Below, in pieces: positions 1 through 64,000 of a stretch of DNA of 64,000 nucleotides. Under the pieces are notes generated by a model. That model saw only the letters and a list, made by a program, of their open reading frames with translations. It was not told the DNA's origin and did no database searches. Numbering within the stretch: the stretch's first letter is position 1; each line of letters begins with the position of its first letter. The position numbers and the translations under genes are program-made. The stretch is from Schoenoplectus triqueter (lineage: Eukaryota > Streptophyta > Magnoliopsida > Poales > Cyperaceae). The DNA is taken from positions 124,001 to 188,000 of the forward strand of contig CAXKVV010000152.1 in NCBI GenBank assembly GCA_964058805.1, in the 5' to 3' direction.

Positions 1-1321
1 AAAAATCAAGTGAAGTGACTTTGGAATGTAGCTTTTAACAGCTCACCAACTAAACTTGCAAGGTTTTGGTTAAAATTAACAAAGCTAAGGATTCGCTCCC
101 GAGTTTGAGGGAGGAAAATGGAAGAGAATTAAAGGGAGGTTAAAATTATTACAACCCAGAAAGATAGATTACATTTCTTGAGAAAATGAATAGAGATATT
201 CACTTCCCAATACCCCTCTATTTACCTAAATAAAACTTGAGACCAACATAAAAAGTGGTCCCCCCTCCCCATTCACCTCCAATAGAGCAGATCTGGGAAA
301 TATCATAACAGTTTGCTGTACTCGAGAGTTGTAACTTGGAACTGTCCAAAGCAAGTTATTGCATCCATGAGATGGTAGATGCTATTTGCATTTAGGCCAA
401 ACTTTATTAGTGAATTATAAAAAAATGTTGTTCTTATGCATACAAGTATGTTGCCTTTTCTGTAACCAGAAACACCCCTAGTTTGTGGAAGAAGTAAAAC
501 AGATAGAATATGCCCAGATGTTGTTAGCAATTTTAAAGAAAATGAGGTTAACCGTTTCTTCAAGAGCTCTCAAAATTGCCTCATACCAGAAACTAGCCGC
601 TACTAACCTTTATGGCCCTTGGCATGTGTGATACAAGAAGTGGGCCTAGCTTATGCAGTCGCTGTTTTGGGTGGAGTTAATTTTACACTGATGCTTCAAG
701 ATTCAAATAATCATCAGTCCCAACGGAGAGAAGAAAAAGTGCTGATGGTTCAGTGAACCAGTCTTTGTAGTTCGGGCGGGAGTCAGTACTTTGTTTTTGT
801 GGGCTCCACAAGGTATGAGATTTACTGTTGACCATCTAACTGCAGTACATCCAGTAGCAAATATAAACACAGACACATAGACGTAGTGCCATGGAAAATT
901 GATTTGCGCCGTTCGATCAAATCGAACGGCCATGATTCTAAGTGTAGTGCTTTCTGTTACAGGGGAACTGAAGACGGGTAAAAGAAAAGCCCAAACTCAA
1001 GCAGTCGATCCGTTCAGAGCCTTTTGAAGTTTGTATAGTCGAAACAATATTAGGAGAAATCAGCCCAATTAACATCTGGCCCAAAATCCAAACCAACAGT
1101 TTCCATTCCATGGAAATTTATCTATCAATATTTTCCGTTCAGGCGGGTCCCAGACCAAAAATCAGCTGGGACGCACAAAATTCCTCCCGTGCTTGCAAAA
1201 TTTTCCTCAAGCACTAAAACATGTTTCATTTACTTAATCTAATACCAGATAATAAATAAATAGTAAATACAATTATGCTTGTTTATCATGGGCTAATTTC
1301 CACCAAGCAACTCATATAAGG

Positions 1322-1778
1322 CTGGGGCTGTAAACGGAATGGATTTGGAACGAATAATGTTGAAATCATATTTGTATCTGCTTCTTATTGATGGATACGG
1401 ATACAATTATAGATATTAAACTGATATTAAAAATCAATACCAAATCCGTTTTAAACGAATACGGATATGAAATGGATATAAAGGATACATACTTTGTGAT
1501 GGATATGAAATAAAAATTAATATATATTACTAATAGTTATGTATATATAACAAAAATAAGTAATTATATTATTAGTAAGTATTTATAATGTATATATTTG
1601 TTAGTATTTATAATAATAATATTATATATAAATAAAAATACTGATAAATAATATTATTTTATAAATAAAATTTTATAATATATGTTCTATTTTGAATACG
1701 GATAAAGTCTGAAATCAAATTCGTATCTGTATCAATATTATTTCTTACGAATATTATCCGCTCTGTTTACACCCCTAG
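1322..1778. mobile_element. hAT-like MITE inside duplication copy A
   Basis: The ends form imperfect inverted repeats: CTGGGGCTGTAAACGGA at the left, and CTAGGGGTGTAAACAGA as the reverse complement of the right end. The interior is AT-rich and non-coding, with repeated 'ggatacgga'-type motifs near both ends. In copy B (40477-40931) the right end is followed by atataaaagg, which resembles the left flank atataagg and so looks like a target-site duplication. Copy A has lost that right TSD. A related fragment follows at about 1930-2112. Confidence 0.6.
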
Positions 1779-2788
1779 TCCTTTCATGATTGGCTATAAA
1801 AATACACGCTGGGACATTTTCTCGGAACAATACATAAACAAACACCTAGGCATGATTAACATTCTCCATATACATCTTTTAATGTATATTTCAACAAATT
1901 TTATAAAACTTAAGCAAATTTTACATTGATCTTTTGAGTAGATATGTATATTATTCGTATTCGTAACAATATGTATCCATATTCATATATGGAACTACCT
2001 ATTTTTGTATTCATATTAGGAAATTGAAACTTTCATATTAGGAAATCAAAACTGATACGGATATGATTTTTTGATCAATTTCCGACCAAATCCAATCTGT
2101 TTGCACCCTGATGCTATTTACTCTTCTCTAGAAACTGATTAACAATGTAACAATTCCATAAGCACAACATAAGAATAAACGTTGAAGAGAAAATGTTAAT
2201 GCTTATAACAATTTCATTTTTCAACAAGCACTACCGGAATCTTCGTTCAAATATTTAGAAAATGCAACGGGCAAAATTAAAATTCTGAACGACTGAAAAA
2301 CAGAGATTGACCAGGTTCTTAAATAATTTGTTCACAAAAGAAGCAATTGAGATTCTCAAGACTTTTTATATAAAACTGGGAAATATTTGTTGGAATATGT
2401 CACACTTTTGTATGATACAAATTGTCTGCAAATATAATCTTTGCAGCATACCAGAACCACAGACAAATTTCAACTCTAAGCCTTTTTTGAACCAAGCAGA
2501 AAGAAAAAAGTTAGCGTGCGCTCATTTTTCGAGCTTGAGATAAACTTGTCAACTATGCATTAAGCCGAGACACAATTGTCCCAAAAAACTTCCTCAAAAA
2601 AGATTCAACAGGAAGAGGAAAAAAATCTGAATACACAACAAACCATCCACCTACCAGCACAAACAAGCATGCGCATTCAAACACACGCAAACCATCGGTG
2701 CATTGGATGAAATATTCTTCATTTCCTCTCCTTTTGCCACCTCGACCTGTTTTACATCCAGACCACCAACACGCCCGCTCACATTGAA

Positions 2789-4067
2789 CTAAGGCCCGTT
2801 AAGGACGCACTCGATATCATCCTCGAACTGCACATCATGCAACAAGTAATCGATATTTGTATCGAGATCAAATGCAAACTTCTCTTCTGTCAGAGCATTC
2901 CATGGGTCTTCTACTGTGCTTCCTTCGCTCAGTAAGTAGTCATCTACATTCACAACTGATGGCACTATGTCTGGAACCTCTGCCGGGCATGACTCAGGCT
3001 GGCGCTCACATGATTGGGCCGGTTGGTCTTGCTCTTGTTGAAACTTTTCAGGCCGGTCCTTGATGTAGCACCTGATATCAAAGTTTGTCACAGCATTTAT
3101 GCCGCGGTATTCTATCGCAACGAGGTCGTATGCCTGTGCTGCTTCCTCTTGTGTACCTACAAAAATTTCAAATAAAAAATTGAATTATGAGAGATGACTT
3201 TTTAAACTGATTAGTTTTCTAGTAAAAACTGACTGGAAATTTTTGGCACAGACCAAACCAACACAGTGCAATTATGGTAAAGGAATAAAAATATATGAAT
3301 TGTGATTATGGTTAATTTGAACATCAGATCTGAGCTCATATTTGTAATACTTTTAATATAGATACGTGGTCGTCATTGAACCGATTTCTCAACCGGGCGA
3401 TGATCAAAATTTCCATTGGTAATGCAGACTGAGTGGATGAAATAAACGTCCAGGTTTCACAGGCAATTACATGTGTGGCCTATCTTGAAAATTATAAGGA
3501 AGAAATGGTTACTGAGGTAGTAGAACATTGTCGGAATATGATATCAGTGATTCTCCCATACAGATGAGAGTTGGAGAATTGAACAGAGGAGCAAAAGAGA
3601 GGTGGATACACATGAGGTGAAAACAAGCTAGTTCAGAAGCTCCCCACGTGACAAAGCAGCACTCATTGCGGAGTCAAGGGGGTGGATCTAATTAGTTATT
3701 CCAATCCACCTGGAACCCCTTTTTTTCTGCAAATCCAACGCACGTGCTTGTCACGAGCGTCATTAGGCAAGTTGGTCCAGATCTCCTATGAAAATTATCT
3801 CTGTGGCCGTTTTGTGTGCTATTACAGCTGAACTGATAGACCAACTTTTTTTATTATAGAAACCTTTGCATGCCCATAGGTAATTAATTTTACTAAAAGT
3901 TATGTTCGCCTGATGTGATGATCAATTTAGTAATGTAGTATACTTAATTTATATTTATGAAAGTTGAAACGTTGAGAAAAATAAACATACTGAATGTTCC
4001 CAGATAGAGATACTTGTTGCCAAATACTCTTCCAATCCTTGCTTCCCATCTTCCATTGTGATGGTGC
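2789..4067 (-). pseudogene. WRI1-like AP2 gene fragment (last two exons only)
   Basis: Two exons on the minus strand match exons 6 and 7 of the intact gene at 41952-47116. Exon 6 equivalent: 4067-3991, encoding the second AP2 domain from [14 protein letters not shown] to the LGTF turn. Exon 7 equivalent: 3156-2789, encoding [10 protein letters not shown] through the C-terminus. Splice sites (AG at 3158-3157, GT at 3990-3989) are preserved. Exons 1-5 are absent: upstream sequence changes at 4628 to an unrelated repeat, so no start codon or first AP2 domain exists here. One visible coding change replaces the conserved Ala of DLAAIEYRG with Val (codon GTT against GCT in the intact copy), consistent with loss of constraint. 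It could be transcribed only from a foreign promoter. Confidence 0.92.
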
Positions 4068-4627
4068 CTGCATTATTTCAAAATATTTTTTCAATATCCA
4101 TACTTGGTAAAAGCTGAGTATAGAAAAGAGATTCCAATTAACGTATCTTAGTTTGCCTTATATTAAGCATGAAACAAAAATAACTAAAAAAATACCCAAA
4201 AAATAAATTATTTATATTCATATAAGAATATTAGTGCTGAGCAATTTTTATCATCAAAGTACCAAACTTAGACTATGATTGCAACAAAAATAACGCCAAT
4301 AGAACAAGCAATAGCTACAGGAGCACTTCAATCAGAAACACCACATTACTATCATATTATATGCTCAATCTGTATTTTTTTTTACTCGCCTAAAGGGCGC
4401 CCAATAATAAAACTATTTAATTTTGAACTTGAAAAGAAATACATAAATAAACCCACAAATCAGCACAACCGTGACCGTCTTGCATGATCAACGGTTGAGA
4501 TGTTACCCCTTTTCAAGTCAAGTGGTCAACATACACCTTCAAATTTTCAGAACCTTGATCCCCACCATTTAATGATCTATGAGTCCATGACAGAATGGAA
4601 TTTCTGAATTACAGCTCTTCCTCCTTA

Positions 4628-5640
4628 ATTTCATAACATTAATATGTAATTCTGTAAAATTCAAATCATCGCTGAATCATAAAATTATAAATATGCATTC
4701 TACGGATTAAAAATTACACCCTATATGACACATTAATGTCAAAAATATTTTAATCTAAATTTGATCACTATAATTTGAACATATAATTAACATTATCCAA
4801 CAGTGCAAACTACTAAACATGATAATTAAGTCAGTTCAACCATACTCCCTTGTGAAAGGACAGCAGAACCTATTGGCTAAGTAGAAAGGTGTGAGGAGAT
4901 GAGTGGAAAATAGTAAAATATAGTAGATAAGAGATGTAATAATCCTAATCTCTATTTGTAAATCGCCTACTGGGCCTATACAGATCCAAAAAAAAAAAAG
5001 TTAGAGCTATCCATTCTGTCAAGAAAGGGCTCTCAATTGGGTGCTGACGTTCAATCTCATTTTTGTTGACCCGGTATTAATGTCTCTAACTAGTAGCTTT
5101 AACCTCATTTTACATCTTTTTCTAGTCACCATCGATCTCTTTCAATTTATTATGATAACATTTTACGCTTAGTACAAAAATGCTAATCAATATCAGCAGC
5201 TTTATGCCAGATAAGAAAAAAATAACATTGAAAATATCAGTACGAGAGTTATAAGAAAACTGACACTGATCGTCCATTTTTAGTATTAAATTTCTTAGAA
5301 AACCAAAACAAATATTAATGTCGATTTGTTTTTATAAACAAAAAAACTGACACTAAAAGGAGATTTTAGTGTGGATTTTTTATAAAAAAAACTGCACTAC
5401 GTTATTCATATCAGTGGTTGATAAGAAAACAAGAAACGCTAAATTTGTTTTGCTAAAATCCTACTAACTGATATCTTGCATGGATCAAACAAAAATTTGA
5501 ATATGAAACTATAACGTTTGGAGAAATGATAAAAATTCTCCTCATTATTAATAAAGAAACTATAACTTCTATGAAAATGAAGAAATTCTTGATTCCTGAC
5601 AAACCAGTTTTCAAGAGAAATGATTATCTTTTCCATGCGC
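4628..5640 (-). repeat. PKS-locus flank copy without the gene (scar 1)
   Basis: Read on the minus strand, 5640-5575 resembles the upstream flank of the PKS genes (the 'aactggtttgtcaa' stretch also near 7885 and 29595). It then passes directly into sequence resembling the PKS downstream flank: 5555-5440 is like 26700-26770, 5460-5250 like 10480-10680, 5170-4990 like 10700-10900, and 4930-4790 like 16200-16360. No PKS coding sequence lies between. The junction with duplication copy A at 4626-4638 falls in a 13-nt microhomology (taatttcataaca) also present at 34899-34911. Similarities were judged by eye and are diverged. Confidence 0.65.
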
Positions 5641-5990
5641 ACTACGGCAAAAAAAAATCAGTAATGATTATTTTTATCATTTAATAACGATTTATGGACC
5701 GTTATTGAATGGAGGGTTACTAAAACTATATAAAAACCGTTAAAATTTTGTGTGGCGTTCAAATCCTATCGGGGATCTTCAGTAACAGTTTTTATTTAAA
5801 AACCATTACTGAAATTTGGAGAATCAGTAACGGTTTTTAAATAAAAAGTGCTACTAAACTGATTTTTTTTAAAAAAAAAATTCTAATGGTTTATTCAAAA
5901 TAATCGGTACTAAAACTGATTTTTTTATTTTTTAATACTTTTGGTAACTGTTATTATTAAATAACTATTACTAATTTTTGTTATTAAAAA
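5640..5990. mobile_element. CACTA element end, truncated
   Basis: It begins CACTACGGCAAAAAAAAA and continues with several copies of a motif like TAACGGTTTTTATT and its complement. This matches the reverse complement of the right end of the CACTA element at 33318-34601, which ends with CACTACAGCAAAAAAAAA in reverse complement. No partner terminus is seen, so it is a fragment. Sequence from about 5990 to 6260 is AT-rich with nothing recognised. Confidence 0.6.
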
Positions 5991-6266
5991 TAAAACTAAA
6001 TTTAAATGAACTCTTACTTTTTTTGATAGTTTGAAATATTCATAATTTTTGACAATCCCCACAAACGAATTGTCTGATCATCCCTTCGACTCATATCATC
6101 AATTGCGCAATCCATAAATTCCTCAACACTTCTCAAATATTCAAATTAGAATAAGCTAGGAATAAAGCTCAATATTTAGATATCATATATCTCAAATATA
6201 AAAAATAATAAGAATAATAACAATGATACTGATAACATTGAGAATTATAACTATATTGATGATATG

Positions 6267-6303
6267 AATAATAATAATAATAATAATAATAATACACATA
6301 TAC

Positions 6304-6342
<39 letters not shown>

Positions 6343-6358
6343 GTAATAATAATAGCAA
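6267..6358. repeat. (AAT)n microsatellite
   Basis: Runs of AAT are interrupted by a short 'acacatatac' stretch. Poly-Asn, poly-Tyr and poly-Ile frames cross it on both strands and are translation artefacts. Confidence 0.95.
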
Positions 6359-7279
6359 TAAGAACTATGTGTGCGACCCTTTTTCGCGCGCTCCGCACTG
6401 TTGTGGGCGATGGGATGCGGAAGAAGGACACAGAGATCCCTCCCGAGCATGCATTTATTTAGTGCCGGTTGAATTCACCGTTCACACCCATTAGGATGCA
6501 CATTCAGGGGGTTTTTGTTAATTGGCAGATTTACATAGAGTATGAGCCAAGTTATTGCACTATTCTAACTTTGTTTTGCAGCAGTAGGTTTGTATTGTCA
6601 TGTTCAATGTGGAGGAGATCAAGGAGAATCTCTCTAGCATCCTAGCAAGTGCGAAGGAGATCAGATAGTGGACAGCCTTGGTGGATACCTTGAAGGGTGC
6701 CTACATTTGGTGTCTTTGCGGGTACCGGTGCGAATAGAGCAAGAAGGAGACTACCCTGAGCCTCCCCGAAGACTCACGCATCAAAGGTACAATAATTTAG
6801 TCTAGATCTATGATTTTGGTTCAGTTTTATCACATGCAAGATCCTTGTTTGAATTGTGCACCGAAAAATCAAAAATTCTGCATGTTCGTGTACTTGCTTG
6901 TTCAAACTAAATTCCAGCAGTGGTATCAGAGCATTTGGTCATTGTATGTGATAAATCGTGGCCAAAAGACTAAACTAAATTGATTGATTTATTCATAAGT
7001 TGTATATCTAGATAGTTGTGCATGAGTTTTTCAGATTTTTACGAATTGACATGCGTTCATGCGCATGGTATGTGTTAGATTTGTCAAGTTTGTAAAATTA
7101 TTATAAAGCTGAAAGTTGGGGCTCAGTTTCAAGTCTATAAATGGTAACGTAATGTATCGGTGGTTGACATGCAAACTTAATTAAGAAACATCTCACACGT
7201 AATTAATCAATCATTTTCTTTTTGGACCATTTAGATGTGTAAGCAGCTAATTTCTTATCAAATAATTTTCATTCGCTGT

Positions 7280-7283
<4 letters not shown>
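6359..7283. other. Intergenic, possible retroelement leader remnant
   Basis: No gene is supported. A locally GC-richer patch lies at 6370-6440. At 6921-6932 the sequence reads TGGTATCAGAGC, which is complementary to the 3' end of plant initiator tRNA-Met, as in LTR-retrotransposon primer-binding sites. No LTR or pol coding sequence is visible next to it, so it may be debris or chance. Confidence 0.4.

Positions 7284-7316
<33 letters not shown>
7284..7316. repeat. (TA)n microsatellite
   Basis: Uninterrupted TA dinucleotides. The sequence between here and about 7790 is AT-rich with nothing recognised. Confidence 0.95.
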
Positions 7317-7319
<3 letters not shown>

Positions 7320-7789
7320 TAAATCTACAGTGAGTTGCAGAGTATTTCTAACTAAAATAGTATATGTAGGGCCATGATATATCCTATTACAATTTTATGA
7401 ATAAAGATTACTTGCTATAAGAAAGTTTTCCCGAAATTAATGTAATGTCTACAGTCAAAATTATTTGCAGGTATTTCCATCCTTCAAATGGATAAGATCA
7501 TTTTCTCCATCAATTGCAATTAGTCATGTTGCAGAGATGAAGATATCCAGCACGTGCGTCTGTATTTTTATTTTGAGTTCACATATTCATTTATTCACAT
7601 TTTTCTTTTTTGACAATTTAAAACCAATATAAAGTTAAACTGTATAGAAGTTGCAAATTTGAACTAAAGTTAAATATTGTACTTTTGCTTTTTCGTCAAA
7701 ATGAACAGGCGGAAACGAAAATATGTTTTCACTTCTTTACAAATGAACATTAGATTATTTTTTTCCTTTACACTTTCCACTCGAAATTT

Positions 7790-8444
7790 ATTTTCGAGTT
7801 ACGTGGTTTACTCTCTAATATTTTCCACATATAATAAGAGAATAAACGACTAATTACTGTTGAAACAGGTTTGTCAAGAATGAAGGTTTATTTTTTTCAT
7901 TTTTCATAGGAATTGTCGTAATCACTGGTACGTGTGCCACTTCCCGGCGGCATATGTTTTTTTTTCTTTTCTACTTAAACTACCTAATCTTAAAGCCGTT
8001 AACAAGTAAAACAAATCGGTATACCATGCAACGGAGTTTCTTGTGACATCGTGTGCATACGACTTTGTGGGTGTAAAACAATCCGTACCACGATCAATTT
8101 CCAAAATTCAAAGGCATGATCATGCTGCTTAATTTTGACTGCTGACGTTAAATTAATTAACTAATTAGCTACAGTTGTTCAACCGAAGCAAAGATAAGCA
8201 CAATTTTACTGGGATTTATTCAGTATATCCTGTATTTGTTTTGAATTGTAACATATGGGTGGAGGCAGTGCCAGAAATTTAAGCCAACAGATCGTGAATT
8301 AATTAATTTTTTTGATCAAATCGAGAACTAATTAATAGTGTTGCACGTGTGTTTGACTGACCATGGAAATGTCGATGTACCATTGAGTGCGACATTCATT
8401 GAATTTACATCATTTGAGTTTGTACGGTGTATTCTTCATTTCTT
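7790..8444 (+). promoter_or_regulatory. Upstream region of PKS gene 1
   Basis: This region is diverged but recognisably shared, inverted, with 28840-29650 upstream of PKS gene 2, so it belongs to the duplicated unit. A perfect G-box core CACGTG lies at 8344-8349. The matching position upstream of gene 2 has lost it (it reads aacttg), so the two genes may differ in regulation; that is inference. Conserved blocks include 'gtttgactgaccatggaaat' near 8350. Confidence 0.6.
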
Positions 8445-8454
8445 CTATTTAAAC
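8445..8454 (+). promoter_or_regulatory. TATA box of PKS gene 1
   Basis: The CTATTTAAAC motif is followed by ACCCTTCG-like sequence, and the same block is conserved upstream of PKS gene 2 at 28839-28830 on the minus strand. Transcription would begin about 30 nt downstream, near 8480. Confidence 0.7.
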
Positions 8455-8559
8455 CCTTCGTATACCACTAGCTACTCCAACACATACTGGAAGCAATCCA
8501 ATAATATACACACACATCATACATCTCCAACAATATTTACTATACTTGTCACTCCAAAG

Positions 8560-8938
8560 GTATTATTTTAGCGTTGTTGTGTTACCATGCATATATGTAG
8601 CAAACTAGCAATCTTACCATGTTTGTCGTTGTGTCACTACTCACCATATATAAACGCATTTAACAAATTTATTGTTATGTTACAGTAATGCACTTACCGT
8701 TTTTTGTGATTGTGTCACAACAACTGCCTCTCTAGGGTTCCGTCACAGTTGAAGAAAAAAAAACAAGTGCATCTCAATATATCGGTCACTGTATGTATTT
8801 ATATATATATACACGAGTTGCAAGCAATTCTTATTATATATACACGTATATATCATGGGTTTCCAAAATTAATTCCTATTGTTTTTCCATTTAATATATA
8901 TCAGAAATATTACTAACTATATATAATCTGTATAATAG
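8560..8938 (+). other. 5' UTR intron of PKS gene 1
   Basis: The donor ccaaag/GTATT at 8559/8560 is conserved in PKS gene 2 (ccaaag/GTATT at 28704/28703). The acceptor AG is at 8937-8938, 13 nt before the ATG at 8952. In gene 2 the intron runs 28703-28277. Introns in this position of a 5' UTR are not typical of CHS genes; this one is inferred from conserved splice signals only. Confidence 0.6.
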
Positions 8939-8951
8939 GCCGGGGAAGCAA

Positions 8952-10283
8952 ATGGAAATTTTGAACGAGATACGTGAGGCACAGAGGTCTCAAGGAACAG
9001 CGGCAGTGCTCGCAATTGGCTCGGCGACTCCCTCTAATTTCATATACCAATCCCAATATACCGATTACTTCTTTCGTGTTACGAAGAGCGAGCACCTTAA
9101 AGAACTCAAGCAGGAGTTTCAAAAAATTTGTAAGCTAGAAATCCAACAAATTAACACACACATTCATAATAAATTTTTTACATCACGTACATGCACACAT
9201 TCACACATGCACATAACTAACATTAATTCATCATCCCAATTTATAGGTGATGACACAAAAATCAACAAACGTCACTTTCACCTCACGGAGGAAATGCTCA
9301 AAAAACATCCAAAAATAACTTCAAATAAGGATCAAGAATCACTTGATGCTCGACAAGACATAGTATTAGGTGCGGTGCCCAGGCTCGGCCTCATGGCGGC
9401 AGAGAAGGCTATTAAAGAGTGGGGCCAGCCAAAGTCGAAGATCACCCACCTACTTTTTCACACCACAACAGGTAGTATTGACATGCCTGGTGCTGATCGT
9501 CAGATGGTGAGGCTCCTTGGTCTCTCTCCCTCTACCAAGAGGTCAATGATGTACCACCAGGGCTGCTCAGGTGGTGGCACGGTGCTCCGTCTTGCCAAGG
9601 ATATAGCCGAAAATACTCGAGGCACTCGTGTCCTTGTAATCTGCTCAGAGATTTCTCTGACAACCTTTCGTGGGCCATCTGAGGCGAACAAAGATACTCT
9701 TCTACCTCAAGCAATTTTCGGAGATGGGGCGGCTGCTGTGATTGTGGGAGCCCAGCCGGACCTATCAGTTGAGCGTCCTATTTTTGAAATCATTTCAGCA
9801 TGTCAAACAATCCTTCCTGGCACAGAGGATGCAATGGTGGGACACATCAGACAAGACGGTCTCACATTACACATGTCACCTCTTGCACAAAAACATATCT
9901 CAAATAATATCATAAGTATTCTTTCAGAGATCGTCGAACCACTCAGGATTATTACTGACTGGAATTCAGCCTTTTGGGCCATGAACCCAGGGTGGCCCAC
10001 TATCCTAGAACAATTGCAGTCAGATTTGGTACTTGACGAGGAAAAGCTTAAGGTGACGAGGCATGTGCTTGCCAATTATGGCAACATGATGAGTGCAACC
10101 ATATTTTTCATGCTTGATGAAATGAGGAAGCAGTCGGCCGAAGAGGGAAAGGCATATGATGGACAATACGGTGTCCTTTTAGGATTTGGTGCAGGAATCA
10201 CCATGGAGACTACCATCTTGCGCGCCAATAAGTACAATGCGCGCAATTTCACTGAATCAGAGGATGACGTATGGACAATTTAA
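8952..10283 (+). CDS. Type III polyketide synthase, CHS-like, gene 1
   Basis: Coding exons are 8952-9129 and 9247-10283, giving 404 residues. The 117-nt intron splits a Cys codon (T/GT, Cys60), as in the CHS family. Family members load a starter CoA on the catalytic Cys and extend it with malonyl-CoA in the cytosol. Seen: thiolase-fold motifs IKEWGQPKSKITHL, MPGAD and FGDGAAAVIVG, catalytic Cys166 in HQGCSGGGTV, gatekeeper Phe217 and Asn339 in YGNMMSA. Odd: the catalytic His (CHS His303) is Asn306 (AAC at 9984-9986) within NPGWP instead of HPGGP; CHS Phe265 is Leu267; CHS Ser338 is Met341; one residue is inserted before MPGAD; and an acidic tail (FTESEDDVWTI) extends the C-terminus beyond usual CHS length. 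The intron happens to be open in frame, so retention would add 39 residues. A polyadenylation-like AATAAA lies at 10304. The substrate cannot be predicted; a non-condensing or non-catalytic role is possible. Confidence 0.93.
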   Translation: MEILNEIREAQRSQGTAAVLAIGSATPSNFIYQSQYTDYFFRVTKSEHLKELKQEFQKICKLEIQQINTHIHNKFFTSRTCTHSHMHITNINSSSQFIGDDTKINKRHFHLTEEMLKKHPKITSNKDQESLDARQDIVLGAVPRLGLMAAEKAIKEWGQPKSKITHLLFHTTTGSIDMPGADRQMVRLLGLSPSTKRSMMYHQGCSGGGTVLRLAKDIAENTRGTRVLVICSEISLTTFRGPSEANKDTLLPQAIFGDGAAAVIVGAQPDLSVERPIFEIISACQTILPGTEDAMVGHIRQDGLTLHMSPLAQKHISNNIISILSEIVEPLRIITDWNSAFWAMNPGWPTILEQLQSDLVLDEEKLKVTRHVLANYGNMMSATIFFMLDEMRKQSAEEGKAYDGQYGVLLGFGAGITMETTILRANKYNARNFTESEDDVWTI

Positions 10284-10360
10284 TTGACTACATGTATTCT
10301 CGTAATAAATTAATTAAGCTCATATGGTATAATGAGCAAAATTAATACTAGCTATTTGAA

Positions 10361-11212
10361 CGGATGGAATACCCGCAAAAATATTTGTATTTTGTTTTGG
10401 TGCAGTCGTTTTCATTTCAAACGATGTAGTTTATATTCAAATTTTTGCAATGGTGTGCACAAGATCTGTTAGTAAGATTTTATCATGATGAATTTAGAGT
10501 TTCTTTCTGATCAACCTTATATCAAGAACGTAGTGCCAGTATAAAAAAATGGCGGTGAAATTTACTTATCAGTATTGACATTTTTTTTTATAAAATCAAC
10601 ACTAAAAATAAACAATCGGTGTCAGTTTTGTTATAACACCGATACTAATATCTTAAGCGTTATTTTTGTTTTGTTATCCCACACAAAACTGACGATAGTA
10701 ATTAGCATTTTGTACTTAATTATGTAAATATTTTTCATCATAATTATAAAGAGATCGATTGCAACCATATAAAGGAAAAAATAACAAAATGAGGTTTAGC
10801 CCACTAGTTATCTAGGGACTAATATACCGAGTCAACAAAAATGAGGTTGAACTCACTCTACCCAAAACCCCTTCTTAACAAATTGGATAGTTCTAAACTG
10901 ATTTAACTGAATAGTTCCGTATGGAGTTGGCAAAAATTGATCATAATCCGTCCGACTCATTCGGATGTGAATTTAAATTCTGACTTTTCAAAAATCAAAC
11001 TGATCTGACACAATTATATCCGATTTGAAATCAAATAACTTACAATACAATTAAAATCAATTTAAAATTGAAAAAATCAATGCATGAATTAACTTGACTA
11101 GATCAAATTTCTTCCGGTATCGATGGCATGAAGTCAAACCCGAAACCGATCCGGTCCATCCAAAGCTGAACTCGACATGACACATTTGTTTGCCGCATCT
11201 AGTCCAGTAGGT
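10361..11212 (+). repeat. PKS 3' flank repeat, left part
   Basis: From 10361 to about 10850 this matches 19148-19650 closely in the same orientation. It also matches, inverted, 5460-4990 and 34905-35300. It contains short inverted motifs such as 'cggtgtcagttttgtt'. The right part continues after the Ty1/copia insertion at 16162-16370. A diverged 'gatccggtcc'-type MITE remnant occupies roughly 10920-11165. Confidence 0.75.
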
Positions 11213-11217
11213 CTTTT

Positions 11218-11673
11218 TGTTGAAAATATAAACTTAATTAATATTTTCTTGAAGTTTGTTGTCTAGTCAATATAATTTAAGGCTGATTCATTAGAAATTT
11301 TGATAGATCATCCGAACCTTGTTTTAGGTATATGAGTTATGGATTTAAAGATCTTAAAGTCTAGTTTTTAATGGTGTAAGTTTCATGTCGATTGGAGTTT
11401 TTTAGAGAAAGTTATGACAGTTTTAATAGAGATAGGTCAGATTTGACTGGGCTGCTTAGTTTTCTGTTTTTATATTTATTACGAATTCTAGAGTTTTCTT
11501 TTGATGTTTTGGCTCTATAAATAGAGTTGTAATCTGTTGCTTTGCAAGACAATGCAAGAGAGATAATATAATAGAGAATTACAAAGAGTCTTTCAGATAA
11601 GAACTTGTTTATTTCCTCCATCTCTTCTCTCTACCACTATATGAATTGTATCCACTATTAAATATACTCAACA
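11218..11673 (+). repeat. 5' LTR of copia element
   Basis: 456 bp, TG...CA termini. The promoter motif CTATAAATAG starts at 11514, within GGCTCTATAAATAGAG, so transcription would begin about 30 nt downstream. The 3' LTR has the same box. Confidence 0.96.
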
Positions 11674-11676
11674 AAT

Positions 11677-11690
11677 TGGTATCAGAGCCA
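11677..11690 (+). other. Primer-binding site (initiator tRNA-Met)
   Basis: TGGTATCAGAGCCA begins 3 nt after the LTR end. It is complementary to the 3' end of plant initiator tRNA-Met, the usual copia primer. Its last base is also the A of the gag ATG at 11690. Confidence 0.93.
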
Positions 11691-14600
11691 TGGCCAATAA
11701 CGGTGCAACCATTGGAGGTGTCGGGCATGTATCATGCTTGCGACTTTCAAAGACCAACTACGAAAATTGGTGCATACACATGAAGGCGCTACTCGGCTCG
11801 CAAGATGTGTGGGAAGTCGTTGAGATTGGCTATACCGAACATGCGACCTTGCAAGGCTTGACGAATAATCAAGTGAAAGAGTTGAAGGAGTCACACAAGA
11901 AAGACAAAACTGCGCTCTACTTGATGTACCAGGCGGTTGATGAGTCAGGCTTTGAGAAGATAGCCGGTGCGAAGACTTCAAAAGAAGCATGGGAGACTCT
12001 TGAAAAGGCATACAAAGGAGCGGACCGAGTGAAGCAAGTTCGCTTACAAGCACTTAGAGGTGAGTTTGAAACTTTAAGAATGAAAGAGTCGGAAGGTGTA
12101 TCGGATTATATCACACGGGTAGAAATGGTGGTGAACCAACTCAAAAGAAATGGTGAAGAGATAAGTGAAAATATAGTAGTAGAAAAAATATTAAGGTCAT
12201 TAACTAATGATTTTGAGAATGTTGTGCGTGTCATAGAAGAGTCTAAGAATTTGGCAGAAATGACGGTGGATGAGCTCTCAACTTCCTTAGAGGCACATGA
12301 ACAAAGAAAAAAAAAGAAGAAGCAAGAGATGTTAGATGAAGCACTTCAAACTAACGTAACACTAAAAGAAGATAAGTTGGGAAACGGTGAAGATGGTCGT
12401 GGAAGAGGCCGTGGTGGCTTTAGAGGTCGAGGTAGAGGCCGCGGTAGAGGCCGTGGTAAAGGACAAGAAGAGAACAAGGAAGAGAAGAACCAATCGATCT
12501 CATACGGCGGAGGCCGAGGTCGAGGAAGAGGAAGATCAAGTAAGTACAATGTTCAATGTTACTCTTGCAAAAAATATGGTCATTATGTAGCGGAGTGTTA
12601 TTACAATGAAAAGAAAGATGATGAGAAAAAAGAAGAGAAAGGATGTGATGGTGTGGTATTACTAGCAAGCAAGGAGGCCGACTCCAACAACGAGTCGGTG
12701 TGGTATTTGGATACCGGTGCAAGCAATCATATGTGTGGCTACAAGCACATGTTTACCAAGATAGAGGATATTGTAGAAGGCCATGTATCATTTGGAGATG
12801 CCTCAAAAGTGAAAGTTAAAGGCCAAAGTGAAATTCTTATTCAGTGTAAAGATGAAAATGAGAGGTTTATCTCTAATGTTTATTATGTGCCGGATATGAA
12901 GAGTAATATTTTGAGTTTGGGACAATTGTTAGAACGTGGTTACACGGTTTTTATGAAAGAAAGAACACTTTATTTGAGAGACCAAGATAATCGGTTGCTA
13001 GCCCAAGTAGAAATGACCAAAAACCGCATGTTTAAGTTGAATTTGGTGAATGTTCAAGCAAGGTGTTTAAAGGTATGTGTAGAAGATATGACTTGGTTGT
13101 GGCATTTACGGTTTGGACATCTTAATTTTGGTGGTTTGAGGCAATTATCAAATAAAAGAATGGTGAAAAATATACCACACATAGACCATAGTGATAAATT
13201 GTGTGAAGGCTGCGTGTTAGGAAAGCACCCAAGGAATTCTTTTCCAAAAGAAGTAAGTTATCGTGCAAAGAAGGTGCTTGAATTGGTTCATACCGATATT
13301 TGTGGCCCAATAACCCCTAATTCACTTGGTAAACACCGGTACTTTATTACCTTTATTAATGATTTTTCTCGAAGAACTTGGGTATATTTTTTAAAGGAGA
13401 AATCTGAAGCTTTGTTTATTTTTAAGAAGTTTAAGGTGCTTGTTGAAAACTTAAGTGGTGAATGCATAAAAACTTTGAGATCCGATAGAGGCGGTGAATT
13501 TACATCAAAGGAGTTTGTGAATTTTTGTGAACAAAAAGGTATTAGAAGGTTCTTAACAGCCCCTTATTCACCTCAACAAAATGGAGTGACGGAATGAAAA
13601 AATCGGACCATACTCGACATGGTTCGAAGCATGTTAAAGAGCAAAAATATGCCGAAGGAATTTTGGGCTGAAGCGGTGAGGTGTGCAGTTTACTTGCAAA
13701 ATTGATGTCCTACGGCGAGTTTAGAGAATATTACCCCATAAGAAGCATGGTGCGGTGTGAAACCATCAGTAGCTCATTTGAAGGTGTTCGGAAGTGTGGC
13801 TTATGCTCATGTTCCAGATCAAAAGCGCACAAAACTTGATGACAAGAGCAAGAAGCTAATTTTTATTGGCTATGATGAGAAATCTAAGGCGTACAATATT
13901 TATGATCCGCTTACTAAAAAGGTACATGTGAGTTGTGATATGCAGGTCAATAAAGAAAGCATGTGGAATTTGAGTTCCATGGAGGAGATGTCTCATGAAG
14001 AAGGAAAAGAAGCGACATCAACAATTATCTCTACACCGACAAGCACAACTACATCGATAATATCACAAGCCGAACCATCTTCACCTTTATCCGATGATGA
14101 AGATGAGCCAAGGACACCAAAGACAAGGAATTTGCGAGAAATATACGAGGCGACAAGTGAATTACATTTGGTGTGTCTTTTGGCGGATGCGGAGGACATC
14201 ACATTTGAGCAAGCCGTAAAAGATAAAAAGTGGCAAGCCGCTATGCAAGAGGAGATGAAAGCAATTGAGAAAAATGACACTTCGGAACTTGTGACGTTGC
14301 CCAAGGGTCACAAGTCGATTGGTGTTAAATGGGTTTATAAGAAAAAGATGAATGTGCAAGGCGAGGTTGAAAGATACAAAGCAAGATTAGTGGCGAAAGG
14401 GTACAAGCAAAAGACGGGGATTGATTATGAAGATAATCCGACTACTAATCTCGTTGGTAGCTCAAAATAAATGGAGCATTTTTCAAATGGACGTGAAATC
14501 GGCGTTTCTAAATGGAGTGCTTGAAGAAGAAGTCTATATCGAGCAACCTTCCGGTTATGTGAAAGTTGACAAAGAGCACATGATGTTGAAGTTAAAAAAG

Positions 14601-15692
14601 GTGTTGTATGGGTTGAAGCAAGCGCCAAGGGCATGGAACACTCGAATTGATGCATACTTCAAGGAGCATGGGTTTGTGCAATGCCCATATGAGCACGCGC
14701 TATATTTGAAGGTACAAAAAGATGATATTTTATTTGTGGCCTTGTATGTAGATAATTTGATTTTTACGGGAAATAATAGAGATATGATTGAGAAGTTTAA
14801 GTTGGAAATGACAAAAGAATTTGAGATGACCGATTTTGGCCTCATGTCTTATTTTTTGGGGTTAGAAGTGAGACAAGAAAATTCTGAAATTTTTGTTTCA
14901 CAAAAAGCATATGCAAAGGAGATTTTAAAGAAGTTTAAGATAGATGAATGTAATCCCGTAAATACTCCGGTTGAGAGTGGGATGAAATTGTCTCGATATG
15001 ATGAAGGAAAGACGGTTGACGCAACACTATATAGAAGCTTGGTTGGAAGCTTGCGTTATTTGACGTGCACAAGGCCGGATATTGCTTATGAAGTTGGCTT
15101 GGTGAGCCGATATATTGAGCCGAAAATGACGCATTGGAAAGCCATAAAGCGAATTATTCGCTATGTCAAAGGTACATTATCTCATGGCTTATTTTATTCT
15201 CATACTAATGAGTTTGATCTTGTTGGATATTCTGATAGTGATTGGAGTGGAGATTTAGATGATCGGAAGAGCACTTCGGGTTTTGTGTTTTTCATGGGAA
15301 GCACGGCATTTACATGGCTCTCTAAGAAGCAACCTATTGTTACTTTGTCCACATGTGAAGTGAAGTATGTTGCTGCATCTTCTTGCGTATGTCACTCTCT
15401 TTGGCTACGCAAGTTACTAAAGGAGATGAACTTTTCTCAAGAGAAGGCGATGAATATTCGAGTGGATAACAAGTCGACAATTGAGTTGGCGAAAAATCTG
15501 ATGCATCATGAAAGGAGCAAGCACATAGATGTGCGTTTTCACTTCATACGAGAACATGTGAAGAATGGCGATGTAGAGATGACTCATGTGACGAGTCGTG
15601 ATCAAGTGGCGGACATATTCACCAAACCACTACCGGCAGAACTTTTCAACAAGTTCAAGAAGTTGCTCGGGATGCAAGTCAGAAATAATTAA
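11690..15692 (+). pseudogene. Copia gag-pol polyprotein, broken
   Basis: Frame 11690-13597 holds gag, an Arg-Gly-rich segment (about 12400-12540), the zinc knuckle CYSCKKYGHYVAEC (about 12556-12597), the protease motif DTGASNHM (about 12709), the HLRFGHLN integrase zinc-binding start (about 13102) and part of the integrase core. A TGA follows ...QQNGVTE at 13595-13597; more stops fall at about 13703 and 13739. Frame 13757-14470 continues the integrase C-terminal part and RT start. A frame change with local loss near 14435-14470 moves to 14421-15692, covering RT (QMDVKSAFLNG, about 14487), RNase H (DRKSTSGFVFF, about 15261) and the end TKPL (about 15623). The RT catalytic motif reads YVDN rather than YVDD (14745-14756). 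The element cannot make a functional polyprotein by itself. Confidence 0.95.
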
Positions 15693-15693
15693 G

Positions 15694-15705
15694 TTTAAGA
15701 GGGGA
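15694..15705 (+). other. Polypurine tract
   Basis: TTTAAGAGGGGA lies immediately before the 3' LTR; it is the expected plus-strand primer site. Confidence 0.85.
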
Positions 15706-16161
15706 TGTTGAAAATATAAACTTAATTAATATTTTCTTGAAGTTTGTTGTCCAGTCAATATAATTTAAGGCTGATTCATTAGGAATTTGGACAGACCATC
15801 CGAACTTTGTTTTAGGTATATGAGCTATGGATTTAAAGCTCTTGAAGTCTAGTTTTTAATGGTGTAAGTTTCAAGTCGATTGGAGTTTTTTAGAGAAAGT
15901 TATGATAGTTTTAATAGAGATAGATCAGATTTGACTGGGCTACTTAGTTTTCTGTTTTTATATTTATTACGAATTCTAGAGTTCTCTTTTGATGTTTTGG
16001 CTCTATAAATAGAGTTGTAATCTGTTGCTTTACAAGACAATGCAAGAAAGATAATATAATAGAGAATTATAAAGAGTCTTTCAGATAAGAACTTGTTTAT
16101 TTTCTCCATCTTTTCTCTCTACCACTATATGAATTGTATCCACTATTAAATATACTCAACA
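15706..16161 (+). repeat. 3' LTR of copia element
   Basis: 456 bp, the same length as the 5' LTR, with scattered substitutions. It is followed by the second CTTTT target duplication. Confidence 0.96.
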
Positions 16162-16980
16162 CTTTTATCAATAGACATAAGGATGATATCTCTTATCTAT
16201 GACATTTTACTATTTTCCACTCATCTCCTCACAAGTTGCTACTATTTTCTACTTAGCATATAAGTTCTGTTGTCCTTTCACAAGGAAGGAATGAAGCTGA
16301 ACTGACTTGATTACCATGTTTTAATGTTTAGCAGTGCGCACAACATTTCCATATATCCGTCTTACTTTGACAAAAAGTCTACACTTATAGTTAGCATATA
16401 CAATTTTTTGTTCGACAGAAGGTTAGGAATATTCTTTTATGCCTTTGAAAAGTCGGTGATGGTGATCAATTCATCATTTTTTTATAAAAAAAAATGATGA
16501 TTAACATATACAACTTATCCAATGTGTGCTGATAGCATGTTAACCAGTGCTTTATTAAGAATCATTTTATAAATAGCAAGCAATTACCTACTATTAGTAT
16601 ATTAATTTTCTTTAAGAAAAGATAGAAAATAATTACGTACAAGTATTGGATGTCTTCCGTTGTTTGTTTAGAACTTATATTGATGATTCTGAAAGCAACT
16701 CGAACTCTAATTATACGTACTATCTCCCAATCCCATGTATTAGTTTCTCCGATGCCAATCTTTCACACATTTTTATTATGAAAACACTTATAGTTAGATA
16801 AGCATGTCATATTCTTGGAATAATCGCATGGGGAGATAAAATTACGTAATAGTGTGAGTAGTTTGGTATAATTTGGTAATTAATTCTAATTGGGATGAAT
16901 GTCTGCATGAACACACCCCCATCTTACTTTGTAATATATATGCAATGAGCCATGAGAAATGAAAAAAAATTATGTTAAGA
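16162..16980 (+). repeat. PKS 3' flank repeat, right part, then intergenic
   Basis: Positions 16170-16370 are the reverse complement of about 4790-4950 (shared block 'tattttccactcatctcctc'). They continue the repeat interrupted by the copia element. From about 16400 to 16980 I see AT-rich sequence with nothing recognised. Confidence 0.65.
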
Positions 16981-18219
16981 CACTACAATAGGAAGTATCT
17001 TAGATAACATATTTTAACAATTGTTATAAGTCAAACTCAATGTAAAAAGAGTCAATGACATTACCGAAATATTGAGAACTTTTTATATAATAATTTTTAA
17101 TAAAAAAATATTATTAAAATAAAGTCCTGACATACCAATAAGTTAAATATTTCTTTAACAATGATTTCTCAAAAAAAAACCATAGTTAAATACCACTTTA
17201 ACAATGGTTTCTTATAAAGAACTATTATTAAAGATAGTATTTAGCTGCAATTTTGATAAAAATTTATTGCTAAATGTTGATATTTGAATTTTGGTTCTGA
17301 TAGAAAAGAATCCATCAATGGTATTCTACCATTTTGCTCCCCAAATTGCTAGATTTATTAATTTCACCATTTGTTCATCCCGATTCAACGATCCACAAAT
17401 CAAAATTAAAAAAATCAAATCTCATGGAATACCAATTTTGTTCCTCAGTTTCATATATAAAAGTGAGGTGAGGGATAGAGAAAGAGAAAGAAATAGAAAA
17501 AGGAAAGAACCAAAAAACAATAAAATTGAAATTCGACAATTTCTATTTCAGAAGACAATATTTTTTATAAGAAATTTCGATTGAAGCATTTTATGTGGTC
17601 ATGAAAATCATGCAACGAACTCCGGCGATCTTCGTGGCAAAAAAAAACTCGCTTGACCCTGAAAAATATATTTGAAGTTTCAATATTTTTTTTTCATTTT
17701 TTTTCTTATAAATTGTGTTAATATTGATATCATTAAATGATTAAGATGTATTGTTGAGTAAATATATTTTTTATCGAATTGAGTAATTTTATTTACAACC
17801 AAGGCGTGAGGCAGTGGAAGCCAAACCCTTCTTTCAAGAACACCACATTTTAGCAAAGAAAAACATAATATATAATAATGTCTGTTCTTATATAATTAAT
17901 TAACCTTCATTTTTCATTGTGTACTAATTGTTCTTGGTTAAAGTTATATTTTTTTAAAATTACATTTAAAGATAATTTTTAACTAAAAATAATTGCTAAA
18001 GCATACTTTAATAATGATTCTTAGCTAGAAATATTATTAAAGATTCATTTAATAATATTTTTTTAACTAAGAGCTATTGCTAAAGACTCTTTTAGCAATG
18101 ATTCTGAGGTAAAAATAGTTGTTAAAGGTACTCTTCCAAGAATATTTTAATAACACAATTTAGCAATAGTTGTTTATACTTTTTATAATATTCCGCTTCA
18201 AAATCGTTGTTAAATTCAG
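16981..18219. mobile_element. Non-autonomous CACTA element, right end lost
   Basis: It starts CACTACAATAGGAAG. Subterminal repeats like TTAACAATGGTTTCTT recur at both sides (17020-17280 and 17960-18200). The middle (17330-17600) resembles the middle of the CACTA element at 33318-34601, including a purine-rich gagatagagaga-like stretch. The expected TAGTG terminus is missing: the sequence switches at 18219/18220 to a hAT MITE remnant. No transposase coding is seen; a 97-residue ORF at 17291-17584 has no recognised domain. Confidence 0.65.
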
Positions 18220-18630
18220 GGGCAATTATCGGATTGTAATGCTTATCGGGTTCAAACTCATTAACTAATCGGACACTAAATAAAAAATTAATAATTTAAT
18301 ATATATATATTCTTACCTAATAAAAACTATTAAAATAAAAATATTTTATATATTAAAAATAACAACAAAATAAAACTCAAAGTAATAGATAATCAAGTTG
18401 ATGAAGAAAGTTTTCCTCTACGGAACTTTATATTTTGACATCTTTGCATAATTATTTCATTATGCAGGATATTAAATATTTTTCTCAATAAAAACTCTCA
18501 GACAATTTAGGGAGGACAAAATAAATTTCAAAAAGAACAAATTACAGAAAATATGATCTAAAAGTACTATTTTTCAAAATCCAAGGGCAACCCTGCCACA
18601 CATATAGCAGCCCCTGGTTGAATCTCTTTT
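18220..18630. mobile_element. hAT MITE remnant (family of 24596-25041)
   Basis: This is the reverse complement of much of 24600-25012: GGGGCAATTATCGG at the left matches the inner side of the other copy's right end, and the core 'gataatcaagttgatga' is shared. The terminal CAGTGGCGGATC is missing at the left and diverged at the right. From 18631 to 19147 I see nothing beyond AT-rich sequence. Confidence 0.6.
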
Positions 18631-19147
18631 TCTAACACAATTTAAATTAGGGGTTGTAATTAATTAATTAATATCCAAACAAAGAAAGAGACTTTCTTTT
18701 TTAGAAAAATAATTGACTCCATCCCCACTCGTGATAGGCGGGGGCCTGGGAATCTAGGCAGCCGGATGGCAACTTCACCAATCCCACAAAATGATTAATT
18801 TAACTGGACCGAAGAATTCGATCACTAATAACAATTAGCTCAGTCCGTGTACACATGAACTGTAAAACTGTAATCCACATGAACTGTAAAACTGTAAATT
18901 TTGAGTGCTTTTATAAGATATAGTGTGTTCTCACTTCGGAGTTCTAATGACATGGGACTAATGAGACGCATTAGTCCGGTTCCGGAAATCCTACTATCCC
19001 ATTCATTGATTGGTTTAATAAATGATCAATTGATTTTTAGATTTTTGACATATATTTGCGTCTTGAGAATTTTATCATTTCTTGAATTGGATGTCTGATG
19101 CTTGCTCAATCAATCAATTGTTTTTTTTCCCAAAAAAGTAAATTGAG

Positions 19148-19650
19148 CGGATGGAATACCCGCAAAAATATTTGTATTTTGTTTTGGTGCAGTCGCCTTC
19201 ATTTCAAACGATGTAGTTTATATTAAAATTTTTGCTATGGTGTGCACAAGATCTGTTAGTAAGATTTTATCATGATGAATTTAGCGTTTCTTTCTGATCA
19301 ACCTTATATCAAGAACGTAGTGCCAGTTTAAAAAAAATGACAGTGAAATTTACTTATCAGTATTGACTTTTTTTTTATAAAATCAACACTAAAAATAAAT
19401 AATCAGTGTCTGTTTTGTTATAACACCGATACTAATATCGGAAGCGTAATTTTTGTTTTGCTATCTGACACAAAACATTATTATCCGACACAAAACTGAC
19501 GATAGTAATTAGCATTTATGTACTTAATTATGTAAATATTTGTCATCATAATTATAAAGAGATCGATGGCAACCATATAAAGGGAAAAAATAACAAAATG
19601 AGGTTTAGCCCACTAGTTATCTAGGGACTAATATACCGGGTCAACAAAAA
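19148..19650 (+). repeat. PKS 3' flank repeat, orphan copy
   Basis: This closely matches 10361-10850 in the same orientation (for example 'ggaatacccgcaaaaatatt'), but the sequence before it is not PKS coding. It ends where the LINE-like RNase H fragment begins. Confidence 0.8.
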
Positions 19651-21119
19651 TGGATATTAAACAAGCTTTCCTTCAATTGGCCAGTATGCTCACAGCTGAT
19701 GATAAAATTAGGGCCGCAAATCTATTATGGTGTATATGGAAGGCTCGTAAGCAGAGGTCTTGGAGGGGAGAAGGATGAATCCACTCGCAGTAGTCCGACA
19801 GGCACAGGCTATGGTAGATAGCTCCCAGAACCTGCCAACCGTTGAAAAATGATTGGGCACTCCTCATGTTCTCCCGAAAGGAAAAAAAAGTAATATTAGT
19901 TGATGGCTCTTGGGACCAAACGAGGAGGGCAGAGGCAGCCATTGTCGGGTATGACATAAAGGATAAAATTGAAGCAATGAGGTGTTGGGCTTTCTTTGCA
20001 GTAGACGCCTTCTGTGTAGAAGCCAATGGGGCCTGGAAAGCTATAAACGGGCTCCAGACAGATGGACTAGCGCATGGGGGTGGGTAGGCCTGTCAACGGG
20101 ACCCGTTTACCCGTTATTCTGTTCCGTTTCGTGGACACGGAACGGTAAACGAAATGAAATTTTGCTTCGTTTGCGAAACGAAATGACAGACGCAAATGGT
20201 ATTGGTTTCGTCTGCGAAACGGAACGATTAATGCAAATTGATTCTGTCGTTTCGTTAATTTTCGTTTGCGTTTAGAATTCAACGGAGCTGCAATTCTAGC
20301 GATTGCAGGGTTAATATCAGCGGAGAAATAGATAGGTAAAAAAACCCTAGGTTGATGGATCCGCCGCTCACCGTCTCTCTCTCTCTCGGGAGAGAAATCT
20401 TTGTCTGTCGTCGTCGTCGACCCTTGAGTGATCTGTCGGCTTGGCCGATCTGTTCGACTGTTCCCCCTCCTTGCCATCTCATCATTTCTTCATTGTTTGT
20501 TCCCCCTCCTAGCTCGCGAAATGAGGCTGTCGGTTCCTTATTTCGATGACAGATCTGACCAGAAAATCTGACCAGAAAATCGTCACCTCCGGTTGTGTTA
20601 AGGAAAAGGGAAACCATGGAGAACCCTTACTTATATATGGCTTGGAGGGAGAAAAAAGGAAGAACCGAAAGAAAGAAAAAAAAGAAAGAGGCCGGAGAGA
20701 AAGTAAGAAAGAAGGAAAGGAAAAGAGAGAAAGGAGGTCAAGGTCAGTGAGCAAATCTTTAACAGAAGGTATTTTTCTTCTAATTTCTATTTCTTTTCTT
20801 CGAATTTTCTGTTTTTTTTTGTTATTTTTCTTTTGCTTTTACAAGTCGCATGTCACTGATTTTTTTTTCTTTTTGTTCTTGCTACTGTCTATGCAGGTTT
20901 GCTTTTTTGCTGTCAGTTTATTTCACTCTAACTATTGATCTTTGACTTGGCTAGCTAAGGATGAGTGATGAAGACAGACAATTAGGGTCAGGAACTGTCA
21001 GTGAGCCTGATATCTCATCTAATGAGTATGAACTTGAACTCCTTTTTCTTTACTTGACTAGCTTGTTTGAGTTGTTTTTTGAGAACTATAAATGTTTGAA
21101 AGATGCTCACTGGCAGAAC

Positions 21120-21345
21120 TTGCTTGTTTAGAAATTACTTGTTTGAGAAATTGCTTGCTTACAAATTGCTTGTTAGAAATTGCTTGCTAGAAATTACTTG
21201 TTAGAAATTAGACTTGTTTAGAAATTGCTTGCTTAGAAATTGCTTGTGTACTTGCTGGTTTAAGCAAGTATGTGCTTGATCTGAAATTGAAACTGATACT
21301 ATGCTTAATCTGAATGAATTGCTTGTTTAGAAATTGCTTGTATCG
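21120..21345. repeat. Tandem repeat in hAT 5' region
   Basis: About ten copies of a unit close to 'gaaattgcttgcttaga', 12-18 nt each. They lie in the untranslated region upstream of the transposase. Confidence 0.75.
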
Positions 21346-21383
21346 TGTCCTCATTTTCTTGGCTTGGCTTTCTATGACTTAGC

Positions 21384-22574
21384 ATGGACATGGGGCTAAA
21401 TCAAGAGACCCAAGGGGAAATACAAAGGATACAAACTGATGCAAACAATGACCCTACAGATGGTGTTAATGCACCAGAATCAGAAAGACCCTAAAAAAAG
21501 AGGAAAACTAGGACAACACTAACCTCTGATGTATGGAAACATTTCAAAAAGGGGCATGATCAGAAAGATGGCAGCTATGATGCTATATGCAACTATTGTG
21601 GGCAAGTCTTTAAGATAGGTTGTCAAAGGAGCACCAGCTCCTTGAGGCACCACATAACTAAAAGTTGCAAGAAAATTCCTCACAACATCAGGCACAAACC
21701 TAATGCCATGCAAAAATGGTTGCAGGCTAGCAATACAACAACAGGTACAATCCTAATTCTAAACAGGTACCAACTATATTTCTTAGTTGCATGTTCTAAC
21801 TTAAATTATTTCATGTTAGGAGGGCAATCTCCTACTAATTGGGTGTTTAATCAAATGAGGTGTAGAAAAGGCCTTGCAAGAATGGTGATTGCACACGAAT
21901 ACCCATTCAACTGTGCTAATCACCACTTCTTGAAAGTGTTCTTAAGTGATTTACAGCACTTTTTTAAAATGCCCTCAAGAAATAATATTAGAGCTGATTG
22001 CATTGGTATTTATGAAGAGGAAAAAGATCTTTTGTATAAGTTGTTTAGCAAGTTAGAATGTAAATTCAGTTTTACTAGTGACTTGTGGACAAGTAAGGGC
22101 AAAGATAGGGGTTTCATGGCCCTTACAGTTCATTACATAGATGACGATTGGCATTTAAGAAAGAGAACAATCACATTTGCCCCATTGCCCAGTCCCCAAA
22201 CTACTAGCCCAACACCTAGGGTTAGTGATACAAGGGCTGGGTTGAAGGATCACTTGAGGGGTAAAAAGACCTCTGAACCAATAAAGTCAGAACTTGAGGA
22301 TTATTTGACTGATGGACTTGATGAAGCCAGTCTAGATGATGAATTCGATATCTTGACATGGTGGAAACTAAAGGCTCCTAAGTACCCGGTACTTTCTCGG
22401 TTAACCCGGGACATACTTGTTGTCCCAATCTCCACAGTTGCTTCTGAATCTACCTTCAGTACTAGTGGTAGAACTTTGAACCCAGTAAGAAACTCTTTGA
22501 ATGATGAAAGTATTGAAGCACTTATATGTGCTCAGGATTGGTTGAGAGCTTCAATTATCGGTACACTAACTTGA
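21384..22574 (+). pseudogene. hAT transposase, truncated core
   Basis: A start at 21384 (MDMGLN) gives a frame with a TAA at 21492-21494. It then continues as KKRKTRTTLTSDVWKHF and a BED-type zinc finger (CNYC ... HH ... C, about 21588-21670). A second part includes the SDLWTS motif, which carries the first catalytic Asp (about 22080), and HYIDDDW. The next segment jumps to acidic sequence and the hAT C-terminal dimerisation domain (LTWWKLKAPKYPVLSRLTRD and VPISTVASESTFS, about 22350-22560). The catalytic middle with the remaining acidic residues is missing, so this is shorter than the usual 650-800 residue transposase. It is not functional as read, although the DNA-binding and dimerisation parts remain. 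Confidence 0.9.
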
Positions 22575-22861
22575 TAGAACTTATTTCTATATCATTCTGA
22601 ATCTATTATATGCATACTTACATTCATTGTTGTTCAACCGTGTTTCAGAAAATAGAGGGTACTTTGATGATGTCCTATGTCTCACTGATGAAGAGGCACT
22701 CGGTGATCGTGTCTGTGCCAGTGAAGGCTAAGAATCTGTCAGACCTTTCTATCTCTCAGTAGTCCTATTTTGTTCCCTTTTGGTTGCCTTGATGGCTAGG
22801 TAGTTCTGGTAGTTGCTTGATGACTTAGTATAGTTGCCTTGTTGTTACTTGTTGTGTTGTT

Positions 22862-23330
22862 GCTCGTAAGCATGACTTGCTATATGACTTGCTTAAATTT
22901 GATATATGACTTGCTCGTAAGCATGACTTGCTACTTGATGAATTCTTTATGTAGTTTGATATATGACTTGCTTAAATTTGTATGAATTTGATGCATGACT
23001 TGCTTAAATTTTTCTACATTTTTTGTCAAATTTATGTTGTATTTGATGTATGCTTGAATTCATGCTTGAATATATGCTTGAATTCATGTTTGAATATATG
23101 CTTGAATTCATGCTTGAATATATGCTTGTCAAATTTATGTTGTATTTGTATGAGTTTGATATATGCTTGAATTCATGTGTTATGTTAGAAATTGCTGATT
23201 TGTATTTGAATTCATGTATTTATTTGTATTTGATGTATTTATTTAAATTTATTTGTATTTGTGTTATGTTGTATTTGAATTCATGTGTATTTATTTGATG
23301 AATTCATGTGTTATTAGAAATTCATGTGTA
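22862..23330. repeat. Degenerate tandem repeats in hAT 3' region
   Basis: Units such as 'tgcttgaattcatgcttgaa' (22-24 nt) repeat at 23040-23130 and decay into TTTGATGTATTTATTTG-like repeats. An 82-residue ORF here is only the translated repeat. Confidence 0.75.
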
Positions 23331-23617
23331 TGTATTTATGTTATGTTGTATTTGACTGGCGTATTTAGAAATTGCTGAATAAAACGATCACATATCTTAA
23401 CCGTTCAAACCGTTTAAATCATTTAAGAAAACGAAACGGTTAACAGAAGAAAATTTGGTTGCATTTGCTTACCGCAACGAATAACGAAAAAAAATAAGTA
23501 ATCGTGCAGTTAACGCAACGATTAACGCAAGAGGTCACTTTCGTGACTGTTTCCAACGTTTGACAGGCCTAGGGGTGGGACTATTATGGCGTCAGATTGT
23601 CTAATGTTGGTGCAGGC

Positions 23618-24282
23618 TAGAGTTATAAAAAAACCCGGACGGGTCAGACCCGACCCGCCGAACCCGTGGCCGCGACCCGTCCCGCCCCGACCCGTGACCC
23701 AACCCGTCAAACCCGTGACCCGTTAGAACCGACGGGTCTAGCACGGACGCGGGCAAAAAAATTTCAAAAAAACCCATGCTAGACCCGACCCGTTTTGGAC
23801 CCATCCCGACCCGACCCGACCCGCCCAACCCGTGCAAACCCGCCCCGACCTGTCCCGGGAATCCGTGCAAACCCGGGAAAATTCAAAATAATTCAAATAA
23901 TTCAAAAAAATATGGACAAAATTAATTTTTTTGGTAAAAAAAATATAAATAATTATATATTTTAAATATTCTTAATAATTATTTTTGAATTTTTCGGAAA
24001 TTTTGAAATTTTATTTGAATTTTATTGGGTTATTTTTGAATTTTGAAAAAAAAAAAACCTTGGACCCAACCCGACCCGCCCCACCCTTGGACCCGTCCCG
24101 CCCCGCCCCGTTGACCGGTCCGACCGGACGGGTCTAGGACGGGTCGCGGCCAAACCCCCCAAAATGGACCCGTCCTAACCCGTCCCGTGAAAACCCGTTG
24201 ACCCGTCCCGACCCGTCCCGCCAAAACCCGCCGACCCGTGCAAACCCGTCCCGACCCGACCCGACCCGTATTTAATACTCTA
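23618..24282. mobile_element. hAT MITE built from ACCCG-rich repeats
   Basis: The 665-bp insertion is bounded by the perfect 8-bp duplication GTGCAGGC (23610-23617 and 24283-24290). Ends are TAGAGTTATAAAAAAACC and (reverse complement) TAGAGTATTAAATACGGG. Two GC-rich arms (23632-23760 and 24060-24270) consist of irregular ACCCG, ACCCGT and CCCGCC units, all in the same orientation, around an AT-rich core (23880-24050). A 'gacgggtctag' block occurs in each arm. No coding capacity: translated ORFs on the minus strand are only repeat products rich in Gly, Arg and Val. Confidence 0.9.
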
Positions 24283-24595
24283 GTGCAGGCGGTCCAGAAC
24301 AAGAATATGGTATTGCTAGGGCGATCCTAAGAATTATTGAGGGGCTTACAAAGCTAGGGAACCAAGTCCAACTGATTCAAATAAGGAGAGAAGCGATTAA
24401 GCCAGCACACCTTCTGGCTAATTGGATTCGTCGAAGAGGTGGTGCCCAGCACGGCGCAGAAGCGATGGACCGGGTGGCTGGCAAAGAAGAGTATAAACTG
24501 GGAATAGGAAGCCATTTTTTTAGGGAACCAGATTAGAACCTGTAAAACTAATGTATGTATGTGTTTGTTAAATCAATAGTGTGGATGGCAGAAAT

Positions 24596-25041
24596 CACTG
24601 GCGGACCCAATATAATCCAGGGGGGGCACGTGCCCCCCTGGATTTTGAAAAATAATGCTTTTCGGTAATGTTTTCGGTAATTGGCCCCCCCTGGAAATTT
24701 TTTTTGCCCCCCCCCCCCTGAATTGTCTGGTTATTTTTATTGAGAAAAAATATTTAATACCGTGCATAATAAAATAATTATGCAAAGATATCAAAATATA
24801 AAGTTACTTAGTCGAAAACTTTGTTCATCAACTTGATTATCTATTACTTTGAGCTTTATTTTATTATTATTTTAATATATAAAATATTATTATTTAATAA
24901 AAAAAATTATTAGTTAAGTATATATATTAAATTATTAATTTTTTTATTTAGTACCCGATTAGTTAATGAGTTTGAACCCGATAAACCATTACAATCCGAT
25001 AATTGCTCCCCCTCCTAATCAAAATCCTAGATCCGCCACTG
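24596..25041. mobile_element. hAT MITE with CASTGGCGGAYC ends
   Basis: 446 bp flanked by the 8-bp duplication GCAGAAAT (24588-24595 and 25042-25049). Left end CACTGGCGGACC, right end CAGTGGCGGATC in reverse complement. It contains a short G/C palindrome near 24620-24645 and poly-C tracts near 24685-24720. A diverged inverted copy is at 18220-18630. From 25050 to 25340 nothing is recognised. Confidence 0.92.
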
Positions 25042-25359
25042 GCAGAAATGTGTTAGAGTCCTCCGCTGGGCTAGTAACCAAATTTGTATTATGAACAAGT
25101 TAAATAAGAAATTCAGCTACAGGCATTTACCCCTCAAAAAAAAGGAAAAAAACCTAGAAACTAACGGCAGATCATAATTGATTTCAAAGGATAGTATGAG
25201 GCGCCAATAGGAGAAACATGATTATTTTAATGAAATTATGACAAGATCTTGAAGTGTCTAAACTTTTAGGGCAAGGCATTGAAGGAAGGAAAAATCCTTA
25301 AAAGTTTAGGCATGATATTATTAAACCACAAGTGTACTATATATATAGAGAGAGAAAGA

Positions 25360-25754
25360 GAGCTTGGCTACGGTGTTACGCGTAGCACAGAAGATCCGTG
25401 TGCTACGGACAGTTTTTATGTCTTCAAAATTTAAATGTTCAATCCGACTGGTCAATATTTTTTATATGAAAATCTAGTTGGAGACTAAATTTTATATTTT
25501 TAAGATTTTTTATTATTTTTTAAGATAGCTATAAAATGACTTCTATTGAATGGTTCATAATAATTAAATCAAGTGATTTTCTAGTTATCTTAAAATAGTA
25601 AAAAATTCTAAAAAATATAAAATTTAGTCCCCAACTAGATTTTCATATGAAAAATATTTTGACCGGTCGGATTGACTATTTGAACTTTGAAGACGGAGAA
25701 ACGGTCCGTAGCACACGGGTCATCCGTGCTAAGCGTAGCACCGTAGCCAAACTC
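25360..25754. mobile_element. Hairpin (foldback) MITE 1
   Basis: Nearly a complete inverted repeat: arms of about 180 bp start GAGCTTGGCTACGGTG on the left and GAGTTTGGCTACGGTG on the right in reverse complement. It lies between a (TA)n/(GA)n tract at about 25339-25359 and a (TA)n tract at 25756-25778. No coding sequence. Confidence 0.88.
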
Positions 25755-25778
25755 ATATATATATATATATATATATAT

Positions 25779-25962
25779 AGTCCAACTACGGTGTTTTACA
25801 AAGTACAAGAGCATTGTGTGCTTTGCATTCTATTCTTAATTTTAAGTCAGAAATGATCGATCTGAACCGTTCAATCTAATCTTCATTTCTGACTTAAAAT
25901 TAATAATAGAGCGCAAAGCACACAATGCTCTTGTGCTTTGCAAAGCACCGTAGCATAACTCT
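25779..25962. mobile_element. Hairpin (foldback) MITE 2
   Basis: About 184 bp with arms covering nearly the whole length: left CTACGGTGTTTTACAAAG, right CTACGGTGCTTTGCAAAG in reverse complement. It sits between two (TA)n tracts (25756-25778 and 25986-26027, the latter preceded by (CT)n). Ends and part of the interior (gaaccgttcaat) resemble the other hairpins in this window. Confidence 0.88.
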
Positions 25963-25964
25963 CC

Positions 25965-26026
<62 letters not shown>

Positions 26027-26928
26027 CCTATGGTGCTACACGTAGTTAATGATTAAATTTACTATGGACTCAAAAATATAGTTAAAACATTTTCAAATAT
26101 TGATTTATGGGTCTCAATAAATCCTTTATATCAAAATATAATTGGATATAAAAAATTTCTATTTTTCGAATTTTTTAAGTATTAATTTTGGATTTTAAAA
26201 AATGACCTATATATTATATATTATATATTATTTTATTACTATTATTAAATCATCTTAAAAAACTCTGATCGGCGTGTGTCATGCGATCATGAAATGCTTT
26301 TATTATGTATTTGTTGAATTAATTACTTTTATTTTTTGTATTTGTGTACCTAATTCTGCTATAATTTTAACATACATGATATATAAATGTATATATATTT
26401 GATAATTATTTTCTCATTATTTTCTAGCTAAATAGTATTATTGAATATACAATATCAACTTATATTGTAAAAAAAATATTATTGATTTTTCATAAATGAC
26501 AATTTCATTCTTTCAAAAAATTTATGTATTTAACTAATAGTGTCGGATTTTGATGAAATATCCGATAATAATTATCATATTGAAATTAATTTTCACAGCT
26601 TTTGTCATTTTTTTCCATAATTTCAGTGACATCAGTTTCAGATAATTTGTCCAACACAAAGGGCTCAACAATCCAGCACTAATTCAAATTCTGGACTATG
26701 GAATCATACAAAAATTTGAATTTCAAATTATAACATTTGAAAAATGACAAACATCCTCCTCTTTAATTTATTAGTTACTTGGAGTACAAAACATGATGAG
26801 AACTACACCCAAACAAAATACAAATATTTAACGGGTATTCCATATGCTCAAATACCTAATATAAATTTAGCTCATTACACCACAAGAGCTTAATTAATTT
26901 ATTACGAAAATATATGTATATATTTCAA
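25963..26928. other. Microsatellites and PKS gene 2 downstream flank
   Basis: (CT)n and (TA)n occupy 25963-26027. At 26028 a sequence CCTATGGTGCTACACGTAG resembles a hairpin-MITE end, but I see no second arm. Positions 26700-26930 are the diverged 3' flank of PKS gene 2, sharing with 10361-10420 the 'ggaatacccg...atatttgtattttg' block in inverted orientation. Positions 26050-26690 are AT-rich with nothing recognised. Confidence 0.6.
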
Positions 26929-28267
26929 TTAAATTGTCCAGACATCATCCTCTGATTCAGTGAAATTGTGCGCATTATATTTATTGGCACGTAAGATGGT
27001 AGTCTCCATGGTGATTCCAGCTCCAAATCCTAAAATGACACCATACTCTTCATCCAATGCATTTCCTTCTCCAGCCAACTGCTTCCTCATTTCATCAAGC
27101 ATGAAAAATATGGTTGCACTCATCATGTTGCCATAATCGGCAAGCACATGCCTCGTCACCTTCAGCTTTTCCTCATCAAGTGCCAGATCTGACCGCACTT
27201 GTTCGAGGATAGTGGGCCACCCTGGGTTCACGACCCAAAAGGCTGAATTCCAGTCAGTAATAATCTTGAGTGGATCGACAATCTCTGAAAGAGTACTAAT
27301 GATGTTATTCGAGATATGTTTTGGTGCAGGAGGTGACATGTGCAATGTGAGACCGTCTTGTCTGATATGTCCCACCATTGCATCGTCTGTGCCAGGAAGG
27401 ATGGTTTGATATGCTGAAATGATTTCAAAAATAGGACGCTCAACTGACAAGTCCGGCTGGGCTCCCACAATCACAGCAGCCGCCCCATCTCCGAAAATTG
27501 CTTGAGGTAGGAGAGTATCTTTATTCGCCTCAGATGGCCCACGGAAGGTTGTCAGAGAAATCTCTGAGCATATTACAAGGACACGAGTACCTTGAGTATT
27601 CTCAGCTATATCCTTGGCAAGACGCAGCACCATGCCACCACCCGAGCAACCCTGGTGGTACATCATTGATCTTTTGGTAGAGGGAGAGAGACCAAGGAGC
27701 CTCACCATCTGACGATCCGCGCCAGGCATGTCAATACTACCTGTTGTGGTGTGAAAAAGTAGGTGGGTGATCTTCGACTTTGGCTGGCCCCATTCTTTAA
27801 TGGCCTTCTCTGCTGCCATGAGGCCGAGTCTCGGCACTGCACCTAACACTATGTCTTGTCGAGCATCAAGTGATTCTTGATCTTTATTTGAAGTTATTTT
27901 TGGGTGTTTTTTGAGCATTTCCTCTGTGAGGTGAAAATGACGTTTGTGGATTTTTGTGTCATCACCTACAAATAAGGATGAAGAATTAATGTTACTTATG
28001 TGCATGTGCGAATGTGTGAATGTGTGATGTACGTGATGTAAGAAATCTACTGTTAAAGTGTGTGTTAATTTGTTGGACTTCTGGCTTACAGATTTTCTGA
28101 AACTCCTGCTTGAGTTCTTTAAGGTGCTCATTCTTCGTAACACGAAAGAAGTAATCGGCATATTGGGATTGGTATATGAAATTAGAGGGAGTAGCCGAGC
28201 CGATTGCGAGCACTGTCGCCGTTCCTTGAGACCTCTGTGCCTCACGTATCTCATTCAAAATTTCCAT
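26929..28267 (-). CDS. Type III polyketide synthase, CHS-like, gene 2
   Basis: Coding exons are 28267-28090 and 27965-26929 on the minus strand, giving 404 residues. The 124-nt intron again splits the Cys60 codon. About 27 residues differ from gene 1 by eye, roughly 93 per cent identity. Every unusual site is shared: catalytic Cys166 (HQGCSGGGMV), Asn306 in place of His (AAC at 27228-27226; VVNPGWP), Asn339, Met341, Leu267 and the acidic C-terminal tail. The frame has no stops or indels, so both copies have stayed open since duplication, which argues that the His-to-Asn change arose before it. It faces gene 1 tail to tail, about 16.6 kb apart, with transposons between. Divergence is concentrated near the C-terminus (residues about 350-370). 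The product is not predictable from sequence. Confidence 0.93.
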
Positions 28268-28276
28268 TTGCTTCTC

Positions 28277-28703
28277 CTGTTTGACAAATTACATATAGTT
28301 AGTAACATATTTCTGATATATAGTAAATGAAAAAACACAAGGAAATAATTTTGGAAACCACTGATATATATACATGTATATATAATAAGAATTGCTTGGC
28401 AACTCCGTACATATATATATATATTCAAAAAAGAAATGTCATGAACTACACATACAGTGACTGATGTAAAACAACAATAAATATGAGAAGGCAGTTTTTT
28501 TTTCTTGAATTGTGAACGGAACCCTAGAAAAAGGCAGTTATTTTGACACAAGCACAAAGATGGTAATTAAGAGCATTACGGTAACACAACAACAAATTTG
28601 CTAAGTTCGTTTATATATGGTGAGTAGTGACACAACGACAAACATGATAAGATTGCTAGGTTACTAAATATATTCATGGTAACACAACAACGCAAAACAA
28701 TAC
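28277..28703 (-). other. 5' UTR intron of PKS gene 2
   Basis: Donor GTATT at 28703 after ccaaag, acceptor CAG ending at 28277, 9 nt before the ATG. Both sites correspond to the gene 1 intron at 8560-8938. Confidence 0.6.
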
Positions 28704-28829
28704 CTTTGGAACGACAGGTATAGTAAATATTGTTGGATCAGATGTTTGTTTCAAACGAAACACACGGATGAAAAATGTGTGTTATTGGTTTGCTTTCAGT
28801 ATGTGTGAGTAGCGAGAGGTATACGAAGG

Positions 28830-28839
28830 GTTTAAATAG
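28830..28839 (-). promoter_or_regulatory. TATA box of PKS gene 2
   Basis: On the minus strand the sequence reads CTATTTAAACCCTTCG, identical to gene 1 at 8445-8460. Confidence 0.7.
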
Positions 28840-29198
28840 AAGAAGTGAAGAATACACTGCAATTCAAATGATGCAAATTCAATGAATGTCGCATGCATTC
28901 AACGGGTGCCACGTTGCTGTTTTCAATTCTGTTAACGGTACATCGATATTTCCATGGCCAGTCAAACACAAGTTCAACACTTGATTAATTTATTCAGGAT
29001 CTGTTGGCTTAAATATCTTGCACGGCCTCCATCCGTAAGTTACAATTCAAAATGCTGTTTGATGACTCTATGCATATAATTGAGCTGCTCGATCAATTTT
29101 AATGTAACTCAGTAATCCACATGCCAATAAAAAAAAAATACTAACGAAGCATTTTTGGTAGTTCTCACGTATACCTTGTAGTGCTGGTCATTTTTCTG

Positions 29199-29256
<58 letters not shown>

Positions 29257-29650
29257 TGAATAAAGCCCAATAATATTGCGCTTATGTTTGCTATACTAAG
29301 ACCGTCCCAGGTTTATTCTTTTCTACCTTGATGTTGGTACGCACACGATGTTACTAAGAAACTTCGGTGGTAGCAATTTGTGTGGCAGCTTTAAAATTAA
29401 TTAGATTGTTGAAGTATATATGCCGCCAGGAAACTATTTGGGGAAAATCTACCTGTCATGTCACACGTATCTGTCAAAACTATACGGCACACGCCACACG
29501 TACCTGTCACACGTATCTGTCAAAACTATATGGCACACGTACCTGTCAAAACAATAATTTTTATGAAAAATGAAGAAAATCTTGGTTCTTGACAAACCAG
29601 TTTTCAACAGAAATGAATTAGGTAGTTTATTCTCTTATTACATGCGACGA
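28840..29650 (-). promoter_or_regulatory. Upstream region of PKS gene 2
   Basis: Inverted and diverged copy of 7790-8444. It is enlarged by a (TA)n tract (29202-29255) and by a local tandem array at about 29450-29550, in which 'cacacgtatctgtcaaaac' and 'cacacgtacctgtcaaaac' type units recur. The G-box seen upstream of gene 1 is not preserved. From 29651 to 29866 nothing is recognised; a 71-residue ORF at 29570-29785 has no known domain. Confidence 0.6.
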
Positions 29651-29866
29651 AGAACTAGAATTCCATGTGGAATTAAAGGATCTGCACAAGGGACAGATTG
29701 CTTACTAACAAGTTCTAAACAACCAACGACAGAAATCCATGTCCGTAATTACTTTTTATCTTTTCTTATAAAGCGTTGCCTATAATCATTTCACAAAAAT
29801 TGTATCGATTTGTGTCTATACGATTAAAGATATGAGTGCCTTTTATAATCATTATTAACCGGCTAT

Positions 29867-32800
29867 CACTACAACACAGATCAGTATTTAACAGTGGTTT
29901 TTTGGGGTCATTAACAACGATTCTACAACCGCTGTTATTGATCATGCTGCTAATTTATATAAATAACCTCTGTAGAAAATGGTGCTTTGAGTTAAATTTG
30001 TGTATAAATCAATAGCGGTTATTAGCAGAAAACCGCTGCTAACATTACGTCTCAACAGCGGTTATATATAAAAAACCGCTGATAACATTTATTTAGCAGC
30101 GGTTATTTACAAACAACCGTTGTTGTTCTCGACTCAACAGCGTTTTTTTATAAATAATATATGTTAGCAGTAGTTTTTTGTAAATAGCAGCTATTGAGGT
30201 GTAATGTTAGTAGCGGTTTTCTGCTAATAATCGTTGTTGATCTTAAAAAAATTTGGGTTTATTTTATTTTCTGTGACTAGCTCACATGCTAGCCATATAG
30301 AATTTCATTCATCGAATTCACACACATACAATCGATACAATAATCAATTCTATTCAATAAACAATTCACACAGATATAAGACACACATACATAAATATAA
30401 ATTAAAACATAACATAAATAATCACAACAAATGTATACATCACACCACAAAAAGTATTGCATATATCCAACAAACATTAAAGTATCTCGTACAATCTCAG
30501 AATATAGACTTCAAAAATTCTACCAATCATATTTGTACCTGCTGGAGATTCTCAGGCGGCAAAGACACAAATGATCTGAGAGACTGCAAAAAGTAAAAAC
30601 ATACATGATTAGTAATTTTATAATCCTAGGGTAAATGAACGAAACTAATTAAGTAATTATTATCTTACAAATTATACCTTTGGAAGATCTGTCACCGGGT
30701 CCATATGCTTTAGGATTATGTCAATCATGTTTCGCATGACATAATACCCACACTTACCAGTGCCCTTACTTGGACTCTAATACAGGAAAAAAATTAATTT
30801 GAATAACCCTATAAGTAGTGATTAATTAATAAGTTTAGCAAATCCTTAAAGAAATTTATTTATCATTCCGTAATATGTCGAAACTGTAATATACGCAATT
30901 GTCATGCATATCTATTATTGCCCTTGAGTTGCCAATAATGTCGTGTTGCTGAAATCAAATTAAATCAAGTGATTAGTAAATTAATAAATAAGTATGCATA
31001 TAATTTATAATCAATTACAAGAAAATATATGTTTCCAAATGATATCTGAGAACTAAATCAGATGGATTCAACAGATAGTTCAAAGAGTCAACATAATGAA
31101 CAATCTTTTTCTCAAATGACACAATCAGAAGAATTAAATGTGATCTACAATTAAAGTTATCATCAGCAATATATAAAGAAAGCTTGGACAAATAAAAACA
31201 TGATTGTATAAGTAGATTACTAATTATGGATACTTAAGTTCATTATTACCCGGTACAATAAGGCGCTAAGATGTACTAGTGAGGCTTTACTATCCCGGCA
31301 ATTAAGATGAGATACTTGGTCGCCCCCTCCGAGTACAAATCGAGACTCATTGTGCAGATAACTTTTGGATCCATAAATAAAAACTTATCGCTTACCAAGA
31401 AGTTATCCAACTTGTCCTTGCAATACCTGCATACATTTGTATAACACAGCTATGATATCACTAACTATATTTGACTAAGTTATTAGATTTGGAAGTACGT
31501 ACATGCACCATATCTGCATGATTTGAATGTCGAGCCACTCATTCTTGTTGACCTCCATGATGTTCGTCAACCTAAGAGCAATGAGCTTCTGATAGTCCTC
31601 ATGGTTGAAAAGCCCCTTTTTTGTAATTTATCTCCCAAGAAGTGCAGGGTTGCCCCATAAGCATCCGGTGAAGGTTGTGGTAGGGCTTAGGTAATCCGGA
31701 CATTACTTTATCTAGAATCATCGGTGGCATCTCAACATTTCACCCTACACTTGGTGCCTTTGCCGCATCCTTCCTCTTCGCCGCACGTACCGGCTTCTCA
31801 AAGTATTCTCCTACGCATAATAATGTATTGGTTAGCTAGTGCGGGTTTGAAGTAAAAAATAAGTTAGTATAAATATTATATGATACCTGGCCGGGAATTT
31901 TCTCTGCTTTCATACTCAAAGGACACAACATTCTTCTTGCCCTATACGTCGACTCGGGTAACTCATTTTTTTCTGAGAGCATTTGTCATAAAAGATCGAG
32001 CAAGGAGTCAAAACTCTTGTCACTTCATCCATTTTTTTCTTCAAATTATACAATTTAAAAGTAGCAGTCATTTTTGAAAATTTTATACAACCGGGAAATA
32101 AGGGTATGTTTTTTCCATAATCAAAGTTCCAAACAATCCAGGAATATCAGCAAAATTAGGCTCAACATGATCAGTCATCATTTCATCTAGTTTATCATTA
32201 ATACACTGATCATCAAAATTTTATACATTAATTTCAGCATTTTCAACCACTTCTTCCCGCACATCAGAACTTGAATCTACATCTACTGCATTATCATCAC
32301 TATTAGTGTTTGGTACTGTCCTGATAGGCCATACAATATTGCACATGTCTTTCTTGGACTCTCCGTGCTTCACCCATTGAGTGTAACCCAACACAAACCC
32401 ACGAGCAATCAAGTGACCTAAGAATATTCTGGCAATCAATGCAAGGGCACAGGATAGAACGAGCAGCATGATAAGCCTCATTTATATATTATATTCAATT
32501 AGGGTTTTATCTCATCCCTATCGGATTAATCTCGAACGGGTACCGACCTAAAATAGTTTAAGTAACAGTATAATATTTGGTTTCTACAAGACTATTTCTA
32601 ATCATGAAATGCACTAATTAACACATAATATAATACAAATTAAAAATACTAAATCAATTTTTCCTTTTTATTAGTTAAAGTTCAAGTGTCGACCTTAAAT
32701 CAGATTGCCACTCCGAACCGCTGTCGCTACCGCTCTGAACCGTTGTCGCTGCTTTTTCGTACCGCTGTCCTTGTCGCTCTGACCCACTACCTCTCGCGCT

Positions 32801-32979
32801 ACATCTTGTTTTTGATCCCGCTCTCGGAGATGGATGTAAATAGATGGAACAAGTTAAATAAGAAAGAGAGACCAATTTTTTTGAGTTTGGGAAGTTGTTG
32901 GACGAGCTGAATAAATTGAGCTCGTTAATGGTGTTGGTGCTGGCGGTTGTAGGGTTCTAGAACGAGTGAGAGAGAGAGG

Positions 32980-33029
<50 letters not shown>

Positions 33030-33300
33030 TTTAACAGCGGTTATTACAAATAAACCGCTGCAAAATAATATTTTACAACGGTTGTACAGGAAAGCCGTTG
33101 TAGAATGCAAAGATTTAATGGTGGTTATTACTAAATAACCGCTGCTAATTTTTTAACACAGTTATTTAGTAATAACCGCTATTAAATCTTTACATTCTAC
33201 GGTGGTTTTAATTTTAAAACCGCTGTAAAGTTAATTTAGCAACAGCTCTTTCAAAAAACCGCTGTAAACGAGCGTTGTTAAATCCCTTATTCTTGTAGTG
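29867..33300 (-). mobile_element. CACTA (En/Spm) transposon with Ulp1-like remnant
   Basis: Termini CACTACAACACAG and (reverse complement of right end) CACTACAAGAATAAG are flanked by the 3-bp duplication TAT (29864-29866 and 33301-33303). Subterminal regions (29880-30240 and 33030-33290) carry many copies of AACAGCGGTTATT and its complement, the expected transposase-binding array. A (TA)n tract lies at 32982-33027. Interior minus-strand fragments encode a transposase-associated domain and Ulp1-like peptidase parts. No complete TnpD/TnpA-type transposase is seen, so it is probably non-autonomous. Confidence 0.92.
30660..32481 (-). pseudogene. Transposase-associated / Ulp1-like gene in CACTA
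   Basis: Minus-strand pieces. At 32481-32221, IFLGHLIARGFVLGYTQWVK followed by HGES matches the plant transposase-associated domain that precedes En/Spm transposases. At about 31620-31500, FNHEDYQKLIALRL with EWLDIQIMQIWC, and at about 31430-31270, KDKLDNFLVSDKFLFMDPKV then ATKYLILIAG, resemble the region before the C48 (Ulp1) peptidase core. At about 30775-30680, GTGKCGYYVMRNMIDIILKH matches the region around the catalytic Cys of Ulp1 peptidases found in plant transposons. A stop follows AGIVKPH at about 31270, and a frame break near 31620 can be seen; exact exons are uncertain. The gene is probably dead. Confidence 0.6.
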
Positions 33301-33317
33301 TATAGTACTTCACTTGT

Positions 33318-34601
33318 CACTACAACGAAAGGGATCTTTGCTAACACTCAATTACTAATGGTTTATTAAGAAAAACCTTTAGCAGAGAAGGTCAATGGCA
33401 TTTTGGTAATATTTGATAATATTTTGATAACGGTTATAAATAAATTTGTTACTGAAAAGTGTGTTTTTCGGATATTTTTTCGGCGGAACTTTTAATAATG
33501 ATTTTTTTTTAAAAATCGTTATTAAATATAAAAGATCAATAACGGTTATTGTTTAACAACTGTTATTGATTGTTTCAGTAATAATTTCTGAGTATAAATC
33601 GTTATTAAAAGTTTCTAACCCTAGCACTGCATATTTCTAGGGTGTCTATGCTCAGTCTTTGTTGTTTATTCTATTCTCCACCAATGATATTTGCTCCCAC
33701 GGATTGTGAGATATTTTCATCTCACCGTTCGTTCATTCTAATCCAGCGATCCAAAAAATAATTTTCAAAAACTAAAATTCCACAGATTACTAACCCCTTT
33801 CATCTATTTTCATATATAAAATGAGATGGGAGAGAGATAGAGAGAAGAGATCAGATAGAAGAAATAAAAATCGAAATTTGATCATCTCAAGTTCAAATAG
33901 CCATAATTTTTGATAGGAAACTCCGATTGATGCATGTTACATGGCCACGAAAAGCTCATAACGAGATCTACAGCCATTACTACCATTTTCGGGGCCAAAA
34001 AATCTCATCCTGACCTTCAAAAACGCATTTGAATTTTTTTTCTCTTCTTTTGTGTTTTGTTTCTGTTTTTTTCTTATAAATTGTATAATTTTTCATATTA
34101 TTGCATGAGCAAGATAAACGTATTGTTGACTAAATATTTTTTTCATTTGATGAATAATTATATTTCTTTCATATTAATTATTGAATGAATAAATAATATG
34201 TTATATTATTGTTCTTTAGTTATTTAATCTCTTTTCTTTCAATATTTTAGTTCAAGAACGTTAAAAAAAATAATATTTTGTTTTATTTAAAAAAATAGTA
34301 ATAGTTACCAAAAGTGTTTAAAAAATAAAAAAATAGTTTCAATAACAGTTATTCTGAATAAACCGTTAGAAAAGTGTTTAAAAAATAAAATAAAAAATCT
34401 GTCTCAGTAACGATTTTTATTAACAACCATTATTGATTATAATAGTTTCAGTAACGGTTTTTAATAAAAAATCATTACTGAATGTTAACAAAGCGCAACG
34501 CAATTTAATAACGGTTCTTATAAGTTTTAGTAACCCCTCATTCAATAACGACTCATGAACCGTTATTAAATGGTAAAGAATGTTTTTTTTTTGCTGTAGT
34601 G
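33318..34601. mobile_element. Non-autonomous CACTA element
   Basis: 1284 bp. Ends CACTACAACGAAAG and (reverse complement) CACTACAGCAAAAAA, flanked by the 3-bp duplication TGT (33315-33317 and 34602-34604). Subterminal copies of TAATAACGGTTATT-like motifs occupy 33360-33620 and 34260-34560. The middle (33700-34000) resembles the middle of 16981-18219. No coding sequence. It lies only 17 bp from the CACTA element to its left. Confidence 0.9.
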
Positions 34602-34898
34602 TGTTTTATAATTAAGTCGGTCAACTTTTTATAACGTATAAGAATGAATCGCATGGCATTAGATGCCGTGGTTAGAAACTATGGTCAATTAAGCCATTGA
34701 CTTGATTCAATTCAATACCGTAGAAAAAAATATGTATAGCAATTCAACTTTGAGTTTTCAAGTACTTAATATCTTTTCCATTTAAGTCAAAAATGGACTC
34801 CTCCAATTTATCAAAGTTTCTGTGAAACAAACTTTGTAATCATTCATATGTCATGTTTTATGACAACTATATAAGTCTTTAGTTTTCTTGAGAACCAA
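34602..34898. other. Intergenic
   Basis: Nothing recognised. The left edge is the target site of the CACTA element. Confidence 0.5.
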
Positions 34899-35500
34899 TA
34901 ATTTCATAACACATTAAAATCATCGCTGAATCATAAAATTATAAATGTACATTCTATGGATTAAAAATTGCACCCTATATGACACATTAATGTCCAAAAT
35001 ATTTTAATCTAAATGTGATCACTATAATTTGAACATATAATTAATATTATCCAACAGTGCAAACTACTAAACATGATAATTAAGTCAGTTCAACCATACT
35101 CCCTTGTGAAAGGACAGCAGAACCTATTAGCTAAGTAGAAAGGTGTGAGGAGCTGAGTGGAAAATAGTAAAATATATAGTAGATTAGAGATGCAATCCTA
35201 ATCTCTATTAGCAAATCGCCTACTGGGTCTATACAGATAAAAAAAAAAGTTTAGAGCTATCCATTCTGTCAAGAAAGGGTTCTCAATTGGGTAAAACAAT
35301 TTGGAACGATCCATTCTGGTCACCATCAATCTTAAGATTGTTTTACACCCACAAAGTCGTAGGCACACTATGTTACTAAGAAACTTCGGTGGTAGCAATT
35401 TGCGTGGCAGCTTTAAGATTAATTAGATTGTTGAAGTAGCTACTAGCTAGAAAAGTTAAGTACGCAAATATATACGCCGCCAGGAAACTATTTGGAACGA
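34899..35500 (-). repeat. PKS-locus flank copy without the gene (scar 2)
   Basis: Positions 34899-35300 match 4626-5060 closely in the same orientation (for example 'aaggtgtgaggag' and 'gaaaggacagcagaacctat'). Positions 35330-35490 resemble, inverted, the upstream flank of PKS gene 1 (7920-8085: shared 'cacccacaaagtcgta' and 'gccgcc.gg'). Thus, on the minus strand, 5' flank runs straight into 3' flank with no PKS coding sequence, as at 4628-5640. Confidence 0.65.
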
Positions 35501-36049
35501 TCCATTCTGTCAAGAAAGGGTTCTTGGGTCAAAACTATTTGCTCAACAAACTCTTTATATTAAAATCTCTGGAGTACAATATTTTCCATTTTTAGAGCTT
35601 TTTTTAAGTATTTATTTTGGATTTTTTTTCAAAATTAAAATCGACTCAGATCCGATTCTATTATAGATACTGTTATACAATTAATATTTTAATATCCGAG
35701 CCGAACTAGAACAAAATCTCGTATTATAATTGGTAGGATATGGGTATGGTTCAAATTACTCAATCCAAAATCGGACCCAACCCAATACCAATATCAATAC
35801 CCTATATTATACTAATAAAAAACATATATAATTTAATGAATACAAATGAAAGCGGTAAAATGGGGAGTAAATCAAGAAAGGGAATATTGTGATTTGTGAG
35901 TTTATTTAGATGATTACACTTTTCTTTAATTGGCATTTCAAAATCTCCATCATTGTTCATGTTCCTCTCCCTTCTGATTTGAAATGAAAAATTAAGAAAC
36001 AAACTTTAATTTCTAATTACTGTTGTATTATTTTAACAGTAGATTTTTT
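35501..36049. other. Intergenic with a MITE remnant
   Basis: Positions 35635-35800 contain 'gactcagatccgattct' and 'ccaaaatcggacccaaccc', similar to the hAT MITE at 49623-50030 but without clear ends. Nothing else recognised. Confidence 0.4.
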
Positions 36050-36733
36050 ATTGGATATATACCCCTCAACACATTCCAATTTGGATATTTACCCCTTCAA
36101 ATTTAAAAATTAGATATTTATCCTTGAAAATGTTAAAACCTTATATATTTACCCATAATTAGTATTATCCTCATAAAAATTAAATTAGCAATAAATTAAC
36201 ATTATAATATAATAAAAATACCGCTCTATATTTTTTTGTCATCCATACAACTTGTACCGCAACAAAATCAATGACAATGCATTGAATTATTTCATTTTGC
36301 TATGCACATTGTATGCTGCTATATTGCTATTTATCATTACTCTTTCTCCTTGAGCTCTAACTATGTCTCGAATAAAGTAATAAATTTCTACGAATTGGAA
36401 CTGACACAATACAAAACTAGTACAAATTAGACCTGACCGTAACTAGTGTCTACCCAATAAAAATAGTTCCATAGTTATGATAATTTTGTGCATCGCTGAA
36501 GTAATAAAATTAGTAAGAAGATTTATATATAAATAAAAAATACCTTGAATCATCAGAAGGGGTAATTTTATCTTATTATAATTTTAATTAATTGTTAGTT
36601 TGATTTTTATGAGAATAATATTAATTATGGATAAATATCCAAGATTTTGACATTTTTAGGGAGAAATACCCAATTTTTAAATTTAAGGGGGTAAATATCC
36701 AAATTAGGATGTATTGAGGGGTATATATCTAAT
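36050..36733. mobile_element. Long-TIR MITE (possibly Mutator-like)
   Basis: Inverted arms of roughly 130-140 bp: left from 36050 (ATTGGATATATACCCCTCAA), right ending 36733 (ATTAGATATATACCCCTCAA in reverse complement). Both arms contain repeated 'ggatatttaccccttcaa'-type blocks and a final 'ataattagtattat' segment. The interior is about 400 bp, AT-rich and non-coding. Long terminal inverted repeats suggest a Mutator-type MITE, but I could not define a target duplication. Confidence 0.75.
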
Positions 36734-37609
36734 TTTGCTTTTATATTATATCTCCCAATATTGTTTTATGTAGACTTAATTGAAGACTGAGAATGTCTAA
36801 TCAGAAATTCTTTTGCATTCTGACAGCTAAGAAAATGAGGCTCTCTCCACCGCCTCCATTTTATACTCTAAAAAGATCCTCCAACTTTACAGGCTTAGTA
36901 TGGAACTTTGGTACTCCACAAGGCACTATATTGTGTCTTCTACCAACTCATTCTCTTCACAGACACTCAGTCGACAGGTAAGACAGGTGGAGGAGGCACT
37001 TCAACAGTTCAACTCTTACAACCTGAGTATGGCTCTATGTGCACTTTTAATGATCATGTTTTATAATAGAAAACAAGAAATAACAGGATCTTATCTCATT
37101 TCTAATTGATATATATTTTGGTATCTTTCTTGTTTTCCATTTTTTTTTGACATGTTCCAGGTAAACACCCAGCATATATATCTGCGATTAAAACCCTTCG
37201 CCTCCGAGGATGGTAACGCCTTGAACCGCTGCACTAAACAGTTGTGTTTTTCATATTCAAAATGTTTTCATGTGATCCAAGCAATATCCTTTCATAGATA
37301 TACAAAATAAAATAATTCATGGGCTGTATAATTGCTCTTATGTTTAATTTTTGCTCTTTACTTTTGGGTTAAATACAGTTCTTCATTTTATATGAGGGGA
37401 CATGATGCAAGAGAGTAAACCCCCATTTTCTTTCATTGTCATTGAGCTGCCATATGAATGTGGTTTGTTTCGCAAATTAAGGAATAGTTTTGAAAGAATG
37501 ATAGAATAGTGGTTTTTTAGAAGAGTGGTATTCTTGACTATTTGGAGGAGCAAAAATATCATTTGACAATTGTTAATCAAAATAGTTAACATACGAATAA
37601 TTATGATAC
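36734..37609. other. Intergenic, no gene recognised
   Basis: Short ORFs at 36793-36981 and 36900-37109 lack recognisable domains. Base composition is a little less AT-rich at 36830-37020. It could hold a small exon or gene remnant, but nothing here proves it. Confidence 0.4.
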
Positions 37610-38465
37610 TAACGATGATGATCATCATCATAATAATAATAGTAAAGCAATAACAATAATAGTAGTAATAATAATAATAATAATAATATAATAATAATAA
37701 TCATAATAATAATAATAATTATTATTATTATCGATAATCATAATAAATAATAATATTCATAGTTGTAATTATAATGATATAACAAAAATATAAACATAAT
37801 CATTATATAATATAATAATAATAATATAATTATAATCATAATAATAATATAATAATAAATAATAATAATTTTAATAATATAATCATAATATAATCATAAT
37901 ATAATAATATAATACAACATAATCAAACAATAAGAATCATGATCATGATAATAATAATAATAATCATAGTCATAATCATACTAATATAATAATATAACCA
38001 TAATTATAATATAATAATATAATAAAAAATTATAATCATAATCATAATATAATAATAAATAATTATAATCATAATAATAATAATAATAATATAATAATAA
38101 TCTTAATCATAATCATAATCATAATAATATAATAATATATAACCGTAATCATAATATAATAATATAATAATAAAACTATAATCATCATCATCATCATCAT
38201 AATAATAATAATAATAATAACAATATAATCATATTTATAATTATAATATAATAATATAATAAAAATAATAATAATAATTATAATATAATAATAATATAAT
38301 CATTGGCATAATAATAATATAATCATATCATAATAATAATAATAATAAATAGAATAATAATAACAACAAATAATAATCATAATATTAATATAATTATATA
38401 TAATAATAATAAATCATAATCATAATATAATAATATAATATAACATAATCAAACAATAATTATTA
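37610..38465. repeat. Long degenerate (TAA)n/(TCATAA)n tract
   Basis: About 850 bp made almost only of ATA, ATAAT and ATCATAAT units on the plus strand, with a (CAT)n patch at 38180-38200. The T content is largely restricted to isolated bases; G is nearly absent. It is a very long imperfect microsatellite. Confidence 0.95.
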
Positions 38466-39157
38466 TTCCGACGAGAGCCAATCTTATATACCACCTGTAA
38501 GTTGGTATATCAAATTAGCACTTTTTTACTTAGTCTAAAATTCATTTGACAAATTCATTCGTGTGAATAATAATTCTATTTTTAATTTTTTTTTATTCCA
38601 TGGAGTGTCAAACACACTTGTAATAAGGAGGATAAATGTTGTAGTTGGCAAAACCGAGAAAGGCTTTTCTTAGGGCTTGAGAGGCCTTTTTGGGCCGATG
38701 CCTCGGAGGCCTATCATCAAGCCCCGAATTAGGCCTAAAGGGATTTGGGTAACGCTTTTGAGTACAAGTCTCTCAACAAACAGGGAAGAGAGAAGAGGGT
38801 TCTGACTTCTGAATTGGCAGTTGGAGGAATAAATTTGCTGAGGACAATTATATTTTCCAAAGACTTTGCACATCATCGGATCGATACATTAATAGTGAAA
38901 TAATTTCCTACCATCTTTTGATAAGATAAAGCGAACAAATTGTCCTTTCTGAATATTAAAACTAGAGAATATCTGAGCCATAGGATGTATATTAAAACTA
39001 GATAATATCTTTTTGGTGTATATTAGATGTATATTAGAAATATATATTTGATCATCTTTCTAAAACAGTTAATTCTGGTAATGTCTTTCTATCATGCCTG
39101 GATTAAACAAATCAAGAAAAAGGTAGCACCTTTCCTATCAATCCTGGATTAAAAAAA
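38466..39157. other. Intergenic
   Basis: A moderately GC-rich patch at 38660-38760 contains 'ggcctttttgggcc' and 'gcctcggaggcc'. No gene recognised. The adjacent poly-A (39151-39162) marks the left edge of the visible duplication with copy A. Confidence 0.4.
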
Positions 39158-42100
39158 AAAAATCAAGTGAAGTGAGTTTGGAATGTAGCTTTTAACAGCT
39201 CACCAACTAAACTTGCAAGGTTTTGGTTAAAATTAACAAAGCTAAGGATTCGCTCCCGAGTTTGAGGGAGGAAAATGGAAGAGAATTAAAGGGAGGTTAA
39301 AATTATTACAACCCAGAAAGATAGATTACATTTCTTGAGAAAATGAATAGAGATATTCACTTCCCAATACCCCTCTATTTACCTAAATAAAACTTGAGAC
39401 CAACATAAAAAGTGGTCCCCCCTCCCCATTCACCTCCAATAGAGCAGATCTGGGAAATATCATAACAGTTTGCTGTACTCGAGAGTTGTAACTTGGAACT
39501 GTCCAAAGCAAGTTATTGCATCCATGAGATGGTAGATGCTATTTGCATTTAGGCCAAACTTTATTAGTGAATTATAAAAAAATGTTGTTCTTATGCATAC
39601 AAGTATGTTGCCTTTTCTGTAACCAGAAACACCCCTAGTTTGTGGAAGAAGTAAAACAGATAGAATATGCCCAGATGTTGTTAGCAATTTTAAAGAAAAT
39701 GAGGTTAACCGTTTCTTCAAGAGCTCTCAAAATTGCCTCATACCAGAAACTAGCCGCTACTAACCTTTATGACCCTTGGCATGTGTGATACAAGAAGTGG
39801 GCCTAGCTTATGCAGTCGCTGTTTTGGGTGGAGTTAATTTTACACTGATGCTTCAAGATTCAAATAATCATCAGTCCCAACGGAGAGAAGAAAAAGTGCT
39901 GATGGTTCAGTGAACCAGTCTTTGTAGTTCGGGCGGGAGTCAGTACTTTGTTTTTGTGGGCTCCACAAGGTATGAGATTTACTGTTGACCATCTAACTGC
40001 AGTACATCCAGTAGCAAATATAAACACAGACACATAGACGTAGTGCCATGGAAAATTGATTTGCGCCGTTCGATCAAATCGAACGGCCATGATTCTAAGT
40101 GTAGTGCTTTCTGTTACAGGGGAACTGAAGACGGGTAAAAGAAAAGCCCAAACTCAAGCAGTCGATCCTAAAGAAAAGCCCAAACTCAAGCAGTCGAAAC
40201 AATATTAGGAGAAATCGGCCCAATTAACATCTGGCCCAAAATCCAAACCAACAGTTTCCATTCCATGGAAATTTATCTATCAATATTTTCCGTTCAGGCG
40301 GGTCCCACACCAAAAATCAGCTGGGACGCACAAAATTCCTCCCGTGCTTGCAAAAGTTTCCTCAAGCACTAAAACATGTTTCATTTACTTAATCTAATAC
40401 CAGATAATAAATAAATAGTAAATACAATTATGCTCGTTTATCATGGGCTAATTTCCACCAAGCAACTCATATAAGGCTGGGGCTGTAAACGGAATGGATT
40501 TGGAACGAATAATGTTGAAATCATATTTGTATCTGCTTCTTATTGATGGATACGGATACAATTATAGATATTAAACTGATATTAAAAATCAATACCAAAT
40601 CCGTTTTAAACGAATACGGATATGAAACGGATATAAAGGATACATACTTTGTGATGGATATGAAATAAAAATTAATATATATTACTAATAGTTATGTATA
40701 TATAACAAAAATAAGTAATTATATTATTAGTAAGTATTTATAATGTATATATTTGTTAGTATTTATAATAATAATATTATATATAAATAAAAATACTGAT
40801 AAATAATATTATTTTATAAATAAAATTTTATAATATATGCTCTATTTTGAATACGGCTAAAGTTTGAAATTAAATTCGTATCTATATCAATATTATTTCT
40901 TACGAATATTATCCGCTCTGTTTACACCCCTATATAAAAGGTCCTTTCATGATTGGCTATAAAAATACACGCTGAGACATTTTCTCGGAACAATACATAA
41001 ACAAACACCTAGGCATGATTAACATTCTCCATAAACATCTTTTAATGTATATTTCAACAAATTTTATAAAACTTAAGCAAATTTTACATTGATCTTTTGA
41101 GTAGATATGTATATTATTCGTATTCGTAACAATATGTATCCATATTCATATATGGAACTACCTATTTTTGTATTCATATTAGGAAATCGAAACTTTCATA
41201 TTAGGAAATCAAAACTGATACGGATATGATTTTTTGATCAATTTCCGACCAAATCCAATCTGTTTGCACCCTGATGCTATTTACTCTTCTCTAGAAACTG
41301 ATTAAAAATGTAACAATTCCATAAGCACAACATAAGAATAAACGTTGAAGAGAAAATGTTAATGCTTATAACAATTTCATTTTTCAACAAGCACTACCGG
41401 AATCTTCGTTCAAATATTTAGAAAATGCAACGGGCAAAATTAAAATTCTGAACGACTGAAAAACAGAGATTGACCAGGTTCTTAAATAATTTGTTCACAA
41501 AAGAAGCAATTGAGATTCTCAAGACTTTTTATATAAAACTGGGAAATATTTGTTGGAATATGTCACACTTTTGTATGATACAAATTGTCTGCAAATATAA
41601 TCTTTGCAGCATACCAGAACCACAGACAAATTTCAACTCTAAGCCTTTTTTGAACCAAGCAGAAAGAAAAAAGTTAGCGTGCGCTCATTTTTCGAGCTTG
41701 AGATAAACTTGTCAACTATGCATTAAGCCGAGACACAATTGTCCCAAAAAACTTCCTCAAAAAAGATTCAACAGGAAGAGGAAAAAAATCTGAATACACA
41801 ACAAACCATCCACCTACCAGCACAAACAAGCATGCGCATTCAAACACACGCAAACCATCGGTGCATTGGATGAAATATTCTTCATTTCCTCTCCTTTTGC
41901 CACCTCGACCTGTTTTACATCCAGACCACCAACACGCCCGCTCACATTGAACTAAGGCCCGTTAAGGACGCACTCGATATCATCCTCGAACTGCACATCA
42001 TGCAACAAGTAATCGATATTTGTATCGAGATCAAATGCAAACTTCTCTTCTGTCAGAGCATTCCATGGGTCTTCTACTGTGCTTCCTTCGCTCAGTAAGT

Positions 42101-43791
42101 AGTCATCTACATTCACAACTGATGGCACTATGTCTGGAACCTCTGCCGGGCATGACTCAGGCTGGCGCTCACATGATTGGGCCGGTTGGTCTTGCTCTTG
42201 TTGAAACTTTTCAGGCCGGTCCTTGATGTAGCACCTGATATCAAAGTTTGTCACAGCATTTATGCCGCGGTATTCTATCGCAGCGAGGTCGTATGCCTGT
42301 GCTGCTTCCTCTTGTGTACCTACAAAAATTTCAAATAAAAAATTGAATTATGAGAGATGACTTTTTAAACTGATTAGTTTTCTAGTAAAAACTGACTGGA
42401 AATTTTTGGCACAGACCAAACCAACACAGTGCAATTATGGTAAAGGAATAAAAATATATGAATTGTGATTATGGTTAATTTGAACATCAGATCTGAGCTC
42501 ATATTTGTAATACTTTTAATATAGATACGTGGTCGTCATTGAACCGATTTCTCAACCGGGCGATGATCAAAATTTCCATTGGTAATGCAGACTGAGTGGA
42601 TGAAATAAACGTCCAGGTTTCACAGGCAATTACATGTGTGGCCTATCTTGAAAATTATAAGGAAGAAATGGTTACTGAGGTAGTAGAACATTGTCGGAAT
42701 ATGATATCAGTGATTCTCCCATACAGATGAGAGTTGGAGAATTGAACAGAGGAGCAAAAGAGAGGTGGATACACATGAGGTGAAAACAAGCTAGTTCAGA
42801 AGCTCCCCACGTGACAAAGCAGCACTCATTGCGGAGTCAAGGGGGTGGATCTAATTAGTTATTCCAATCCACCTGGAACCCCTTTTTTTCTGCAAATCCA
42901 ACGCACGTGCTTGTCACGAGCGTCATTAGGCAAGTTGGTCCAGATCTCCTATGAAAATTATCTCTGTGGCCGTTTTGTGTGCTATTACAGCTGAACTGAT
43001 AGACCAACTTTTTTTATTATAGAAACCTTTGCATGCCCATAGGTAATTAATTTTACTAAAAGTTATGTTCGCCTGATGTGATGATCAATTTAGTAATGTA
43101 GTATACTTAATTTATATTTATGAAAGTTGAAACGTTGAGAAAAATAAACATACTGAATGTTCCCAGATAGAGATACTTGTTGCCAAATACTCTTCCAATC
43201 CTTGCTTCCCATCTTCCATTGTGATGGTGCCTGCATTATTTCAAAATATTTTTTCAATATCCATACTTGGTAAAAGCTGAGTATAGAAAAGAGATTTCAA
43301 TTAACGTATCTTAGTTTGCCTTATATTAAGCATGAAACAAAAATAACTAAAAAAATACCCAAAAAATAAATTATTTATATTCATATAAGAATATTAGTGC
43401 TGAGCAATTTTTATCATCAAAGTACCAAACTTAGACTATGATTGCAACAAAAATAACGCCAATAGAACAAGCAAATAGCTACAGGAGCACTTCAATCAGA
43501 AACACCACATTACTATCATGTTATATGCTCAATCTGTATTTTTTTTTACTCGCCTAAAGGGCACCCAATAATAAAACTATTTAATTCTGAACTTGAAAAG
43601 AAATACATAAATAAACCCACAAATCAGCACAACCGTGACCGTCTTGCATGATCAACGGTTGAGATGTTACCCCTTTTCAAGTCAAGTGGTCAACATACAC
43701 CTTCAAATTTTCAGAACCTTGATCCCCACCATTTAATGATCTATGAGTCCATGACAGAATGGAATTTCTGAATTACAGCTCTTCCTCCTTA
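39158..43791. repeat. Segmental duplication, copy B
   Basis: Near-identical to 1-4627 in the same orientation. Beyond 43791 this copy continues into exon 5 of the intact WRI1-like gene, whereas copy A switches to another repeat. Copy B is therefore the parental arrangement and copy A the derived fragment. A hAT-like MITE is at 40477-40931. Confidence 0.95.
40477..40931. mobile_element. hAT-like MITE inside duplication copy B
   Basis: Same element as at 1322-1778. Here the right end is followed by atataaaagg, close to the left flank atataagg, so a target duplication of about 8 bp with a small indel is likely. Confidence 0.65.
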
Positions 43792-46700
43792 CTTTTTGTT
43801 AAATTGCCAATTTAATTAAATGCCATTTAATATTTCATAACTACCTTGCCACTCCCCTGTACTTGGAAACCCCTCTAGAGAAGCCACTGCTCCTCCGCCT
43901 CAGTGAGGCCAAGTACTCGTCTCTTGACACTGCCTTCATAGCCTCCATCTCTTTCTCATACCTCTCCAACTGCAATTTAATTTTGTACCCTCACATTAAA
44001 TTACAAATTTTCACTTTATTCAAATAATAGGCCATTCATATACGATCTCAGAGTTTTAACACTACTTCATAGTGGATCTCAGAAATCAGTTTTTATTTTC
44101 TTTTCTTTAAAAGAGCAATGCAAGGATTAATTAATTTATTAAATAACTATAAAAACTTACAGGAAAATTTAGCAAAGTCTCTGGACCCCAGTATTTTAGT
44201 GCGGCGAGGTCATATGTGCATGCCGCGGCTTCTTCAGTATCATAAGCACCTGATACATGACAATTTAACTAATTTATTCACAGTACAGATGCAGTATTCA
44301 TGTTTTTGTCAAAATTCTAATAGTCAAATATACAAAAATTAAACTATATGTATTCCCTTAAAAAAATATACATGCATGACTCTGTCATTTGTGCTAGCTA
44401 GCTAGATTGCAGTAAAGATAGTGCTATATAGATTGTCTAATAGTGTTGGAGGTTGATCTAGTAAACATTTATGGAGTCAATGCGGCCTAGATTGCAATAA
44501 TATGCTGGATTGTTGAATTTTATTTAGTAACCAAGTATTGTTGCCAACCAATTATTGGTTATTACATTAAATATTGTCTATAGGCTTTGTTTATGGTTCA
44601 GCTACCAGTTTTGTCTCTACTAATGGTTATACAAATTATATGTTGCTAGAGACTTATTAAATTTGCGTTGTTGATTTGCATCCAATATTTGGTCCCCTCT
44701 CCCCAACCCCTCCTTCCAAAAGAAAAGAAAGGAATAGTTCTAACTTGGTTGGCATAGATACTGTTACTGAACTCTTTTTCAGTAAAATCATGTGCATAGA
44801 TCTTTTTCCAAAAGTTCAAATTTTCATGTTGAATTATAATTTACTATTTTTTCTGCGCCAAAGGTTCACTGATTCTGCAATCTGTAGTTCTGTACAAAGA
44901 CACCAAAAAGGGCACAAGTTCCCCTGATCATAGGACCAGCTACCCTATTCTCTTTTTTAAATCAAGTGATACTTTCTGGAATATTTTTTGTAACTTACTC
45001 AAAAGATAACCAATTTCGTCTTTAAAGCTTCTAGTTTGTACCAAATTAGTACTAAATCACAAAATTACTTCAAAAAATATAATTAATTGGGTCGGATCGG
45101 GTTGACCCGAATCCGACCCGATCTGATTCGGATAAAAAAAATTGAACCCATATCCAACCCATTTATTTTTGGATCGTGTCGGGTCGGATCAAGAATTGAC
45201 ACCCCTATGCTATCCCCGAGAGTGGATCCTATGATGAAAATGAACAGCTTAAATTGCATCTCTACTCAACCCATAAGACATTTTTTCGGACGGATGTGGA
45301 CCATCTGATTTTGATCAACGCTCTTTGATCGGCCCCATATTAATTTTCCTTTTTTTTGGTCAGACCCATAGTAATTCCTAATTTCTGTCTCAGATGAGAT
45401 TACATAAAAACAATATAAAACCAAAAAAAAAAGTGTGCTATGGATTTAAGGAGAGGTTGGGGTTGGAATCATAGTGACAAACATCATAAATATAATATTT
45501 AATTAAACAAAAGAGGGTTTTTTTTCTGATGAATCTCAAAAGTGTCATGACTTACCCAAATAAACTAATCAGGTCACGCAGGCAGCGTCAGTGGACCAAC
45601 ACCAAAGCAAGCGCAGACCCCCAGGCAAATCCAAATTGAAATCAAGACCGAATGTCAGGCATGTACAGAAAAACTCCAATATTTGCAATTTTGCATCTTA
45701 GTTTTATCTTGATTAATCAATCTTAAGGAATAACACCAATTAATGACAAGTTGGATTGAAAGGTAAAACCCAGGGGCATCTTTGAAAGGTAACAACTCAA
45801 AGAAACATCCATGTGTGTCTTTTTATTTTTTTTTCTTTTTTCTTTTTTTAAAAAGGCCATGTGAAAATTAACTGTTACGGTTTTATGGTTTTACATTACT
45901 AGTGAATAAAAGACGAAAAGAAAAACATAAAGAAAAAAAGCACGGCAAAAAATGTTTAAATTCGTTTTTGATGGAATTAGTATAATTAGAAAAAAAAAAG
46001 ATGCATTACTTAGAAATATGTATTGGAATAAATGAGGTATAAAATAAGAAAATACTGAAATAATATTAATTAAGTTACCCGATTTAATTAAAATGGGGTA
46101 GAAAGAATAATGTCTTATATTAATTGTGTCGTTTTTACCAATGTCAGCATCAGCACTGGCTGTAACAACAAACCCCATTTAATGCAGAGGTAGTTTTTGC
46201 ATTTTTACTTGGGAGTCTGTATAGTGATAGCTTGATAAATGCCATGTTGAAATAAAAACTAGACAAGAGGTGGTTATCAAATTGGTGTGGAGCTGCATAG
46301 CACAAAAAGTGTGAATAATTCGGTCAAAGGAGAAAAATGCATGAAATTGGTGGTTTCGCATAGTATAAAATGAAAAAATAAACAATTACGAGGAATTTTT
46401 TTATTGGTATTGTACAAGCTGGTAATTATCTGTTCTGCAACTTGAAAAAGTTAACAACAGAAAAATAATTGTAAATCACTAATGCGATTAGAAAAACTCC
46501 ACATAAGTAATAAGAATTTTCTTTGAAACAATCAATTCACATAGGAAAATTATCAAAACAAGCAACATCTGTTACCAGACAACGGAAACTTGTACCGGAA
46601 ACATAAAACAGTTTTTTGAGAAGATCTCAATCTCCCGTTTATAGCAAAAAAAGAAAGAGAGAAAATAAGAAGAAGAAAAAATATTTAATCAGGAAAAGAA

Positions 46701-47116
46701 GAAACAAAAGGAAATTTTGGTTTAATCTAGTACCTTGTTTTCCTTTCTTGCTCTGAAGAGGATTCCAACAGTTCTTATCCCAGAGATGAGCTTCATACCT
46801 CCCTGTCCATCTATGTCTGATGGCATGCAATGCATATTTGACAAATTGAAACAAATCTCAATTTTAGAAACTCGATCCAATTTAGAAATTAAATCTTTTT
46901 TTCAATCATGTTTTGATGAAATTACCTCGTCACTCCTCTGTAGATGGAGCTCCTCTTTGCATTGCCACTAGGTGAGAGGATTTTGGATGGGTTTTGGGCT
47001 CTCTTGGAGCGCTTAGATTTTGGCTTGTTGTCCATTTCACATGCATTGTAAGATGAGTTTGAGGAGGTGGAAGAAGAAGGAGAGAGAGGAGGGAGGTTTG
47101 GGCATTGTCTCTTCAT
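41952..47116 (-). CDS. WRI1-like: WRINKLED1-like AP2/EREBP transcription factor
   Basis: Seven exons on the minus strand: 47116-46926, 46816-46734, 45564-45556 (9 nt), 44249-44161, 43969-43845, 43230-43154 and 42319-41952. All junctions are GT-AG, phases agree, and the product is 313 residues. WRI1-type factors act in the nucleus and activate glycolysis and fatty-acid synthesis genes through AW-box sites; WRI3/WRI4 act in cutin and wax supply. Seen: a Ser-rich, basic N-terminus (KSKRSKR near 33-39, possible nuclear signal); first AP2 domain about 57-125 ([23 protein letters not shown], mini-exon [13 protein letters not shown]); linker with [12 protein letters not shown]; second AP2 domain about 158-224 ([32 protein letters not shown]). 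The C-terminus is short (about 90 residues) and acidic ([20 protein letters not shown]), a likely activation region. Arabidopsis WRI1 is about 430 residues, so this may be a WRI3/4-type member. Exons 6-7 are duplicated at 2789-4067. Confidence 0.93.
45040..45207. mobile_element. hAT MITE remnant in WRI1-like intron 3
   Basis: Positions 45040-45207 resemble 49855-50030 (shared 'aaaattacttcaaaaaatat', then gggtcggat repeats, ending TTGACACCCCTA). The left half is missing. It lies in the intron between the 9-nt exon and exon 4. Confidence 0.7.
45556..45564 (-). CDS. WRI1-like: 9-nt mini-exon (VYL) of the WRI1-like gene
   Basis: On the minus strand the sequence is ctgattag/TTTATTTGG/gtaagtc. With the G left over from exon 2 and GT from exon 4 it reads V-Y-L-G. 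A 9-nt exon coding for VYL is a known feature of Arabidopsis WRI1 and its orthologs, where it is needed for function. It is flanked by introns of 1169 nt (45565-46733) and 1306 nt (44250-45555). The first intron holds only AT-rich and T-rich sequence; a 95-residue ORF in it is not supported. Confidence 0.92.
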
Positions 47117-47253
47117 ATCGTAAAGAGAGAAAATAGAATTTATGGGTTTTTGTTGAGGCTTGAGATTTAAGGGGTAGGGAGAAGGGAATGTGTTTCTCTC
47201 TTACCTCTTTTGATTTGGTGGTGGTGAGTTTGTGGGGTTATAAAAAGGGTCAT

Positions 47254-47263
47254 GTTTTTATAG
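47254..47263 (-). promoter_or_regulatory. TATA box of the WRI1-like gene
   Basis: On the minus strand CTATAAAAAC lies about 140 nt upstream of the ATG at 47116. A second TATA-like motif (TTTTTATAACC) lies nearer, at about 47237-47247. A CT-rich leader (47120-47215) follows, as expected for a plant 5' UTR. Confidence 0.55.
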
Positions 47264-48592
47264 CAGGAACAAGGAGACTAGTCCGCTATCATGGATGATA
47301 ATGGATACGGTACAATCGAATAAAAATATTTTGATTATCATATAAATATGAAATTATTTTTATTTATATTCTATTTTTTCATTAAAATTAGATTTACATA
47401 TATTTTATCATTATACGTTAAAATAAACGGTTAACGAACGATACGGATGCTAATGAATAATACTAACATATTACTTAATTTATCATATTTATATAAAAAT
47501 ATATACAAACTCATTTTTTCATACAAATATATCTTTATTTTGTTAGTATAAAATCAAAATATAACTAAACAATCAATTATAACTTGAGTCATTTTAAAAT
47601 AAATAAATTAAAAAAATATAAACATCTCTTGTCAAACTTTTTAACGAGAAAATAAAATATATTAAAAATAAAAATAATATCTTATCTAAAATAAAATTTT
47701 ATATTATCTCATTCAATCATTTTAATAAGTACTCTACTAAATATTATTTAAATATTATAATTTATAAGATTTGGAGAATATAATAATTATAATTCATAAT
47801 AATTAAGACACAATACTCGGGGCAACTAACATAGAAAAAATTATTACATGAGATAATTATTTGAAATAATTTAAGTTATTTTTTTAATAACTTACTTCAT
47901 AGAGCAAACAGATACAAAATGATCTTTATCTATATACCCTTATTCATTTACTTAATGAAAAAAAAAATTTACCCTTATCCATTTCAAATAAGTTAATGAA
48001 AAAAAGTTATCCATATACATCTTATCGAATACGATACGGATCAGATAAATGAGTAAAAGAATATTACTATATTGTGGGTTTGTACGGCGATAGTGAATTT
48101 GCAGTTGGTGAACCAAGAAAAAAGAAATATATAATAGACATTGTGATGTTCAAGTAATTATGTATGAAGTAATAATTTATTAAAACTATTAATTTTTAAA
48201 GAATGTAAAGTCTTGTTCAATAATTTTTATGGAGATTTACAATAAAAGTTAGATGTCTCAATAAAAGATAAAATAAAAATGAGTGAACTTACGGTGCTTT
48301 GTTAAAGTAATGATGAGTTAGTACTTTGAATTCAAATTATAAAAACAAAGTTTAAATAACTGTTTCAAATTGCTCAACTCAATTTACATATTGAAATCTC
48401 ATGGACTATCAAAAAAACTATTATTTTGAAATTTTCTTACTTTTTTTTCAGAATTTTGAAAAATGGCCTCTCAAATGATATTATTTTTAGTGTATCATTT
48501 CAAGATCCGAAATATAGTAAAAAAATTATAAAATAAAAACTTTGATATTTCATAAGAATATGATATATAGAGTATGTTCAATAACTTAAACG
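47264..48592. other. AT-rich intergenic region
   Basis: Scattered motifs such as 'ggatacggtac' (about 47302) and, in inverted form, 'cgatacggatcagataa' (about 48030) recall the hAT-like MITE at 1322-1778. They may mark an old element of about 750 bp, but the ends are not clear. No gene recognised. Confidence 0.4.
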
Positions 48593-48682
48593 AACCATTC
48601 GGACTTGATTTTAAAAATATGAATGAAACCATTCGGACTTGATTTTAAAAATATGAATGAAACCATTCGGACTTTAATTTTT
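48593..48682. repeat. 34-bp tandem repeat
   Basis: Two identical 34-bp units (48593-48626 and 48627-48660), beginning AACCATTCGGACTTGATT, and a third partial unit. Confidence 0.92.
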
Positions 48683-48912
48683 GAAATTTGAATCCATAGC
48701 CTCACTCATAAAAATTATAATCTCTGAAATGCAAGACCTCACTTAAATATATAATAAAAATGTATGAACTCCCGTAAATGTATACAAAATTTAAAAACTT
48801 CCCTTTAATTTCATTGAACAAAAATTTTATGTAGTGTGAGAAAAGATGTATTGTGAGAAAAGAGTCCAGTTTGGATCAATTGTTTATCACACTAAGCAAC
48901 ATATAATACAAG

Positions 48913-50410
48913 AGTTGGTTTTGTCTTTAAATATCGGAAGTAAATAGTCAAGTCTATATGTATTTAATAAGTCAAAAAAATATATCTCCGCAAACTATAT
49001 ATTTTATCTGTCTATTATTTATGACACTCCTCGAATTAAAGATTTTATCGTTTATTATTTATGAGAGTCCACTCAATAACTTCAACTAATTATTAAAAAA
49101 ATAACATGTATTAATGAAAATATTGTGACAAATTGGAACTTCTCAAAGTATTTCAAAGAATTTATATTCATTTTCTTTATCTAACGTTACGCTAGATATA
49201 TAAATCATTCATTATGAACATCGACACAAGATTTAATTGTTTTTGACTTAAGTATAAGAGACAAATGGTTGAGAATATATGTATTTAGAAAGTTAAAAAA
49301 ATGCCTCTACGTAATATTTTTTTTTTGTCATTTACTTTTTATGACCATCTACTCAAGAGCCTCAACTAAATTATTAGAAGTTAACCTGTATTAATGAAAA
49401 TATTGTAACAAATTGAAACTTCTCAAAATATTCCAATTTTATATTCATTTTATTTATATATCTACCGTTGCCATAAATATTTCAATCAATATTTAGAGAC
49501 ATCGATACAAATTTTAGTTTTGACTTTAAATATAGGAAAAAGCTATCTAACATATATAAATGTATTTATTTAGTAAAAAAATGCCTCTATATAATATTTG
49601 TTTGTCGTTTAGTGTTTACGACTGGGCTGTCAATGGGTCGATTCGGATCGGATCATATTATTTTATTATTTTTCTTGATTCAACCGAACTCGACCAGTTT
49701 AAATTCAGATAAAAAAATCTTGACTCATATCTGACCCGACCCATGTAAAATAATTAAATATTTATTAATTATTTTTATATAATTTTAAGTAATTAAATAT
49801 TGAATAATTTATAATTAATTTTAATTAATATATAATTAGTATATATTTAAGTTTTAATTAGTATTAAATCATAAAATTACTTCAAAAAATATAATTAATC
49901 GGGTCGGATTGACCTAAACCCGACCCAATCCGATTCGGATCAAAAAATTAAACCCCTACCTGAACCATTTATTTTCGAACCATATTGAATCGGTTAACCC
50001 AACAGATCGGATCAATAATTGACACCCATATTTACTACCCTCTCCACTCAAGAGCTTCAACTAAATTATTAGGAAACAACCCATATTAATGAAAATATTG
50101 CAGCAACTTTCTACTACTTTTAAGATTTGAGATATATTTTATTCATTTTATTCCACTACCGTTGCGATAAATATTTCAATCAATATTTACAGACATCGAT
50201 ACAAATTTTGGTTGTCTTTAAATATAGAAAAAAAAACAATCGAGCACATATAAATGTATTTATTTAGTAAAATAAACATGTCTTTATATATTACATTATT
50301 TGTCGTTTATTCTTTACAACCCTCCACTTATGAACTTCAACTAAATTATTGGAACCAAATCATATTAATGAAAATATTTTGACAAGTTGCAAGTTCTTTA
50401 AATTTTTATT
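48913..50410. repeat. Satellite-like tandem array, 280-bp period
   Basis: The marker 'caactaa' followed by 'attaatgaaaatatt' occurs at 49083, 49363, 50058 and 50338. Intervals are 280 bp, then 695 bp (279 after removing the MITE at 49623-50030 and one 8-bp TSD), then 280 bp. A partial unit precedes (48913-49082), with an internal duplication of about 40 bp. Units also share 'acatcgatacaaattttagtt' type and 'aaaaatgcctctat' blocks. They are diverged from each other, so the array is old. Confidence 0.88.
49623..50030. mobile_element. hAT MITE inside the 280-bp array
   Basis: 408 bp. Ends TGGGCTGTCAATGGG and TATGGGTGTCAATTATT (reverse complement of right end). Target duplication TTTACGAC / TTTACTAC (one mismatch) at 49615-49622 and 50031-50038. 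Gggtcggat-type motifs lie near both ends around an AT-rich core. Removing it restores the 280-bp spacing of the array. Confidence 0.85.
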
Positions 50411-51922
50411 ACATAAATTGTTCAAGATCAATTTTATTTGTTAATATATTTTAATGAGGATTATTTGACTTACACATCAAAATAGCATATTTAAAATTGC
50501 ATTACTTTAATTAGAGGGACGGAATTTAAATGTTTCTACAAACTATTATCACCAACTCATTAAAAGTTTCTACTAGCCATTTTTTTCTTTGGTTTTTGTC
50601 CAAAGATTCCCATAATTATTTTTCCATATTAGAATATTCCATGAGTTTCCCACATACCAAACAAACAGAGTTTTTAACCACAGAGAATCCGGCATACGAA
50701 AGCATTCTCTCGTGGTGGCAGTTATTATTATTTATTAATAGTCTGGTGAAAGTGGTCAGATGGGTCCAAATTATTGCTTCGTGGCCGTGCCCGTTTGTAA
50801 AAAAAAAAAGGGTGCGATCTAACTCAAAACGCTCGGTTGATTTGCTTTTTTCCATTTCAAAAATTGGCAGTCATTTTTGAAGTACTAAATTTTCGATGGA
50901 ATTCCGGCACTGTGGGTGTAAAAGCATCCAAACTAGCAAAGTTCCAATGGAGAAATTATTTATTAAATTCTATAATAATTAGAGAATTAGTCTCTAACTC
51001 GGATATCCTGACTCTAACACCCGACTGATCCGATCAATCCAATTTTTAAATTTATAAATTTAATTGGTTATGAATGTAAAGAAATTTAATCGCGGCAGAT
51101 AAATTTTATTACATTTGGTTTCTATACAAAAGTAATTTGGTTATGAATGTAAAGATGATATATACTTGATTCCGGTATTGTAACTTACATCTATTTTTCC
51201 TATGTTTCATCTATTCTTTAATCTCTCGGGAGGCACAAATTAATTCATGTTTTTGCTTTGATTATATCTTTCAAAAACTAATTGTGATTTCTTCTCTGAA
51301 TTGTGAGACTCGTTGTTAACTTGAGTATTGATATATTGTAGTAACGTGTTTCTGTAGCTAATATAAATAATTAACTTTTGCATGTAAATAACTAGAATGT
51401 TTGATTTATAGCACTGGAGCGAAGATGATTTGGCAGGACTTAAAATAAATAGTTATTAATATATATAAAGATGAGTGAGTTTGCAGGATCCTCAATTTAG
51501 GGAGAACCAAAATAAAAATTATTAATATTTAACATAACTTTTCTCAATTAATTTGCAGGATCCTCAATTAATTATCACATCAGTAACACATGTTTTCTCA
51601 TGGATTAATTTTCAGAACAGTTTTTTCATCCTATAAAATTTGATATGGAGAATTCATTGAGCGAAATAAATCATAATTTGAAGATAATTAAGTAGATTTT
51701 TTAGTTAAACTTTGAATTTTTTTAAAAGCATAAAACTTCGAAGAAAATATTCTGGTATTAAACAAGGTCGGTGCAATGCAGTCAAGTCCTCCATTTGTTC
51801 TTTGTGTAAAAAAATTATGAAACAAATAACTTCCAGCTCGATGCGTTGCCTTTCTTTCCTAAAAAGGAAAGAAAAACATAAAAGAAAAGAAACTTCGAAA
51901 ATGAAAAACACATTGTAGAAGT
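50411..51922. other. Intergenic, no gene recognised
   Basis: ORFs at 50530-50880, 50837-51028 and 51712-51918 show no known domain and AT-rich random-like composition. A slightly less AT-rich patch lies at 50690-50960. A T5 run on the minus strand at 51908-51904 serves the tRNA gene. Confidence 0.4.
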
Positions 51923-51995
51923 TGGAGATGCGGGGGATCGAACCCCGTGCCTCTCGCATGCAAAGCGAGCGCTCTACCATTTGAGCTACATCCCC
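51923..51995 (-). tRNA. tRNA-Ala(TGC): tRNA-Ala (anticodon TGC), nuclear
   Basis: The 73-nt cloverleaf runs 51995 to 51923. Acceptor stem GGGGATG pairs with CATCTCC (one G-T). The D-loop contains A-box sequence TAGCTCAAATGG, anticodon stem CTCGC/GCGAG encloses loop TTTGCAT with anticodon TGC, and the T-arm contains B-box GGTTCGATCCC. There is no intron and no encoded CCA, so it is a nuclear gene rather than plastid trnA, which has an intron. A TTTTT terminator follows on the minus strand at 51908-51904. Confidence 0.97.
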
Positions 51996-53493
51996 TTAAT
52001 AATTTAGTGTAATATTGGCACCTTATGTAAATAGCTGTTTTTTTGTTATATTTTACAATTCATTTCTGAATTGTACACGTTGCCTGGAAGTATGGACACG
52101 GATAAAATCATTGAACGAGTATTTATGTAAGAAAAGAATGAAATTTGGATTATTTGTTATCCTCCCAGGTTGAATGTGTTATGTGTGGGTCCACCCTATA
52201 TATTAGTAAATTTATATTAGATAAAAGTTCATTTGAATGCGGAAAATGAACACTACTAAAGAAAAACCAATTTCCCTAATTCAATCTAACCAATGCTGCA
52301 TGTGAAAGTAAGTAATAAGGCTCGGAGACTGATACAGACACTTGGCCCAGCCCATGTATACAATTACGTTCATATGGATTGATACAGACACACTAGGCCT
52401 AGCTCAAGTACACAAATCCGTTTATATCCGAATCCATACTTTGAATGTTTGCACTCTCTTCTCTAGCCTCAACACATTGGGCCGAGCATTGGTGACAATT
52501 TTATCAATACTATTATATAAAGCATCTAAAAAATGGATGGTCCATTTTTTAGCATGATAATTTTTTATTATATTCATTTTATCCCTCAATTAGATGGATA
52601 ATATTTATTTTTGGTTGATCAAACGTATGTGATCGCGTCCATTGATCCACTCTTTCTTTCCATTTCTTTCTCTTATATACTATTATTTCCATATTATTAT
52701 TTTTTTTATTTAGCAACTTTGTGCATATTTGATAAGAAATTAATGGTGATAATATATGTTAGAATAATTTACTTTTCTTGTCATAAAAATCATGAACCAT
52801 TAACTCATATTATGCAAAAATCTCATCAAGATTAAATATAGTCTTTATTATAGGTTTTCTCTATAATTTAGTGAATTTATAATTTAATATTACATAAATG
52901 TGATTTTTTTTATCTTATAATATTTTAATATTTAAATAAAAATATCTGATGCAACGCACAGATAGTATCAATCATGCTGCGCTGCAGTGACTTCACCTCA
53001 TCGTACTGGCCTACTGGGGACGGTGTTGCTGTTGCATATATATGCTATGCGCATGCAGTAGGTAGGCAAATAATCCGCATGAGAATCTCTGTGCAATGTG
53101 CAATGTGCAATGTGCAATGTGTATCATGCAGTCAATGGAAATGGCATATATGTGCGTGCGCCCCATCTATCACATAAGATCTAAAGAACTATAATTCAAT
53201 ACAAAACCAAACAAATTTAATCAAAGCTCTGAAAAAATAATCAACATATAAAATAATCTGATCCAACACAATTCTAATCCGATCTAATATGATTTCTTTC
53301 AGATTGTCAAACTAATCCAATATAAACTTCATCTAAATCCGACCCGACTCGTTCGATTACCACCCTACTCGAACCTGGATACATCAAAAAAGGAGTCCAG
53401 CACCTTTTTCACAAGCGCTACAAACCAAATATTTTAGACTTTCGTTAATATATATTTCATCTCGATTTTGTAATTTGACCCCATATTTATTTC
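51996..53493. other. Intergenic, with a short heptamer repeat
   Basis: A (GTGCAAT)n run of about four units lies at 53091-53120. A further 'gatccgatctaatatg'-type MITE-like stretch occupies about 53265-53365. No gene recognised. Confidence 0.5.
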
Positions 53494-53730
53494 CACTGGC
53501 GGAGTCAAGTGGTGGATTTTAGATCTCAAGACTATTGAAATACAAAAAATAATAAAAATTATAGTGAAAAAAAAGGCAGAAACTCCAATAAAATAAATAA
53601 ATACCTCAAAACTCACATAGGCCCAATAAAATATTATTAAAAACTTATGGGACCCATAATTCAAATACCGTGAAGTTCCATTAGGCCGGGCATGGATTTT
53701 CTTTTGTCAAACGGGGTCACTCCGTCAGTG
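53494..53730. mobile_element. Short hAT-like MITE
   Basis: 237 bp with ends CACTGGCGGAGTC and CACTGACGGAGTGACC (reverse complement). Ends resemble the MITE at 24596-25041. No clear target duplication. Confidence 0.6.
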
Positions 53731-56375
53731 GCAAAGGGAATGAAAGATAACTACTTCAATCTAATCTACAAAAACAACAAAATTGTAAGTACAACATCAG
53801 TCGAGGGAGATGGATTTTAGAAATAATAAAATATCTGGTCGACAATCTGACCACATGGATATTTTTTTATTTTTGTCATAATAGTTTTCGTCAATATATT
53901 ATGATATAAAAAGATGCAATTTAATTTATAATTGTTTATTATTAATAAAATAGTTGTCCACGAATGTCGAGTGTTTGGAAAAAAAAACATTTTTTTTTGT
54001 TTTGATGCTAAAAAATAATGATAACGACAAATAATTAATCAAGGTGGTTGTCGTCGCCGAGGCAGTCGGGTAATATTGCTCGAATTCTACTGCGCTGGCC
54101 CATAGGCATTTTCTAAAAGGGTAATTAATCAAGGTGCATTTTCTAAAAGGGTGAAATTGTATATTTATTTTCCGATTTACCCATAGGCATGCATTTTACG
54201 TACATTCGAATTGAATGATAAAGCATTTGAGTAATTAATGGGTCAATTCAAAATCAACCCCATTTCCTTAATGCTCTTTTCTTTTTGCATTCAGAATTCA
54301 CGTGTATTTTTTTACCCATGCAGCAATCGACAGTGCAAGGGGACCCTCGGAGAAAATAAAGGACTGATAATTAATATGTCAAAAATATCTAATATATATA
54401 ATACCACGCCTACGTTGGACCCTCCGAAATTTAGCCATATAAGTTTCTCGAACATTAATGCAACATCATCTATATTCTCACCTATGCAATTTTACCTTCC
54501 CTTCTACATATATAAAGGGGACAAATTGATGTGCCTACGATATAAAGTTAATTATATGTTTTGGCGCTCCGTATCATCTTATTGAGTTATTGTCAATCAT
54601 ATATGTTAGTTTTTTGTGGGGAAAAAATAATCCCAAAGACTCCGCCCTCTCAATTAATTTCTCTTTCATTTTTTTTATTTTCATAAATATTTAATTTTTT
54701 TTGATGAGTTTTCATATTCCATTATCAAATATGAACACTTCAAGAACTAAATATAAACATAGATTTTCCGTCCGAATTCAAATGGGATTCAATTTTTAGA
54801 AGAATTTGGCATAGAAATAAACACCCATATATATAAATATGAACAACAAAGATATTTCAGCATATGATTCCAATTCCGCTATGACCATATATGAACACTC
54901 GTCTGATTTTGTATGAACACTCATTTGGTCATGTAGGAACATCTCATTATTAGATATGAATATCTCTTTTGTGTCGAAAATGTATAACATGTGATTAATT
55001 CAGGAGCATAGGGGATGCTGGTCATAGTGAAGAATGAGTTTTCATCTATTTATTGGGTTCATATATAGTTGTTATTGAGGTGTATTCATACTGTACTGTA
55101 ACTATGGAGTGGTCATATTGCATGATGGGTTAGCACGCCCCAAGTTATAATGCTTCAAAAAAAATATTTTAATTTATGACAAAAAAATTTCAAATGAATA
55201 ATAAAATTTATCATTAAATGTTTAATTCAAGAAAGAATTTCAAAGATGATCTAATGTCACAATAACTAATTTGAATAATAAGAAGTATTGATCAGCCAAT
55301 CCGATATCTAGAATATTTTTCTTCCAACGTTTTTGAAAAAGGATAGAGTATATAGTTTATCCTACATTTCCATCTAGTCTCAAACACACTTCCATATTTT
55401 AAAATTAAACAGATATCTCCTTATATTTCGAAATGGTTGTAAATATCCTCCTCCATTCAATATTTTTCAAAAAGTCATATAGCGCCTCTTCATCTCATTT
55501 GCGCAAAGTTTGAACGAAACGCGTCACTGGCTGTCATTCATATATTTGAAATTTTACCGTTCTCATTTTATTTTTAATAATATTAATTTAATAATAATTA
55601 TTAATAATAAAAACTGTGCTTTTGTGCCCGCAACTGTGTGAATTTTTCTGGTCTGAACTTTACTCTTCCCCAGTCACCATATGCTTTCTGTTATATATAT
55701 TAATTGAGTGTTTTCCACAGTCGACTGTTCTGCTGTTTTTCTGTGTCCGTATTTGTCCCGTACGCTTTCTGTTAACTGTAATTATTTATTTGTCAATTCA
55801 GAACATTTCTGTACGACATTAAATTTTTCTACATATTTCTGTACGAAAAAATGTGAATTTTTATGGTTAAACAATTGTATATTATTATTTAACAAATGAA
55901 TAATTACATTTGACAAATAGTCGTGTAGGATAGACAATGTCGGGATGTCTAACATTTTCCATATTAATTTATTATGTCTGAAGAAGGCTCGGAAATATGG
56001 GATCCTTTTATTCTGCGCTATACTATGTTGTACGTTATTCATCGAATTATATTAAAATGTATACATGCACGAATCTTAAAGTAATTCAACGGATTACATT
56101 ATCACACGGTACAATCCAACAATCAAATAAGGATCACTCACAGCATTGAATTCACATCGTCTACGATATTTTTCCGTAAAGTATCTGATTGTCCCGTGAA
56201 TCTAACCCTTCACCGTTGTGACTGTCTGATCGCAATCCAAATCTGATGGCCCCAAAAAAATGGGCAACTGCTTTACTGTAAAGTATTATAGACCGTCTGC
56301 ACTCCACAGCATTAGCATCTTCTAATGTTCGTGGGATGGTTTCTCATTTTTCCATGGGTGACTGGAAACATATTC
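53731..56375. other. Intergenic, no gene recognised
   Basis: AT-rich. Positions 54150-54300 share diverged sequence with 62715-62850 ('ggcatgcattttacgtaca', 'aaagcatt'), so an unclassified dispersed repeat is present. ORFs at 54238-54585 and 55616-55899 have no known domain. Confidence 0.4.
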
Positions 56376-56726
56376 TCTGCAACTAGAGCTGTCAACGCAA
56401 GTCTTTTTTGCGTTTTTACGTTTCGTTTCGTACGAAATGTAACGCAAACGCTACAGATTTTAATTGTGTTAATTAAATGCAACGTTAAACATAAATTACG
56501 CTGGTTTCATTAATTAAACGCAATGTTAACGTAAATCAACATTTTCGTTTTGTTTAATTACGTTTTTACGTTCAGAATTCTACGAGCCAGAAATATATAC
56601 AATTGCAAACATTGATTGTTAGCCTTAGGGTTAAAATACCTCTAACCCTAGCGCCGTTGTTCGCTGTCTTTCTCCCTCTTTTCTCTTCGTCTTCTCCGCT
56701 CTCTCTCTCTCTCTGAGACTCTGACG

Positions 56727-56757
<31 letters not shown>

Positions 56758-57096
56758 GCATGGCTTTGTCGCTTGAAATCTTGTCCCGTCGATCGATGAT
56801 TGACATGGACAGTACTGTCTTGTCCCGTCGTTCGATCATGATTTTATTTTCCTTTTTTCCCTAAACCTAACCGGATTTTAGTGATGTGGTCCTGTTTTCA
56901 ACGATCGTTGCCTTGTATTCCAGCGATCTAGCATCTGGCAAAGGCTGAGTAGGCTGAGAAGGGTATGATTTCGATTGTCACTTGCCACTGCCAGTTGCTA
57001 GGTTGTTGTGAGTCCTGGTGAGTAGATTGTTATGCATGCCTCTTCGCCTCCTCTTTGGCTTTGGCTTTGGCTATATATATATAGAGAGAGAGAGAG

Positions 57097-57499
57097 TAGA
57101 GATACCGTGAGCTTAAACTCACGGAGGGCTTCCGTGAACTTAACTCAAAAAATATATCAAATCATCTCTAAATTTTAATTTATCATGCTCATTAAATTAT
57201 TTGTATGAAAATCTTATGGGATGCAAAATTTTGATGTGTTTTGAGTTTTTTAAGTCATGATTTTTAATTTTTGAAAATCAGCTCTAAAAATAATAATAAT
57301 ATATTCAATACTTGAACATCATTTTAAAAAATTAAAAACAGTGGCTTAAAAACTCAAAACACTCCAAATTTTTGCATCCCACAAGATTTTCATATAAAGA
57401 ATTTAATGAGGATGATAAATTAAAATTTGGAGATGATTTGATGTACTTTTTGAGTTAAACTCACGAAAGGCCTCCGTGAGGTTAAACTCACGGTATCTT

Positions 57500-57504
<5 letters not shown>
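57097..57504. mobile_element. Hairpin MITE 3, nested in hAT
   Basis: About 408 bp of inverted repeat: TAGAGATACCGTGAG at the left and TAGTAAAGATACCGTGAG (reverse complement) at the right, with arms of about 190 bp. A (TA)n/(GA)n tract lies on the left (57072-57096) and a (TA)n tract on the right (57505-57530). Confidence 0.88.
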
Positions 57505-57531
<27 letters not shown>

Positions 57532-57535
<4 letters not shown>

Positions 57536-57934
57536 ATGCTATGGTGCTTCGCGAAGCAAAAAAAATTTTGTGCTTCACGTCCGTATCTCGAATTTAAAAG
57601 TTCAAACGGCCGATCTAAACCGTTGAACATCATCTTCATATTGAAATATCCTTGAAGATCAAATTTTATATTTTTTTGAATTTTTTTGATATTTTTTAGA
57701 TTGGTACAAAGTTTGTTGATCTAAAGATTTCTGCACCATCCAAAACAAGCGACTTTGTACCCATCTAAAAAATATCAAAAAAATTCAAAAAAAATATAAA
57801 ATTTGATCTCCAAGGATATTTCAATATGAAGATGATGCTCAACGGTTTGGATCGGCCGTTTGAACTTTTAAATTCGAGATACGGACGCGAAGCACAAAAA
57901 TTTTTTTGCTTCGCGAAGCACCATAGCATTACTC
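57532..57934. mobile_element. Hairpin MITE 4, nested in hAT
   Basis: About 400 bp, almost fully palindromic: AGTAATGCTATGGTGCTTCG at the left and the same with one change at the right in reverse complement. Arms share 'ttcaaacggccgatcta'. (TA)n tracts lie on both sides (57505-57530 and 57935-57959). ORFs on both strands here are mirror products of the palindrome. Confidence 0.9.
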
Positions 57935-58841
57935 TATATATATATATATATATATATATGTTGAAGGGAAAAAATGGCAGAGAGGAAAAAAGAGAGAGAA
58001 ACAAAAAAGTTACAAAGAAGGAGAGATAGAGAAAGAAAGAGAAAGTGTCATTGTAAGCAAGCAAGCAATTCTAGTTTATTATTGTCTCTAGTTTCATTTT
58101 TGCAGTTTAAGCAAGCAAGCATTTTGATGGACAAGTTGGTGATCAATTGTGGTGTTATCAAGCAGCAGCAGATGGTTCTATATGTGGCAGTGGAGCATGG
58201 TATGCTGCTACTTTGCTTGTCAGTGTCAGTATTATCTTTTGAGTTTTTGTTTTTGTTGCTAGTTGGCTTTTGAGTTGTTTTGCCAGCTTGTTATTTGTTC
58301 TGCCAACTTGTTACTTATTTGTATGTTGGTTAGTGGGTGTAATTCAGGATGAAGCCTGGAGAAATGATCTCTTTGGCTCCTTGGATTTCAAACCATGATT
58401 CTTAAGTGATGAACTGGTGATCAATATATTTTAATTTAGCAAATGGCTAAGATTGATATCTAAGAAGATAGCTTGAGATCTGAGTTGAGCTGGAGATCAT
58501 TTTTCTACGATTGGCATCTATGAAGGGAATGCTGAGGTTTACTTGTTTGTTTGAGCACTGGGGTGGAGCACTGTTTACTATTTGATTGTATTTATTGTGA
58601 ATTGAATGTTGAGGTTTGCTTGTTTGTTTGAGTATTGGGTTTGCTTGTTTTAAAAATTTTAAACATTTATTGTGTTTTTAACATTTTCATTCAACGCAAC
58701 GCAAACGCAAAATTTGTTCCTTACGTTTTTCAAACAAAACGTTCAATGCAAATTAAATTTTTACCGCAAATCAAACGCAATGCTTAACGCAAATGAGTAT
58801 TTGCGTCAACGTTTTCAACGTTTGACAGCCCTATCTGCAAC

Positions 58842-60519
58842 ACAACACGGCACGTCGCTGCATGCCTCCTACATTGTGGAATAAAGGGGAATTTTTTTGA
58901 GATTGAAGTTGCACATATCTCAAAATAAATCAAATGGACATCAGATTACGTTGCAACGATACAACATAAGTGAGGATATGAATTTCATGCTCATTAATTG
59001 TTCTAAAATATCTAATTGAGGCCAAACCTCACAACTAAAATTTTATATGAGAATGACATTAAAGTTATGCTTTAGAGTGGAATGAAAGAAGAAAAGGAGA
59101 GAATGGCACAGGAGGGAAGATAAATGAAAGATTAACAATTTGATCTTCAAATTTGAAAATAAATTTATTAAAGCAAATTCAAAAAAAAATATCAGCATTA
59201 ATTTTCTCTTACCCCTCTTATCTTTTACAGTAAAAGCTCTGAAGCAAAATAAATTAGATTTTTTTTTAATAGATGATGGGAGGTAATAGCCAATAAAGAC
59301 CTTCAAGTCAAAGCCCTTAGGCCACGTCCAAGAAGTGATAGCCACAGAAAGATATTTGCATGTCCAAGACAATCGAAGGGAATCACAACTTCATATTACA
59401 CACTAGTTTACATCTTGGCTTAAGGACTTCGATAATCGACCCTTGTACAGAAGACTCATATCAAGAGGGTAGGGGGAGAGAGGAGTGTGTGGTAAAATAT
59501 TTATTTACTTAAAAGTAAGTTTATTTGCTAAATATATTTTATTTAACTAAATTTATTTTCTGTATGTGTATTTGGATGGTAAAAGAATAGTGTTTTTTAG
59601 GTTAATAGTTGAGAATAGTGTGAGATTAGTGAAAAGATTAGTGCAATAATGGTATTTTTTAGGTTAGTAGCTGAAAATAGTGTGAGATTAGTGATATTTC
59701 GAAAAATATGAAAAGAATGTTCACTTTCACAAAATATTTATTTAAATGATAACTTGAGAGCAATTGAGGAAATGGCTAAAATAATTAATTATTTTTTTAT
59801 TATTTTATTTAATATTATTTAATACCAATATTAATGAAATTGATTTTTTTTATTATTTTTATTATCCTCATAGAGGACCAATTTGCTAAATCAATATTTT
59901 TATGGTTTATCGAATTAGCATTGTTCTCGTGCTATTCCGAAAAATTATTTTGTGTTTGAATGTTGAATATTATTCTGAGTAGTGAGCTACTCCGAATTAG
60001 CCACTAACCCGTATGAATCAAATATATCTATAAAAATATATTTTAAAGAAGGAGATCGAAAGAAAAAAGAAAGAGGAAGTAAACTCTTTATACTAAATTG
60101 AAGTGTAAGATTTTGTTTTTCCCTTCTCACCCACTCATTTACTTTTATTTTCTTCCATCTCCCTCCTCTTTTAAGTGTTTTAACTTTGACAGGCCGTTTG
60201 TCATTGGTTATTAGCTGGTGACTTTATTCCGAGCGAATATAAGTCTAATTACACGAAAGAAATGCTATAAGGAAACAGGAAAATATTTGAAAATATTTTT
60301 TGTCAAACGAAAATAAAATATATTAACTATGCCTTCTTTAAGCTCTTTTCCCCATGCACAGTATCAGCTCAAGACTTAATTTCCCTTGTTTGTCATTCAA
60401 CCAAATTCTACTGGGTTATTTTTATATAAAAATCAAAATTATAAAAAAAAACGTTTAAAAGAATTTCCAGAAAAGAGAGAACCAAAGACTAGGTCCGGGG
60501 CGAAAAAAGTTGGGTGATA
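58842..60519. other. Intergenic, no gene recognised
   Basis: A 109-residue minus-strand ORF (59372-59043) has no known domain. Positions 59580-59700 hold two diverged copies of an 'atagtgtgagattagtg' unit. Nothing else supported. Confidence 0.4.
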
Positions 60520-60527
60520 GAACCAAT

Positions 60528-61205
60528 TAGGGTCGGCAATGGGTCGGATCGGGTTTATATCAAACTCGGAATCTGGTCCGTCTTTCAAAATTTTTAGCCC
60601 AACCTATCCATTTCTTACCTTCAGGTCTAAATTTAATGATCCGGTCCGTCCATAATATTTGACAAGCCTACCCGTTCGTATCCGTCCTGGTCTGACTTTG
60701 TCAACAATATTTTGTTGCTATATTTTTTTTAATTAAATTATTACATAATCAATTAATAATTTCTTTGATTAACGATTTATCTCTTCTTAATATTATATAT
60801 TTAGATAATATTTATTGTATTTAAACTAAAATATTATTAAATATTTGCACTAGTATAAATTATTTTTTAAGTCTAAAAATTATTAAATATTTGCACCAAT
60901 TCAAATTCTCAATTACAAATTATGATATTTAATTAAAAGAATTAATTTAAATGAACATTCTATTGATTAAATTATTAATTTTACCTAATTTAATAAGTTA
61001 TTTATATATAATTATACATAACACATATAAATACATATTACATATTATTGATATTACGAGTCGGACGGGCAGACCTCACCCTAAACACGTACCCGCCCGG
61101 CCTGTTCTTTGACCCGGCCCGGCCCTACCCGTTTGACCTCCAGGTCGGGCGGGTTGGACGGATCCGAGTAGACCGGACGGGCCATGGACTTTATTGTCAT
61201 CCCTA
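60528..61205. mobile_element. hAT MITE with gggtcgg/cccgg repeats
   Basis: 678 bp with ends TAGGGTCGGCAATGGG and TAGGGATGACAATAAAG (reverse complement). Target duplication GAACCAAT / GAACCAGT (60520-60527 and 61206-61213, one mismatch). GC-rich subterminal arms surround an AT-rich core, the same layout as 49623-50030 and 23618-24282. Confidence 0.82.
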
Positions 61206-61213
61206 GAACCAGT

Positions 61214-62950
61214 CCACAGCCTGAAAAACAATCAAAACTCTATAACGTACTAAATTAGCGTCTAATACTCATAATTTTTTTATCATTTTTTAGAATTTGA
61301 TGTTCTTTTATTTTTTGAAAAACTATCAAAACTCTATAACATACTAAATTTTTACGAACTTTAGAGCTCTCAATCAAGAGAAAATTGCCTCGAAACATAA
61401 AAAGATCATTAATTTTAGAATTATAATATATTGATCTCTGTTATTTATGAATGCAATATTTTTTTAATATTTATTCAATTAACGGGTTCTTATATGTTAT
61501 AAAAAATTATTTAAAAATATATATAATATTATTGAAGAATATTAAGTCATTTGAACAAAAAAATGTAAAAATAATGATGCAAAATCATGAAGCCCAGAAA
61601 TTTATGTTATATATTTTTGGCTAGCATTCATAGAATTTTGGACTTCCTCACATTGTGTATCATTTTCGTATATTTCTTGTTCAAATGACTTAATATTATT
61701 CACTAATATTATAGTTATTTCATTTTTTTTACAAATGTCAAAACTCATTAATTGGATAAATATAAAAAATATTATTAGTTTATTACATTCACAAATTTGC
61801 TTCTATTGAGAGTTTTAAGGTTTATAAATTTTTAGTACATTATAGAGCACTTCAATAACTTCTCAAAAAATATAAAAACATCAAATTCTAACAAAGGATG
61901 AGTGACCTCCTGAGAAGTCCTTATGTTGCATCCCTTTAAATAATCGAGCTCAGTAGCGAGAGCTTGTCATCCAAGCGGGGTAGGGTAATATGGGGGAACC
62001 AACCTTTGATCTAGTAGTAAAAGGCAACACTCTTTGTGTTGGGAGTCATGAATTTGAAATTCAGATGGAAGATATTTATGAATAATTATAAAATTTGTGA
62101 ACTTGACTTTGATTTTTTCAATCAAAAAAAACAAAGGATTGAAAGTTGATGTTGATTGGAAGGTCACGGACTGAGTGTGTCTGTGTGTGACCCAGCTTTT
62201 CGAGTTGTGAACTATCTTCGACCAAGCTTTTTGGGTCATGGATCCATTATAATTATTTCTTTTTGAATTTTTTTTAAGATGAGGATTTCAATGTCGTTAA
62301 TTTTTACTTTAAATTTTGATATTCAAATCTAAAATCTAAACATTGATGTTTTTCATTTTCACAGTAGATATATCCTCATAAATTTTTATGAATTTTAAAA
62401 TATATTTTATACTAAATAAAATGATAGCATAAGTAATGCATAAAAATTAATTAATCATAGTTAATCAGATTCATTTGTTTGGTTATCATAATATCATTTG
62501 ATTTAATATTAACAGTTTGGATTTCAAATTTGAGTGATAAATTTTAAAATATTAATTAAAAAGTTAGTTGATAACATTTTATGACACACAAAAATGATGG
62601 CATTGAAACTTTTTTTTTAAATAGTTATTTTTATAATTTTGATTTTTTTTATTTTTGTATATAAAATTAACCCAATTCTACGGCCTACATGTGGACCGGC
62701 CTGGTGATCTATTGCACATTTATTTTCTGATTTTCCCACATGCATGCATTTTAAATACATTTTAAATGCATTTAAATACATACAAATTGAATGACAAAGC
62801 ATTCTAGAAACAGGCCATTTAAGAATTGACCCCCATATCCTTGCTGATTTTAATTCTTTTTACATATATGGTAACAATGTTTTCACTAGGGTGTCATTAT
62901 CCCGACCTGACGGGTTAATCTGACCCGACTCGAACTTGATCCGACCCAAC
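61214..62950. other. Intergenic with a possible SINE-like sequence
   Basis: Around 61995-62060 the sequence 'cctttgatctagtagtaaaa' and 'gggagtcatgaatttgaaa' resembles degenerate A and B boxes of tRNA-derived plant SINEs; neither a poly-A tail nor a TSD is obvious. A MITE-like 'cccgacctgacgggttaatc' stretch occurs at 62900-62950. No gene recognised. Confidence 0.3.
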
Positions 62951-64000
62951 TGTTGGGATTCGGAATGCCCAAATCCCGTTAATGCTCAAGCTGCGGAAAG
63001 ACCGTAGAACAAAAATTTTACTTCTACTTAAGTTAGGGATTAAAGTATGTCGGATAATAACCGAGAGTTACAGACATTTAATCCTTTACAAAAGACGGTA
63101 AAATATTATTTTACTTCTAACTTAAGCTTAGGGTTAAAGTGATGTGTCGGATGATTACCGAGAGATACACACCTCTTTAAACCTTTATTGATCTACTCCA
63201 TGATTGATTTCTAAAATATTAATCTACTTAACAATTAAATAGATTAACATAAGATGTTATACCTCGCTTCCAAATTTCAATTGGAATGAAAATCGGCTTG
63301 TCTCGGAGCACCAAACGTCTGATGCCTCTGTAGGTTATCCACCAGGACTGACCAGAGAGCGGTTTATTTCTTTTGCCAGAAATACTGTAAACCGCGGTTT
63401 TTCGCAAAAACACTATTCACCCGAGAAAAAGACGAAATAGTACTATTCACGACTCGCAGTAATTCTGTTTCACAAATGTGCAGAAATACCGCAACTTTCG
63501 TAAAAACACTATTCACCGATCCCGTGAATTCTGAAACAACCGTATACCGGGAGAGAGAAAGTAGAACTGATTTGGTGGAACTTTTTCTCTCACCCTACCC
63601 CTCTATTTATAGAAAAAATGGAATTGACAAATTACCAAAATGCCCTCGTGAATAGTAAGGAGGTTTCAAAGTGAAAAGACCAAAATACCCTTAAAGTTCA
63701 TCCAATTTACCAAAACGCCATTGGGCTTTTTGGTCAAATTACCGAAATACCCTTGGGCTTTTGGACAAATTACCAAAATACCCTTGGAGGTCGTCATGGG
63801 CCTTTTTGGGCTTTTTCAATTTTGGGCTTTTTTTGGGCTTTTCTGATTTTGGGCTTTTAATTATTAATTAAGACTTTAATTATAAATGGGCTTTGGCCCA
63901 TAATTCAAATCCATAATTAACATTTAAAATCCAAATCAAATATATATAATTGTCATCTACAATTATATTTTTCTCGGTTGTTGTTTCGGCGAATTTATAC
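62951..64000 (+). mobile_element. Possible LTR running off the window
   Basis: It begins TGTTGGGATTCGG and contains two diverged copies of a block of about 75 bp (63015-63090 and 63108-63186, both with 'taaccgagag/ttaccgagag'), repeated 'cactattcac' elements (63411-63520), a TATA-like CTATTTATAG at 63602, and 'gggcttt' repeats (63725-63900). The length, promoter-like box and TG start suggest a long LTR, but the other end, a PBS and a target duplication are outside the window. It could instead be another repeat. Confidence 0.35.

What the first reader, a model, noticed from the sequence alone, without database searches (positions are those of the whole stretch)
9984..9986. Type III PKS with catalytic His replaced by Asn (Cys-Asn-Asn site), gene 1
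Seen: codon AAC where CHS has His303, within NPGWP instead of HPGGP; Cys166 and Asn339 are kept. Established: the Cys-His-Asn triad is shared by type III PKS, where His helps ionise Cys and decarboxylate malonyl-CoA, and the HPGG loop is near-invariant. Inference: ordinary condensation should be impaired, so the protein may be a non-condensing acyltransferase, a regulator, or an enzyme using a rearranged site. The Trp after NPG would also crowd the active-site wall. Leu267 and Met341 (CHS Phe265, Ser338) reshape the cavity further.
Basis: partly seen in the sequence, partly recalled or inferred. Interest (0 to 1): 0.8.

Follow-up and report, generated by a model that had tools for sequence, protein, structure and literature searches.

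The report
Histidine-less chalcone synthase-like family, sedges
This plant genome, likely a sedge, carries eight intact chalcone-synthase-like genes in which the catalytic histidine is replaced by asparagine and the charges that hold coenzyme A in normal enzymes are changed, yet selection keeps the proteins conserved, so they likely do some new job other than building polyketides.

Summary
Gene 1 (exons 8952-9129 and 9247-10283) encodes a 404-aa type III PKS-like protein with Asn (AAC, 9984-9986) at the CHS His303 position; Cys164 and Asn336 are kept. It is not a one-off: the genome holds eight intact NPGWP genes, one broken copy and three ordinary His303 genes. Five further protein clusters (one from Rhynchospora pubera, four from JGI contigs) share Asn303. 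Of 228 aligned sequences, all 13 of this group have Asn and the other 215 have His (a sample biased to close hits). Selection is purifying (omega about 0.19), so this is not decay. New here: the CoA-tunnel residues Lys55/Arg58/Lys62 (+3) are changed (net -1, -2 or 0), Pro375 is Ala, Ser338 is Met, the loop before the dimer-contact residue Met137 is one residue longer, and all members end in D-(V/A)-W-(T/I)-(I/L). A review reports that engineered alfalfa CHS H303N loses malonyl-CoA decarboxylation. Best reading: a sedge-lineage, non-condensing CHS paralogue, likely a pseudoenzyme partner protein. Function is untested; a CoA-independent acyl enzyme or a re-sited active site remain open.

The parts
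8952..9129 (+). Gene 1, exon 1 (Met1 to the first base of the Cys60 codon); carries Glu55 (9114-9116) and Lys58 (9123-9125), which are CHS Lys55 and Arg58
9130..9246 (+). Gene 1 intron, GT-AG, inside the Cys60 codon
   Evidence: relatives P0004 and P0005 are contiguous across this point
9247..10283 (+). Gene 1, exon 2 to the stop codon; carries Asp62 (9252), His131 (9459), inserted Ser136 (9474), His163 (9555), Met341 (10089), Ala375 (10191)
9564..9566 (+). Cys166 codon TGC (CHS Cys164), kept
9984..9986 (+). Asn306 codon AAC (CHS His303), the reported change
9993..9995 (+). Trp309 codon TGG (CHS Gly306); Trp, Phe or Met across the clade
10083..10085 (+). Asn339 codon AAC (CHS Asn336), kept
10263..10280 (+). 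C-terminal DDVWTI, clade-wide tail motif
28090..28267 (-). Gene 2, exon 1
26929..27965 (-). Gene 2, exon 2 to the stop codon; Asn306 codon AAC at 27228-27226

Best explanation
Gene 1 belongs to a clade of chalcone-synthase-like genes with Asn in place of the catalytic His and changed CoA-tunnel charges, whose proteins would be unable to decarboxylate malonyl-CoA and are predicted to act as non-condensing partner proteins (pseudoenzymes) rather than as polyketide synthases. Shown by sequence: His303 to Asn fixed across the clade, changed CoA-tunnel residues, a remodelled pocket, mostly retained dimer-contact residues, a new C-terminal motif common to all members, and purifying selection on eight intact copies. 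From the literature: H303N abolishes malonyl-CoA decarboxylation in alfalfa CHS, and Lys55/Arg58/Lys62 line the CoA-binding tunnel. Inferred and untested: the protein still dimerises, possibly with ordinary CHS of the same plant; the conserved tail is a docking peptide; a small ligand may still sit in the remodelled pocket.
For: Asn303 in 13 of 13 clade rows, His in 215 of 215 other rows. H303N abolishes decarboxylation in alfalfa CHS (PMC6274091 section 26). Net charge at 55/58/62 is -1, -2 or 0 in the 11 clade rows that cover 55 and 58, against +3 in P0018 and C1201_A. Functional positions are changed more often than other invariant columns (9 of 15 against 40 of 215, p = 0.0008). Tail motif in 13 of 13 and 0 of 215, with pLDDT under 50 in the model of P0004. 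Interface residues 136 and 259 kept in 13 of 13, 96 and 257 in 12 of 13. Omega 0.19.
Against: Cys164, Asn336, Thr132, Glu192 and Gly256 are kept in 13 of 13 and Phe215 in 12 of 13, which also fits a working active site, although 117 of 183 CHS-invariant columns are kept anyway. Single CoA-tunnel positives survive in places: Lys58 in the 8 own genes, Arg58 in P0006, Lys62 in P0004. Residue 281, a salt-bridge residue in a relative, is changed in 13 of 13. Copy-number expansion to eight intact genes is more usual for enzymes than for regulators (inference). No partner or binding was shown.
Confidence: 0.45

Rival explanations
1. A non-condensing Cys enzyme: acyl transfer or hydrolysis through Cys166, with Asn306 and Asn339 as oxyanion hole and a donor other than free CoA esters.
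For: Cys164 and Asn336 are in 13 of 13 clade rows while neighbours at 163 and 305 vary; the pocket residues 133, 194, 338 and 375 are changed to one fixed new residue each; eight intact copies under constraint.
Against: Retention of Cys and Asn is near the background rate (117 of 183 invariant columns kept). The change of the CoA tunnel removes the usual donor, and no other donor is known here. No base near Cys was identified.
Confidence: 0.25
2. A working polyketide synthase with a rearranged site: His131 or His163 (CHS 130, 161) takes over the role of His303, perhaps with another extender.
For: His at 130 and 161 is in 13 of 13 clade rows; the nine clade rows in the tree arose on one long stem followed by short branches, as after a change of function.
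Against: His161 also occurs in 2 of the 215 other rows, and Arachis proteins listed with it keep His303. H303N alone abolished decarboxylation in alfalfa CHS. CoA-tunnel charges are changed. Distances could not be tested.
Confidence: 0.2
3. Decaying duplicates of CHS on the way to pseudogenes.
For: One of nine copies (C271:149k) has a frameshift and a stop. A rice survey calls OsCHS genes that lack triad residues non-functional (PMC7312121, passages). The clade stem is long (0.95).
Against: Eight of nine copies are intact, omega is about 0.19, Asn and the tail motif are invariant across relatives 76-90% identical to gene 1, and full-length intron-free relatives sit on 1.4-1.6 kb contigs.
Confidence: 0.03

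Closest known systems
Chalcone synthase (plant type III PKS), e.g. rice 4yjy, alfalfa 1bi5
   Same: Whole-length homology, 59-60% identity to many plant CHS, CHS intron position, Cys164 and Asn336, predicted fold of a clade member
   Different: His303 to Asn, changed CoA tunnel, Ser338 to Met, Pro375 to Ala, loop insertion, acidic Trp-containing tail
Engineered alfalfa CHS H303N / H303Q (review PMC6274091; H303Q structure 1d6i)
   Same: The same residue change as H303N, reported to abolish malonyl-CoA decarboxylation
   Different: Laboratory mutants of an otherwise normal enzyme with intact CoA tunnel; here the change is natural, fixed in a clade and joined by many others
Rice OsCHS19, 26, 27 and 31 (PMC7312121)
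   Same: Natural CHS-family genes lacking triad residues
   Different: Lack more than one triad residue and many others, judged non-functional by their authors; the present genes are full length and under purifying selection
CHIL, chalcone isomerase-like protein that binds CHS (complex 9wbe listed; its role recalled)
   Same: What the favoured reading works like: a non-catalytic relative of a flavonoid enzyme that would act through binding
   Different: Unrelated fold, not a homologue; no binding shown here

Membership tests
Type III polyketide synthase superfamily (by descent) | Chal_sti_synt_N and Chal_sti_synt_C domains above the curated cut-off | tested here: met
   324 and 147.6 bits, cut-off 27
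Type III polyketide synthase superfamily (by descent) | CHS fold | tested here: met
   Model of clade member P0004 (pLDDT 77.3, pTM 0.84) matches CHS structures at TM about 0.87-0.91; gene 1 itself was not modelled
Type III polyketide synthase (as enzyme) | Cys-His-Asn triad | tested here: not met
   Cys-Asn-Asn in gene 1 and 13 of 13 clade rows
Type III polyketide synthase (as enzyme) | Positive CoA-tunnel residues 55, 58, 62 | tested here: not met
   Glu-Lys-Asp in gene 1, net -1; positions from PMC11093982
Type III polyketide synthase (as enzyme) | Decarboxylative condensation of malonyl-CoA | not testable with these tools
   needs recombinant protein
Chalcone synthase proper | Phe265, Ser338 and Pro375 with GFGPG | tested here: not met
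   Leu, Met and Ala with GFGAG in gene 1
Pseudoenzyme partner of CHS | Binding to CHS or another partner without own catalysis | not testable with these tools
   inferred from lost catalytic features and the conserved tail; no binding data
Pseudogene | Broken frame or neutral evolution | tested here: not met
   8 of 9 copies intact, omega 0.19

The most novel reading that the evidence does not exclude
A sedge-lineage pseudo-polyketide-synthase that pairs with the plant's ordinary CHS: its lengthened Met137 loop reaches across the dimer into the partner's cavity and changes what CHS makes, while its conserved D-x-W tail docks the pair onto another protein.
Probability: 0.15. Interest if true: 0.85.

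Novelty: new variant of a known kind. Interest (0 to 1): 0.6.

Why it matters
The Cys-His-Asn triad is treated as the fixed part of type III PKS while the pocket varies; a survey of 190 sequences from 20 species calls it extremely conserved in all of them (PMC5004622, passages seen). A clade that has fixed the very substitution reported to kill decarboxylation, changed the CoA tunnel and still stays under purifying selection is a natural case of a condensing enzyme that has likely left condensation. It makes directly testable what this scaffold can do without that chemistry. It also warns that database names call such genes chalcone synthase (P0006) when that activity is unlikely.

Tried and rejected
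Pseudogene reading: rejected by intact frames and selection. Biosynthetic gene cluster: of 20 ORFs chosen by length on C149 and scanned against Pfam in two answered calls, 10 matched a family: nine of transposon or plant-mobile-domain type (copia, hAT, tnp2 and others; one of them below its cut-off) and one DUF604 gene at C149:198901-199512; 10 gave nothing and no tailoring enzyme was seen. Spliced neighbours could be missed. Other natural His303 variants close to CHS: a canonical CHS changed to Asn at 303, scored on residues 284-330, gave 391 matches, 120 listed, all of those with His; this sees only near-canonical, listed rows. More clade members: a profile search gave 1843 matches, 120 listed, no further Asn row among them. 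Placing His131 and His163 relative to Cys166: not possible, no coordinates were returned. Species: no call names it; the two C1201 CHS genes group with a Rhynchospora pubera CHS in the tree (97/89), while their best pairwise identities (93-94%) are to Juncus, Eleocharis, Carex and Rhynchospora, so 'sedge' is an inference. Retention of Cys164 as proof of catalysis: rejected as weak (117 of 183 invariant columns kept). Literature: searches and 62 of the held open-access library; in their listings and in the passages I read I saw no report of a conserved natural His303 to Asn type III PKS. The rice paper does report natural triad-deficient copies, judged non-functional. Cys pKa data for His303 mutants are recalled only and not used.

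Full report
What is there. Gene 1 lies on the + strand at 8952-10283 with one GT-AG intron (9130-9246) that splits the Cys60 codon, and encodes 404 aa. Its Pfam hits include Chal_sti_synt_N (324 bits) and Chal_sti_synt_C (147.6 bits). The codon 9984-9986 is AAC, giving NPGWP where CHS has HPGGP; the Cys and the second Asn of the triad are kept. The window is bases 124001-188000 of contig C149 of an 82-Mb assembly in 2086 contigs.

It is a family. Six NPGWP genes sit on C149 as three inverted pairs within duplicated blocks of several tens of kb whose aligned pieces are about 94-99% identical. The window holds one pair: gene 1 and gene 2 (28267-26929, minus strand, Asn codon 27228-27226). One more intact copy is on C199 and one on C271; a second C271 copy has a frameshift and a stop codon. 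That makes eight intact of nine. The same genome has two HPGGP chalcone synthase genes on C1201 and a divergent HPGGP gene on C1950. C614 holds only an exon-1 fragment.

Relatives elsewhere. A search of about 5.8 billion proteins gave 1714 matches, 120 listed. Five listed clusters form a group at 76-90% identity to gene 1: P0006 from Rhynchospora pubera (24 member sequences) and P0003, P0004, P0005, P0008 from JGI contigs; every other listed hit is at 60% or below. All five carry Asn: NPGWP, NPGFP, NPCMP, NPCFP, NPAFP. A profile search from the group listed no further Asn member. P0004 and P0005 are full-length and intron-free on contigs of 1412 and 1600 bases, which fits transcripts but does not prove expression; P0003 starts inside the intron, so it looks genomic. 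In the tree, the nine Asn rows that I included (of 13) form one group (100/100) on a stem of 0.95 substitutions per column with short branches inside; a long-branched Lotus protein sits next to them with weak support (95/76), which I take as unsure.

Census. I aligned the 217 proteins listed over the three searches with 11 gene models of this genome, the broken copy left out: 13 rows have Asn at position 303 and 215 have His. These are top hits of queries close to CHS, so it is not a survey of all type III PKS. One query was a canonical CHS changed to Asn at 303, meant to favour natural Asn variants; all 120 rows it listed, of 391 matches, have His. A published survey calls Cys164, His303 and Asn336 extremely conserved in all members (PMC5004622, passages seen); a maize paper finds the triad and Pro375 in all its genes (PMC4783895, passages seen). 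A rice paper reports four genes that lack triad residues and judges them non-functional (PMC7312121, passages seen).

More than one residue. In CHS numbering the clade also has: Lys55 to Glu or Asn, Arg58 to Lys, Glu or Thr (Arg kept in one), Lys62 to Asp or Glu (Lys kept in one), Cys130 to His, Ser133 to Thr, Gln161 to His, Phe165 to Ser, Ala166 to Gly, Thr194 to Ser, Gly211 to Pro, Phe265 to Leu or Val, Gly306 to Trp, Phe or Met, Ser338 to Met, Pro375 to Ala, and one extra residue between 134 and 135. Some of these occur singly among the 215 others: His161 in 2, Met338 in 1, Ala375 in 2. Residues 55, 58 and 62 line the CoA tunnel; the 18 functional positions I tested are those named in a figure legend of PMC11093982 (passages seen). 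Of CHS columns at least 95% invariant, 9 of 15 functional positions are changed in the clade against 40 of 215 others (p = 0.0008); at 90% it is 10 of 18 against 57 of 257 (p = 0.003), at 97% 6 of 12 against 26 of 171 (p = 0.008). The clade is one lineage, so columns are not fully independent, but change is concentrated on the active site and CoA entrance.

What is kept. Cys164, Asn336, Thr132, Met137, Glu192 and Gly256 are in 13 of 13 clade rows, Phe215 in 12 of 13. This is weak evidence for catalysis, since 117 of 183 CHS-invariant columns are kept anyway. Of salt-bridge residues named for a relative (PMC11093982), 136 and 259 are kept in 13 of 13 and 96 and 257 in 12 of 13, while 281 is changed in 13 of 13. 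Every clade protein ends in D-(V/A)-W-(T/I)-(I/L), in 13 of 13 and in 0 of 215 others (the pattern was written after seeing the tails). In the model of P0004 (mean pLDDT 77.3, pTM 0.84; the other four models 57-67) the last 13 residues and 199-216 are below 50. The model's best matches are CHS structures, TM about 0.87-0.91.

Selection. Between own copies with dS above 0.1, dN/dS is 0.11-0.18. The C149:37k copy against its two close relatives gives 0.22 and 0.23 (dS 0.05-0.06). Pairs that differ by one to three changes give 0.14, 0.29, 0.58 and one undefined value, which say little. A one-omega codon model over the eight intact genes gives 0.19 with kappa 3.66. In a grid with kappa fixed at 2, the log-likelihood is -2607.9 at omega 0.15 and -2675.1 at omega 1. 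The genes are held by purifying selection.

How it likely works. A review states that in alfalfa CHS the mutants H303A, H303D, H303N and H303T abolished malonyl-CoA decarboxylation while H303Q did not, and that His303 mutants bound CoA and acetyl-CoA about as well as wild type (PMC6274091, section 26 read). If the same holds here (inference), these proteins would not extend polyketides. The changed CoA-tunnel charges make free CoA esters unlikely substrates (inference). A likely dead condensation site, mostly kept dimer contacts, a new invariant tail and constraint together point to a non-condensing partner protein, for which I give 0.45. A Cys-based acyl enzyme with another donor (0.25) and a PKS with a re-sited base (0.2) remain possible. 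The loop before Met137 is one residue longer here; [quoted passage not shown] This is untested.

Limits.

Noticed in passing
C149:36000-72000, 87000-131000, 132000-169000 (the window starts at C149:124001): Three large duplicated blocks, pieces about 94-99% identical, each with an inverted pair of NPGWP genes.
   Followed up: partly
L023 (C271:147500-151500): A ninth NPGWP copy, broken by a frameshift in exon 1 and a TAG in exon 2.
   Followed up: no
window 11690-15692 and 21642-22574: A copia-type retrotransposon and a hAT-family transposase remnant between genes 1 and 2.
   Followed up: no
L045; C149:232900-249910: The end of the contig is a satellite of about 183 bp units in a 3.5-kb higher-order repeat.
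   Followed up: no
L017 (C1201:1-9000): Two ordinary HPGGP chalcone synthase genes modelled with a second intron that the NPGWP genes lack; 78 codon but only 6 amino-acid differences between them.
   Followed up: partly
L025 (C1950:3000-7500): A divergent type III PKS gene with HPGGP but YYQGCHGG around the Cys, 47% identical to gene 1 over the exon-2 match and up to 57% to the listed CHS proteins.
   Followed up: no
P0001, P0002, P0007: Database entries of 679-698 aa, listed high in the search, that look like two type III PKS units in one predicted protein.
   Followed up: no
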